Source of the DNA: Rhabditophanes sp. KR3021
Lineage: Eukaryota; Nematoda; Chromadorea; Rhabditida; Alloionematidae
NCBI GenBank assembly: GCA_963281155.1
Contig: CAUJLY010000002.1
Location: forward strand, 3,286,001 to 3,350,000
DNA length: 64,000 bases
Reading direction: 5' to 3'
The notes under the pieces are model-generated. The model was not told the origin of the DNA, ran no database searches, and worked only from the letters and a program-made list of their open reading frames with translations. This document shows, piece after piece, positions 1-64,000 of the stretch. The translations under genes were made by a program, and so were the position numbers. The stretch's first letter is position 1. Every line of letters starts with the position of its first letter.

Positions 1-24
1 GATTAAAATTTACAATATTTTTAG

Positions 25-828
25 GTATTGAAGAAACTGGTATTTTTTGACGAAAAAAAGTCAATTGGGGTGCATGTGGCAATGGATAATCTCTTGATAC
101 ACGATGATGTCGAAAAAGTGGCAATGCAAGATAGGAGTGAAGAAGAAGGATGGAAAAGTGTGTTGATTTTTGTTCCTTTGAGATTAGGGTTGTCTACAAT
201 AAATCTAGACTATTTACCCGCTATTCAAAAGTTTTACAAGCTCAAGCAATGCTGTGGAATTATCGGAGGACGCCCTAGCAAAGCATTGTATTTTATTGGC
301 ATGGCTGATGAAGAGATGATATATTTGGATCCACATATTTGCCAGCCTGTTGTGGATATTATTGGAGAACAAATTGAAAACGTCGAAAGGCCGGAAGACA
401 ACAGCAGAATCGACCAAGAATCGGGAGACATGGAAGTTAATATGCAAGAACCTCGTGCACATACATCCTTAATTGACGATTCTTCATTCCATTGTGACTG
501 CGTTGCTCATATGGATTTCGATCAAATGGATCCATCCTTGGCGGTTGGATTTGTCATCAAGGACAAAGAGGATTACATGGAATTAAAAGAAGCACTAGAA
601 AAGTTACATGCTATTTCTAAACCGCAACTTTTTGAAATGATCCAAAGTAGACCGAAAGGTTTTCCCAAGTTTGAGTTGTACCGCGGAGTTCCAACCTCCT
701 TTTCTGAAGCTGACTATAGTGATGTCCAAGAAGGGGATTTCCATAGTGATGTTGAATTTGAAGAATTACACGAAATTGATTCTTCTTCTGAAAGTGAATC
801 TAAATCAACAAATAATACTGAGCAATAA
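25..828 (+). CDS. atg4: ATG4-family cysteine protease, C-terminal part (5' end outside window)
   Basis: ATG4 cleaves the C-terminus of ATG8/LC3 precursors and delipidates ATG8-PE during autophagy in the cytosol. The window opens in an intron; a ttttag acceptor at 19-24 starts this last exon in frame. Seen: the substrate-groove block VPLRLGLSTINLDYL, the block GIIGGRPSKALYFIG, and YLDPH, which carries the catalytic Asp and His. The DPSLAVGF segment and the C-terminal domain follow. The catalytic Cys would be in an upstream exon outside the window. The tail is acidic and holds FEEL, placed like the LC3-interacting FEIL of human ATG4B. About 107 bp separate this stop from the stop of the convergent myosin gene. 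Family call is firm; the paralogue (A/B versus C/D) is inferred as A/B-like from the short tail. Confidence 0.93.
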   Translation, partial: VLKKLVFFDEKKSIGVHVAMDNLLIHDDVEKVAMQDRSEEEGWKSVLIFVPLRLGLSTINLDYLPAIQKFYKLKQCCGIIGGRPSKALYFIGMADEEMIYLDPHICQPVVDIIGEQIENVERPEDNSRIDQESGDMEVNMQEPRAHTSLIDDSSFHCDCVAHMDFDQMDPSLAVGFVIKDKEDYMELKEALEKLHAISKPQLFEMIQSRPKGFPKFELYRGVPTSFSEADYSDVQEGDFHSDVEFEELHEIDSSSESESKSTNNTEQ

Positions 829-936
829 CTGCCTATTAACTGACATGTAATAATGTATTTAATTTTTTTATTCGAAATCCTTCTTGTATATTTAAATGGA
901 TAAAAATGATTAAATGAATGTGCATAAAAATGATTA

Positions 937-3900
937 TTAAATTTGGTCTTCCTCATCATGTATAATTTGTGTATATTTTGGCAAAGGCGGTTTGTTTCTA
1001 TGGCCCATTAATACATTAGCATCATATTCTAGATGTTTTGCTTGCTTACTAAGAACACGAAGATTATTCAATGTAGCTACATGCATTGAACACATATCAG
1101 CTAAATGACTTTCATGATTTATGTTTTTTTTTTCAATTTCTCTGTACATTTCAGCAATTTCGGTTTGCTTGGATTTATTAATATGAAGTTGAGCATTAAG
1201 TTGACCATTTAGCTCAGTGATTGTTTGATTGGCATCATCTAGTAAGCCTTGAAGCTCATGTTTTCCCTTTTCAAGTCTTTGTTTGGCTCTTTGCTCTTGA
1301 TCTAACTCTTCTTCAATTTGACCGATTCTTTCAATAAGTTGTCGAATATTAATTTGCATTTTGGAAATCAAGCCAGAATCACTAAAACTATTGTCTCTAA
1401 CCCTAGCTAAATCATCGTGTTTAAGTTTAATGTCCTTTTCAAGAGTTATCAACTTTTCATTCAAATACATAATTTGTTCTTGACCATTCTTAAATTCAGT
1501 TTCTGCCTTTTTACGTAATTTTGTTTGTTCTTCCTTATTTCTTCTTTCAGCCATTAATTTGTCTTCACAAAGTTCAAGTTCTTCTTGGCATTGGCTTTTT
1601 TGTTTTTCAACTCTTTCTAATTTAGTAGCTAACATTTCTAACTGGTCCATTAAGTCTAATTTGGCAGATTCCTGAGCTTTATTTTTCTGATTAGCTTGAT
1701 CAGTAATATCACCCTGAAGCAACAATCGTTGTGTTAATTCCTCGACCTCGATTGTACTTTTCATCGTCTTGCTTTCGAGTTCTTGTCTCAATTGAAAAAT
1801 ATCTTCTTCCATACGTTTTCTATCACTCGTCATTTGATTTTCACTCTGACTTGCTTTTCTCAATTTGTCTTCAAAATTTTTTTTCTCATCTTCTAATAGA
1901 TTCTCAAGATCACCAATTTTTCTCTCATACTTTTCCCTTTCTTTCTTTTCACTTTCAACATTTTCTTTTAAGGCTTGCTCTCTTTTGCTACCCAAATCCT
2001 TGTCAAGCATCAATTTATCATAGTTAGCAGCAGATTCGGCTAATTTAGACTCCATTTCCTTAACTTTACTTTGAAGGGTATCCATTTCTTGCTGAGTTCT
2101 GATACCACCCATCATTGGCTTAAGTTTCACATACAACTTGTACCAATTCCAGTTTCCAACTTGAATCCAAGACTTCACATTTCTTTGAAGATCAGCGATT
2201 GAGGCAGATTGCTTAAGTCTTTGATAATATTCAACTTTAGCCAAGTAAGCTCTTAAGGCAGATTGGAATTTCAGAATAATCGCAGATAACGCAATATCAC
2301 GGTATTCTTCAAGCCTAGCCAGAATTGAACTCTTAAAGAAGATTTTTGTTTCTCCGATTTTGTACTCTTCTTCCTTTACCTTCTTTGATTTAAGTAGAAG
2401 TGCCATCATTTTAGTTGTTGCTTCTTTGAGGTCAGGAAGTCTAGCTTCATTAGGTGCAAGAACAGCATAGCGATGGATAAATTCTTTAAATATTAGTCTG
2501 TTTGGGAATCCCTTTCTACAAATTCTGATTCCTTCCAAAACACCATTACATGTAAGTTGGTTTAAAACTAGTGGAGCATCAATTAATCCCGATTGTTTAA
2601 CTTCATTAGGAATAATGCAGCGAATAAAATGAGGATGAGTAGTATGAAGCATAGTCATTAGATTATTCAAGGATTCTTTGTACATGTCAGAAACTGTCAT
2701 AAAAGAGGATGATTTGCCCTTTTTCTTACCATTTACACCTTTAACTCCTCTTTGTGCAGCGTCTTCTCTATCAGCTTCCGTTGTATAATCTTCAAATATT
2801 TTGTAGATGAGATTTTCTTTAGGTGAAGTCTTTAAGACAGCTACAGCTGACTCATTTAAGGGATCTTTATTCTTTTCCAGCCAAGCCTTAACCCAATGTT
2901 AATTAGAGAGTGTATAAGTTATTTCATATTAGTTAAGAAGATTAGGCTTCACCAATACTTCAACATTTTGTTCTTTCAAGTTTTTAATTTTATGTGTCAT
3001 ATTTAAGGTCAAATGCAACGTATATTAAGAATTCTTTTTATTTTAGTGCCTTGAGATTGCCTTATTTTGGTGCTTACGTGCTAAGCTAATAACAATTCAT
3101 TCATCGTTTTATTGATGACAATTAAATATACTATGTTACCTATATCAGTGACTGATGATGGAACTTCTCAAAATGACCAACGATATCCGGGATTTCAGCG
3201 TCTTGAATCAATCGACTTAACTGATATTTTAATACGTTAGTCCGAGCTGATAAGAAGTCAGCAATTGCCAACAAGACATATCCCTTCGAAAAAAGATGGC
3301 TGATAATGTAGAAGCTATCTTGATTGATACTTAACGTGGTCAAGAAACTAATTCCGACTCAGAAAAACCATCTTTATCATTAGTCACATACATGGATCAA
3401 AAAAAGACAGCGAAGTCTCAAAATTAACATTAAAAGATTTTTTGAACTTGCTTCAAAGTATTAGTTTTATTTTTTGTTTTTTAATGATGAACTTACGGTG
3501 ACATTGTATCTTACCGTTCCGGCGTAATGAATAATGGCATAATGAGCTTCTCCTTGTTTTCCTTTTGGTGGTTTGGCAGTAACGAAATTAGAATGTTTAC
3601 CTAAGTGTTGATTTTTGAGTTTCTCAACATAGGTAATGTCAGAAGCCTTAGGAACAAGGCATTCTTCGTCTATAAAAAACATTCCATTAATAAGATTAAA
3701 ATACATTTGAATATGAGGATGTATATTTAGGAATAGACTTACTAAGGATTGAAATAAGCCCGAGTGGCTTCTCAATAAGATCTATACAATTTTGAAGATC
3801 AAGTCCAAAATCAATGAACTCCCATGCGATTCCTTCTCTTTGGTACTCTTCTTGTTCCAAAATAAACATATGGTGATTGAAAAATTGTTGTAATTTCTCG

Positions 3901-5665
3901 TTAACGAAATTAATCCACAATTGTTCAAATGAGTTAGTATCGAAAATTTCAAAACCAGCGATATCTAATACGCCGATGTAGTTTTTTGATTCATCTAAAT
4001 TTGTGGACAAAGTTTCATTGCAGCGTTTGATTAGCCATGAAAACATTCTAGCGTAGATTCCTTTAGCCAACCCTTGAACTGACCAATCAGCTGAACAAAT
4101 AAATTAAATTTCGAGAACTCATGTGAATCTTACCTTGTTGCATGGTCTGTCCCTTTATGACTAATTCAGTTCCAACACGGATTTTTGGACTCAATATGCT
4201 TTGAATTAATTTTTCTCCATTAATAGAGAAAAGTTTGCAAACATTATCAATTGGCATCATTGAATCAACTTCCGCTTGTTCTTCGCGAGGTTTTTGTTTA
4301 AATTTTAATTGTGACATGTGCATGATAGACGCACATAAACGATAGATATCATTGCGTTCAAGAGCAGTAAAACCCATCACCGAAAAAGCATCCTAAACAA
4401 AATTATTCATATGTAATTTTTATATCTGAATATTATATTTATATCATTTTATATCACAATTTACCATATCACATTTGTTTACCTATTTTGATTTTAAACA
4501 AAAAGCCTCTTTGAAACAAGTTAATAATGTGTCATCGAATACTCTACTAAATATTTTTTATCGCCAAGGACAAACAACTTTTCAAAGTCTCTCATTAACT
4601 TACTGAAGTTATCTTAAGCTCATCTGAATCATTCATTCCCGGTACAGTGACTTCGGCCATAGACACAAAATGGTAATCTTTGATGTCATTAGATAGCAGC
4701 AACTCTTTACGCAATTTTTTGCTTGACATGATCTGATAGAAAATGTGAAAACTACGTTCACCTGGTCCTTGATTAATTATTCTACTTTTTTCAAGCAAGT
4801 CTAAAAGATAATTAAAATGAAGGTGTAAAAATAATGAACACAAACAAACAACTTACAATGTTCAATATCTCCACCAACAAGTTTACCTTGTGAGTCAAAA
4901 TGAATTCTAATGAACTTTCCGAAACGGGATGAATTGTTGTTACGGACAGTTTTGGCATTTCCTAAAGCTTCTAGTACTGGATTAGCTTGTACAACCTTAT
5001 CTTCAAGACTTCCACCTGGTGGGAAATCGCTAAAAGAAACCGATTTTTTTAATTCGTTTTGTTTTCCATCATTTTTAGCGCCGATTTTGGCAAAATAAGA
5101 AATTACTTTCTTCGTGTTTTCTGTTTTTCCGGCCCCAGATTCTCCAGTAATAAGCATGGATTGATTTTGCTTGTCAGCTATCATGTTGCGATACGCCTCA
5201 TCAGAAACAGCAAATAAATGGGGAGGTACTTCATTACGACGTTGATTCACGTACATGTTGATAACGGATTCAGTATAAATTGGCAACATTTTGTATGGAT
5301 TGATGAAAACACAAAAAAGCCCAGAATATGTCTAAATTGTTTCTTAATTTATTCCCAATTAAACCAAACTTACGTAAATCATCATAGATTTGTATCTTTG
5401 GTAGAGATTATGAAGGACAGAAGCTTCATTAAGTATAGACAAATTTGACATATCTTCGGCTTTTTCAAACTTCGCTGGATTAATTTCTTGACACTGGTCT
5501 TTCGTTGTCTTTTTGGTTGAACCATTAGGTAACTTTACAGTTAATGTCGAACCTTCTGCCACTATTATTTCCCCAATTACAAATCCGTCAGCTGGGTCAG
5601 GGATCCACGTATGGGACTTGTTGTCAAATTTTCTTGTCGCCTGTTCTTTCAATGCATCGTCAGGC
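937..5665 (-). CDS. Myosin II heavy chain with a truncated rod (first exon not found)
   Basis: Actin-based motor heavy chain of conventional (muscle-type) myosin II. Mapped exons, all in consistent phase: 5374-5665, 4857-5331, 4604-4800, 4134-4392, 3743-4090, 3497-3669, 937-2886, giving about 1230 residues. A small 5' exon with the start is missing because the first mapped exon begins in phase 2. Seen: N-terminal SH3-like region, P-loop [13 protein letters not shown], switch 1 [13 protein letters not shown], switch 2 DIAGFEIF, the SH1 helix region [18 protein letters not shown], and the lever ending in [14 protein letters not shown]. The coiled coil then runs only about 385 residues, through the part matching S2, and ends in a proline-containing tail with KPPLPKY before the stop. 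Ordinary heavy chains have about 1930-2000 residues, so light meromyosin is absent. The next gene (atg4) lies 108 bp beyond on the opposite strand, leaving no room for more rod exons. Confidence 0.93.
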
Positions 5666-5820
5666 CTGAAAAATAACATTCTTTAAAATTATACTATTTA
5701 ACTCGCATCGAGTAATTTAATTTTTTTGAATTTATGTATGTACTATATTGCATAAGTGTCTCAATCAGAAACAACGTTTTACAAAACGAGTCTTTCTTGA
5801 CTTATTGTGGCATTAGATAT

Positions 5821-5835
5821 TTTTTGTTTTGGCAG
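5821..5835 (+). promoter_or_regulatory. 3' splice acceptor just upstream of a start codon
   Basis: A T-rich tract ending in ggcag lies 11 nt before the ATG at 5847. No 5' coding exon is visible upstream, so it is either the end of a 5'UTR intron or a spliced-leader trans-splice site. Confidence 0.45.
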
Positions 5836-5846
5836 TTACAATCGCA

Positions 5847-6169
5847 ATGTTAAGGAAAGCTAACAACACTTATGAGGAAAAGCCTAAGAACAAGCCAAAC
5901 TTAGACGTGACACCGAGTCTAACCAGGAGCAACACCAATTATCGTGATGATGGGGCAAAAGGTAAGTGTCAAAAATCAGCCATTTTAATCAAATTTTAGA
6001 TGATGTCAACGCTTTAGGACGTGAACGAACTAATATCGACCATTCTGGACAGTCAAATCAAGTGATGCATCTAAAACATCCTGACATTGTCACGAGAATC
6101 AGTGAATTGGCCTCAAACTCATTTTTGATAAACAATCATCAGATATTTGCCTTTTTAATTTTAGTATAA
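5847..6169 (+). CDS. Small hypothetical protein, two exons
   Basis: Unrecognised. Exons 5847-5961 and 6000-6169 are joined by a 38-bp intron (gtaagtg...ttttag) that keeps the frame and gives 94 residues. The protein is polar, rich in Asn, Asp, Lys and Thr in its first two thirds, with a short hydrophobic C-terminus (IFAFLILV). No known domain was seen. The 3' end is uncertain: a tract ending ttttag overlaps the last codons, so a further splice to a different C-terminus is possible. It runs divergently from myosin, and because myosin lacks its first exon this gene may sit inside the first myosin intron. Confidence 0.5.
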
Positions 6170-8703
6170 TAAATGTTTGTTGTTTGACTTGCATTTGGCG
6201 GAGATATGGCCATCCGGGATCCATTAGCCATTCTAATTGAACAACCATGTTATTAGATGTGTGGTTGAAACCTGAAATTAAATATCCGTAAAATTAAATC
6301 ACGTCAGAGAAGTAAGTAATTATTTGATCAAAATGTGATTTCCGACATTTGAATATTCAATATTGTATCAAGACCTTTCCTCACAATTATAATATCAAAA
6401 GATCTTGAACGTAAAGTTTTGGAAAACAAACTACCTCTTATCTCAATTATTAGTATATGTGATTTATGAAATGACAAAGTAAATACAAACCAGCTGTATA
6501 GTTTCAATCAAAATGGTTCAGCACCTATATTTATGAGCAAATTTAAACAAAAAGGGATATAGATGAGGGATCTAATAAGAAGCAAGATAAAAAGTCTGTA
6601 CAAAAGATCAAAACTTTCTTCTAGGCGATGACTTTAAGTTACAGCGTAGGCAGGTTTTGTATATACATCTATTTGCAAAACTTTGTCTTCTTCGAGTCAA
6701 AACACTGTTAATCGGTTCTGCATTCAGATATAGTAAAGGGATGTCTATACATCTTCTTCAACCAAACACAAGAACCTTTCGGACTAAAACTACTTTATCA
6801 CTTCTTTTTGACAGAAATTAATGTATATACAATATATTTATCTCGTAATATCAAACGGCTTCAGTTTTCCTCTAATACAGTGGGTGGAGTTCGTAGAATA
6901 ACTACCCTACAGATAAAAGATGAGTGCAGCTAATGTAAGCAAACTTTAATGATCACAAACATCCTTTTTATGTTTAGATGTCAAATTTAATTGTTTCTTA
7001 GTAAAAGACACGGTGTGAGGTAAAGACTTTTGCGCTTTCATCTACCTGGAGATGTGTATCCTATAGTACTATGAATTACTATTTATTCAAATCAGTATAT
7101 GTGATATAGAGATGTATGAGATGCAAAGTGAAAATATGAGGTGCTATATGTATGTATAAAATGGCTTTTCATATCCAACACGATAATACGATATTTAATT
7201 CTTAAAACACGCAAATACCTGTATCACCATCAAATAAATACTTTATCACAAACAGACAAATGCTCTTTCATAAGCTAATAAATACTCGCCATGGCTCATT
7301 GATATGTGCTTTTTGTCATAATAATTTACCTTCCTAATATCTATAATTTTGAACATTATTCAACTTCAAGATATCTCCGCGCAAAGAGACCGAAAGTCTT
7401 TTTGATCGAAAGGTTAACGTAAAATTATTCAACGAACAATCATTTAACATAAGGCTTTTGATACAACCTAACAATTTTATATTAAAAGTCACGACGTTAT
7501 TTTTGAGGGATATTAAGCATTTTATTTTGTACAAAATTGTAAACAATAAAGAGTAATGACATCTTCTTACAATCACCAAATCATCTTTAATCGAATTTTT
7601 TAAAGTGCACTTACACAACAATAATATTTAACGGTATTTAATGATATTCAATAATATTTGATAATATTCCTCCGCAGCAATTTTTTGTGTAATATATGCT
7701 AATATATCAGTCTTTTACCGCATCAATACAATATTTGCAAAACAAAGTTTCTCAAGTGTTGATGTAACTGTATAAAATATTATTTTTGAATATCATAAAT
7801 AGAGTCGGAATGTCAAACACAATATAAGTATGTGCTTTGATAATCATTTAAATTTGAAAGATGGTATTTGATCATCTATTACACCATTTTGTATTCCTTT
7901 TAATTAAATAAGTTATTTTCTTATTTATAAATTTGTTTCAAATAAAATAATATTTTTGAAGAGAATGTGCATTATTTTAAATTATTATCTTTACAATTTT
8001 CTGTTGAAATATCAAATGTTTCCCTCAATTTGCCATTTGTTCAAAATTGAGATGTCTAAATATCCCTTTCCTAATGACTTTTTATAAGAAGGACATTATT
8101 ATGCATCCTCAATTATCCTAACAATTTTAAGCTCGATTACTTTCCATCAAATCAAAGTATGACTCAAGTTACATTTCTCACTAACTTTTATTACATAATC
8201 GTAAAATGCTAAGATGTCACACTTAACTTTTGCACCTATAAACTATCAACTTTAAACTATTCAAAATATATTTATAATTTTCTACGGAGAACGATTCATT
8301 AGTATTATTATTCGGAAATTCATAAAACAACGATTCATTAGTATTATTATTCGGAAGTTTATAAAATAACGATTCATTAATATTATTATTCGGAAATTTA
8401 TAAAAAAAACAATTAATTAATGTGTATTATCATTTGAAAATTTATAAAATAAAGCAATGCAATATTGTGTATTGCTAATTAAATGAAATTATCTGAAAAT
8501 TTATTAGTTTGTTTAAATTGACACAAATTGTTTGTCAACATTTGGATACTCTAATAATATTAAATATGCAAATTACATACTTGCAACCACAGAAAATACA
8601 AAATACATGTTGGCAAGAAAGATATTAATAAACTTATAGTAATTTTTGATAAATTCTGATAAAGTTTGAATAACTTTGTATTCAATACAGATCTTACACG
8701 CAA
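6170..8703. other. Intergenic, no supported gene
   Basis: About 2.5 kb of AT-rich sequence between the small gene and the 3' end of eyes absent. Only short chance reading frames (for example 7334-7621, minus) are present. The missing first exon of myosin may lie here but I could not identify it. A 39-bp tandem repeat is at 8291-8450. Confidence 0.6.
8291..8450. repeat. 39-bp tandem repeat, three close copies plus a degenerate fourth
   Basis: Units start at 8291, 8330 and 8369, each beginning acgattcatt and containing attattattcgga. A fourth, diverged copy runs to about 8450. It lies about 250 bp beyond the eya stop codon. Confidence 0.85.
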
Positions 8704-11700
8704 TTATAACAAAAATTGTGTCAATGCAATATGAAAAGCTTCAATATTGGCAAGTTCTGCGATTTTCCAAATCGGAATGTTTTCTTTTTTTGATAATTCA
8801 AGGGTACTTTCATTAGAGGAAACCATAAAGAAGCTTTGCTTCTTCCCAAACTTGGTAACTATTCGATCTATAGCTGCATCTTTGGTCGTTTTTCCGATAC
8901 TGTAAACATTTTCAATAGGAACGAAATTTGCAATATTTATGAGAAGCATCTTTGCCAGACTATTAGACAAAGTATCAGATGTAATTACTATGTTTGTAAA
9001 ATGACCTCCGGGATTTTCAGAAATTGCCTTTAAACAAACTCTTATTCTTTCGATCCAATTATTTGCACCAGGGTTACAGTTTTGCAATATGTCACAGATT
9101 TCTTTGCTTCTCATATGCATTCCATTATTATTTTCGACTATATCGTCAAAGTTATTCTTATACTGATTATATACCTCCTTGATGTGTTGGTAACGGGCAG
9201 ACAACTTTCTCACCCATTCTACTCCATTTCTCGAGGCATTACTTGAGAGAGGAGTTGATGTTGTTTGGTTGGCAGAATCATTTGACTGATACCCAAGATC
9301 TTGAATGGTTTCGTCATAGTTAGTATCTTCGATATTCATTTGATCACAATCTTCGGCATGTTCAATTCGGAAAGCAGAATTTACTATTTGATTCATGGTT
9401 GATTGAATAGACAAACAACCGGCTGCATTATTTTCTCTTGCAAATCTGGACAAGCAGAATATGTCCTATGATAACAATAAGTTAGTAAAATATATTCATA
9501 ATAATCTTTCAAGTATTATGCTGATAAGCGCATTTTGTGCAAATTAATTAATAAACTTACATCAAGCTCCCATATGAATATACGGGTATAATTTACTTCT
9601 TGACAATTACCTCCGCCAGATCCCTTCTTTTTCTTCGAAACTTTATTTTTCTTTGATTCAGCAGAACTACTGTTTGACTTCAATGATGCAGTGAAAGGAC
9701 TTATCTGCCCACTACTGTTAGGTGTCATCGACCCATTCATGGCAACAGCAACAGCCGCATTGTCCATCATAGCTGATGTGAGACCAGCATAACTTGTCAA
9801 TGATGTAGGTGAAACAGAATTTAGATTAGCAGTATTATAATAAGGATTTCTTGAATTATAATATTGAGCCTGAACTCCCGCAGCAGCACTTGCATAGCTA
9901 CCATAATTCAAGGGGTTTGTATACGTTCCTGCTACGGGGTAATACGATTGTCCATTTGGCATAAAATAGTTGGGGAATGGCGCTGTTGAAGTAAGGTTAG
10001 ATGAGGAGACTGTATTATAAGCAGCATTGAATGTAGAGTTGTAATTATTGTATGCTGCTGCATTCGAATAAGAAGAATTATAATATGACTGAGGGTTTAA
10101 CATCCTCGAATCATATCCATTCACGGCATCCTGCATACTCATCAAAGTATTGGATGATTGTGATGTAGAAATAAGAGGCATTGTGAGGCTATTTAAATTA
10201 TCACCTTCACTTTTAATTAATCCAGAGTTTAGAGTAAGGGACGTCGGATCTAAAACACTCCACACACCGGATGTTGCTAGATTGTTTGTTGTCAAAGTTT
10301 GGTTAGTACTAAAAGTCATATAAAGTTAGCCTTATAAAAATAATTTAATGGCCTTAATCTAAGGCGTGTGCAAAAGCATTAAAAGTTTAGCTAAGTAAAG
10401 TGGCTTAACATATATCATAGTGACTCAAGTATTTCACAATTACTTAAACATTATGGTAATATTGCACTTGACAAATACTTGATATAGCAACAGATATAGT
10501 TGGCTAATTCTTACCTATTATTTGTGTCCACGGTCGAGCAAAAGTTTGAAGTTGAGGATTTGTTCTAAAAAATAAAAAGTAAATGATTTGCATTTTATGT
10601 AAAGCTAAAAGTATATACTATGCATGAAGCAGGTGTCGAACAGTTAACAAAAATTTCAACGTTACTAATCCTGTATAATTGGGTGGCGAGAATAGTGAGG
10701 AAGAAGCGGCGAGCATAAGAAAACATCTTGATCCGCTAATCCATTGCCTTTTATAAATGTTATTAAATGGTACGCTAATGTTAGTTAAATAAAATGGTTT
10801 TTATATAATCTACAATAAGCTTAATATCTATCACTGGTACCAACCCCTTTTTGTTCTTTTACTAAACGAAATCATAACGGTGCTCATATTTACAGATGTT
10901 GTGAGTTTTAAGTTTGTTTGATTAAGACTCAGGGACATATGCCAAAACAGCGAAATGAAAGAACCATTAGCTTCTGGGTTTGTTTGTTCAAGAAAATGGT
11001 AAAAGCACTTACATTAATGCATGCGCCTGCACGTATGTAGTACGTAAAATAATAATTGAGGCAAGACGGTTTCAACATTTCTCATTTTACAATTTATTTT
11101 GCCCTAAAATAGTCAGTCCTACTTGTGCCTTTCTTTAATAAATATCGAAAATAGTCAGCCCTATTTCAGTTACGCTTACTAAATTGGGGTCAGATCAAAT
11201 TTCTTTTTAAAAGAAATACGCAATCAAAAAATACGCATTAACATAATTAGTTGTTTTGAAAGTTATGTCATTTTAATTGAAATTGTAAAGTAAAAGAACA
11301 AGAATATAGAGACAAGTAATTAACATGATAATTATTTGTTACGCAACTATGTGGGAAGCTATTGGGAAACAATTTTTGGTGATAATCGGAAGGATGCAAA
11401 GAAATCTGTTCATACATATGCTAAAGTCACATTTAATTGCCAACAAAAAAAGTAATTGTTGGTGTTTAAGGACTCACATTTTTTAAATTAAGGTACTGTG
11501 ACAAAGTTTCGTGCTGTGTTTGGCCAACACTTTCAGTGCCAACAAAAACAACAACTACTAATATGAACAAATATTTGGATAGCTAATGTTAGCGTGTAAA
11601 GAGCAATTTACACTGTTATGAGTGGACATTTTACAGGTAAAGGTTGAGTGGGGACATATATAAAATAACCTACTAAGATAATTAATAAAATAATGTGATA

Positions 11701-11925
11701 ATGGGAAACAGATATAAGGACAACTTTGAAAAAATACTAAATGATATGGTTTATTATGATGAATTGAATTATTTGAATAATTAAAATAATCCAAGTTTGA
11801 AGATAATGTAAGTTCTTGAAAGAACTTAACTTTAGGCTATCATTTAATTTATTTAATTGTGGAATGATTAATCTTACCTGATTTGATGAAGAGGAACATG
11901 CAGTTGAATTTTCCTGTTGTAACAT
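8704..11925 (-). CDS. eya: Eyes absent (EYA) homologue with a lost phosphatase active site
   Basis: EYA is a transcriptional co-activator that binds SIX homeodomain proteins and normally also has a HAD-type tyrosine phosphatase domain. Exons: 11878-11925, 10515-10564, 9561-10308, 8704-9465 (535 residues, phases consistent). Residues 1-265 are Ser/Asn/Tyr/Ala-rich, as in EYA activation regions. The EYA domain follows: RIFIWELD, WVRKLSARYQHIKEVYNQYKNN, the ENVYSIGK block and a C-terminal FHIALTQFLL. In active EYAs motif I reads WDLDET; here it reads WELDDI, with the nucleophile Asp replaced by Glu at residue 280. The late IGDG motif is replaced by VSSNES at about 497-502, removing the other metal-ligand Asp. 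The fold and SIX-binding surface seem kept, so a transcription-only role is inferred. Homology is firm; loss of catalysis is inferred. Confidence 0.93.
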
Positions 11926-12867
11926 AATGATTGTAGATAAATATTTGTTCTGAATGTGTGTGAAAATATTGTAAGGGAGATTTTTGTATATTAATAATAT
12001 ATTTATTTGTTGTAAAAGTAAGTATTGATGATAATAGTAGCAAATATTATGTCTAATGAAATATTCACCTAAACATAAAATGGGAAGAGAAAATGAGTAT
12101 ACGTAATGGCTTAAGGAATGATGATTTGTGTATAGGGAAAATATATTTATTCTGACAAGTGAGGCTATATAGATAGTTAAGCTTCGGGTTAACAATGTTC
12201 GAGAAAGAGAATAAACAGAAAGAGGCCGTCCAGCTTACTGTAAAGTCTGGGAAGCGGTTCAAGGGTGAGGAGAGCGATAGTTGAGTGGTTTGAGTTAATA
12301 GGATGTTTTATGAAGGCTTTGAGGATAAACAGATCATGTTTCACTCAATTGAAGACATCGATTGTATGATGTTTAAAATAGGGAGCTGACAGATAAACAG
12401 TCAAATTGCGGAATAGCGACAGTTGGATTGAAAAGTTTATAGTGAATTGAATTACACATAAACAAAAAATGTGGCCTGAAATGTATTGGTAAACTATAGT
12501 AATTTAATGTACCATTTTTTATAAACATTTTTACAACGGCTAATAAATTATTTGTAACTCAATATCAAAATGAACAATAAATTATTTGTTTTAATTTTAA
12601 GTAACGGCTGTCTTTTATAGTGTAACAAATTGTTAAATGAAAGATAACTGTTTTTAAGACCAAATCTTAAAGTTCATTTTTCTTTTGAAGGTGGCGAGAA
12701 AGGATATTCTTGCCGAAAATATAGTAACACAATTCAACTCAAAGAATAAACAATTAGTATGCCGCTGAAGATCCACAAACAGTCGTTTAGTAGTTAATTT
12801 AGATATTTAAAAAAAGATTAAATCTAGAAATGTTTTATTAATCATAACAAAAAAGATATTGAGCATT
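11926..12867. other. Intergenic between SLC25A15-like and eya genes
   Basis: About 940 bp, AT-rich, with only short unrelated reading frames. It must hold the eya promoter and 5'UTR and the 3'UTR of the carrier gene. No distinct motif was identified. Confidence 0.5.
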
Positions 12868-14708
12868 TTAAAAGGCACAATGTAAAAAGCGCTTACTATA
12901 TTCGTAAGAAACAAATAACGCTCCACTAGCGACAAAGGTACGTATTAAAGTGGGAGTGAGTCCGCGATAAAAAATTTTCAACCCTCCTTGGTGATAGACT
13001 TCTTTAAATGTTCCAATAAATGTTTTTTTACTGTTTGTTTCAGTCTGCATTTTACTCTTAACTAAATGAATTGCATCAAACAATCTAAAGTCTTGAGATT
13101 ACCTGTATCAAACGGAAAAATAAAGCTCCAAAGAATTACCCCAGAAATTGACCCTGAAAGTGCTGTATAACATAACCCGATGTCATCTTTGGTTATTTGG
13201 CCGTTTCTAGTAAAGATGTTGCGTGTCCATTCGTATGAGTAGAAGAATGCAGCATATCCTCTGCAAAATCGAGTACTGATTAAATGTTTGATTAGCAACT
13301 TACGGTACTTCTCTGAAACCTAAAGAATTATAAATTGGAACCAAATATTGGACTTACAAGTAGCAAGGAGTCCATCGAAGAAACCTTTGAAACCTTGGTT
13401 TCTCCAAATATCAAGGCAAATTCTAGAGGCTGAAATGTTACTGCGAGGATTAATTTCTTTTTGTGTTTGAAGTTTGCATTTGATTAATTCAGTAGGACCT
13501 AAATAACACACATATTATAATTCTACTTTAATATATATATATAAATAGGCGAATAAAAAATACCGACACAAAACAAGGGCAGCAAAAACGCTAGCCATTC
13601 CACCACCCAATGAACATTGTAATGGATTTAATTCCGAAGGATCTTTTTTGTTTAGTACTTTGCAAACCAATTTTTGCATGGATCCATACGCTAAAATAAT
13701 TGATAAATTAGTTTATATTGAAGATATACTTACCACAAAAAAGAACTGCATTCTCAGCTATAAAAATTAATTATATTGCGCAATGAAAGGTGTATTATGG
13801 CATATTTTATGTTTATAGCACCGAAGGTTCTAGTCTATGCTATGTTTTGATCATAATGCGACATATATTATAAATAAAAGTGGATAATTCGAATGATTAC
13901 AATTTTACCAAAAAATATTTATCAACTTTGGTACAGTCAACAGACTTGCAAAAGTATTAATCACTTCTTCTGTTTAAATACTTCTTAAAAATTTTGAAAT
14001 ATTTCTAGAAAGCCACCCATTGCTTTGGAGATTATTTGTACTTGATAAAGATAATCTATTAATTATATAAGTCATAACTAATTGTAATACCTTTATTAAT
14101 AGAATAAGGTAGCGGCAATGGATGCGAAGTTGTGAATATTTGTAAAAAATTATCTTCTCCGATAATTGAATGCTCACACCTCCTCCCTTCGTCTAAAAAG
14201 TGAAACCGCATAACTATGATAGAAACCAATTAGGATATGTAGTTTTAAGAAGATAAAAACAAGCCGGGCAAAGGCACTACTATTTGATGAACAAATTAAT
14301 AGTGTGTTATAATCAAAACATAGTCAGAGTGTGTTTTAGGCTCTATAAATGCAAATACCCACGACACACCTTTCGGTACGCAATAATAATACCTATATTA
14401 GAAGCAAGACTAGGAACTGTTCCGGCATAGAGACCCTTCACACCTCCAGTTGTAAAAGTTTTGCTTAGACAAGTTACCCAATTATTGTTGTAAACATGTG
14501 CAAAAGTTTGCATCTAAAATTTTAAGAGTTGATACAAGTTGGTTATGTGGGTAAAGTTAGTGAGCGATGGCTTTCTATGTGAACTCACTTTTACTTTGAC
14601 CACGTCTAATGGATTTCCCGAAAGAACATTGGCTATTCCTCCAGCTGAGCCTGCCAACAGATCTATAACGCCATCTTTGAAGTGGTTATCTTTTTTATAA
14701 CCAGCCAT
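12868..14708 (-). CDS. slc25a15: Mitochondrial ornithine/basic amino acid carrier (SLC25A15-like)
   Basis: Inner-membrane carrier of the SLC25 family, predicted to exchange ornithine and citrulline. Exons: 14589-14708, 14393-14513, 13734-13757, 13568-13690, 13358-13498, 13304-13319, 13103-13260, 12868-13061; all phases agree and give 298 residues (the human protein has about 300). Three carrier signatures are visible: PLDVVKVK, PTELIKCK and PFDTVKSK (the last formed across a splice). Blocks such as FREVPGYAAFFYSYE and LTPTLIR fit the ornithine subfamily. Exon 6 is a 16-nt microexon. The exon 4 donor is an unusual gtcggt, needed to keep the CPTEL reading. A 3' splice acceptor lies 9 nt before the start. 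The upstream SENP gene on the same strand ends 208 bp away. Confidence 0.92.
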
Positions 14709-14916
14709 ATTATGGATCTAAGCAGAAACTAAATTGAATAAGTAATTTTAATTTACATGATGATCAAAAATAATAAATGTAATAGGGTAACGCATCCCAT
14801 TTTGACGGATCATGTGAGAAAACTGATTTATTGAAAAATATAAATTAAAGGGCAGCTATTTTAAAACATGATATGATTTAAAACGCATTTTTTTAATGTT
14901 TAATTGAGAGATCAAA

Positions 14917-16551
14917 TTAAAAGTTTACAAGTTGCAGTTCCAATATTTCATATATCATTTTCTTTCTAAAATAGGGCATGTCTTCCTGACAAAAATCATA
15001 CTCTTCTTCTCTGGATGTGTATTCCGCAAATGCACATGCAAAAACTCCGCAATCTGAGCAATTTTCTTGTCTTGGGATATCCTGCAAATTCTTATTATAT
15101 TTTTCATTTAGTTAAACTTTACCTTCAGTTGTAAAATGCACCATTCAGAAACATCTAAAGGTACCTTCTTTTTGTCCAATGATTCATCCTGGAGATATTG
15201 TAGCATTGCCTTCATACCTTCTCTTTGTTCGCCCCCCATAGAATCATGATACCTAATTTCCTTTTTTTTGATGTCAATAATACACATACACCAGTGTACA
15301 TCCAAATGAACAGGGACAATTAAGAAATTATATGAAAAAATATCTATTTTTCTAGTCCATCTTTTTACGGCACTGTGTCCTCTTTCTAGTACATTTGGGT
15401 AGAAAAAGGTAGAGAAACAGTGAACTTTTGGGAAATATGCAGATTTAACACTACGTTCCATAATCAACTCTAAATAAAAGTTCATAATTTCGTCATTTAG
15501 CCAATTTAACCCCATTAAAGTCTTAAGATCTTCTCCTTTAATCTTGATGTTGAATTTATTGCATAAGACAGTGTTTTTATCTTTAGTTGAATAATACCTA
15601 TTCAACACGTCATCTCCATCCACTGGCAATTTTCTTCGTTGCTTTAAAATGGTTTGGGATCCAGCATTTTGCAAATTCATTTTGTTTTTGATCAAATCTA
15701 CTAAGGACTTTTGACTGTCTCTGTTTACAATATCTAATGCACATTGTTTCTCTTCCAAACTCTTGATTCTGATCTTTTCACTCCTTCGTTCAGCCTTCAA
15801 TAATTCCAATTGAGTGGTGTCTTTGGTACTTCTACATGACAACGAACTTCTTGGAGTCGTTTCATTCATAATACTGAATGGTGGTGACAGAGCAGTACTA
15901 TTCATCTGTGGTAGTTCCGTGAATAAATAACTCTCCAAATTACTACTTTCAACCGAGGATCTAGAGTTTTCGTCTGTTCTTTCAGGTGACATGATGGACT
16001 TATTCAATCCTTTTGAAATAGAACTTATATATTCCGAAGTATATTTGATATTATCCAAGAATGATTTACTTGTTTCAGTTATTGACTTTTTTTCATTAGA
16101 TGCAAATTTAGAGGAATAAGGAATAGTTGAAACCGGTGAACTTTCTTTTGAATTGTCATTAATTGTAATACATTCGATTTGTCGAGAAGGAGTTTTAGTT
16201 CGGATAGGAATATTATTTCTAAATGTACGGGAAGGGAATGACTTAATCATTTTGCTGTATAGCTGCATAGTATCTCTAGACGAGTGACTTGCATTGTTTT
16301 TGATGCTGTTGACCAAATCTTCTAGCAAAGGTAGATCTACTACCTTCTTGGGATCCTTATCAACACCCATAGACTCATGATATCTTTGGAATCTGGTTTG
16401 AGATAAGTGTACGCCGTTTTTTGATATCTTCCGAGAATAAGGTTGTAATAATGACAGCCTGTCAATATTCCGTTCTTTTAAATTGTTTTGTGAGGCCAAT
16501 TCTAAATAAAGGATTAAACAGGTTAAGTGCCAATAACTTACTTCTATACAT
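14917..16551 (-). CDS. SENP1/2-type SUMO protease (Ulp1 family)
   Basis: Cysteine protease that matures SUMO and removes it from targets, usually nuclear. Exons: 16542-16551 (encoding only MYR plus one base), 15123-16501 and 14917-15081, giving 517 residues. Residues 1-290 are disordered, Ser-rich and divergent. The C-terminal catalytic domain starts near LKTLMGLNWLNDEIMNFYLE. The triad is complete: His406 (HLDVHW), Asp423 (RYHDSMGG) and Cys474 (ENCSDCG), with the oxyanion Gln468. The end PYFRKKMIYEILE matches the SENP1/2 terminus. The 10-nt first coding exon is preceded by a splice acceptor 4 nt before the ATG. Introns are about 40 bp. Active enzyme predicted; SENP1 versus SENP2 orthology cannot be told. 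Confidence 0.93.
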
Positions 16552-17031
16552 TTTCCTAATGACGACTACGCAACACCTTTAAATAGAAGATGATTAAAAG
16601 TAGTATGTGACACAAGCCAAATTCAAATTGCTAAATATACATCTTTCCAAGAAGTAGCAAACTAAATCTTTCGCAAGAAACTGCCATGAATTAAATTAAG
16701 TATTACCTAAAGGTAGATGTTATTCAATAGTAACTGAAAAGGGAACCATCGATTAGCAAAAATGAATACTACCAAGTTGATTTAGTTAATTAAATCGCTT
16801 TTTTAGTTGAAGTCTTGTAACGCACCCCCAAATATTGGTTTTTGGGAAATGGTATAAGGGCACAATAGATATGTGGGAAGGAACAACTTTGATGCCCTGA
16901 CGACATTTTTGTACTTTACGTTTTTTATTGTCTAGAATGCAATTTAACAGTTTCGAAATAGTTAAAGTAAGTTGATGATAACACAATGATGAAATGATTA
17001 CATAAATGTCTTGTAGTTTCCGAGAGTTTAT
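16552..17031. other. Divergent promoter region between SENP-like and myotubularin genes
   Basis: 480 bp shared 5' region of two divergent genes. A ttgtag acceptor at 17011-17016 lies 15 nt before the myotubularin ATG, and the 15 nt between continue the frame with family-like residues (VYMIDRF against VKLLDRF). So a further 5' coding exon may exist here, but I could not place it. Confidence 0.45.
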
Positions 17032-18808
17032 ATGATAGATCGGTTTAGATCAGACTCTAATTTGATAGGATGCATTCATATAACATCAAGACACGTTATT
17101 TTTAAAGCAGATCACGTCAGAAAAGAGTTATGGCTTATGAATAAGTTGATTGCTAGTGCTGAGAAAGTGGGCAGCACAAGTTATGGATCGAAAATTTTGA
17201 TTAGATGTAAGAACTATTTAAGTATCATTTTAATTGTCAAAGAAAATGAGGCTGTAGATTTTCTCCAAAAAATAGCTAATGTTTCAACCAAAACTTTTCG
17301 AACCTTTATCGAAAATAAGAAAATGGAAATTCAAAAAGACATTTGGGAGGGAGAATTCAGAAGGCAAAAATTGCCCGCTAAATGGGAAAAATCATGGTTG
17401 AATGAGCAATATGAGTATTGCGAGACATACCCGAGAGAGTTGTGGTTTCCAGCTTCTGTTTCAAAAGCAACAATAATAGGTTCATCGAAATTTAGAACAG
17501 GAGGTAGGCTGCCCGTATTAACTTACTACCATCATAAAAGTGATGCGACAATTAGTAGGTGTTCGCAACCATTGTCCGGCTTTTCAGGTCGATGTATTGA
17601 AGATGAAGAGTTAATTAAACATATATTAGATGCCAACTCAAACAACACGCAAATATATTTAATTGACACAAGGCCTGTGATGAATACGATTATAAATATG
17701 ATGCAAGGAATAGGTTATGAAGACATAAAAAATTACGCTAACTTGAAAAGACATTCTTTCGAAATAGAAGGATATTCAGTTATACGTGATAGTTTAGGAG
17801 AGTTACTAGAAGCATGCAATTATACAAACAACAGTCACACGTGTTATCTAACCATGATCGAGAAATGCAGATGGCTCAAACATCTTCGTGCAATAGTTGA
17901 ATGTTCTAAGTTTATTGCTGAATCAGTATCATCGCAAATTTCATGTGTCGTTCTAAGTACTGATGAAAATATACAGCTCTTTTCTATTGCTCAGATGATA
18001 CTGGATCCTCACTATAGAACAATTAAAGGTACGACATATAAAAATACTTGTGACAAGTAAAAAATACCTATTTCAATTTCTAATGTCATTTCGTTAAGGG
18101 TTTCAAATACTAATTGAAAAGGACTGGCTAGGATTCAGTCATCAGTTTGAAGATATTGCACCAGTTTTCACCCAATTCTTGGACGTCATTTATCAGATAA
18201 TGAAACAGAAGCCTACAAAAATAGAGTTTAACCAAAGATTTTTAATTGAACTTAATGACTATCTTTTATCTGGACAGTACAAAATATTGTTAGGAAATAG
18301 TGAAAAAGATAAACAAGATTTAAATTTAAACGTCAGTGGGGCACAAAGTTTGTGGGTTCATTTTAATGAGCAAGTTGGTGATTACCTAAATCCCTTTTAC
18401 ATAAATGACGAAAATGTTATTTCTGAAATATCAATTCATCCATCATCGTTTAGCGTATGGACTGATTTATATAATCGCTTTGACACAGGAATTTTAGCAC
18501 GTGATAGTATAGAAGATGTCATTTTAAATTTTAAAGAGCAAATGGAAGCACAGAAACACGGAGCAACTCCAGTAATATATCAATCTATGAGCAATGTAGA
18601 TGAATGTTCAGGAGAACATTGCAAACTTGAGTTTAATACAAAAATAGAAAGACGATACCATTGTAACTATTGTGGTTTAATTTATTGCAAACGTTGCATC
18701 AGATTACATGATAGTATTAGAGCATGTACGGTTTGCCAAGAAAAGAATAAAACAATCATAAAATTGACAAATGATCTATCGAAATTAAATTGTATCTCCA
18801 AATCTTGA
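17032..18808 (+). CDS. Myotubularin-related pseudophosphatase (MTMR6/7/8-like) with FYVE-like finger
   Basis: Myotubularins bind and dephosphorylate PI3P and PI(3,5)P2 on endosomes. Exons 17032-18028 and 18099-18808 (70-bp intron) give 568 residues; the start may be further upstream. Seen: PH-GRAM region (residues about 1-95), CETYPREL, GGRLPVLTYYHH, SRCSQPLSGFSGRC and PHYRTIKGFQILIEKDW, all matching the MTMR6/7/8 group. The catalytic CX5R loop (HCSDGWDRTSQ in active members) is replaced by a shorter SCVVLSTDENIQ at 304-315, with neither Cys nor Arg at the right place. It is therefore predicted to be catalytically dead, as in MTMR9. The C-terminus (about 500-548) is a FYVE-like zinc finger with RRYHCNYCG, YCKRC and CTVC; the first pair is CX4C and the WxxD motif is missing. 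Probable role: endosomal scaffold. Confidence 0.88.
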
Positions 18809-19318
18809 TAATACCACTGGGAATGTCCCTTATTTAATCACACAAAATGATAACAAATAAATCCAATCATTTTCACCTTTAATTTATGCACTTCTAACTG
18901 TTTGATAATATCTAGATACCTTTGAATTTGGAAAAGGAATAAATTAAACATCAGATACTCAACGGATAACCTTACTGTGCCTAGATTATAATAAAAATGA
19001 TAATGAATAGCTTTAGAAAATTAAATGTTTTTCAATAATTGCACTTAATACCATCAACAATTATAATTTAAATTTTTGCAGCTCTAATTATGGTTATTTC
19101 ACGATACCATAAAAATAAGAGATTCACCAATTTTGTGTATATGAGGTCGCGCTTCCAGTCTACTTTTATTCTGATTAAGTTACTTATTATTTATGTTCTT
19201 TGATATCTTCATGCTTATTCTTGTTTGAACAGAATCTTGAAACGAAAATATAATGAACAACTTGGAATGTGGTGTATTGCACTAGCATAGTTTTGTATTT
19301 TAGAATATTTACTCCAAA
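18809..19318. other. Intergenic between myotubularin and zinc-finger genes
   Basis: About 500 bp, AT-rich, no gene seen. It ends with a T-rich tract and ttttag at 19298-19303, a possible 3' splice acceptor 15 nt before the next ATG. Confidence 0.5.
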
Positions 19319-19763
19319 ATGACCCTTGGAAGGAAACCCCCACAACAACGTATTCCTTTTGTTACTCCTATGGAAAGAGTTTCTAAACTCAAGGCCGAAG
19401 CGAAGGAACATTGGAAAAGAAAATGCATTGATTGTGGTGAAATACTTGATACCGCTCTACGTTTTCAAGAGCATATGGTTGTCCATGAACTTGTAAATGT
19501 TTGTTATGTTATGGCTTGCGAAGAAGTTGTCACGAATTGTGAAATTCCTAAATTAGTAAGTTTATAATACTATATATTTTAATTAACTAATCAAATCTTA
19601 GGAAAATCAAAGTGGATCTAGAAACGATATCAAAAATGGAGCCCAGACTAGCGACGATAAATCCGAACTTTCATCTCCAGCATCCAATCATCAAGCAGGG
19701 AATTACAGCAACACATATGGGGAACCTGAAACAAAAAGACGCAAAGCGCATGGTCAATTCTAA
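19319..19763 (+). CDS. Small single C2H2 zinc-finger protein
   Basis: Function unknown. Exons 19319-19555 and 19602-19763 with a 46-bp intron give 132 residues. A basic N-terminal part (residues 1-35) precedes one classical finger at about 37-57, with CX2CX12HX3H spacing (CIDCG...HMVVH). The C-terminal exon is polar and ends in a basic stretch containing KRRK, a possible nuclear signal. A T-rich acceptor lies 15 nt before the ATG. It is convergent with XPB, the two stops being 173 bp apart. I recognise no named family; a DNA- or RNA-binding role is only a guess from the finger. Confidence 0.75.
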
Positions 19764-19936
19764 TCTCAGACTTTAATTAATGAAAATACTAATTTGGATT
19801 GTATTCTAATTGTCGATATAAATTTTTTCCTTTTAATAAATAGTGTTAATCAATCTTATGTTACTCAATCATATAATAGCCAAAATAATTTATTTAGAAA
19901 TCAAAATTAAAGGTTGCTAATGATAAAGAATACAGA

Positions 19937-22339
19937 TTATTTCTTGAAAATTTTAAAAAGTGGATGTCTTTCCTCGTCCTTCATCTTTGCTTTTGAGTAG
20001 TTTCCACCATGACCACCTGCATAGCCGTGATCTTGATTCTTTCTTGTATACCTTTGATCTTGGTAGCCATCATGCAATTCGTCTTTACTAGCTTCTTCTT
20101 CAGCATCTTTATCATTAGCACGAAGAACATCTTGTAGCAAAGCCAGTTGTTCGGGTCTAGTACTTAACTTCAATTCTTCTTTCTCAATACCGGGCAAATG
20201 ATTGACAACCTTATATGCATATCCCTGATTAACCAAGAAACGCTGCCTCTTTCTTGAATAACCCATTTCAACAGTGTCCTGAGAAACTAAAGAATAGAAG
20301 AAGGCATTGAATTCATCTGTGGCATTCTTTTTAGCTCTCAAAATTCTACCCAATCTTTGAGCTTCCTGTCTTCTCGAACCACCATGAGCAGATATTTGGA
20401 TGAGAACATTTGCTTCGGGTAAATCAAAAGAAGTGTCAGCAATCTTGGACACAAAGATAGTGTTGACTCTGGGGTTGTTTTGGAAGTTTTTCAAAATCTT
20501 CATTCTTTCCTCTTGATTAGTCTCACCGTACAAGAATGGCTTTCCCATTTCGATAGCGTATCTTTTTAAAGCATAGACATTATCTGAAAACACAATAATT
20601 TTGTCATTTCTTCTTTCGTGGAACTTGATTAGGAAGTGGCAAATTCTGTATTTGAATGGATTCATAACTGCGAGCAAGAGTTTCTTTGCAATGGCCTTTC
20701 TCAAGTAATAAGCATAAAAGTCTGGTTGCATCGGGCACCAAACTTCGGCACACTGAACCTTTAGCAATATGCCCTGCTTTTTGCAATTCCATCCAATTAG
20801 CTTCATAGATTTTAGGTCCAATCAAAAAGTTTAGATCAGTAATCTTGTCATCTTCACGGACGAGAGTAGCTGTCAACCCGAGTTTGCAATGAGATTTTAC
20901 AATTGAGAGGACTCCTCTGAACATTTTTGCGGGAATGGTATGTACTTCATCAAGCAACAAAAGGCCCCAATCTTGACTTCTAATAAAGTCCATCGCTTCA
21001 GCAGCTTGTTGGGATCTTTTGCCTGAAAATGCAATCATAGAATATGTACTAAAGCAAATAACTGGCTTCTTAGCATCCTCTCCTTTTGGAACATTATCAC
21101 GATTGTCTCTTGTGAAGCGAATGATCTGGTTCTCTTGAATTGTACTCCAAAGCTTAAACTGTTGTTTCCATTGCTCGACAGATACATTTGAATTAGCCAA
21201 TACCAAAGCTCTTTTGTTAATGGTCGTCGCGGCAGTTACACCAACTAAGGTTTTTCCTGCACCACAAGGCAATACAATAATTCCAGAACGGGCTCTAGAA
21301 TTACCGAACATCTTACGGAGGGACTTTTCTTGATAAGGTCTTAGTGTTGTGGAAGGTTTCAAGTCAATCTTTAGATTAGGATTGTCGGTATCATTTCTGA
21401 AATCATATTCGGCCAACAAAGGATTATCCAATTCAATGCATCTTTTTTGAACATATTCCAGACTTTCTTGCTTTATCTCGAAGGTTAAAAGTTGCAATTT
21501 CTTGATTTCCTCATTGTCTTCTTCATCTTCCTCCAATTGATCGTAGAAGTTGGCCATGTCCTCAGGAATATCTCCTTTTGGAATTGCTTCAAGAGAGGTG
21601 GCGTCTTTAGCACCTGGGAAGCGGATTTTTTCCACTGTTGTTTCCATGACAACCTGTGGCTCTGGATTATTCTTATTTTTGTCATCGACCAAAGCGTCTT
21701 GAATAATCCTATCTTTGAGTAATTTTTGAATTACTTCCGAATGCTTAGACTCAATAAAGTATCTGTTATGCTTTAATACTAATTTGACTTTACCGGTACT
21801 TTCAGTACATAACTAAGATAATTTAATTAAACAAATAAACAACTTCATAATAAAATACTTACTTTAATAAATTTAACGATACCAGGTGGTAGTGTTGACT
21901 TAGAGAACAAATTTAACTTTTCCAAAATATCTTGAGTTTGAAAGCCAATTGACACGGCAGCATATAATGAATACGCTGTCATTTGATATTCGTGTATGAA
22001 ATCAGGACGGCAAATAGGCTCGGCAATAGCAATCAAAAAGTCTTGGACATGTTTGTAAAGAGGTGAGAAGCTTTCTAAAAAGATGTGCCCATCTGGAGCA
22101 ACCCAAATTGGTCTCTTTTTACTATCAGCTTTCAACTTCATATCTTCTCTATAGTCTTTGGCTCCAAAATCATCAGTTGCATGGTTGGCAGTATCGTTTT
22201 CAGCATTTGCCGATGCTGCAGCAGGCACACCGCCTGAATTCTTATCGTTGCTTCGTCCAGATTGTGAAAACTCCTCATAATCTTGGAAATTAGGCTCAGA
22301 ACGACCTTTATTTCCTTTCTGATAATATTTAGGGGGCAT
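19937..22339 (-). CDS. ercc3: XPB/ERCC3 helicase, TFIIH subunit, with a one-base frameshift
   Basis: XPB is the 3'-5' translocase of TFIIH, used for promoter opening and nucleotide excision repair. Exons 21863-22339 and 19937-21812. After removal of one extra base the protein has 783 residues, as in human XPB (782). Seen: Walker [13 protein letters not shown] box [22 protein letters not shown] (motif III and the RED motif), motif [13 protein letters not shown], and C-terminal HPLFKIFKK. The frame breaks at about 20759-20760: a doubled C on the plus strand shifts HIAK out of the frame that continues [10 protein letters not shown]. Both halves are highly conserved up to the break, so this is more likely a sequence error or a recoded site than a decayed gene. 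The N-terminal 70 residues are low-complexity. Confidence 0.95.
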
Positions 22340-22522
22340 TTCGCAATAAGTATAACAGTTAGCACAATAAACAATACCAATGCAAACAGTCTTTGTTCCA
22401 ATGCTCTCAAACAGATTGTTTTTTCAAATTTAGAATATGATACAATAACAGTGTAATTTAGGATATTTATTTATGAAGTGATTAATACAATCAATGCAAG
22501 TTACATATTTTGAAAGATGAAA

Positions 22523-22893
22523 TTATAAATGTTTTGACAATTTGGCTTTCTTCCTCATTTTGGATTCATCATTAGGTGGTAACTCTAATGAGCCGCTGTT
22601 AGTATTCTGATCGGCACGAGTTAATTGTTGAGGATCTGTTGTATTCCAGAGCTGAAAGTCAATCTTGTTTACCTTCTTCCCCTTTTTCTTACCATCCTGA
22701 AAAATGATATTTCAATAATAAAAATAAAATAAGAATATTAAGTATATGTTACCTCATAAAATGAAACCAACAATCTCTCACCTTCAGTACAAAGAACTTC
22801 TACCTCCACAAAGTCACCATTATGTCTTTTGATCCTATACTTTTTATTGGGTTCAATAATAACAGGTAGTGGGAAGTTAAGGTTAGTTTGCAT
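22523..22893 (-). CDS. Small basic protein, two exons, upstream of XPB
   Basis: Exons 22753-22893 and 22523-22696 with a 56-bp intron give 104 residues. The N-terminal half (KYRIKRHNGDFVEVEVL, then LLVSFYE) has the alternating pattern of a small beta-barrel such as Tudor or chromo-barrel; the C-terminal half is Lys-rich (KKKGKK, KMRKKAKL). No named family recognised. The ATG directly follows a tatcag acceptor. The stop lies 183 bp before the XPB start on the same strand, so the two could form an operon-like pair. The frame and both splice sites are clean, so a real gene is likely; the barrel fold is only inferred. Confidence 0.7.
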
Positions 22894-23721
22894 CTGATAT
22901 TATGTCAAATGATGGGTCTCGTGTGATGTCATATCAAACCAGACTATTTATCATTCAGATTACATTGCTAAATTTGAATGATATAATTAAATGAAGACAC
23001 AGAACAACGTTCATGTTTTGAGGCGCCCAGACAGCAATTGTCATTTGATATTTTGAACTAAGGTTAGCTTATGACCTAAAGTTGAGGTCATGTTTTGTAT
23101 CCCTTTACAAAAATAAACAAATAATTAAGCACGTTGAATTGAACATGTAAAAGTATATGTATTTTCGCAGAGATAAAAAAGCGATAAATATTCCACTTAC
23201 TCTTAGAGCCTAGAGCCTACTGAGTCAAAGAATAAATGAGTATTTTTGGACAGTATGAAGTTGATGTAACCCACACATACATCCGAGTACAAACAAATCT
23301 TCAGGTTATCGGGGAATTTAATTGTAAACTTTTATAATATGCTTAGTAGCTATCAATACCCAGTGTCTTTTTTAATGCAAAGTAATGACGTTTAATAGTT
23401 GAGGGATTTCAACTGGTCCAGTTAAAAGCCAACTAACTCTCACTCCCTCAGATTTATCAATACTTTTTTTGTAAAGACAAGGGGGAAGCTTATTCTCGCA
23501 AAACATCCTGCGTTTGATTTTTGGTGATAAAAAATAATATATACACACAAAAATCAACTTTCTAATCACTAATTTAAAGAGCAGCTGTTGCGTCTAATAT
23601 AATATATATTTATTGCTTGGCCAACCCATTTCGAAAACGATCGCCACATTTTCATTTAAATCATTACATTTAATCATATTTTCATTTTGGCTAATATATT
23701 CAATTGAAATATTTGTACAGT
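22894..23721. other. Divergent intergenic region upstream of TRIM-NHL
   Basis: About 830 bp between two divergent genes. No coding sequence supported; the reading frame at 23372-23569 (minus) looks random. A gtacag acceptor at 23715-23720 lies one base before the TRIM-NHL ATG. Confidence 0.5.
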
Positions 23722-26700
23722 ATGGAGGCATTTAAGAATCCGCTGCAACTAATTGAAGATTTATTATGTTGCTCAATATGCTGCTGTCGTTACAAGTAAG
23801 GTTTTTTTCAATCTATTCTGATTTTTTTAACTTCGCTTTGTGAAAATTCGAATTAAGTAGACATTTTTAAAATGATACGTTAAATGAACGAACTAAAAAC
23901 TTTTAATTAACAAGACCACATATTCTAAACTTTATTACAAAAATGATTTAATTACAATAAACTCATCCCAAATAGTGTTAATTTTATCTAAATTAACCTT
24001 GGAATATTTAGTTGTCTAAAAGTGAAACTTGCTTTAGTTACACAATTTTTTAACCATTTAATTTTAGATCTCCAAAATTATTAACAAAATGCCAACATTC
24101 TTTTTGTGAAGAATGTATAACAAGGCTGATTGACTATAATTTCAAATCTAACATTCTTTGTCCTGAATGCCGGATGGAAAATGATATTCCAGGTAACAAT
24201 GACTCTAAATTTCAATTAAAGATATTAAGACAACTCGGCAACAATCAAAATAATTTAGCTAGACAATACATATAATGTAATTAGCAACTAGGCTTGCATT
24301 CATGACAGTAAAAGAGTTTCAGATTTTTATGAGCAATCCATGTGATTTTATAAAACATGAGCTTGTGATAGGTTGTTAAAATTAACCTATTATAAAAGGA
24401 CTAAATACTTCTAAATACATATTAAATTGATTATTTAAAAATGGTTTCTGGGCCGAGTTGCCTTGTCTCGTCTTTTTTGGCAATATTTCATATTAATGAT
24501 ATTCCAGCTGGAGGTGCCAAGGATCTTCCAACCAACTTTACATTGATGTCTTTCTTGGAAATTCATATCAAAGCAAGTGAAGAAAATTCAGAAGAAGTGG
24601 AAGCTTACATCAACAGATTTAATATGAGTCGTTGTACGAGTTGCGGTGAAAGAAGTAATGATGTAAACAGTTTTGAATTATGCGTCGGTTGCATGAAGAG
24701 CCACACAGATAAACTTAAGCATGATCTAAAGAAATTAACAGTTCAGATTAAAAGGTTGTCTATAAGGTTAACAGAATCAGTTTCAAATATAACAAAAACG
24801 ATCGAAGGAACTAAATCTAATTGCAAAGTAGAGAAGCAAGGAATACATGATTATGTTGAAAAGCACATTGCTGAAATAAGAAAAAAAGAAGCAAACTTTG
24901 TTTCTGAAATCAACATATTTGAATCTACAGAGTTATCATTACTAAACTGTCTAAAATCTGCTATTGAACTTGAAAAATACAACATTGACGACTCCTGCCA
25001 ATTTATTGACGACGTCATTGAGGGAAAAACTGAAACAGAGTATTCTAATTTACTGCACTTAAAAAAACAATTTGCTGATGGAATCATTTATCTACGCAAT
25101 TTCCAACCTGACATTGATGAATTTTTTGGCAAAAAAATACGTTTTTCAGTTGGAGATGATGCATCGAAACTGGCGGTGGCTATTTCCAATTGGGGAGAAA
25201 TCGGTTTGGCAATTCCTGGGCAATTTGCTTCAAGGTACTTGAAAATTGCCGAACATTATGTTTCAAAGCCATTTCGCTTATCTATCGAAAATGATTGTGT
25301 GAAAAATAGCAAAAGAGCTCAAGAAATAGAAGAAAGAACCATCGAGAATTTACCATATTCTAGGATGAGTATGCGGAAAAGCCCCCCCTTAGATGATTTC
25401 GGGTCTCGTTATGGACGATCAAGACTAACATACGGATCACATAATGCATATGAAAACGGTAGATCTAGTCCCGGACCAACAAGTAGCAATCATATGCTGG
25501 GATCAAACCCTTGGAGTAAATTGTCGGATGTGATTCTTGATCCAACTATCAACAAAGAAACTAAAGCTTCCACCAAAAAAGAAGTTCCAACTAAAACTTC
25601 CGTTAAAAAAGAAGTTGAAACTAAACCTTCAGTTAAAAATGAAGTCGAAACCAAAAAAACAAAAGAAGTATTGTCAAAGAAAAGAGATATCGAAAAGAAA
25701 GATACATGTACGGAATCTAATTTATTGCCTCAAATTGTGGCGGTTTCTCCTTCAGAATTAATTAAAAAAGAAATTACTAGGAGAAAGTCAACTGACACTC
25801 AAAAGCCTTCGGCACCTGTCATCGTAAATACACACACATCTTCTCATAACACGTCAACAGATGCCACAAATAATGATGAGGGTGATACTTCTCCTGGAAG
25901 TAGTCATAGCCCTCCTGTTTTAAAAAAAGAAGACTCGAAAAGTGGGGAAGACAGTGACAACCCAAATGCACGTAAGCCACCAGTCCAACGATTTCGAATT
26001 GTAAGAAGGAGTTCGTCTGTTTGTTCACATGATCAAATAATGGAAAGTATACAGAAAGAAAAGAAGAAAAACGGCACGGAAGAAGTAACATCTACACCTG
26101 TTATATCCACTATAGATTACTCAGGTAAGATTAACGGAATCACTTTATCCCATAACAATGACGTCTCTGTCAAACATATCTCTCGCCAAATTTCTATAGA
26201 CGAAGGCGTATGTATCCCTATCAACGTTATGCATTTTTCAGGAGCTAGTTTGGTTGAAAGAGCATCACCGTTACCTTGTGCAGTTGACTTCAACATCGGC
26301 TCGTCTGATTCCTCATCAGCAACTGATATTGACAGCGATGTTGCAAGAAATTCCAATCATGAAAAACCACCCCACTCATCTTCCAAATCATCTCAAATAT
26401 TGAGTGTTAACAATTTTAAAACAAATGGATCGAGTATCGGGGAGGTACCGTCCTGGATAGCAAGAAGAAAGCATCGTGACCATGGCAGTCGGACACAATC
26501 TAATCCAAACCCTGATGACATTAAGGCAGCCTTGGCGTTAGCTAAAACATTCGAAAGCCCTTCCAATTCCAAATCAAATCTTACGCGCGAGGGTAGTCCT
26601 GGGAGTAGTCGTGTTCAGCAATTATTGAAAGAAAGAGCGGATCGGCTGGCTTCTGTCGAGTATAAATGTGGTACGTATAATAGATAACATCGGCAACAAT

Positions 26701-28205
26701 AAATTGTTTTTTAGATGTTGGCGAGTCAAGTAATGAAAGAAGATCAAGGGGAACGAGAGATAGAACTCCCTCATTGGAGAGATCCAAAAATAAATCAGGC
26801 AAAATAGGGAGAATTAATTCGTTTAGCTGCAATATTATCGACTATGAAAGCAAGGGAATTCCTCTCTTTTGTATTAAAAAGAATGAAAAAGTACAGTGTG
26901 CAAAAGGAGTAAGTGGAACCCCTGGCCGTGAGTTTGTTGTTGTAGATGCATCTGGAATTATTTCAATGTATACTAAAGAAGGACGGTTTATTAACAGTTT
27001 TGGGAGCTGTGGAAAAAATCCCGAACAATTCGATCAAGCTATGGGAGTAGCTTTTAATAGATCAAAATATGAGATTATAATCTCCGACGCTGGGTCTAAT
27101 AATATCAAGATTTTCGATATTACTGGCAAATTAATTCGTGTATTTGGGAGATATGGGTCAGGTAATGGAGAATTCAACCAACCTTGGGGAGTACATGTTG
27201 ATGAAATGGGATTTATTTTTGTTTGCGACAAGGGTAATCATAGGGTTCAAATATTTGATCATGTCGGTAATTTTATACGAATAATTGGAACTGGTAAAGG
27301 GAGTGGACCTACCCAATTTAACCATCCATTGTATGTTGCTGTTCACAAGAGATCGCAAAATATCTACGTTTCGGATTCATCAAATCATCGTATTTCGATC
27401 TTTGAAAATACGGGGATTCCGTTATTTTCATTTGGAACCGAGGGATATTCATTGGGATCTTTGCAAATTCCTAAAGGACTAGCTGTTGATGATCAAGTAA
27501 GTATCCATATTTTAAGTATTTTTGTGTAAACTAATTTTAGGGATTTGTTGTTGTTGCTGATTCAGGTACCTAAATAAAAATGAGAAAAAAATAAAGTGGT
27601 ATCTGTTCCGAAGGTCGGAGAAAGACTTGTAAGAAGGGCACTACTACTTGAAGAATCTTCAGGTTTACCTAAACAAGTAATATATGATATAAGTTCCTTT
27701 AACTTATCAATATCCTTCAGCTCACCATGATTTCCACCCCCAAGAGTGACATTATTATTCACATCTAGTTACAGAAAATAGTTATAATAATAGTTGTTTC
27801 TTAACATACTTTCACTGGCACCATCTTTGCGTGTCTTTTTTGGCATTGGCTCCAAACTAGATGTGCTAGTAACATTCGCAATACCGTAACATTCATAGCA
27901 CCTGCTTTCTTTCTCCTTATATCTCCCATATTAGTTTAATAGAAACCCGAATAAGATTACGATGTTGTTGTAACTAAAATAATAAGTAATTACATAAAAC
28001 ACTCGCCACATTAATATTAGTTGATATTTTAATTTCTTTTTCAGGAAATAGAAGAGTCCAAATATTTGCTAATGATGGGTCCTTTTTTGCCGCATTTGGG
28101 ACGTTTGGGAACAATCCAGGCCAATTTAAGTCAATCGAAGATTTGACTATTCTCAATGGAAATATTATCGTTACTGATTCAACAAACGGCGTTCAAATTT
28201 TTTAA
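23722..28205 (+). CDS. TRIM-NHL protein (RING, degenerate B-box, coiled coil, NHL propeller)
   Basis: Predicted E3 ubiquitin ligase and possible RNA regulator of the TRIM2/3/32/71 and NHL-1 class. Exons: 23722-23795, 24068-24192, 24508-26670, 26715-27496, 27541-27565, 28045-28205, giving 1109 residues with consistent phases. Order: C3HC4 RING at about 16-62 (CCSIC, KCQHSFCEEC, LCPECR), the DLPTNFTLM segment, a Cys/His cluster (RCTSCGERS, LCVGC) that looks like a reduced B-box, a coiled coil, and about 450 disordered residues with repeated TK-SVKKEVE-like units. NHL repeats close the protein (GNGEFNQPWGV, DKGNHRVQIFD, DSSNHRISIFE, DSGNRRVQIF, DSTNGVQIF). Exon 5 has only 25 nt. The last intron (479 bp) may contain an antisense gene. 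Family is firm; the specific orthologue is not. Confidence 0.92.
27562..27922 (-). CDS. Possible nested antisense gene, partial, in the last TRIM-NHL intron
   Basis: Two open segments, 27810-27922 and 27562-27764, are joined by a 45-bp intron with good signals (gtatgt...ctag) that keeps one frame. The product has about 105 residues and includes RCYECYG, KKTRKDG and a Ser/Thr-rich tail. No start was found: the frame is closed by a stop just upstream, so a 5' exon would have to be spliced at gggag/A. No family recognised. It lies wholly inside the intron spanning 27566-28044. Could be an antisense gene, a pseudogene fragment or chance. Confidence 0.35.
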
Positions 28206-28237
28206 AAACTTTTAAATTTATTAATGTTCTTGACACA

Positions 28238-28395
28238 CGATGTTTTAATATTTTTAATTTTCGATTACTTAATATTTTTAACTTTCAATCTATCAATATT
28301 TTTAACTTTAATTTATTAATATTTCTAACTGTCATTTATTGATACTTGAGACCATCATTTATTAATATTTGAAACTATCATTTATTAATATGTAC
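28238..28395. repeat. 23-24 bp tandem repeat, about 6.7 copies
   Basis: Starts 33 bp after the TRIM-NHL stop. Units begin near 28238, 28262, 28286, 28310, 28333, 28356 and 28379. The later ones share catttattaatattt followed by a short variable part. The downstream copies are the most alike. Confidence 0.85.
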
Positions 28396-29011
28396 TTGTA
28401 ATTATAATTTATTTTTCCTTAGTCTAGACACATAAACTTGTCTCGAATTAAGTTTGTTTCTATTTGTCTAGTAAGATTCAAAAAGTATAGTTGATTATTA
28501 CATCATATGACTACAAGTAATAAGAATGACAAGCATTTACAGGAATACCATTTCCACGACAAATTCGTAACACAATATTACTAATTGTAAAGAGGACGTT
28601 ATCAGGAACAAAATTTTACACATCACTTTGGCTCCAACCTATGTTGTTATCAGCAATATTTAACTTTACTGACTAGTTGTTACCATTATGATCAGAAGTT
28701 GCAACTTTCAAGATTAGCTGTACCGCGAAATGTTTCCATATTATATTGAATTTTAGTATGGCGTGGTACTAAATTTTACCACATAAGGATGCTGCACCTG
28801 TTGAATCATTCTTATAAATTATAAACGTGGAAAAGCCACATCAACATTATTAACCGTTGATTAAAATAAGAGTATAGTCTTTTCAAGAAGTTTTGAGTGA
28901 TCTTGAAATTATATTCATCACTAATAGTAAATTTTGTACAAAATAGTGATGATAATGATGTATCCAACAACAGATTATGAATAAAATTGCATATTTGACA
29001 ACAAATAATTA

Positions 29012-29070
29012 AATATCAAATTTATACAATTCTTATTTTTAATATCAAATTTACACAAGTCTTATTTTTT
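29012..29070. repeat. 29-30 bp direct repeat, two copies
   Basis: Copies at 29012-29040 and 29041-29070 both begin aatatcaaattta and end in a T-run. Confidence 0.8.
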
Positions 29071-30010
29071 AATATCACTTAAATCTGATGTAACTAAATA
29101 CATTTTGTAAATTGAACAATTCATAAAAAATAACCATTGTTCACAAAATGCTTGAGACAATCTTACCCATCTTATTGAACTGACAATTTCTTATATGAAG
29201 TTGAAAACGACTTTTTTAATACATATTAAAATTGACATTGGATACAAATGTGTTCTCCTTTGTAAAATTCGAACATGCTTAAAGTATTTATTCAATATAT
29301 TAAATTTCAAGTCCAAGTGGAAGTTTTATTAATAATTGACTTTCATAAAAGATGATGATAGATATTTTTTCTCAATAATTTGATAAGAATAGACATGCGT
29401 TTAAATATCGCTAAGTTAATAGTCAAAAGCTTTTCCAAAACTATATTGATATAAACTTTTAAATGCAAAAAATTTGATCTGCCTTGTGTGAAGATAATAA
29501 ATATTTGTGGTGGCTTGATTATTTTAAAATTGACAAAGTTGGCTATTATGTTGAATAATTGTAAGTTATCCTAATTTATATTAATGTAAACTATTTGTGT
29601 CAAAACTGATGAAGTAGAAGGGAATCTGATAAACTAACTATATGGCCACATGTTACTTTGATCAGTATTTATTTGACTAAAACGTATTCAAGGCGTCAAT
29701 GTGTTGATAGGTTTATATTTTTGTTCTCAAAAGTTCCATAATCAAAGTAAAGTAGTGATAAGCATCATGTTTAGCTTTTGCTTTTGCATTATATAATCTA
29801 GTATCCGGTCAAATAAACTATTTAATTAATGGCCATTTTTTAAAAAATAGCAAAATTCTTGTTTATGACGTTTCAAATTAACATTTTAGTATGACAATGA
29901 TTTTGATCACATCCTTCCTTATCATGTAATTGAAAAACTTAAAATTTAGGTTAAAAATAATATAATCTTTTGTGTGTAAAAATTTAACCTTTTAAATATG
30001 CTTTTGTCAA

Positions 30011-30076
30011 AAAAATCATACAAAATACTGTCAAAAGTATCATATGAAAAATCATACAACATACTGTTAAAGTTAT
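30011..30076. repeat. 36-bp direct repeat, two copies, second truncated
   Basis: Copies at 30011-30046 and 30047-30076 share aaaaatcatacaa and atactgt. Confidence 0.7.
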
Positions 30077-33000
30077 TGCTAAAATTATTGGTTTAATTGC
30101 TTATATTTGATCTAATTTTCTTGTTATAATTCGTGAGAATGAACATAATTTGTACATACATTCCAATAGGCGATACAAATGATGAAAATTATATTAATAA
30201 AAAAAATAATTATATAAATCCAATTTAATACAGTTTCTCACCTTTCATTTTTCTCATTATTAAAACAAAGCGATACAATCCTCAATATCCTTCGTTTAAT
30301 AGTATTTTTAATTTCTTTGAAGCACCCTCAAATAAGATGTCCAGCATCTTGATTCAAATGTGTACATAGACGATGATGAATTGTTTAGATGAGCTTTTTC
30401 AGTATCAACAAATCTTATGTATCTTAATATGTATAATGGCAATGTGTGTGTAATAATTGCATAAATTATTTGTAGTATATCAGACTTTGTCTCTTCCAAT
30501 CTCTTTTTATTGAGAATACTTTTCATGACCATAAGCATTCATGCGCGATGGTTAATCTTGAGACAGTCTTATTATAGTGATGGCAGCCTTCAAACACTCC
30601 CAGCCTTTCCTCAATCATAATAAACCACTTATTTACATCAAATCAACAACCTCCCATTTTTATTTACATTAACACGGCACCAGCTACCAAATAGGTCGTT
30701 TAGATTATGTTTAACATGTTATACTTTAAACACAAATCGGCCATTATCCCTCTTTTTCACATAATATTGCCTCTTTAATTAGATATTTAAAGATGTTGCA
30801 AAAAAGGTTCTAAACCTTGAAAAAATAAATAAAAGGAGGAGTAAGGAATGTACAAGAAATAATTGCCTAAATATTTAATTGTACAATACAATGGTGGTAC
30901 AACATAATTAGATGTAATAATTGTGTGACAACCTGCCTCAAAAAGCATCCTAATATCATTAACAAATTAATTATTCGTTAATATAAAATAATCTAATATT
31001 TTAACCATCACTTCTTCAACTTGTCGCCACATTCCCCCTTCTTACTCAAATAAAATACAACTTTACTGTTTAGAGGAAATTAGGAAAAGTCGAATTGTGT
31101 TAATTTTATAATATTTGATTTATTCAACACATTATGCTCAACTATCATTACCACGTTTGATTGTTAAACAGTATGTACACAGATTTATAATATTGCTTTT
31201 GTTATATTAATGCAAGGATGATTGGATGAATAGTTACGGTGGTTTGTGCCTACTTTTATTTATACACATTATTTCCAAATCTATCTTTATTACCAGCCCA
31301 CTCTCTTTATTCGAACGTTTCTAAATTTATATTTACAAAACTAGCAGACTCTTAAAGTTATTACTTTGTCCTATTTTCAATAATTAAATGTCACTTAAAC
31401 ATAAATCCTAAAGCAATTGGATTTATCTATTGTAATTATATTTTTATTTACTTTTTTGAAAATATTAATGAAAGTCTTGATCCGCTTTTAAATAAATTAA
31501 AGGCATCACCTCGTCATTTCAATGATCCCACATCCAAACTTTGAATTCTTCGCACACAAATAAACTCATTCTCTAAGCTTAATCATCTCAGGAAGTTGTT
31601 CCTGATTCCTATATGTTATCTTTATTGTTTTGAAAAAAATAGAACATCAAGAATCACCGATATTCTGATTACTTCATTTATTTTGCAATGATGTATTTTT
31701 GATAAAATTGATGGTACCGGTACAACGCTTTCAATATATTCCATTAACAATAGAATCGGTATTGGTACGGACAATTCTAGCATAGCTTCATTGAAATGGG
31801 TGGATAGTTGGTTTAAGAAACTTGATAACCTTTTCCAATATAATATCATATAAACTAATACAAAAATATGCGCTGATACCAAATATGCTGGTCAAAATCA
31901 GGTATCATTATAGTTGAATGTTTAAGCGTGTCAGCAACTTATGTATTGAAAAAGTCATTCATTTTAAGCTAGCGTCATAAAAAATATTAATTTAATGGTC
32001 ATACCAAGTATATTCATTAGATACTTTGTTTTTTGATTGACATCAACTTTCTCTCATCTCCATGGTAGTTGTTCTTTAATTAAAAGTGTTTAATTAACAC
32101 ATATGGCAATTATAAGAATTTCCATTTAAATGCTATTTTTAATCCTAATGAACTTTTATCATCTAAATGTTAACGTTACCATACCACCCTTTACGGTCCC
32201 AACGGAATTGTATCAAAGTTTTTTATTTGGTATATTTATCTTTATCAAATACATTGCCACCTCATCTTGGACTTAATTCCATAATAGAATGCGCCCAATT
32301 ACCAACTATTAACCATCTATAATCTATTGCTACTTCAAAAAATGACTGCTTGAAATAGCTATCTAAATCATTATCAAGTCATTCTGGTAAAGCATTCCTC
32401 ACACAAATTTGTTAGAAATTTTTATCATTTGGCATATTAAAAATACGTGCAATCTTCTTAATTTGTGTGCATATTGTTGGTGAAAAAGTCTGTCAAAAAC
32501 TTTTATCTAGCTTATTAAAATAGTTTGTTGAACATTTTAAAAGTTTGCTTAAACCTATTATCAAATTCATTAAGTTTGAAGAAACATTCTTTTATGATTA
32601 AAGTTTTACCTATCCATGAAAATATAAACATCATTATTATGATACCATTGATTTACATAAAAAAATAACTTTTTGTCTAACCATATCAAAATAAATCAAA
32701 ATATTGTCCATCTTACCTACATTTTTAACGCTATATAATGTGTATCGGCATTAAAAATTATAATTAGGCTCATTATCAAGAATACTACTAATACAAAATA
32801 ATAATGATATTTAGGTTTAAGGCTGCAAAGACTATTTTTGACTGTAACCTGTTTGATTCATTATTTCAACAAAGTGGCAGGTAAAAATTAATATATTTAA
32901 TACTTATATTTGATATAATTAATAAGATAATTTGACCTTGTACATATTTAAATATTCGATTGTGTGTTGGCCTCTGGCTTTGATTTTTGGCGTAATAACT

Positions 33001-33989
33001 TTGTTGTTTTTGTTTACACTTCATTTTTTAATTAAAACTTAGTGATGACATTCAAACACTCTCCAAATTGGCTATGCTTTTATCTTTTTACACCCATTCT
33101 CCATTTCTATCTCAAATTCTTAAATAACATACCGAGTAACTTTAAACTTTGAATGAACGCGGATACAGTAAGTTAAGAAAATCGTAATCATAGCCCTCAA
33201 ATAAGATGACACCCTTATCGCATTTTTGTCATAACACTAGTCGAGGTCACTAATTATGCCAATTTCAAAAACCATTCAATTCACCTCTTTAAAATGAGTT
33301 CAAACAAATGTTAATGCTTTACTAAAAAACTTTTAATGTGACAATATTTGATAATAATATTTTTTTGACATATCCTTTATCCTAATTCCAAACCAATTTA
33401 TTCTTGTTTCAATTGAGGACAATATACTGTGCAATATCTTTTCATTGAATCGTGTAATTTTTGATAAAAAATATTATACTGTCAAATCCAACTCATTCGC
33501 ATATATTAATAAATTTTTTAATAAATATATTAACAAATTTCAACATCTAGTTCATCCATACTAAACACTTACTTACATACTTATTTTATTAAATTGTATG
33601 ATTGTCAACTTTTATCATTAAACTTATTTGTGAAAGTTTTGATCTCTTGATCTTAATCATGGATAGGTGACTACACAAATTGTCAATTTATGCTACTAAT
33701 GCTAGCCATATCAGACACAAAGATCACTTAATTTTAGGACTCACTTATATTATAATTTCAAGCCTAACCAATAAAACCCTATTCCTTTTATTGCTAAATA
33801 TTGGGCTCGATGTATGTGTTTTGTGTAATATTTTGATTCTATTAGGCCACACCAAAATGCACTACTATTATAACTTGGAATATACCCAATCATTGTTAAT
33901 AAACATTAGGCATTTTTGTTACCAAGTCAATGTTGTGATTACCAAAGTAATATATTCTTTTTGATCAAATGTATTTTTAATTTGAGTCT

Positions 33990-34100
33990 GTTAAGGGTAC
34001 CTTAACGGCTATAAGACGCCCATCTTAGAGTCTGTGCATGCTTCTCAAGCATTAATACAACAAAGTTTTATAGTCATATTTGTTGGTTACCGTCAACCAA
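33990..34100. other. Two short inverted repeats in the desert
   Basis: 33990-34006 reads gttaagg gta ccttaac, a 7-bp stem with a 3-nt loop. About 80 bp on, ttggtt and aaccaa (34083-34100) form a 6-bp stem with a 6-nt loop. The stretch between is less AT-rich than its surroundings. A structured RNA is possible but unproven. Confidence 0.3.
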
Positions 34101-36889
34101 TAGAACAGTAAGCATCATTTGTTGTAATAGTTAGGAGCGAGGTCTCTTTCTGAAATACTTAACATTTCCGGAAGAATGAATATAATCGAAAATTGGTTGA
34201 TATCACTTCAATGATCAGTATTGTCTTACTACATTATATTTAAATAGAGTGATTAAAAGTGATGAAAGTTCTTTATAATAATTTTGTACAATAAGAAGTA
34301 CGTTTTTTAATTAGTTATATCCACGCTTAAACTGATTTTGATGACTAGGTTATGTGGTTATCATGCTAGTTTATATCCAAATTGTAAATTTCTTAAAAAG
34401 TTTGAAGTTGTGAATCATTTATTGGGAGATAATTTCAGGATCACAAAATCTACACATTTTAAATGTTTAAGTACAACTATAAGCTACAATGGGAGATAAA
34501 GAATAAATGTGTAATATGATTTCATTTTTTATTAGCTTTTTCGTACATTTTGATTATCAGCTAGTCTAAATATTGTGGTCATCACAAAATTCAGTAACTG
34601 TTAACAAGTTTGTAGAAGGATGGATTGTGTGGATATAAATTAATTGTGACTCTTTAAGATACAGGTACATAAAGTGAATTATGTGATTTTTATACATTTA
34701 AAATGTATTTTTATTTACATGGAAGATTTTTAAAAGAGAATGTAATTCGCTTACATGTATGCATATAAATAAGTGTGCGCAATACTATTTAAAGCCTGTT
34801 TTGACCAACCTATCCAAAAATAGAATCGGATGCAATCATACCCCTTCAAAACCTACTTCTCACATATTGCAACTATTAACCCTGCATCCATCTTAAAACA
34901 TAATAAATCCACATTTTTGTTGGTTAAAAAGAAGATGACATATAACATTTGAATCTAGATATTTTTTAATTGTACAATAGTTTCAAATTGTTTACAAAAA
35001 GAATTTTTTTATTGTTAATGTAGCTATTTTTGCCTCAGGCTTTAATATTAGCTTTTTCAGTGAACAGTTTTTAACTTGTTACAAAGATCAGTTGATAATT
35101 TGGTTGATATCGATAAGAGGCAAAGAATAATGAATTTTGGATGTTGTAAAAATGGAATTAAAATGTTGGATGATTAAAGCAATTTTTTGTCACTATTCCT
35201 CCTGTATGAAACACCATTTAGTTTCCCCCACACCACGGATGCTAACTATTATGTTGTCCTAAATTTGATATGAAACACCACTTTTGAATGGACAAGGTCT
35301 GAAAGATAGTAAAAAACAATTTGTCATCAACAATTTCCTTTTTGATTAGCATTCGTCATCCAGACAACTTGTAGCTTCACATATACTCCGACTTAGATTT
35401 TGACTTAGATTTTATACTATTTTATGAAGTTTATCCCTTTTTTGTTATTTCCATTCATTATTTTCCATCCATTTATTTTCAATTACTCTCATCAGCGAAT
35501 TTCCTCCTAATACATACATTAAATAGACAAACAATGCAAAAAATAAATAACTTATTATTATTTTCTCCTCCATGCTCTTTAGCGTTTATTTATTTATTTA
35601 TGATTCTTGAAACATATTAGCTAACCTCAATAAATCAACTGATCTTTACTTATTTACTTCCATAATATACTATTTTTTAAAACAAACTCTAATCAAAAAA
35701 CATATTTCCTCTAGTTTATTTGGTCTATCTAAATCAAAAGGGAAAATAGCTATTGCGCAGGGAGTGATTTGTTTATTGGCTCCAGCTAAAAGAACTAATC
35801 ATTTGTTTTTATTTGCCTTCTTTATCAAACAAAAAATACTCTTTATTTTTGGTATATGTATAATTTTGTGTGTTGTCCAATAATAAAGCTGTAATTTTGA
35901 GCAGTTAATCTGATAACTCATTTTCATTCTTGATTGTGAGACTCGTAATCCAGATTTTTGTCATTAGCTTTGTTATCAATTTAACTTTTTATGTAAAGAC
36001 AATTGTTGGTAGTAAAGAAAAATAAATATAGACAGAGGAAGATCAAGTGCGAAAGTTCTTGGGCCAATCAACCAGCTAATTGTTCTATTTTTTAAAATAT
36101 TTATACACAAAAAACAAATCTCATTTTTTGCACATTTATATCTGCATATGAGATGTCAAAATTAAAAAAGTGTGTACATTGTTTGCAGAAATTATTTGTT
36201 GTAATGTCCAAACCTTTTTATCACAATCAACAAACGTCTGATTTTGTAGTAAATGTTAGTTGTTATTTTTTATAACTTAAATTGTATTTTATGACTTGCA
36301 TAGCATTTTTATAAATTATATACACATTATTTTCCTTAACCTTTATTGTCTCATTGTTTTGTGTGCATTTTTTAAATACCCAAATAATACAATTTTAAGT
36401 AAAAAATTTAAACAAACCACAATTTTTTCAATTTCATTCTTTTTATAATGTGTTTATGTAATTGTCATTTGTATCATTTATGTAAATTACACACATATCC
36501 CAAATTAAATTGGTATTTGACAAAATACTCAAATTTTTAATATCATCTATTTTCTTTAATATTCCTCCATTTTCTTCATATTCCTTTGTTTTCTTTAATA
36601 AACCAAAATATTCTTTAATACATTATATCAATTCTTGTTTTCTTAAAAAAATTGCCAAATAATCAAATAATTTGAACCAGAAAGCAGAAACCTATCTGTT
36701 TTGTCTTTTATATTTTTTGAGGATTGATATCTATCTACAAAAATGGCTGTAGTATGTATATGAATTATGGTGTTCCATTAGAATCAAATTTGCTATTTAC
36801 CTTGTTAGACCACATAAGAAATTGGATGAATTTATAATGATAGACATTCAAAAAAATAAAGCCAAAAAGACCCCCCTTTGTTTTGTTAT

Positions 36890-36945
36890 TTTAGGTTTCG
36901 GCTCCCGTTTCCGGGAGGCTTTAGGCTTGAGACTGAGCAGTTTTT
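36890..36945. other. GC-rich hairpin island in the desert
   Basis: 36902-36917 is a perfect 6-bp stem with a 4-nt loop (ctcccg tttc cgggag), embedded in about 50 bp of clearly higher GC than its surroundings. The size recalls a histone mRNA stem-loop but the sequence is different and no histone gene is near. Confidence 0.35.
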
Positions 36946-39900
36946 TATCACTTGATATTTGAGACGGTTGTTTTGAGTGAAACTGGAGATCTCTATTTCA
37001 GTTACTAAAGCCTTTTTAGGTCCAGACTTTATTATACCATCTAAAGTAACACTTTAAATTTTGTTTGGCATCTAAGCAATAAAAATTAAACTTTTTAGAT
37101 AGAGTAAGTACCTATACTTGAGTTTCATTTAAGCTTTAATGTTCAATAATTTCCATTTCTGCCTCTGATCTTTCTTGACGCATTTTCTGTTCTTATCATC
37201 TTGATAACAGGAAACATTTATAAACTTATACGCTTTTATACTCTCTAATTATTTTAATCTTATTTACGTTTTCATATTTTATAGCTTCAAATTAATGACT
37301 AAATTTATAGCTAATAACTGTCAAAGTTCCAAATCAATGTTTGTTAATGTTTTCCTTTCAAAGTACCTTCTGATAAAAGCATTACAATCAACTAATATTA
37401 TTCATTTTTTCAATATTTAACCTTATATGCACCTTTTCAAGCAATACGATGATTCTTTATGTTTATCATAATTTAAGCATTAACAGATTATCCCGCAGTT
37501 TGTTCATGTTTTGATAGAACCTCCAATCAGTTTTGTCTTTGATTATATTGTTTCTTGTCAATACCACGACCTTACATTTAAACTACATACATTTACCAGA
37601 AATGGTTGTTCGATTTCATCAGCTAAAAAGCAACAAAAAACATTGGTACCTAATTTGATTAGTAATAGTTGTTGCCCACGTGTATTGTAGTATAAATTGT
37701 CCATTAATCATCTACTTTCCTTTTTTTGATTGGGATCCTACTTGGGACAAATGTTAAACATAAATAAATGCATATTGCTGGCAGAATATCATAATGGATA
37801 TACATTATTTTTGGATCCCTTTGTGTGATATTTCAACACTGCATTGATGTCTATTCACTTTTGTTTATACCATTAATGATATCATTAAATCTATCTTTGT
37901 CATATTTGTTTATACCGCTTTTTCTTGAATCTTCCAAATAATGTATTCTAATTTGTATTCTAAATTGTATTTTATTTTCAGTAGGTGACAAAGGTTCAAC
38001 AAGTACCCTTTGTTCTTTAAAACATACATCCTAATAATAATTTATTATGCCTTTTGTAGTGTCTATCTTTTAGCAATAGGCTTATCAGTATGAAAGAGTC
38101 AAGTAAGTGAGTGTATATGTCTTTTATTGAATTACTTTGTTTTCACTGTTACCATGAAAGGTAATTGTTTGGCTCATTTGTTTGAGTTATATTTAGCCTA
38201 ATAATAATGTGGCATTATTGTTTTGATTTTGGAAGCCAAAATTTATTTTAAATATTAATTACTTAAAATCACTTAACAAATCCTCAAATTTAATTCTTTT
38301 TATTCAAAACAATTTGGGCAAATTTTGTTGATGGCTTGAAGTTTCGTTTATTTGTTTAAAAAAATTAAGCCATTAATTTTCACCTACAAATTATTTGTCC
38401 AATTTTTTTAAACAAATATTTTGCAAACCACTTTTCTTCCAATATTACATTATACACACAAAAGATATCACTTAACTTGCGCGCTATCAATTCTTAAAAC
38501 TTCAAAACATATTTTGTTGTCCCATTTGTGTTGGTGGCAATATATATAATATACATATTGGATATATAAGATATATAAGTAAGTATGGATACAAATGTAT
38601 AATTAAATTGTTGATTTAACGTTACACATCCCATTAATTTACTTCACAAAAAACTGTTAAATCCATTGTCTTGTCAAATATCGTTCTCACCAAATAAGTG
38701 TATTTTGGTTATGTTGAAAAACAAACTTACTGTAATCCCATGATTAGTTTTGGCGTTTCTAGGATGCCATAAAGTATATGGTCGGGCCTTTACAATAACT
38801 ATTTTTGTTTGAATATTATTCTAAATATTTTGTTCCTGCAAATAATTTACTTGATTTCTGTATGCATTTCAATTATAATAATATTAGTTTAACCATTACA
38901 AAATTACAAAATAAGAGAAATCTTTATATAATTATCAGCAATCATTAAATATTTTGACAATCAAATATGTATCCCCTTAACTAAGTTTAATTTGTTTTCT
39001 CAAAAATAACCTCTTTTCCGAAACATATTTATCAAAAACAATACTTGTGTTTAAAAGTAGCACAACTGGTTGAATATACAGTCAACAAAAATCTATCAAA
39101 AAACATTCATTCTCTTGATTTGTGATTAAATTATCACTAATTCATAATATCAAAATTGAGTAAAATGTCGTCGTAGTGGTGAAAAAGTTATTACTAAATG
39201 TGACGATTTTAAAAATAACCTTTAGACTTATAGATCATAATGAGAACCAGACCATTTTTATGTCCAGCCACTATTTTATTAGTAATTTTTGATAATCAAC
39301 AAATTAGTTTAAACTTAAAGTGAAACATGTGTTTCCCTATAACAGATCATATCCTTTGTTACCAATAATAAGTTTTAGTCGTTTTTTGAACAACCTATTC
39401 TTTTTGTTGAGTAGTATAAGCATTTCAATTGTTGATAGCCATCTTAAAATGTGCAGTAAGTGATCTAGCCATGTTTTCCTAATATCAAAGTTTACTCATC
39501 TTTTTTAATTCTTAATAACTTTATTTTAACTTTCTTGTAATAGTATCGTAAATGTATATGTTTTTTAAATATTAATAAACGTTATATTTCTAAATTCTTA
39601 ATGCCAATTTGTCAGTTGTAAATCCTTAATTTGAAATTGGTATCAGTTAATGCTTTATTTTACTCCATACTTTACTTCATTTATCTTTCAACGGCGTGGG
39701 CAACTCATTTCTAAAAAATACATTGTATATGGCTAATCGTTTTAATTTATTTAGCTTAGTTTAAAGCATAAGTTGGGAAAATATTCATATATGTAAAGTT
39801 TCATGTTATTAGCGATAAGTCAAATTAAATTTGTGCAAATAAACAATGGTGGTATTAATGGATATAGTATTTGGTTGTATGTAGATAAGTTTGGGATGTG

Positions 39901-41540
39901 TTCTTGATTCAGTTAAATAATTAATAAATTTACATTAACATATTGAGAGATCATGTGAAAATGGTATATGAATAGTTATATAAGTTAAACTTTCCTACTT
40001 TACCTCCAATTCGTTCACATGAAGCATGATGGTTTGTTTGTCTTATGTGTAGAATATAATTAGGGACACTTACTAAATGTCATGTATAATAATAAAACTT
40101 TTGTATTGAGTTAAATAAAATATGTACATATTTTGGGCAAAGATCTTTATTTGAATTGCTTTAAAAATGTCATTAAGGTAACAAGTTGGCTTCGTTTTTG
40201 TTTTTTGTCCTTGATTGTGACTACTATCTTGTTTGACACTGATAGTGGTGCTTTTTATTATTACGCTTAAGTATACAGTCATAATTTGAAATGATTTCTA
40301 CCCACCTTGTATGATACTGTTGGGTTTTCAATCAAATCAAAATGTTACTTTTACATGATTTTATGAAAAGTAGGGATGCTTTATCGGAAAGCAGAGTGTG
40401 ATTTGAGATAAAAGTTAATAGTTTGATAAAGCGAATAACTTTAATCAATTACCTTTAATATAACTTTATTTATATGTTGTGAAGTTAATTTAGTCTCATC
40501 TTAGATAAATGGTTGAGTCTTTCAAGCAATCTTATCATCTTGTCCATACAAGTTGCAGGTGGAGCTTAGCCTAAAACTGAAAGACAATAAAATTGATGAC
40601 ATATGTCTATGCTTGTTTCGTTGTTCTTATCATGAAAGCTAAACTTTTAGACCTTTAATTTAGTTTGCGCCCTTTTAGGTAGTGAAAGTGATGTGTTGCA
40701 GTTTTAAATGTTGTCTTCATTTGCATAGTCGAATAAATATATTTAAGTCGTCATAAAAATCTACAAATGATGTGATTTTGAACTACAGTAAAATAATTAT
40801 TAACATACTTTGAAACTTCTTAACCCTAAACTTATGCAATTACTAAAATTCTTTACATCCAAAATATTTTATTTCCAAAATCGTATAATTTTGCTTTATG
40901 CTCGTAAACTTTTTTTACATTTTCTAATAATTTTTATGGAAATTTTTGTTTTTAAGGATTTTGTAAAAATATTATTCCGGTGATTAGACAATGTTTTTTA
41001 ATCTAGTTACAAGATTAAGATGTGACAAGCTTTATTATTAAAAAGGAATTTAGTTTTTGAAGTCTTTTAGAGTCTTTAGGCTTAAACGTGGGAACATTTT
41101 TAAAACGATTTTTGGAAAAATACTAAGTTAAAGAAGGCTTGACAAGGCCACATTGAGATTATCCTGCTTAGCTATTTCAGCCTTACGCTATCAGCAAAAC
41201 TAACTATCTTATTTGTGGTTTGATGCAAATTTGGTGTTTGTTTATAGTTTCAGGAGCACACTCTCTAAATTAAAATCATCCGAATTATGGTTATTTGGGA
41301 AAGTTTTAACAGCTAGGCACATTAATATTTCTATAATATTTTTAAAGTAGCTCATCGTATGGGTAGTCTATATCTTTAGGGAATCGCGTTTCAAGCAAAT
41401 ACGTAGATTGATAATAAGTTTTAAAACTTGGTTTGTATCCACTCTTGGCTTCCAAATAATCTTTTGGAGCCATCTGATAAAAGAGTTTCTTGAAGTCGCT
41501 TATTGAATTACATAATATTTTGAAGTCGTTTCATTATTGT

Positions 41541-41563
41541 TTTTATATTATGCCCAATTTCAG
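41541..41563 (+). promoter_or_regulatory. 3' splice acceptor just upstream of a start codon
   Basis: A pyrimidine-rich tract ending caatttcag sits 5 nt before the ATG at 41569. Either a 5'UTR intron ends here, perhaps coming from the upstream desert, or a spliced leader is added. Confidence 0.5.
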
Positions 41564-41568
41564 TTAAA

Positions 41569-44500
41569 ATGATGTTAACTAATGACGCACTATCATTACA
41601 AACTCATTTCCCGACTTCTGATTCGCAAGTAAAAAACCAATCAGAAACTCCATCATCGGCTTCTTCAACTACGTCTAGTTCGGAAGAGCAATCACCAGCA
41701 CAAAACAATATTGATCAAGATCTACCATTGTCCCCTAAATCAGACAGTTCTAGCACTCGTTCAAGAACAGCAGGTACTTGTAGCCCTAATTCCAATCAAA
41801 CGTCTAACATTGATGCAAGTAGCCAGCCACCTTCCATCACTACTGTCTTTGAATTCTTATCAAACTTAAAAGGTGAATATAGTGAAAATAATCAGGAATC
41901 CTTGCCAGCTGCTGAAAATCAAATGGACACAAGTGCTTCATTAAATAACAACACTTCAATTAAAGATTTCTCCTCAAATCCATCTCTTCTTCAATCACAA
42001 GTTGGAAATAACCAAAATATTTTTCACCCAATTTTGAATGATCCAAATTCTTGCTTACAGCTTCAGCAAATGTTTAATGCTGCCTCTCCTGCAAATATAT
42101 TTTCCTCTTCCTTTCCAACCTTACCAAGTGCAACAAATATTTTCAGTCAAAACACTAAGAAAAATGAAGCAAGCAGTAGGTCAAGAAGACAAGGGTCTAC
42201 TGAAAACCCTAGAAAATATCCAGTAAGTAATTAATATTTGTAAGATTACATTTATCTTGATTTGTTTTTATTCATTAAAGGTCAGTTTTCAATGGTGTGA
42301 GTTGTGCAAAAAGAACATTCATTCGAGCAAATTGCCGTGCCATATTCGACAAGTTCATATTGCCAAGCCAATGTTCAGATGTCCGGAATGTGATTTTACT
42401 AGTACATATTCAAAAAATAATGTAAAATCACATATCGTTTCGCTACATAATATTAGTGGTAAGGTGCTTATTTAATTTAAAATGTTTGACTTACACAAAA
42501 GAAGCTTGCATGTGGGTAATCAAGTTAAAAAGATAAAGATATTGCATTCGTTTATGATCTTCAGATATTACCACATAATTGGGAACGGCTTTGTATATTT
42601 ATACATCGTAATCATAATATGTAAAATATAATTATAAGTTGTATTTAAGTACAAAATATATTGTTTCCTCATACACAGTTTATATGTGAAATGATTAATG
42701 TAAATAACTTTTAATTGTCAATTATATCTTATTATTAAGAATATATTTTATGTTTACATAAGTCACACAGTTTTAGAACAACATTATTTTTCCGAGGTAT
42801 TTAATAGTGAAAATATAAAGATTTTAAATTTTAAGACGATTATTTGACACGTAATATCTTCTAATTTCAGTGGAGCCTCAAAACTTTATGGCTGAATACT
42901 CTAATTTGGTTGAGGAATACATGAAACAGTGCTTTCCGCGAGTCCGAGGCCGCGGCAGACCAGTTCATCCAGGGAGAACTTCACCGAAATCCCCTCAAAA
43001 CAAAAGAAATACCAGCCAACAAGTAGAAGTTCCACAATCTTTCCCTACTCCTTTCCCAGCAAGTGTTTATCAAAATGGGAATCGCCAAGAAAATGAAGTA
43101 ATTAATAGGATTAATTTGGCTAACGCACAGCGTTTTCCATTAGGGAATCAAGGAATGCCACCACCATTTGGTAGTAATCATGCAAATTGGCCTAATACTG
43201 TCCAAGCTATGCATAACAATAATGCGGCTTTTATAATGGCTAATCCTCAATTTTTTCCATTGCTTAACATGGCTAAGCAAGATAACCCAATGCTTCAGAT
43301 GTCTAATTCTAACGTTTTTTCTCCATTAACCCCAGTCAAGCATTCTACTTCTCCGGAAGTTTCATCTTTGTTTAATGGAGCGTCAACTTTGTCTGTGCAA
43401 GACTTGTTAAACAGTTTGAAGAAACACCAGGAAATGTCTGAAGAAAACAACAATACAACTGTGGAAAACAAAGAGGAAGTTAAAAGTATATTGGTTATGG
43501 ACAATTTGGTGCCAAAATATTTCAACAACGAAAAATCATGGAAATTACTGGATGGGAAAAAAATTAAGAACACTGTTTTTGAAATGATTACTGAAAATTC
43601 GAATGCTTTGATTGAAGTAAGTTACTAAATGCATGTTTTATTAATATTACTATTTTAGAACGTTGATTTTTCACAATATAATATCAATTCACAACAACTG
43701 ATTGGTGCAAATTATCTAACATCGGCGCAAGCTGCCAAAGTTGCTGAAACTATTTCTACGATTAAACTTCAACCATTTGAAATCATGTTTGCATTGCATC
43801 GTTTTGATTTGGCAGTGATTAATCGTGAGAGTGTTAAACTTGTTTATCAAATTGCCCCCACAAATGTTGACATCGAAAGATTTAAAAAGATTGAAGCCAA
43901 CCATCTTACATCAGGAATGCTAGCAGAAGCGGAACAATTTGTCTTGCAATTAGCTAAAATTGAAAGACTCGAAGATAAGCTGTTTGTCATGCATTTTATA
44001 TCGACGTTCGAAGACAATTGCCAAACTTTGAAAAATGATTTTAAATCGTTAATTAATATTTGTAACGGACTAGTAGAAAATCAAGATCTTAAAGTGATTA
44101 TTCACTTATTGCTAGTCTTTTTCAACATGGTTAATCTTGGAAGTTGTAATAATGGTAAAATGGTTGTTTCCGGATTTACATTAGACACCATTAATAATAT
44201 CGGGCAATTGAATTTAAACGATAAAGGCTTGACTGTTTTTGAAGGGCTTAAACAACACATTAGCCAAAACTACTCATTGAAATTAGCAATTGACGACTTG
44301 GCTGATAAATTAGATGAAACACAATCAATTAATTGTGAATCCCTAGTCAGTCGCATTAAAAAGTTTGAAGCGGGTTTAAACAAAACAATGTCTGAACAGG
44401 CAAATGTAGCCGAAGGATCTATCATTATTCTTACAGACTTCGTAGACTCAGCAAAGGACAAATTAAGAGACTTAAATGAGATACGCGAAATGGCAGAACA

Positions 44501-44612
44501 AGCAACTCAAAATTGTGCCAAATACTTCTGTGCCAACTTAGAATACATGCATTTTTCTACATTAACCTTCTTTACTCAATTATTAACTTTTGTGAAAAAT
44601 CTCAAAATCTAA
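41569..44612 (+). CDS. C2H2 zinc-finger plus formin FH2 fusion (FOZI-1-like)
   Basis: Exons 41569-42222, 42281-42458, 42871-43616 and 43659-44612 give 843 residues in consistent phase. Order: a Ser/Asn/Gln-rich N-terminus (1-215); two C2H2 fingers at about 222-275 (CELC...HIRQVH and CPEC...HIVSLH); VRGRGRP, an AT-hook-like motif; a Pro/Asn/Gln-rich linker; then an FH2 domain from about 460 to the end. FH2 marks are the lasso-like KSWKLLDGKKIKNTVFEMI, the AEAEQFVLQLAKIERLEDKL helix, the LLLVFFNMVNLGS segment in place of the usual GNxxN, and GFTLDTINNI. FOZI-1 of C. elegans has the same zinc-finger plus FH2 make-up and acts as a nuclear transcription factor without actin-nucleating activity. 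The same role is inferred here. No FH1 poly-Pro tract was seen, which fits loss of profilin-actin use. Confidence 0.85.
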
Positions 44613-45280
44613 GTATGGCGATATATGATTTAAAAGCTCCTATCTGAGTATGTGCTCAACTAATTGTTGCTTTCAATCAGCACAGTACTATTTTACAAAT
44701 ACTGACTAATTTACCCCGTGTACAGAATCATTTTTTGTTAACTTAAAGGATTACTAATATACCTTTTGCAGTGATTTAATGGAACCAGTAATGTTTAATT
44801 CGTAACAATAATTTCCACAATCAATTATATTCCAAAGATAATAAGCTTGTCCGTTGCTTTTTAAACTAATTAGTTTCTAAAAGTTTCAGCCACTTTTATA
44901 TATGAAAATAATCATTAAGCATTCTATTTTTTATAACTAATATATTAATATTGTAACCATGTAATGAATAATATCTTTTATTCTCTGAATATTTACTTTA
45001 ATCTTCAAAACAATGTCTTCTGATATTTTTCCTATTTATAAACATTATGCATCTTTCTGACGTAATAAAATTATTAAAATAAGTGTACATTTTTCAATTC
45101 ACTAGTAATTTAAAGATTAGCTTTCTGATAATCTATTAACAAATATACACTCATATTTTGTAAATAAAAACGAGTATTTATAGAAATCTTGATAAGCTAT
45201 TTAAAATATTATTCAGGATGGGCATTGTGAATATTTACTTATTAAAAATAATTTTCCTTGCTATTATCCATTGTTAATAA
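44613..45280. other. Intergenic between the convergent FOZI-like and BBS7 genes
   Basis: About 670 bp of AT-rich sequence holding the 3'UTRs of two convergent genes. No gene or repeat seen. Confidence 0.55.
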
Positions 45281-48200
45281 TCAATTCAATTTAGTATTAA
45301 AGAATTCATAAACATTCTCAAGACTGTAGTTTTCCTTCATTAAAGTTAACAATTCCAAGTGTTTATGCTTAGAATATTGTCCTTTCATCTTGTGTTTGTC
45401 ATGATACAAATCACACACAACGCCCATCCATTTGTCGTGATTTAATGCATGTTCTTCAAAATCCTTATGCAATTTATCGTAATCCTTCAAGATTCCCATT
45501 TCTTCTTCGCTTAAGTAGGATGTATCAGCAAAAGTGGAAGTAACTTCCTGCAATAATAATTATTTATCAAAACAAAAAATATTACTTTTAAAGCTTTTGT
45601 CATCTCCAGTTTGTATGTCAGCTTCATCGAGTACTCTAGCTTGGGATCTAACAATTTCAAAGTGTGGTAAATGCTTGAATCGTCAATATCTGAAAGTTGT
45701 TGTTAAGGGAAAACAATATTATTCTCAATATTTTTAACTATTAGTTAATCTAAGTTAATTTGAGGAAATTTAAATAAATTTGAGGGATGTTTTGGGTATA
45801 TTTTCGAATTTGTATACTGCTGATAAAGAACATGTTTGGGAATTTAGTTTAAATCTTTCAGTAAACTTGGTAAACAACTATATTAATTACTTGGAAAATA
45901 TTAATGGTTTTTCAAATATTTGTTGGATAATGGGAATATTCAGAAGATTTCAACTTATTACTTTCAAAAGTAAGTACTTGGTAAAGAATAAACTTACCGA
46001 CATGTATGTTGGCTTTCAGTTCCTTATTAGACAGTTCATCGCTTATTACATCTCTCAAAATTGCAATAGTGGACAGGTTATCACTTTCGAATTTTGCATG
46101 CCCTCTACCATAAGTAACCTAAAATATAATTGGATCACAAATTACTCGTGTGTTTTTTAATTTTAAGACGTCATGTTAGTGACATGAAACTTTTTGTTTT
46201 TTAAAGTAACTTAATTTTAGCTGAGTTCCGCCATTGAATACACTTTTAAACATAAACTTGACTTCATCCATCGGTGGTAGTTTTTCCATGACGTTGTCTC
46301 CTAGGCATTTTCTAATCCAAGAATGAGCATCGGCTATTGCAAAGTTACCTTCAACCTTTAAGACATTGCAGGGGCGGGTTTCATCAAAGTCATGAACCTT
46401 CTTGTGCAATGCCAATGGTCTTATATTATACGTGCGTAGCTAAAATTAGATTTATGTTAGTGTTTGATTTATATTTGGTTGCAATTATAAATTGATATTT
46501 TAAGACATCATATATTATTGTTATAGTAAAATGATAACAGATTAGCCCACCCTTCTACATAAAAACAAAAAACATTGTAACCCTTTTATTAAAGATACCC
46601 AAATGTTTGGCTACGGAAGTTACATCTTTCCGTGATTATAAGATAATATTACAACTTTTGAGGCACCTTTAAATAGCCTTCAATATTCTAGTCTTTCATT
46701 CACTCTCCCCCTTTTACTAATTTAGCTTATCATAAACATGGTTTTTGGAAACAAAGCAACTAGACTTGTATCATTAATCTTGCTACTGTTTATCGTGATC
46801 CAGATGAGCAAAGCTGCTTCATTTGGTGAATACATGAATAACTACCCTGTTACTGGCAAAAGAGCAAGCCTATTGGTAGATTTAATTATCACATTTCGTA
46901 ATAATTATTACACTTTTTAGAGAACAATTTTTAACGAAAAAAGAGGTAATGATTTCTGCGGTTGCAATCTCGGTTGTAACTATCGTTCCTTCAATTCTTG
47001 CTCGTCATGCTGTTCTTTAGCCATATAGAACATAATCTTCCCAATAAAATATCTTAAAGGATCACATTTAATACTACTTCTGGCAGACACAACATTAAAA
47101 AATCGTCAAATGATCAACTCCGTAATTGCCAAACTCAACACTTATTCTTTGAGCAATAAAAGTGTGCACAAACAATATTAATAATAATAAACACATCTCA
47201 TAACTTAATTCTAAAACATTTGTTTATACAATCATATTTGTTATTTTGGTATTTGCCATTCAAATAAAATCACTTACTTGGATGGTTCGCGGAATTCTGC
47301 TCGGAGCAATGTAAACTTTTATATCTCCATGGCATCCTTCAAAAGTATTGACACAAAATTGAATTTTCTTTGTATTTGGTTGACAGCGATAAAATGCTAC
47401 TAATTTATTTCCCTCCTCAGGAAACCGTTCGGGTTCTGTGATGGATAAGATGGATTGATTTTTGTCTACATCTATTAACATTAAATCAAGTGTCGTTTGG
47501 ATAACGTAAAATTCAATAGGTATAATTAATTCAATTGTAAAAGTATATGAAGCCAACTCATTGTTCAGAATTAATTTATCATTAACTTCAAGTTCGTAGG
47601 CATAAATATCTGACTCATCATCAGCTGGATTTGCAAATTCAAATTTTTGCCTGTGCTCAACAACGCTTTCTTCTAAAATAGGATTATATACCAAAGGTTT
47701 CTTTTTAAAAAAACGTTTTTTAAATTATCAATATTAGTTACATTTGAAATTGTTGCTGTAGTTTAACTTATCACGTGTACTAATTTTTACTTCTTAATTT
47801 GAGTTATCCATTCACTTAATCTGGAGTTGAACTAAGGAGAACAATTATGTCAAAAGCGAATTCAAGAAAAGTCTCAAAAGAAACAAGAGGCCCTGGTAGT
47901 TACTTTTGGTATGAAACAAATGTCTCATGAAGCCAACGGAAAGAAAGTGCCAATGGAAGAGTTGATATCTGTAGGGAGAAAAGACCCGCCAGCTAAAGGT
48001 AAATTAAGCACATTAAATAATGATTGACTGTTTTGGTTCTAGAGCAGCCGCCACAACCCAGTCGTTTTTTTGGTTTGATTCAAAGAGCTGATGACTCAAG
48101 CTTAACAAAATCTTGGAGTTACCCACTAGAGCTGATACTAGGAAAATAAAGCCCAAGTTTGAGAAGTTGTGTAACAGAAGTTTATTGGGTGATAGGTATA

Positions 48201-51200
48201 TCAAGTTATTTCGGATCAAACAAATGGTTAAATACTAGATTGGCAAGTATTGACAAATTCTTAGACAAGGCAGCTTATTCGTATGGTGATTGTGGAAACG
48301 GTATCATTTTACTTATGGAAATAATGATATTTTTGGGAATGATGAAGCGAAATTTATATCTCTCTTTGATAGAGATGACAAATTCGTCAAAAGAAAGGAG
48401 AAGAATAGATAGTGTGCTCACTGTAGTTGGTATTTTTCTGGCGTTAGACACTTCATCAACACTACGTGCAACTTATTGAAATCTCAAAGAACTGAAGCTA
48501 GAGAAAAAAGAAAAGACTTAATTTCTGATCAATTAAATGCTAATTGAGCAAACTACTGGGATAGATAACAACATGAATTTCTACGTGATCAAAAACGAGG
48601 ATAATGAATATGGAGTTGTTAGAAGCTATACACAATTAACGGATTCAAAAAGTACCAAGAACACAACACTGAAATGACTCAAAAGCGTGGATACCACGAT
48701 CTGTCGTCAAAGAAAGAAGAAATTGTCAGATCATGGGATCATTATCCAGCTGAAGGTAAAGAAGAGGTGGTTAAGGTGATTTTCTTCAAGTTGAAGGGAG
48801 AAATGTAGTACACTCCTAAGGATGCCTTTGAAAGAATCTAAATATCCACTTGTGATGATTTACTCAAATTGGAAGCATCTTTTCAGCTCTTCGCCAACAA
48901 TCTAAAGACAAGCACATTGTAAGTTTGTAGTTGACAGTAAGAGTGTATTGAATAATCACATTGAATTATCTGCTTGTGAAGAATTGTGTAACGCCAAGTT
49001 AAGCCACAACACCAAGTTCAATTGAATTTTTAGACAAGATTTTGCCAGGTTGGGAAACTACTTTAAATGAAAACCAAGTCTACGTTACCTCCTAATTGAC
49101 TTAAGAAATGAAGACGTTCTTACTGACTATTCAGTTTTCAAGAAAAGATGAAGGATTGATAACCACTATTATAAGTATAGTCATGCTTTAAAGAATGGGG
49201 TCTGATTGACAAAAAAGAGTCAAGAATGGACAAGATAGGAACTCACTCAGTTGAAACCCTCCATTTCAAGCTTTTAGTGTCTACGAAAGAATTGGCTAAA
49301 AAGGTGGAGTTTACCTTAATAGAAATTGAAAGATCAGATCACCAATTGTGACCACGGCAAGTGTAGCATGCCTGAGATATACTTTCTCAATTGTGTCGAA
49401 TGCATGCGCCGTTGACGATATTTTGACTGAAATGATGTTCGCACTTAGTATGACTTGTGCTGATTTTAATAAATATCTTGATCCCTCTTTAATTTTAATA
49501 AATATTACCTAAAATTTTAACCTCCTTCTCTAGTTCTTCAATTCTTATGTCCATCTGAGGTACATGGGGTAAATTTCCGCCAGTTTCTCCGGCAACAGGC
49601 TCAGTACTTAATGAAAAAATCCATCCTGTGTAGGTCGAAACAATGATTTCGTCGTAATTTTGATTGTTTACACGGCCGCAAACAATACCAGTAATTGTCT
49701 CATTTGTTGCATATAGTTGTCTCAAATTAATTGTGTCAGCATCCACTATTTAAGGATACTATAGAATTTAGATAAGGAGTGACTTACAAGTGTACATTTC
49801 TATCATACCATCGTCTTTGCCAAGAATTAAATCAGGATATGAGCCTCCAAATAAATTGTAAAAACAAAATCTAAAAGGCATTAATCGGGTTGAATTAGTC
49901 ACTTACGATGTTATTTGTGAAGTTGATGTTGTGTTGATTTCCCAAAGTAAGGTATAGTCGTTTTCTGGAAGCCATAGCAATCCAATTGTGCCATTCCGTG
50001 TACCATACAAAACTTTTTCTTTATTGTATCCACCATCGTTCATGTATAACCTCAGTATGGTTGGTACATCGTTGATCTTTATCAAGTATATCAATTGCCC
50101 AGCACAAAGAACCTTAATTTTCTTATCTTCGCATGCAATAACTGGAGTCAACTGTCTTCCTCCTACCCAAGAGCCTTCTTTTTTAGGAAGACAGATGATA
50201 TCGGTTATTGGTTCGCCACAAATATAACTCTGCAAAAGGACTTAGTATAAAAGGGTATCAAATTTACGTACGTTTACTTCCTGTGTATCATGATAATGAG
50301 TTAAGACGTTGTTTGAAGAAACTAACAACTCAAGACCATAAATAAACATGCACTGTATGGCATCGGTAAAGTTTGTTTCAAACCCAAAAAATTGTTCTGG
50401 AATGATGGAAGGATTAAGGGTTTAATTTTATCAATCAGATTTATAAATTTGCTTTTTCGCTAGACATTTTCATAACCCAGTTGTAATGGTTATGAGCATA
50501 TAGGTAATACATAAATGAATACAAACTAGTTTGGCTTATTTTTCTACCTACTAGTTTAAGCATGACTCCACTTGGGGAGATGTACTAATAAATTGAAATG
50601 CCATGGCATTCCGAATTTTGTATGGAAAATATATCTTTTAAAATATAATAAAAGTATTTAGTTGCTTATAGTGATCTATCAGACAATGACTACAAATACA
50701 TAACTTTGTAATGTGTATAAAAGTGATTATTTAAATCGTATTTTTTCTTAATCTATTTTAATAAATATTTACACAACAAGCTAACTTACTGCCTTTCTTA
50801 AAAAAACCTCTTATAAAGTTGTCGGCTGAAAAAAAGATGCGATCATGAGTTGCCGTGGTGCCTCCAAGTTTAACACTTGTAATTGGAGGTCCAGGAAGAG
50901 ATTTCGATAAAATCTGTAATTAACGTAAACGATTTAAATTGACGCAGAATTTGTTAAATTGCGCACTTACAGCTATACTATTCTTTTTCTTTTCAATAAC
51001 CGTCAACGTTCCATCTTGAGAACCGATAACAACCTGAATATGTAAAATGGTGTAATTTTTATTTGATTAGAAATTACCTTATCAGTTACAAGTAGTTTAT
51101 TCCTCTTATTTTTCTCATCTTTTTTCTTCTCATCCTTTTTTCGTTTTTCTTCCTTGGATTTGTTGTCAATAACTATGTCTTCGTCGTCATTTTGCTCCCC

Positions 51201-51299
51201 TTTTTCAAGGTGAAATGCTGCTTCTTTAATTAGGGTCAAACAGTTATTATTTGTTGCTCCAACTTGTATAAGATCACTCCGATTTAAACTTAGACTCAT
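45281..51299 (-). CDS. bbs7: BBSome subunit BBS7
   Basis: BBS7 is a core subunit of the BBSome, which carries membrane proteins in cilia. Twelve exons mapped: 51078-51299, 50971-51033, 50790-50913, 50272-50396, 49907-50229, 49788-49870, about 49509-49745, 47278-47700, about 46206-46439, 45998 to about 46118, 45586-45689, 45281-45547. Diagnostic blocks: LNRSDLIQVGAT, ITDIICLPKK, GKDDGMIEMYT, YDEIIVSTYTGWIFSLSTEP, RPCNVLKVEGNFAIADAHSW, HTLKLLDPKLEYSMKLTYKL. Two junctions (the ends of exons 7 and 9) cannot be closed with canonical GT-AG in phase; a missed small exon or alternative sites are likely. An insertion of roughly 35 Lys/Asp/Glu-rich residues lies near residue 40-73 compared with human BBS7. 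Two long introns hold other features (46440-47277 and 47701-49508). Confidence 0.93.
46738..47028 (+). CDS. Secreted cysteine-rich prohormone-like peptide, nested in a BBS7 intron
   Basis: Exons 46738-46875 and 46921-47028 with a 45-bp intron (gtagat...ttttag) give 81 residues. A clear signal peptide (SLILLLFIVIQMSKA, residues about 12-26) is followed by a short peptide ending in GKR, an amidation plus dibasic cleavage signal. A linker ends in KR, and the last peptide has six Cys in the pattern CxCx3Cx7Cx2CC. This is the lay-out of a neuropeptide or peptide-hormone precursor; predicted products are a C-terminally amidated peptide of about 13 residues and a disulfide-bonded peptide of about 26. 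No known family matched from memory. The gene is on the strand opposite to BBS7, wholly inside its intron. A tttag acceptor lies 12 nt before the ATG. Confidence 0.75.
47847..49480 (+). pseudogene. Decayed coding sequence inside a BBS7 intron
   Basis: The 1.8-kb BBS7 intron holds plus-strand DNA that is less AT-rich than its surroundings and reads as broken protein in all three frames. Open stretches include one with KKVPMEELISVGRKDPPAK that continues after a plausible 41-bp intron (gtaaat...ttctag), KPKFEKLCNRSLLGDRYIK, NNDIFGNDEAKFISLFDRDD and TSSIEFLDKILPGWETTLNE-like segments, each cut by stops or frame changes every 30-60 codons. No family recognised. Either an inserted, decayed gene or mobile element, or a gene with serious sequence errors. 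Limits are approximate. Confidence 0.45.
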
Positions 51300-51742
51300 T
51301 GTATAAAATATATTTATTCATGAAATGGCATATTAACAAGTACTATATTATAAATCAATTGATGACGTTGCCATAGCAACGAATGCGTAAACTGTTATGG
51401 AAAATGGAATTTTATGTGAAATTTTTTGAATATCGGAGTTTGGTGAAGTTAAACGACGTGAATTCCAGCAGGCTTCCATTGACATCTTCGAATGCTTGAC
51501 AAAAAGGAAAAATAAGTTGCATTTCCTGTTGTAATTAATAAAATTTAATGATTTGAATGTACTTTTAGTATGTTTTTAAAGTATTATGTCGCTCTTGACA
51601 ATTAAATTTTAAGTTTATTAATAAATAAATTTGAATTAAATTTTGTTTCAATAAGATACTAATTGGTAGGCATTTTAATTTGATGTTTAATTGGCCTGGT
51701 CATTTATGAGTATATTATCTCTTTAAAACTAATAAGTAAAAT

Positions 51743-52506
51743 ATGATTCGTAAAACAATTAAACCTATGTCAATGGAGGCCAAAAGAAAAGTTCAAGTCA
51801 GAGAAAAGTGCGCAGCTAGAGAGAAACGTCACAACACGACAAGGAGAAGTTGTTGGTGACTGGTGAGCTGCTAATAATTAAATATAATCATCAAACATAA
51901 TAAAAAAATGCTCCCACCACATTCAATGATTTTTGAAATTGGCCATACCATGTGATAAGGAGAGTGTGTGCCGAGTTGAGAAGTGAGATTAATGAGACTT
52001 CTAAGAGGATCTATCCTTTAAAGAATTGTGGTTAAAGCTGAGAATGATTTAAAGACTGTAAAGACCCGAAATACTGTTAAGAGTAAACAAAGTGTGATGT
52101 TTTTCTCGATCTGCCTCTTCATATGGATGTTAAGGTCTTGACTTTTGATCAGTTTATCAGATCAATCTTCTACTGTGGGTTTTAGGAAAGGGGAAAGGAG
52201 ATTTGACGAACATATTACAAAACTAAACTTCGTTATTTCAAACTCATTCCTTTGAATGATAAGGATGCGGCAATAATAGATAGCTTAAGACATAGGAGGC
52301 AAATTGTTCCAGTTTCGATTAGTGACTTAGCAGTAAATGAATCCTGGGCTCTCGAATACTCAATTATCATGGAACTACAAAATGTTTTGACTAATATTGA
52401 CTCCTTAGGTCAACCTAATGATGTTATGTGGACGAAACATGCAACAATAGTTGAGAGAAGCATTCCTCTCAGTAACACACACGAAATTTTGACTACTATT
52501 TGGTAA
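51743..52506 (+). pseudogene. Second decayed coding sequence between BBS7 and ASPDH
   Basis: An open frame starts at 51743 with a basic stretch (MEAKRKVQVREKCAAREKRH) and stops after about 40 codons. Further segments in other frames include FLDLPLHMDVKVLTFDQFIR and an open run at 52252-52506 whose upstream continuation (YKTKLRYFKLIPLNDKDAAI) is cut by stops. Composition and style resemble the broken sequence in the BBS7 intron about 3 kb away, so both may be remnants of one kind of element. No family recognised. Confidence 0.4.
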
Positions 52507-52604
52507 TACTGTGACTAATTTTAATAGTTTTCCCTTTTTTAAATAAACGTTGATATTCGTTATCTTTTTTGATTCCTTTAAAGTTACCTAAAATGAAAAT
52601 AAAA

Positions 52605-53363
52605 TTAGTTAAGAGCATTAAGGAAAACTCGACCTGTTACAGCCCCTGGTTTAGCAGGATTTTCTCGTTTGACATAAACTTTAAAGCCACCCTCCCCAAT
52701 AGCTTCGATCTCAACAATATGCCAGTCTGTCATGGCTGGGTCAGCAATTAACTTTCCCTTGACCTTATCAAACCCTAAATTATGAGCAGCCAAAACTGCT
52801 CCAGCCATTGTATTGACATTGTTTGGAGCCAATGGGCAAAGATCCCGAACTGACCCTTCAAACAAGACTGTGTATGCATTTTTTGCCAAAGCTTCCTCGA
52901 CAATAGGTTTAAGCGATCCTAATACCTTAAAAGAACTAGGGTGTTTTGTCATTGTTATGGTCAATTGTTGTAATTGACCCAACTCAGCCATCTTTGTGAT
53001 ATCCTCTGCAGCCCATAGAGCTCCGGTAGGCACAAACACAGATTTGCTATTTATCGAGGCTGAGTGACGAATCATTTCTTCCGTATCGCGGTCAGCGAGT
53101 GCTGTTGGACTGCCAATAAACAAGTTACATGATTTTAAGATTGTTTGTCCATATTTTTTTGTAATATCCGGATGGCAAACTTCAACTATCAAGTCAATGC
53201 CTACCAAATTTTCAGCAGTAATTTCTTCTAAAGGAAGAATATTTGGAGTGGTTGTTCTATTCCAAATGTTGACAATTTCAAAATTAGAATCTTTTTTGAG
53301 ATGTTCTTCTAAAAACTTTCCCAAATGTCCGTATCCTATTATTCCTACCTTTGTAATAGTCAT
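52605..53363 (-). CDS. aspdh: Aspartate dehydrogenase domain protein (ASPDH)
   Basis: Single-exon gene, 252 residues. NAD(P)-dependent oxidoreductase of the L-aspartate dehydrogenase family, which converts L-aspartate to iminoaspartate; the animal function is poorly defined. Seen: Rossmann glycine motif VGIIGYGHLG (residues about 6-15), VEVCHPDITKKYG, FIGSPTALAD, VFVPTGALWAAEDI, LCPLAPNNVNTMAGAVLA (catalytic domain, with the NxNTMA motif) and KRENPAKPGAVTGR near the C-terminus. Length is close to human ASPDH (about 283), lacking its C-terminal extension. A ttttag acceptor lies 17 nt before the ATG. The STRM-1-like gene on the same strand ends 252 bp upstream. Confidence 0.93.
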   Translation of the reverse strand: MTITKVGIIGYGHLGKFLEEHLKKDSNFEIVNIWNRTTTPNILPLEEITAENLVGIDLIVEVCHPDITKKYGQTILKSCNLFIGSPTALADRDTEEMIRHSASINSKSVFVPTGALWAAEDITKMAELGQLQQLTITMTKHPSSFKVLGSLKPIVEEALAKNAYTVLFEGSVRDLCPLAPNNVNTMAGAVLAAHNLGFDKVKGKLIADPAMTDWHIVEIEAIGEGGFKVYVKRENPAKPGAVTGRVFLNALN

Positions 53364-53380
53364 TGTATAAAACTTGTTTT

Positions 53381-53393
53381 CTAAAAGGTGTCG
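53381..53393 (-). promoter_or_regulatory. 3' splice acceptor just upstream of the ASPDH start codon
   Basis: On the minus strand caccttttag ends at 53381, 17 nt before the ATG at 53363. No upstream exon of this gene is visible between it and the preceding gene. Confidence 0.4.
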
Positions 53394-53615
53394 TTACACG
53401 ATTACATTATTTGAAAATAAAATATGTCAAGGAACGCTTTGACCTGTAAAATGTAATTTAGTCGCATTTGAGCACTTCTTATAAATAAAATTAATGTTAG
53501 GTATAAGCATTTGTTAAAAACTTCAAAATATATAATAGAATGTGGTTAAATTGATGTTAAAATGTTCTTTAATTATAATTATTGCCTCAAGATGTGTGTT
53601 ATATTACGTCATAAT

Positions 53616-54694
53616 TTAGATTTTTCTAAATGATAGAATTTCCCCTCCTCTAAGGATTCCTAATTCACCTCCTTTGACAATTTTATTAACTGTTCCACTG
53701 AGGAATATCTGATTGAATTGGTTGAAACCCTTTGGTAAAATTCTTAAAACTTCACCAACTTTGATCAACGACCTTATTATCGGTGAAGATGTCAACCACA
53801 TGAATGTTTTACTACTTGAAAAACAGTAATGAAAAGGTTGTTGCCTTTCTTCGGCTAAATCGATGCTATCAACCAAATCCAATCCGCAATCTTTGCCGAT
53901 TTGAATCATTTCACGTCGTGAATGAAGAGACGGCATTCCACATGCATATTCTAGACCCTCGATCTGTTCTTGGTGCAAAGGATTGGTTACATCATAAAGA
54001 TCAGTTGTCAATAAATCGTAGCAAACAAATCTACCACCTTTTTTTAAAACACGAGAGATTTCATTTAAGGCAGGTTTTAAATCAACAAAATATTTCAAAG
54101 CATAAATTGCATATGCGCAATCAAAGGATTCATCTTGAAACGGCATGTGATGGCAATCAGATTCTATCAACTGGCATCTGGGGTACAAATTACGTTTCTT
54201 TAATTCCTCATTTCCCATCTCAACTTCGTTAGGAGCGATGGTTACTCCTGTAATGTGTGCTCCGGTGGAAGCAATGTCACGAATTACACCACCGATGCCG
54301 CAACCTATATCTACACAATTTTTCTTTTCATCCAGTTGCAATGTTTCCCCGATTCTGACATGCAATTCATTTAAAGCTTCTTCCAGAGAAACATCAGTAT
54401 TCTGAGGCGAAACGAAATGGAAGTTACCTAAAATGCTTATTAATCTATGTTTGTATTGATCTAAAATTACCATTGAAGTACTGATCTATGACACCTGACA
54501 TCACAGAATAATAATGAGACGTTACTGGCCCATGATCCCCTGTTCTTTTTGCTTCGGCATACAATGATTTGTGTGTTTCACCAAAGACAATCTGAAAACA
54601 TATATAAAATAATAAATATGCACCAGCTTACCAAATCTTGCCTTTTAAAATGAAAAAGCAGTTTGAAAAAATTACTTGTTAAGTCGATAGACAT
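53616..54694 (-). CDS. Sterol methyltransferase, STRM-1-like
   Basis: SAM-dependent methyltransferase of the sterol methyltransferase (SMT/ERG6) superfamily, closest in pattern to nematode STRM-1, a sterol 4-C-methyltransferase. Exons 54632-54694, 54471-54591 and 53616-54427 (introns 40 and 43 bp) give 331 residues. Seen: GPVTSHYYSVMSGVIDQYF, then GNFHFVSP (SMT region I), VDIGCGIGGVIRDIA (SAM motif I), PFQDESFDCAYAIYALKYF (motif II) and RVLKKGGRFVCYDLLTTDLY (motif III and region II), then LEYACGMPSLHSRREM. All SAM-binding motifs look intact, so an active enzyme is predicted. The substrate (C-4 or C-24 of a sterol) cannot be told from sequence alone. It lies 252 bp upstream of ASPDH on the same strand. 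Confidence 0.88.
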
Positions 54695-57600
54695 TATTAA
54701 TGTACGCAACTTGTGTCAAACAATTTATGTAATAACAAAAAGTGATCAAAGACGGATGTTTACCTATTTAAACCAATTTGTCAAAAGATGGCCTCTTTGT
54801 GTGACCTTTTCAGATTTATAATAACGATATGAGTGGTGTTTTATTGAGGAAACACAAAATCAATTCTGATCCAAGGAAGTAAAATAATTCTTTAAATACT
54901 CCAGTCACCATCATAAGTATGTATTTTGCACTAACTACGTATATATGATAAGAAATCACAATCTGCGATTTTAGTTTCAATATTCTCTTACTGTTATATG
55001 TATTCTAACTGATATTTGTTTTTTTATCTCACGTCAAAAACTATGATTCATTAAAGAAATCTTTTAATTAACATTTTTATAAGATGTCTCGATAAACTTA
55101 TGTGCAATCAGTTGACATCACGCAAAGTACTCTGCTACTTGAAGAACAGTTACTTAAATACTAAATTACAGAATAATAATTTGCATAGTTATGACTAACC
55201 ACTATTTCATATATCTAATTCGTCATGACAAAATTGTACTTCATTGTTATCAAAAGCTGCTAACAAACGGAGTCATCAGATTATATATATGCTGATAAAT
55301 TTGATTAAACAATATATATTCAAGCAACTATCACAAAGTTGATCATACTCGATACAAAACGTAATACAATGCATAAATGCAGTTAATTAAATGCGCTAAA
55401 TGTTACTTTATGTGAAAAACTTCAAGTGATATCAATTACTTTAACAATATGTTTATTCGCATCTTCTTAAATCTTCCATAAATAATTTGTTTTTCTTCAA
55501 AGAATAATACAATCAGTATAGGTAGTTTGACGACGATTAAATTATTTATTTATCGGTTAATTGTGCAACATTGTTTTCATGTTTTAATAGTTACCCTTTC
55601 GATCTTAATTACTTTATTTTTTGGATTTAAATTTAGTTGCTTCAGAAATACTTTTCTATAATCAACACTCCTCCAAAATAATATATAATAACAACAAGTA
55701 GCTGAAAAAGGGAATGGAATCACGGCTTCAACATACGCTTCATCGTTGAATAAAAAATTGATAACTAATTGAGCTATGCAAGCTAGAAATACTGAAAAAT
55801 GGAACATATTTATTGTAACCATGTACAAAATTCGTTTTTTAATTAATGTTATCAAATCCAAGTCGGAAAGCTACAAAACTTTATAATTAACAATACATAT
55901 AATATTAATCAAACTCACAAAATTGATGAATGAGTATCAATGATATGAAATTGCCCATAATTTGCTAATACTTTTTGAATAAGCATTTTGCGATTACGAA
56001 CGTGGATCATTTCATGACTTGTGTTTATATAACCGACAATCAAAAATAACAGGCCATAATTAAGCCTAGGAATGTTTATTAACCATAGATCAAGATTTTA
56101 ATTCCACTGTTTACCTGTTAAGGGAAATAAAACAGCTAACAAACGATAGTTTGAATTATTTGTGACAATATTTGCTTAATTATTTTATGTGTACCTGGCT
56201 GAAATAAGCTAAAAATAAAGAAAGTGGATATAATAATGTTGAATAATTAACAAATAAAAAATTAATTATGTTAAAACTTAATCCATATACCAAAAAATAC
56301 CCATACGCAAGCTATTCTTCAAATCCTAATGTATATTTATATAGGCTAAATTAAGTATATAGATGTTTGTTTAATCTTAAAATAAAAACATCTTCTTACA
56401 CTATCAAATATATTGGAGTATCGCGGAATATATCCGAAACATTTGTAGGCATCATAATAAAAGATTATTTCATAAGTATTAATTGTATTAACACCACTTC
56501 TTCTTACTAAGATCTTAGGCTAGTTAATGTTTCTGCTTTTGCAATTCATGATATATGAGCATGTCGAAGTGCGACTTCATTAGGATTCCGTACATATTTT
56601 TATCTTACAGTTTAACATAAGATACTTCTCTCTAATTTCATTGAACAAAGTCTGTTTCGTTCACGACTGGCTGTGACTCACCATAAATCAAAAAAACAAC
56701 AATTGTATTAAGACCTTTTGAGCTATACAGTTTCATTTTTATAGTTGGTTAACTTATTCAAATCTGCAACATATCAACTTTTCAATAGAGGCTTAGCCAA
56801 GTTTCAACTGAGTTCGAGTCTCTCTATCACCGCTTGATTGTCCAAATAAATATTTCATTGATTTAATTCCACCAAGAATTTCTTACTTTCACATCTAGCA
56901 ACACAGGCAAAGACAAGATAATTTTAACTTTTTCATATAAAGATTTTTCAAAAATCTTTTTATCATTTTCAAATTAATCCTAAATACAAATATGTTTCAA
57001 CCGACAGCACCAACTTTTAAAAAAATACTTTGATCGATGTGATACGAATTCAGATAAGACAGGGCTTTCCTATGATCATCGAGATAATTTATATTTAGTT
57101 TGAAAATGAGATGCATGCAATGAAGTTTTGGAAACTCAATTTGTAAATCAAGAAACGGATTCAGAAATGTTCAGTTTATTTTTATAACTCCGAAAATCAT
57201 TTCATTGTTTCAGAGATTTTTCAAACCAGAACTTGTACTTTAGTTGATGAGAGATGCTGTGGGCAACACATGACCCAAAAGTTAGTGCAAATGTCTGGAT
57301 TAAATAACTATTAATTTCCCTTATATAATTTAAGATAATTATATGTTTTTGTCATTATTTTAATTAGATAAAATAAAAGATTGAATTATGTGTACATTTT
57401 TCTAAACTCCAATATTATTGCATTAAATTTCATCAAAATACTATAGTATGTAAATAAGTGATTAAACCTCTTAATACTTCCAATTAATTATTTATCTAGT
57501 GTACACATACATTTTAGAAATCCAAATAGTAGCTAATTAGCATCAATCATAATATTTTGACGCTCGAAAGGCGAAATCCTTTTTAATCTCCTGGGAAATG

Positions 57601-60182
57601 TTTGATTAAACCGCCATCCAAGTAAATGCTTCCTTTATCTTTTTATTTGAACACATTATCACCTACTAACTAACAAGTTGCCGATCTATTCCCGTTATAT
57701 CACATTAACTAATTTAACATTAAATTATTTAAGATTTGCATTTTATCAAAATGAAGACTCAAATCTATAAGGTCATCTCATAATTACATACTTCTTTGAA
57801 CTACAACATCAAACAGTGAGTCTCCGAGTGTAGCGAAATGTCATATCAAAATGTGAGATCAACAAATTTACATTACCTAACAAATAAATACCTATTAGTG
57901 TTTTAACCGATTAAGGAAGTTAATTGATGATCTTAAGACACTAATACATATATGGATATTCAAATGACAACATATTATTACCATTTAGAGTTGTTTTGAC
58001 GCCGACGCAATAATGACAAAACGGAATGATGTATTTACATTCGTACACAATTGTAAGTAAGGGGCATGCAAGATCTATGATGGAACCAATCTTTATTAAA
58101 TATTGTCTATCTTGAGTTGCATAACAATAATGTTGAAATAGTGATGATGAATTGTTATTAACACTTGCAAATTAACATTATTTTGGACATACTTATAAAT
58201 ACAAATATACACATGTTTCCTTTTTTATATACATAATTTGAATGGAATTAAGTGAAGGAAAATTGACAAAATTAAAAATATCATCCCCTTTGAAAAACAA
58301 AACAACATGTTATTAAAACGTATGTTTGGCGGATCTAAAGTAATTGAAACTAATCTCATTTATTCCAATATTAAAGCTCTAATTGACTTTCAATTATGTT
58401 CCTAACATCCGCTCCTTAATTTGCATTTAATTTGCCTTTAATGTGTTTGGGTGTATACAAAGGATGCCTTAAATTGACACAATCGGTGCCATATTAGCAA
58501 GGCTATTTATTTGCACATACATAATCAGGCTCGTGAAAAGAAAAGTAAGTGTGTAAATGACGGTCTTTATTATCATACATTTACAAATAATTTACAGCCG
58601 CCACCGGTTTTTGTTTGAGATTGGTTACGGGTGTGCTTAGAAAAGAGACAACTGATGCGGGAGCTTATTGGGGGCCTGTGCAGATGAATTAGGATTTGTT
58701 TGGACAAACTCAGGCTATCTATCATTTTGGTTAATGAAAAAGCTTAATTATAGATGTCAAAGTGCCGATTAGCTGTCAATTAATGCTGGTAAGACAAGAT
58801 TTATCCTGGACATGTTATTGATAACATTTAACTATCTTTAATTCATTATCTCACTTATATAAGATGTATAAAGCTAATTATTATTTTGATGAAAGAGTTG
58901 TGTTTGTGGCATGATTAAATGCACAGTAATTTAACACTTTTAATTATTTTTAATCATCCTACTAAATATAGAAATACATGAATGTACAAATTTTTAGATA
59001 TATAAACATAAGAATTTACACTTAAATATCCATTCACATCTAAGACGCATTCATTTGTACTCATATGGTTATTTTAGATGAATACATATCTCAGCTTCAT
59101 CTTAACACAACTTTTTGCTCTTAAATCACCTTAGTTTTTGTGTCTTAAATTAAATCATTAACACAACTTATTTTTTACATAAAATTATTCAAAGTAATTA
59201 TATTTTTATATAATTATCCAACGTAGTTATTTTTTGCAATGTTCTGATCTTAATTTAAGTAGGTAGATTTTTGGATTGTATCAAGTTTATTAAGAGTTAA
59301 TGACAATTTATGGGTATCAACTGATATCAGATATAATTTATTTAATTTTATCAATATAAATCATAACACCCTTCCGTCAAGTTGATGTTAACACGGCTGT
59401 ACTATAAATTAATAAAAAAGATTATATCTTAGGTGATCTTATTGTCAAATTCTGTCACAATGAAAAACAAAGTTTACAACACCTAACTGATGATTGTACA
59501 GTAATCAGACAATTAAATCACTGATAACATTAGTATGCATTCACAAATACTTCTTATTTGCCTTCATAAATTATGGTTCAATCTTTTATCCTGATTGAAA
59601 CTTAATCTAAGACATCCAAAGATAATTGTCAAAATGATGGTTTATTGCATACAGTTGATATGTGTGACTGACTACACATATTTTTTGTAATTAACTCATG
59701 TTCATAAAAAATGTTAAAAACGCTCATCATTTTAAATAATGGTAAGCGATAAGAATCAAGACGTCAAAAATTACATGTTATATGTACATTCATATTGATG
59801 CTATATCACCACCCTTCTAATTATTTTTCATGTTAGAATCTTGTTTATAAAGACCTCTTTGTTGGTTTAAGTAATAATAAAAATGTTTTTGTATGAATTT
59901 TTCAATTTATTGTCTTCTACCGTAATTAAAACAAAGCAAGGGGAATTGATTGCGAGTAGAAATATATATGTGTAGATGGTGCATAAGCGTGTACTGAAAG
60001 GAAGCAAAAGGGATGCGTCAATTTAGGGTTTAGGCGGAGCTAGACATAATGTCAATTCCTAAAAGTTAATACTTTATTTTGATATAAACTCTTTTGATTT
60101 AGTCATACTTTTAATATATCACTCCAGATAACATTTAAAGTCTTCATTTGCGGAGGTTTAAGATTACTCATTTATTGTTGAG
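54695..60182. other. Intergenic region of about 5.5 kb upstream of engrailed
   Basis: AT-rich with no complete gene identified. It contains one possible membrane-protein exon (55577-55870, minus) and a patch of higher GC at about 58595-58690 (including cagccgccaccgg). Stop-rich elsewhere. Because engrailed is a patterning gene, enhancers are expected here; none can be named from sequence alone. Confidence 0.55.
55577..55870 (-). CDS. Possible last exon of a multi-pass membrane protein (receptor-like)
   Basis: An open exon of 97 codons plus stop follows a ttgtag acceptor at 55871-55876. It encodes two strongly hydrophobic segments (around YMVTINMFHFSVFLACIAQL and PFPFSATCCYYILFW) followed by a basic tail, an arrangement like TM6, TM7 and the cytoplasmic tail of a 7TM receptor. 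The usual NPxxY motif is not present. An upstream open stretch at about 55920-56080 could belong to the same gene but does not join in phase with a canonical donor. Chance or pseudogene remain possible. Confidence 0.35.
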   Translation of the reverse strand, partial: LSDLDLITLIKKRILYMVTINMFHFSVFLACIAQLVINFLFNDEAYVEAVIPFPFSATCCYYILFWRSVDYRKVFLKQLNLNPKNKVIKIERVTIKT

Positions 60183-61671
60183 ATGAATCCTTTGAAACCA
60201 CTAAACATCGATTCTACATTCAACACTGCTGACAATACTTCTAACTCTAATTCTTCTCCAGCATCATCGTTATGTGAAGAGACAATGTCTAGATCTTCAT
60301 CTTCCAATTCTCTTCAATCTCAAAATCTTTTAAATAATAATCAACTTAAATTCTCTATTGATAACATTTTGCAACCTCAATTTGGAAAGGTTAGTCAATA
60401 TTTTCTAAACTTTTTTTAATAATTTTCTCAGTTATTTCAGAATCTTTTCCCTTTACATCTCAATACGTTGAATTTGTTTGCGGCTGCAGCTTGTGCCGAT
60501 AATTTTCTAAACCAACAAATTCCAAGTACTTTAGATGACAGCTTTCAATCTTCAGGATTACCATTTTTAAATGCACAACCTAATTCTTCTACATTAGCAG
60601 CAGCCTTTGCCGCAGCTGCTGCTTCTATGAATTTAACACCCCCAGATACTCTGAATTATATGAGCAATTTGACACCAACCTCCCAATCTCTATCCCCACC
60701 TCAGGCATCGCCCAAATCATCTAAATCTAGTAGTTCCTCAAATCTTCCAGCTTGGGTTTATTGCACTCGTTATTCTGACAGACCTTCAGCTGGACCGAGA
60801 ATCCGTAAGTTCAAACGCAAGGATAACGGGGAAGATGAAAAACGACCACGTACAGCTTTTACTGCTGATCAACTTGAAAGTTTAAAACAGCAATTCAAAG
60901 ATAATCGTTACTTGACCGAAAAGAGAAGGCAGCAATTGGCGCACGAACTTAATTTGAATGAGAGTCAAATTAAGATTTGGTTTCAGGTTGGGATAATATT
61001 TCAAATTTACGACCCTCTTTATCGTTAACCTTTTCCGAACAATATAAAAGCCATTTTTGTTGATTAAGTAGCCGACAAAAAGGATTTGAGTTGAAAGCCA
61101 TTAAATAGTATATTAGTGTAGGAAACAAAGACACTTTCCTTAACCTTATCCAAATTCTAATTAACTTTTGGATAGTAACACTTTGTTAACGGTAGCATTA
61201 ATATTTCTTAGGTATTACCGCTGTGACACACACTAACACCAAAGTAACTGTGATGATTTTATCAATATGTTTAGCAAATTATTATAACGATTAATGAGTT
61301 CTTTCATTTTTCCGAAACGTCTTTCATTTACATACTTAAATTAGTTTCAAACACGAGCATTAATATTTCATATATTTAATGAATTTGATATATGTGTAGC
61401 TTTGAAATCCGCAGGTGTTTTAAACAGACATATTTTGACTGATAAATTAAGTATGGTTGATGATATTGCTTTAAAAATACTAGTTATAGATGTCTTATAA
61501 ATTACTCTATCACAAAGACTCAAACAAATGGCTTTGTTTAATTTTTTATTTAATTTGTCGTATTTTTAGAATAAAAGAGCCAAATTGAAGAAAACAACAA
61601 CTACCCCATCAAGACCAGCTTCTATTAGTATGCCGTTAATTTCACAGGGATTATACAGTATGCCAACATAA
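60183..61671 (+). CDS. en: Engrailed homeodomain transcription factor
   Basis: Engrailed is a DNA-binding repressor in segment, neural and shell/ectoderm patterning. Exons 60183-60389, 60441-60986 and 61570-61671 (introns 51 and 583 bp) give 284 residues. Seen: EH1 Groucho-binding motif [14 protein letters not shown] at about 56-69; a poly-Ala/Ser-rich middle; EH2/EH3 with [14 protein letters not shown] (PBX/EXD-binding [11 protein letters not shown]); the homeodomain from [17 protein letters not shown] through [10 protein letters not shown] and NKRAKLKK; and a C-terminal EH5-like LISQGLYS. The last intron splits the homeodomain recognition helix after WFQ. All signature motifs are intact, so orthology is firm. 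The gene is flanked by long gene-poor DNA on both sides. Confidence 0.97.
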
Positions 61672-62659
61672 TCACATATTTTTCTTAATAACCTTAAAAA
61701 CAACATCTATTAATATTATTTTTGGAATCTTTTTAATTGAAATCATTTTTATTAACTTTCTATAATAATTTTCATGTAGTTAAAAAGCGAATTTAATAAA
61801 AATGATCTCTTCTGATATGCGTAACTTTAATGAAATTTTGTTGAGTGACACATTAACAATGTCATTCACTGAATGCCAAATAATCTCTATTTTCCTTGGA
61901 TAATTGTTTGCTTGACTCTCTGGAAAAAATGTAATATATTACATCATTACATTCATTTAAAGATTATCTTAAATGACGTTCAGAAGTCTAATTTAAAATT
62001 TAATTAGGTTTATCATTAGCCATCTTATTACAACAAATTAAGTATGACTACTTTTAACATAAATATGGATGTGTTTAATTTTATACAGTAGTTATTTTAA
62101 ATAACATCCTATTTTATTGTGATAAATATTTTGGTATGAAAAGGCAATTTCACAAATTAATTAGGCTGATCAAAAAATATTAGATGATTACACTTAATTT
62201 GAGGAAACAACCTTCATTTCGGAAATAAACTTTCTTATGTTTAAGAAAACCTTCAAAGGGGGTATGAAATGTTCAATTTGACAAAGCAAAAAAGATATCA
62301 CTTTACTAAAAAAAGATCAAGACAAAGTATGTCGGCTTGCAACGGAGATTCTTATCAAAACCAATTTATAAAATTGCTGCTTCTTATAGATAAGAAAGGT
62401 TGTTAAATTGTACATGATAGTTAATGTAATTATTTGCACACACCACTTAAACACTCTTTTTCCTTATTAAATATGTAGAGCATTAATTTTGATGTAACAA
62501 ATGCTTCTTTGACGTTAAATAACAATTTATCTTGTAAAGACAAATTTAAGATACATCATTTTTTATAATAAAAAAGACGCAGGGGATGCTTGCATGAAAT
62601 ATAATTGGGGAATGTTTGTATAAAATGTGATTTAGTGGATGTTTTACAAGTGTGATTTA
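61672..62659. other. Intergenic between convergent engrailed and DYNC2H1
   Basis: About 990 bp, AT-rich, no gene or repeat supported. It holds two 3'UTRs. Confidence 0.55.
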
Positions 62660-64000
62660 TTAGATATCAGGCTGGGAAGTAAGTAATTTGACACCTCTTA
62701 AAATCCAATGCTCAGAAGGAAGATTGGAATTTACGGAAACTGATAAGATTGGAATATGTTCGTTGATGGCGATGTCATGATGATACAATTGGATCTCCAT
62801 GGAATTTGTTGATTTAATGTGCATTTTTTTATCATTCAAAGTATTAATTCCTTTCGTGGATGTATGATATTTTGGTAGGATTGGAGAAAACGAAGTAGTA
62901 CTTACTTTGTTTTGTGAACTGAGATTAACATAAACTGTCTCGACTGCCATATATGGACGATCATTTGGAGACAATTCCTTTAACGTACACTGCATTGTAT
63001 GCTTGTTGAAATCAGTCGTACAGCCTAATAAAAAGCATCCTGACAATTCCAACGAATGTTCTGTTTGTGGTGGCGTTAATGTACCATAGCAATGAATATC
63101 AGACAATAAACAATCAAACTTTTTTGCAAAATCTAATTTGACCGCTTCGATCAAGGAAATAGGCTTCATAATTTTTCTCAAGTCAATTCTACGAATTTTG
63201 TGTGCCTTCAAAATTAACTGCAAATACTGGATCCTTAAATAGATATGTGGAAAGTCCTTTATTTTAGATTTTAAAAAATCTATTTCGTTGTTCAAACAGA
63301 AGGTTACATGATCCATTGGTGCTAATTTGTCACCCAATGATGAAGGCAAGGATTTTTCAAAAATATAGTCAAATTTAGTTTCACACAAGTCAGAAGTTAT
63401 ATTCTTTTTGCTAAATACATCAGTCATTTGTATTCCCTTCGAACTTTTGCGAATCATTTTAATAATAATTTCAGAGGATTGTGAAATTTGTCGACTATTG
63501 TATAGTCTTACTAGACTTCTATGTAAACCACTAAGACCACTAAATTGCCCTGTAATTGCCTCAGCTAATTTGTTTCGCACATCCTCCGCATCTCCATTCA
63601 AGTCAATTTGAAGTAAAGGGTCTATTGCCGCGTTATCAACTTTGTTCAAACCGATAAATATATACTTGGGATAGGATAGTAAACGTTAGTAAATCACATT
63701 TATCAAAAATTTTACCTTGATAAGCAAGTTCTAAAACGTTTCGGTAAATGTTGTCAAAAGAGTCTATTTTGGTACCGCTTATAGCGTTTTTGATTAAAGA
63801 TATGAGATCAAAAAGTGTGAGGTTAAATTGGCTCGCGTTAGTCCATCCAAAGATTCCAAATTTGCTTCGCTCAATCAAAGCAAAATGTAAAAGGCACAAT
63901 TTCAAAACAATGATGCGTGCTTTGGGCTGATCGTTATGTATTTTAATTATTGTTTCATTTGTGTAGCAGTAGTTAAGGAAACTTCCGATCGTAAACTGAC
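62660..64000 (-). CDS. dync2h1: Cytoplasmic dynein-2 heavy chain, C-terminal end (5' part outside window)
   Basis: DYNC2H1 is the motor of retrograde intraflagellar transport. Exons 63716-64000 (continuing beyond the window) and 62660-63639 joined in phase (76-bp intron with a ttactaac branch-like site). Seen: the AAA6 region with ERSKFGIFGW, matching the ERRKFIPQGW type of dynein-2, then a DFDNIYRNVLELAY-like helix (SFDNIYRNVLELAYQ), and the C-terminal domain with ISLIEAVKLDFAKKF, LELSGCFLLGC, VYVNLSSQN and a C-terminal WILRGVKLLTSQPDI that matches WIQCGAALFLKNQ. The pattern fits dynein-2 better than axonemal or cytoplasmic dynein-1 heavy chains. Sequence is divergent but the order of blocks is kept. 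With BBS7 it shows the organism keeps a working ciliary transport system. Confidence 0.85.

What the first reader, a model, noticed from the sequence alone, without database searches (positions are those of the whole stretch)
8704..10308. Eyes absent protein without its phosphatase nucleophile
In EYA proteins motif I is WDLDET, with the first Asp as nucleophile. Here the spliced sequence reads WELDDI (Glu at residue 280). The late GDG motif, which provides another metal-ligand Asp, reads VSSNES. The rest of the EYA domain, including regions that pack on SIX proteins, is recognisable. This looks like a natural separation of EYA's co-activator and phosphatase roles.
Basis: partly seen in the sequence, partly recalled or inferred. 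Interest (0 to 1): 0.8.

Follow-up and report, generated by a model that had tools for sequence, protein, structure and literature searches.

The report
Roundworms' Eyes absent lost its phosphatase
In this roundworm, and in all 26 roundworm versions that could be read, the developmental protein Eyes absent lacks amino acids that its phosphatase reaction needs, so it likely works only as a helper of SIX gene-control proteins, a natural separation of two jobs that the protein combines in other animals.

The parts
9561..10319 (-). EYA exon: Tyr/Ser/Asn-rich N-terminal (putative transactivation) region and first beta strand of the EYA domain with motif I start (FIWELD)
   Evidence: identical to P0002 residues 1-253
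9466..9560 (-). 95-bp intron inside motif I (donor GTAAGT, acceptor ATCATAG)
   Evidence: same splice as the deposited protein
8704..9465 (-). EYA exon: rest of the EYA domain to the stop codon
   Evidence: EYA2 chains E=2.8e-31
9567..9569 (-). GAG, Glu251 at the nucleophile position (Asp in the 137 non-nematode EYAs; fly D493)
9561..9563 (-). GAT, Asp253 at the general acid/base position (kept here)
9460..9462 (-). ATA, Ile255 at the motif I Thr position
8974..8976 (-). GAT, Asp417 after motif II (Thr in 137 of 137 non-nematodes, Asp/Glu in 26 of 26 nematodes)
8890..8892 (-). AAA, Lys445, Lys of the motif III region (kept in 26 of 26 nematodes, 136 of 137 others)
8815..8817 (-). TCT, Ser470 at the motif IV Asp position (GDG to SSN)
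8803..8805 (-). ACC, Thr474 at the motif IV Glu position (fly E728)
8725..8727 (-). GCA, Ala500, equivalent to EYA2 Ala532 in the last helix (SIX1-groove residue by recall), kept
10515..10564 (-). possible extra 50-bp coding exon upstream (flanked TTTTTTAG / GTAAGA, in frame with the exon read from 10308)
   Evidence: unconfirmed

Best explanation
This is the only EYA gene found in a Rhabditophanes genome, and its protein, which lacks four of the five catalytic residues of EYA phosphatases, is likely an inactive phosphatase and likely works as a co-activator bound to SIX proteins. Shown from sequence: the EYA homology, the intact spliced reading frame, Glu at the nucleophile, Ile at the motif I Thr, Ser and Thr in place of the motif IV Asp and Glu, and the same class of loss in all 26 readable nematode EYAs from clades III, IV and V. 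Predicted: the HAD core still folds as in EYA2, including the last helix that belongs to the SIX groove. Inferred: without motif IV and the nucleophile no Mg-dependent phosphoryl transfer takes place; the gene is kept because the folded domain holds a SIX1/2-type protein (a SIX1/2-type gene is present) while the Tyr-rich N-terminal region activates transcription; and the catalytic loss happened once, on the stem of the sampled nematodes, after which motif I drifted between Asp and Glu.
Against: No activity or binding was measured. Seven catalytic columns are not eroded more than the other 106 columns that are invariant outside nematodes (Mann-Whitney p=0.33; Fisher for near-total loss p=1): the whole nematode domain diverged fast. 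12 of 26 nematodes keep Asp at the nucleophile, and four (two Pristionchus, Auanema, Caenorhabditis bovis) keep both motif I Asp. Motif IV is also reported as weak in one fungal and in choanoflagellate EYAs (PMC8069645). SIX-interface residues other than A532 could not be mapped, and A532's role is recalled. Fly data show that loss of the catalytic residues can cost robustness.
Confidence: 0.77

Rival explanations
1. Rebuilt pocket: the old active site was refitted in a nematode ancestor into a non-hydrolytic pocket (for example a phosphopeptide or ligand reader, or an internal Lys-Asp/Glu latch that locks core and cap), so the domain does more than hold SIX.
For: Of 106 columns invariant outside nematodes with enough nematode data, nematode-fixed replacements make up 6 of 11 motif columns but 5 of 95 others (Fisher p=1e-4); the enrichment keeps its direction in all 24 threshold/motif-set/thinning variants (p 7e-6 to 0.059). 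Asp/Glu two residues after the motif II Thr in 26 of 26 nematodes against Thr in 137 of 137 others; Lys of the motif III region in 26 of 26.
Against: Test and column set were chosen after seeing the alignment; shared ancestry of the nematodes inflates the counts; no coordinates were available to measure whether the new acid meets the Lys.
Confidence: 0.25
2. Residual or altered catalysis with Glu as nucleophile or without motif IV acids.
For: An acidic residue stays at the nucleophile position in 25 of 26 nematodes, the second Asp stays in Rhabditophanes, and the motif III-region Lys stays.
Against: The motif IV Asp and Glu are absent in 25 of 25, and motif IV acids coordinate the Mg ion (PMC8069645); Asp-to-Asn at the nucleophile inactivates EYA2 (PMC3335822).
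Confidence: 0.07
3. Recent loss private to Rhabditophanes or Strongyloidoidea, as the finding implies.
For: Rhabditophanes and Strongyloides venezuelensis share WEL[DE]DI and a non-GDG motif IV.
Against: 24 further readable nematodes of clades III and V also lack the motifs.
Confidence: 0.03
4. Gene-model error or decaying pseudogene.
For: The intron falls inside motif I, where a wrong splice could invent a motif.
Against: The nucleophile codon is exonic; frame intact; identical deposited model; the same class of motif in other species.
Confidence: 0.02

Closest known systems
Canonical EYA proteins (fly Eya, vertebrate EYA1-4)
   Different: Motif I DxDxT and motif IV GDGxxE lost; 76 bits against the NCBIfam EYA cut-off of 195, where fly and Aplysia controls score 406 and 382; no Pfam HAD hydrolase match, which the fly control has.
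Engineered fly Eya D493N / E728Q
   Same: The same two positions are altered (Glu and Thr here).
   Different: Natural and fixed, with further losses and fast divergence of the whole domain; the laboratory mutants change only these residues.
Pseudophosphatases such as inactive myotubularin-related proteins (seen only in the listing)
   Same: Phosphatase fold kept without catalytic residues, used as a binding module.
   Different: Those sit beside active family members; here the only EYA gene found in the genome is the one without the residues.
C. elegans EYA-1
   Same: Single EYA of a nematode; binds CEH-34 (SIX) per PMC8989417.
   Different: Its own sequence was not among the proteins returned; eight congeners read W[DN][LI][DE]D[IV] and lack GDG. 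PMC11422256 (passages only) has a figure titled as showing its active-site conservation.

Membership tests
EYA family (homology) | Significant similarity to EYA domains over the whole domain | tested here: met
   P0002 residues 245-501 to EYA2 chain 4-269, E=9.5e-32; TIGR01658 E=3.5e-21
EYA family (homology) | EYA-type fold: HAD core with large helical cap | tested here: met
NCBIfam TIGR01658 EYA-cons_domain | Curated score cut-off 195.3 bits | tested here: not met
   76.2 bits; the 6 nematode EYAs scanned 59-93 bits; fly 406, Aplysia 382
HAD-type EYA tyrosine phosphatase | Motif I DxDxT with nucleophile Asp | tested here: not met
   WELDDI; 0 of 26 readable nematodes have DxDxT, 137 of 137 readable others do
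HAD-type EYA tyrosine phosphatase | Motif IV acidic metal ligands (GDGxxE) | tested here: not met
   VSSNEST; 0 of 25 nematodes with these columns keep the Asp or the Glu
HAD-type EYA tyrosine phosphatase | Motif II Thr/Ser and motif III Lys | tested here: met
   T415 and K445 kept here; over 26 nematodes Lys in 26, motif II T/S in 17 and C in 9
HAD-type EYA tyrosine phosphatase | Mg-dependent phosphotyrosine hydrolysis | not testable with these tools
   needs purified protein
SIX co-activator | Binding to SIX1/2 or SIX4/5 protein | not testable with these tools
   indirect only: A500 kept, SIX genes present
EYA of other nematodes | Whether enoplean nematodes and C. elegans itself share the loss | not tested

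The most novel reading that the evidence does not exclude
A nematode ancestor turned its only EYA from a Mg-dependent tyrosine phosphatase into a pseudoenzyme and then fixed a new pocket (Asp-Ile in motif I, Asp/Glu after motif II facing the invariant Lys, Ser/Thr in motif IV) that serves a new, non-hydrolytic purpose such as a latch or phospho-reader controlling the SIX complex.
Probability: 0.25. Interest if true: 0.82.

Novelty: new variant of a known kind. Interest (0 to 1): 0.68.

Why it matters
Whether EYA's phosphatase activity matters for its developmental role has been argued since fly rescue experiments gave opposite answers. A lineage of animals whose EYA has dropped the catalytic residues, and which in this genome still has SIX and Dachshund-like genes, would answer part of that question by evolution: the co-activator role can persist alone. 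It stands against a review figure in which both motif I Asp residues are completely conserved across the animals, plants and fungi compared (PMC8069645), and it warns that Caenorhabditis, used as a model for EYA in DNA repair, may have no EYA phosphatase. In keeping with that, none of 14 distinct H2A-like frames examined in this genome ends in the H2AX SQ-acidic-aromatic tail that EYA acts on (not every histone match was read), and C. elegans lacks H2AX (PMC11422256, passages).

Tried and rejected
Specific erosion of the active site: tested and not supported as such; seven catalytic columns are no worse kept than 106 other invariant columns. What holds is re-fixation, with p from 7e-6 to 0.059 over 24 variants; the narrow set of catalytic residues gives the weak end (0.0087 to 0.059).

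A second, intact EYA elsewhere in the genome: not found (the other protein matches have E 0.06 or worse). The search is exon by exon, so a very divergent copy could be missed.

Different splice restoring DxDxT: the Glu codon is exonic; read-through of the intron gives a stop.

Rows dropped: P0147 and P0167 (nematode gene-model fragments without motif I; P0147 also shows a non-GDG motif IV) and P0110 (Anopheles model that skips the motif I stretch but keeps GDG). P0145 and P0148 lack part of the C-terminus. So 26 of 28 nematode rows and 137 of 138 others were counted. The 138 others are the best 120 of 4,730 hits to a fly probe (nine of them unnamed metagenome proteins, taken as non-nematode) plus 18 vertebrate EYAs, mostly EYA3, so they lean to insects and vertebrates; the remaining 4,610 were not seen.

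Pfam gave no match to the exon pieces or to P0002. Papers PMC2703692, PMC2932601 and PMC3618615 are not held, so the SIX-interface residues and two C. elegans papers were not read; Furuya 2005, the first description of C. elegans EYA-1, was not looked up. Any of these may already mention missing residues. Searches for a prior report; nothing seen in the listings, abstract starts and passages that they gave.

Full report
What is there. The window belongs to a 44.8-Mb, six-contig genome. The minus-strand gene at 10319-8704 has two exons separated by a 95-bp intron with a GTAAGT donor and ATCATAG acceptor. Its product is identical, over all 506 residues, to UniRef A0AC35UAX0, "Eyes absent homolog", of Rhabditophanes sp. 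KR3021, a nematode of the family Alloionematidae in the same superfamily as Strongyloides. The nucleophile codon, GAG at 9569-9567, lies inside the exon.

The catalytic residues. In HAD phosphatases motif I is DxDxT/V, its first Asp the nucleophile, its second the general acid/base, and motif IV acids coordinate Mg (PMC8069645, passages). Against EYA2 the worm reads E251 for D274, D253 for D276, I255 for T278, S470 for D502 and T474 for E506; the numbers follow from the ends of the structural alignment (model 245 and 506 on EYA2 268 and 538), the gapless motif IV alignment and counting. The Drosophila residues used to make dead Eya are D493 and E728 (PMC3595212, passages), which correspond, by counting along P0005, to E251 and T474. 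K445, the Lys of the motif III region, and the motif II Thr (T415) are kept.

It is not only this worm. Strongyloides venezuelensis has WELEDI and ISANGA. A third protein search with nematode C-terminal probes returned 46 proteins, 28 nematode and 18 vertebrate. In an alignment of the 26 readable nematode EYAs and 137 of 138 listed other EYAs, DxDxT is present in 0 of 26 against 137 of 137; the GDG Asp in 0 of 25 against 137 of 137; the motif IV Glu in 0 of 25 against 136 of 137 (one Asp). Counting five catalytic residues, nematodes keep 0 (7 proteins), 1 (15) or 2 (4), and all 137 others keep 5 (which counts that Asp as kept). The nematodes span clade V (eight Caenorhabditis species, Auanema, Mesorhabditis, Pristionchus, Diploscapter and strongylids), clade III (Toxocara, Anisakis, Gnathostoma, Syphacia) and clade IV (Rhabditophanes, Strongyloides); the clade numbers are recalled. 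C. elegans itself was not among the returned proteins and no enoplean nematode was.

A tree built without the motif columns, from 25 nematodes and 11 others, puts the nematodes on one side of a branch (bootstrap 100, SH-aLRT 100), with a warning that long branches meet there. Since no nematode with those columns has D502 or E506, one loss on the nematode stem is enough; the D/E/N states at the nucleophile need four changes.

Drift or reuse? Two results pull apart. First, the active site is not singled out for erosion: among 113 columns invariant outside nematodes, the seven catalytic ones are kept about as badly as the other 106 (Mann-Whitney p=0.33). Second, motif columns are unusually often re-fixed: of 106 such columns with enough nematode data, 6 of 11 motif columns hold one replacement class in at least 90% of nematodes, against 5 of 95 other columns (Fisher p=1e-4). 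The direction held in all 24 variants of threshold, motif set and thinning to 13 rows, p from 7e-6 to 0.059. The motif set and test were chosen after seeing the alignment, and shared ancestry inflates such counts. The most striking column is two residues after the motif II Thr: Thr in 137 of 137 others, Asp or Glu in 26 of 26 nematodes. A salt bridge of this acid with the conserved Lys is a conjecture; no coordinates were available to measure it.

How it most likely works. The folded domain likely still receives the first helix of the SIX domain, the contact described for SIX1-EYA2 (PMC10361970, passages); the one groove residue that I can name, EYA2 A532 (recalled), is Ala in 24 of 25 nematodes and 137 of 137 others. 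The genome holds a SIX1/2-type gene (L015), a SIX3/6-type (L014), a SIX4/5-type (L016) and a Dachshund-like gene (L066) (classes by recalled signature residues). In C. elegans EYA-1 binds the SIX protein CEH-34 directly and its expression requires ceh-34 (PMC8989417, passages). Fly experiments show that dead Eya suffices for eye formation and survival (PMC3595212) but does less well when the dose of so or dac is halved (PMC5673202, passages). The simplest reading is that a nematode ancestor lost the activity long ago and kept the co-activator.

A possible reason. A known EYA substrate is the C-terminal tyrosine of H2AX (PMC3335822, passages). C. elegans lacks H2AX (PMC11422256, passages). Of 14 distinct H2A-like reading frames examined in this genome, none ends in SQ-acidic-aromatic; the frames came from 47 fetched places, chosen from 77 histone-fold matches, so a missed copy is possible. 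This is a correlation, not a demonstrated cause; fly, too, has an unusual H2A variant (recalled).

What is known. A 2021 review shows complete conservation of the two motif I Asp residues in the animal, plant and fungal EYAs that it compares, and notes weaker motif IV in one of five fungi and in choanoflagellates (PMC8069645, passages and section 7), so motif IV loss as such has precedents. A 2024 C. [quoted passage not shown] I saw no statement of a nematode loss in searches of the held open-access library, but the original C. elegans papers were not available, so it may have been noted there. I rate it a new variant of a known kind: an EYA orthologue lineage turned pseudophosphatase.

Noticed in passing
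window 8290-8449: A 39-bp unit repeated about four times just 3' of the EYA stop codon.
   Followed up: no
window 10515-10564 (-): An in-frame 50-bp block with splice-like flanks upstream of the EYA exon; the annotated start Met overlaps a possible splice acceptor (TTTTAG ending at 10309), so the true N-terminus may be longer.
   Followed up: partly
window 4801-5331 (-): Myosin motor-domain exon, Pfam Myosin_head E=3.7e-69.
   Followed up: no
window 13062-13514 (-): Open frames that read like a mitochondrial carrier; no Pfam hit for the 85-aa piece tested.
   Followed up: no
L051 (G000:C1:7215200-7216200): One H2A variant carries an NSQESNAD tail, an SQ motif without the terminal aromatic residue of H2AX.
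   Followed up: no
P0139, P0144, P0146, P0140 (clade III nematodes): Toxocara, Anisakis and Gnathostoma EYAs read WEMEDV/I, Syphacia WEIGDL: both catalytic Asp positions are replaced.
   Followed up: partly
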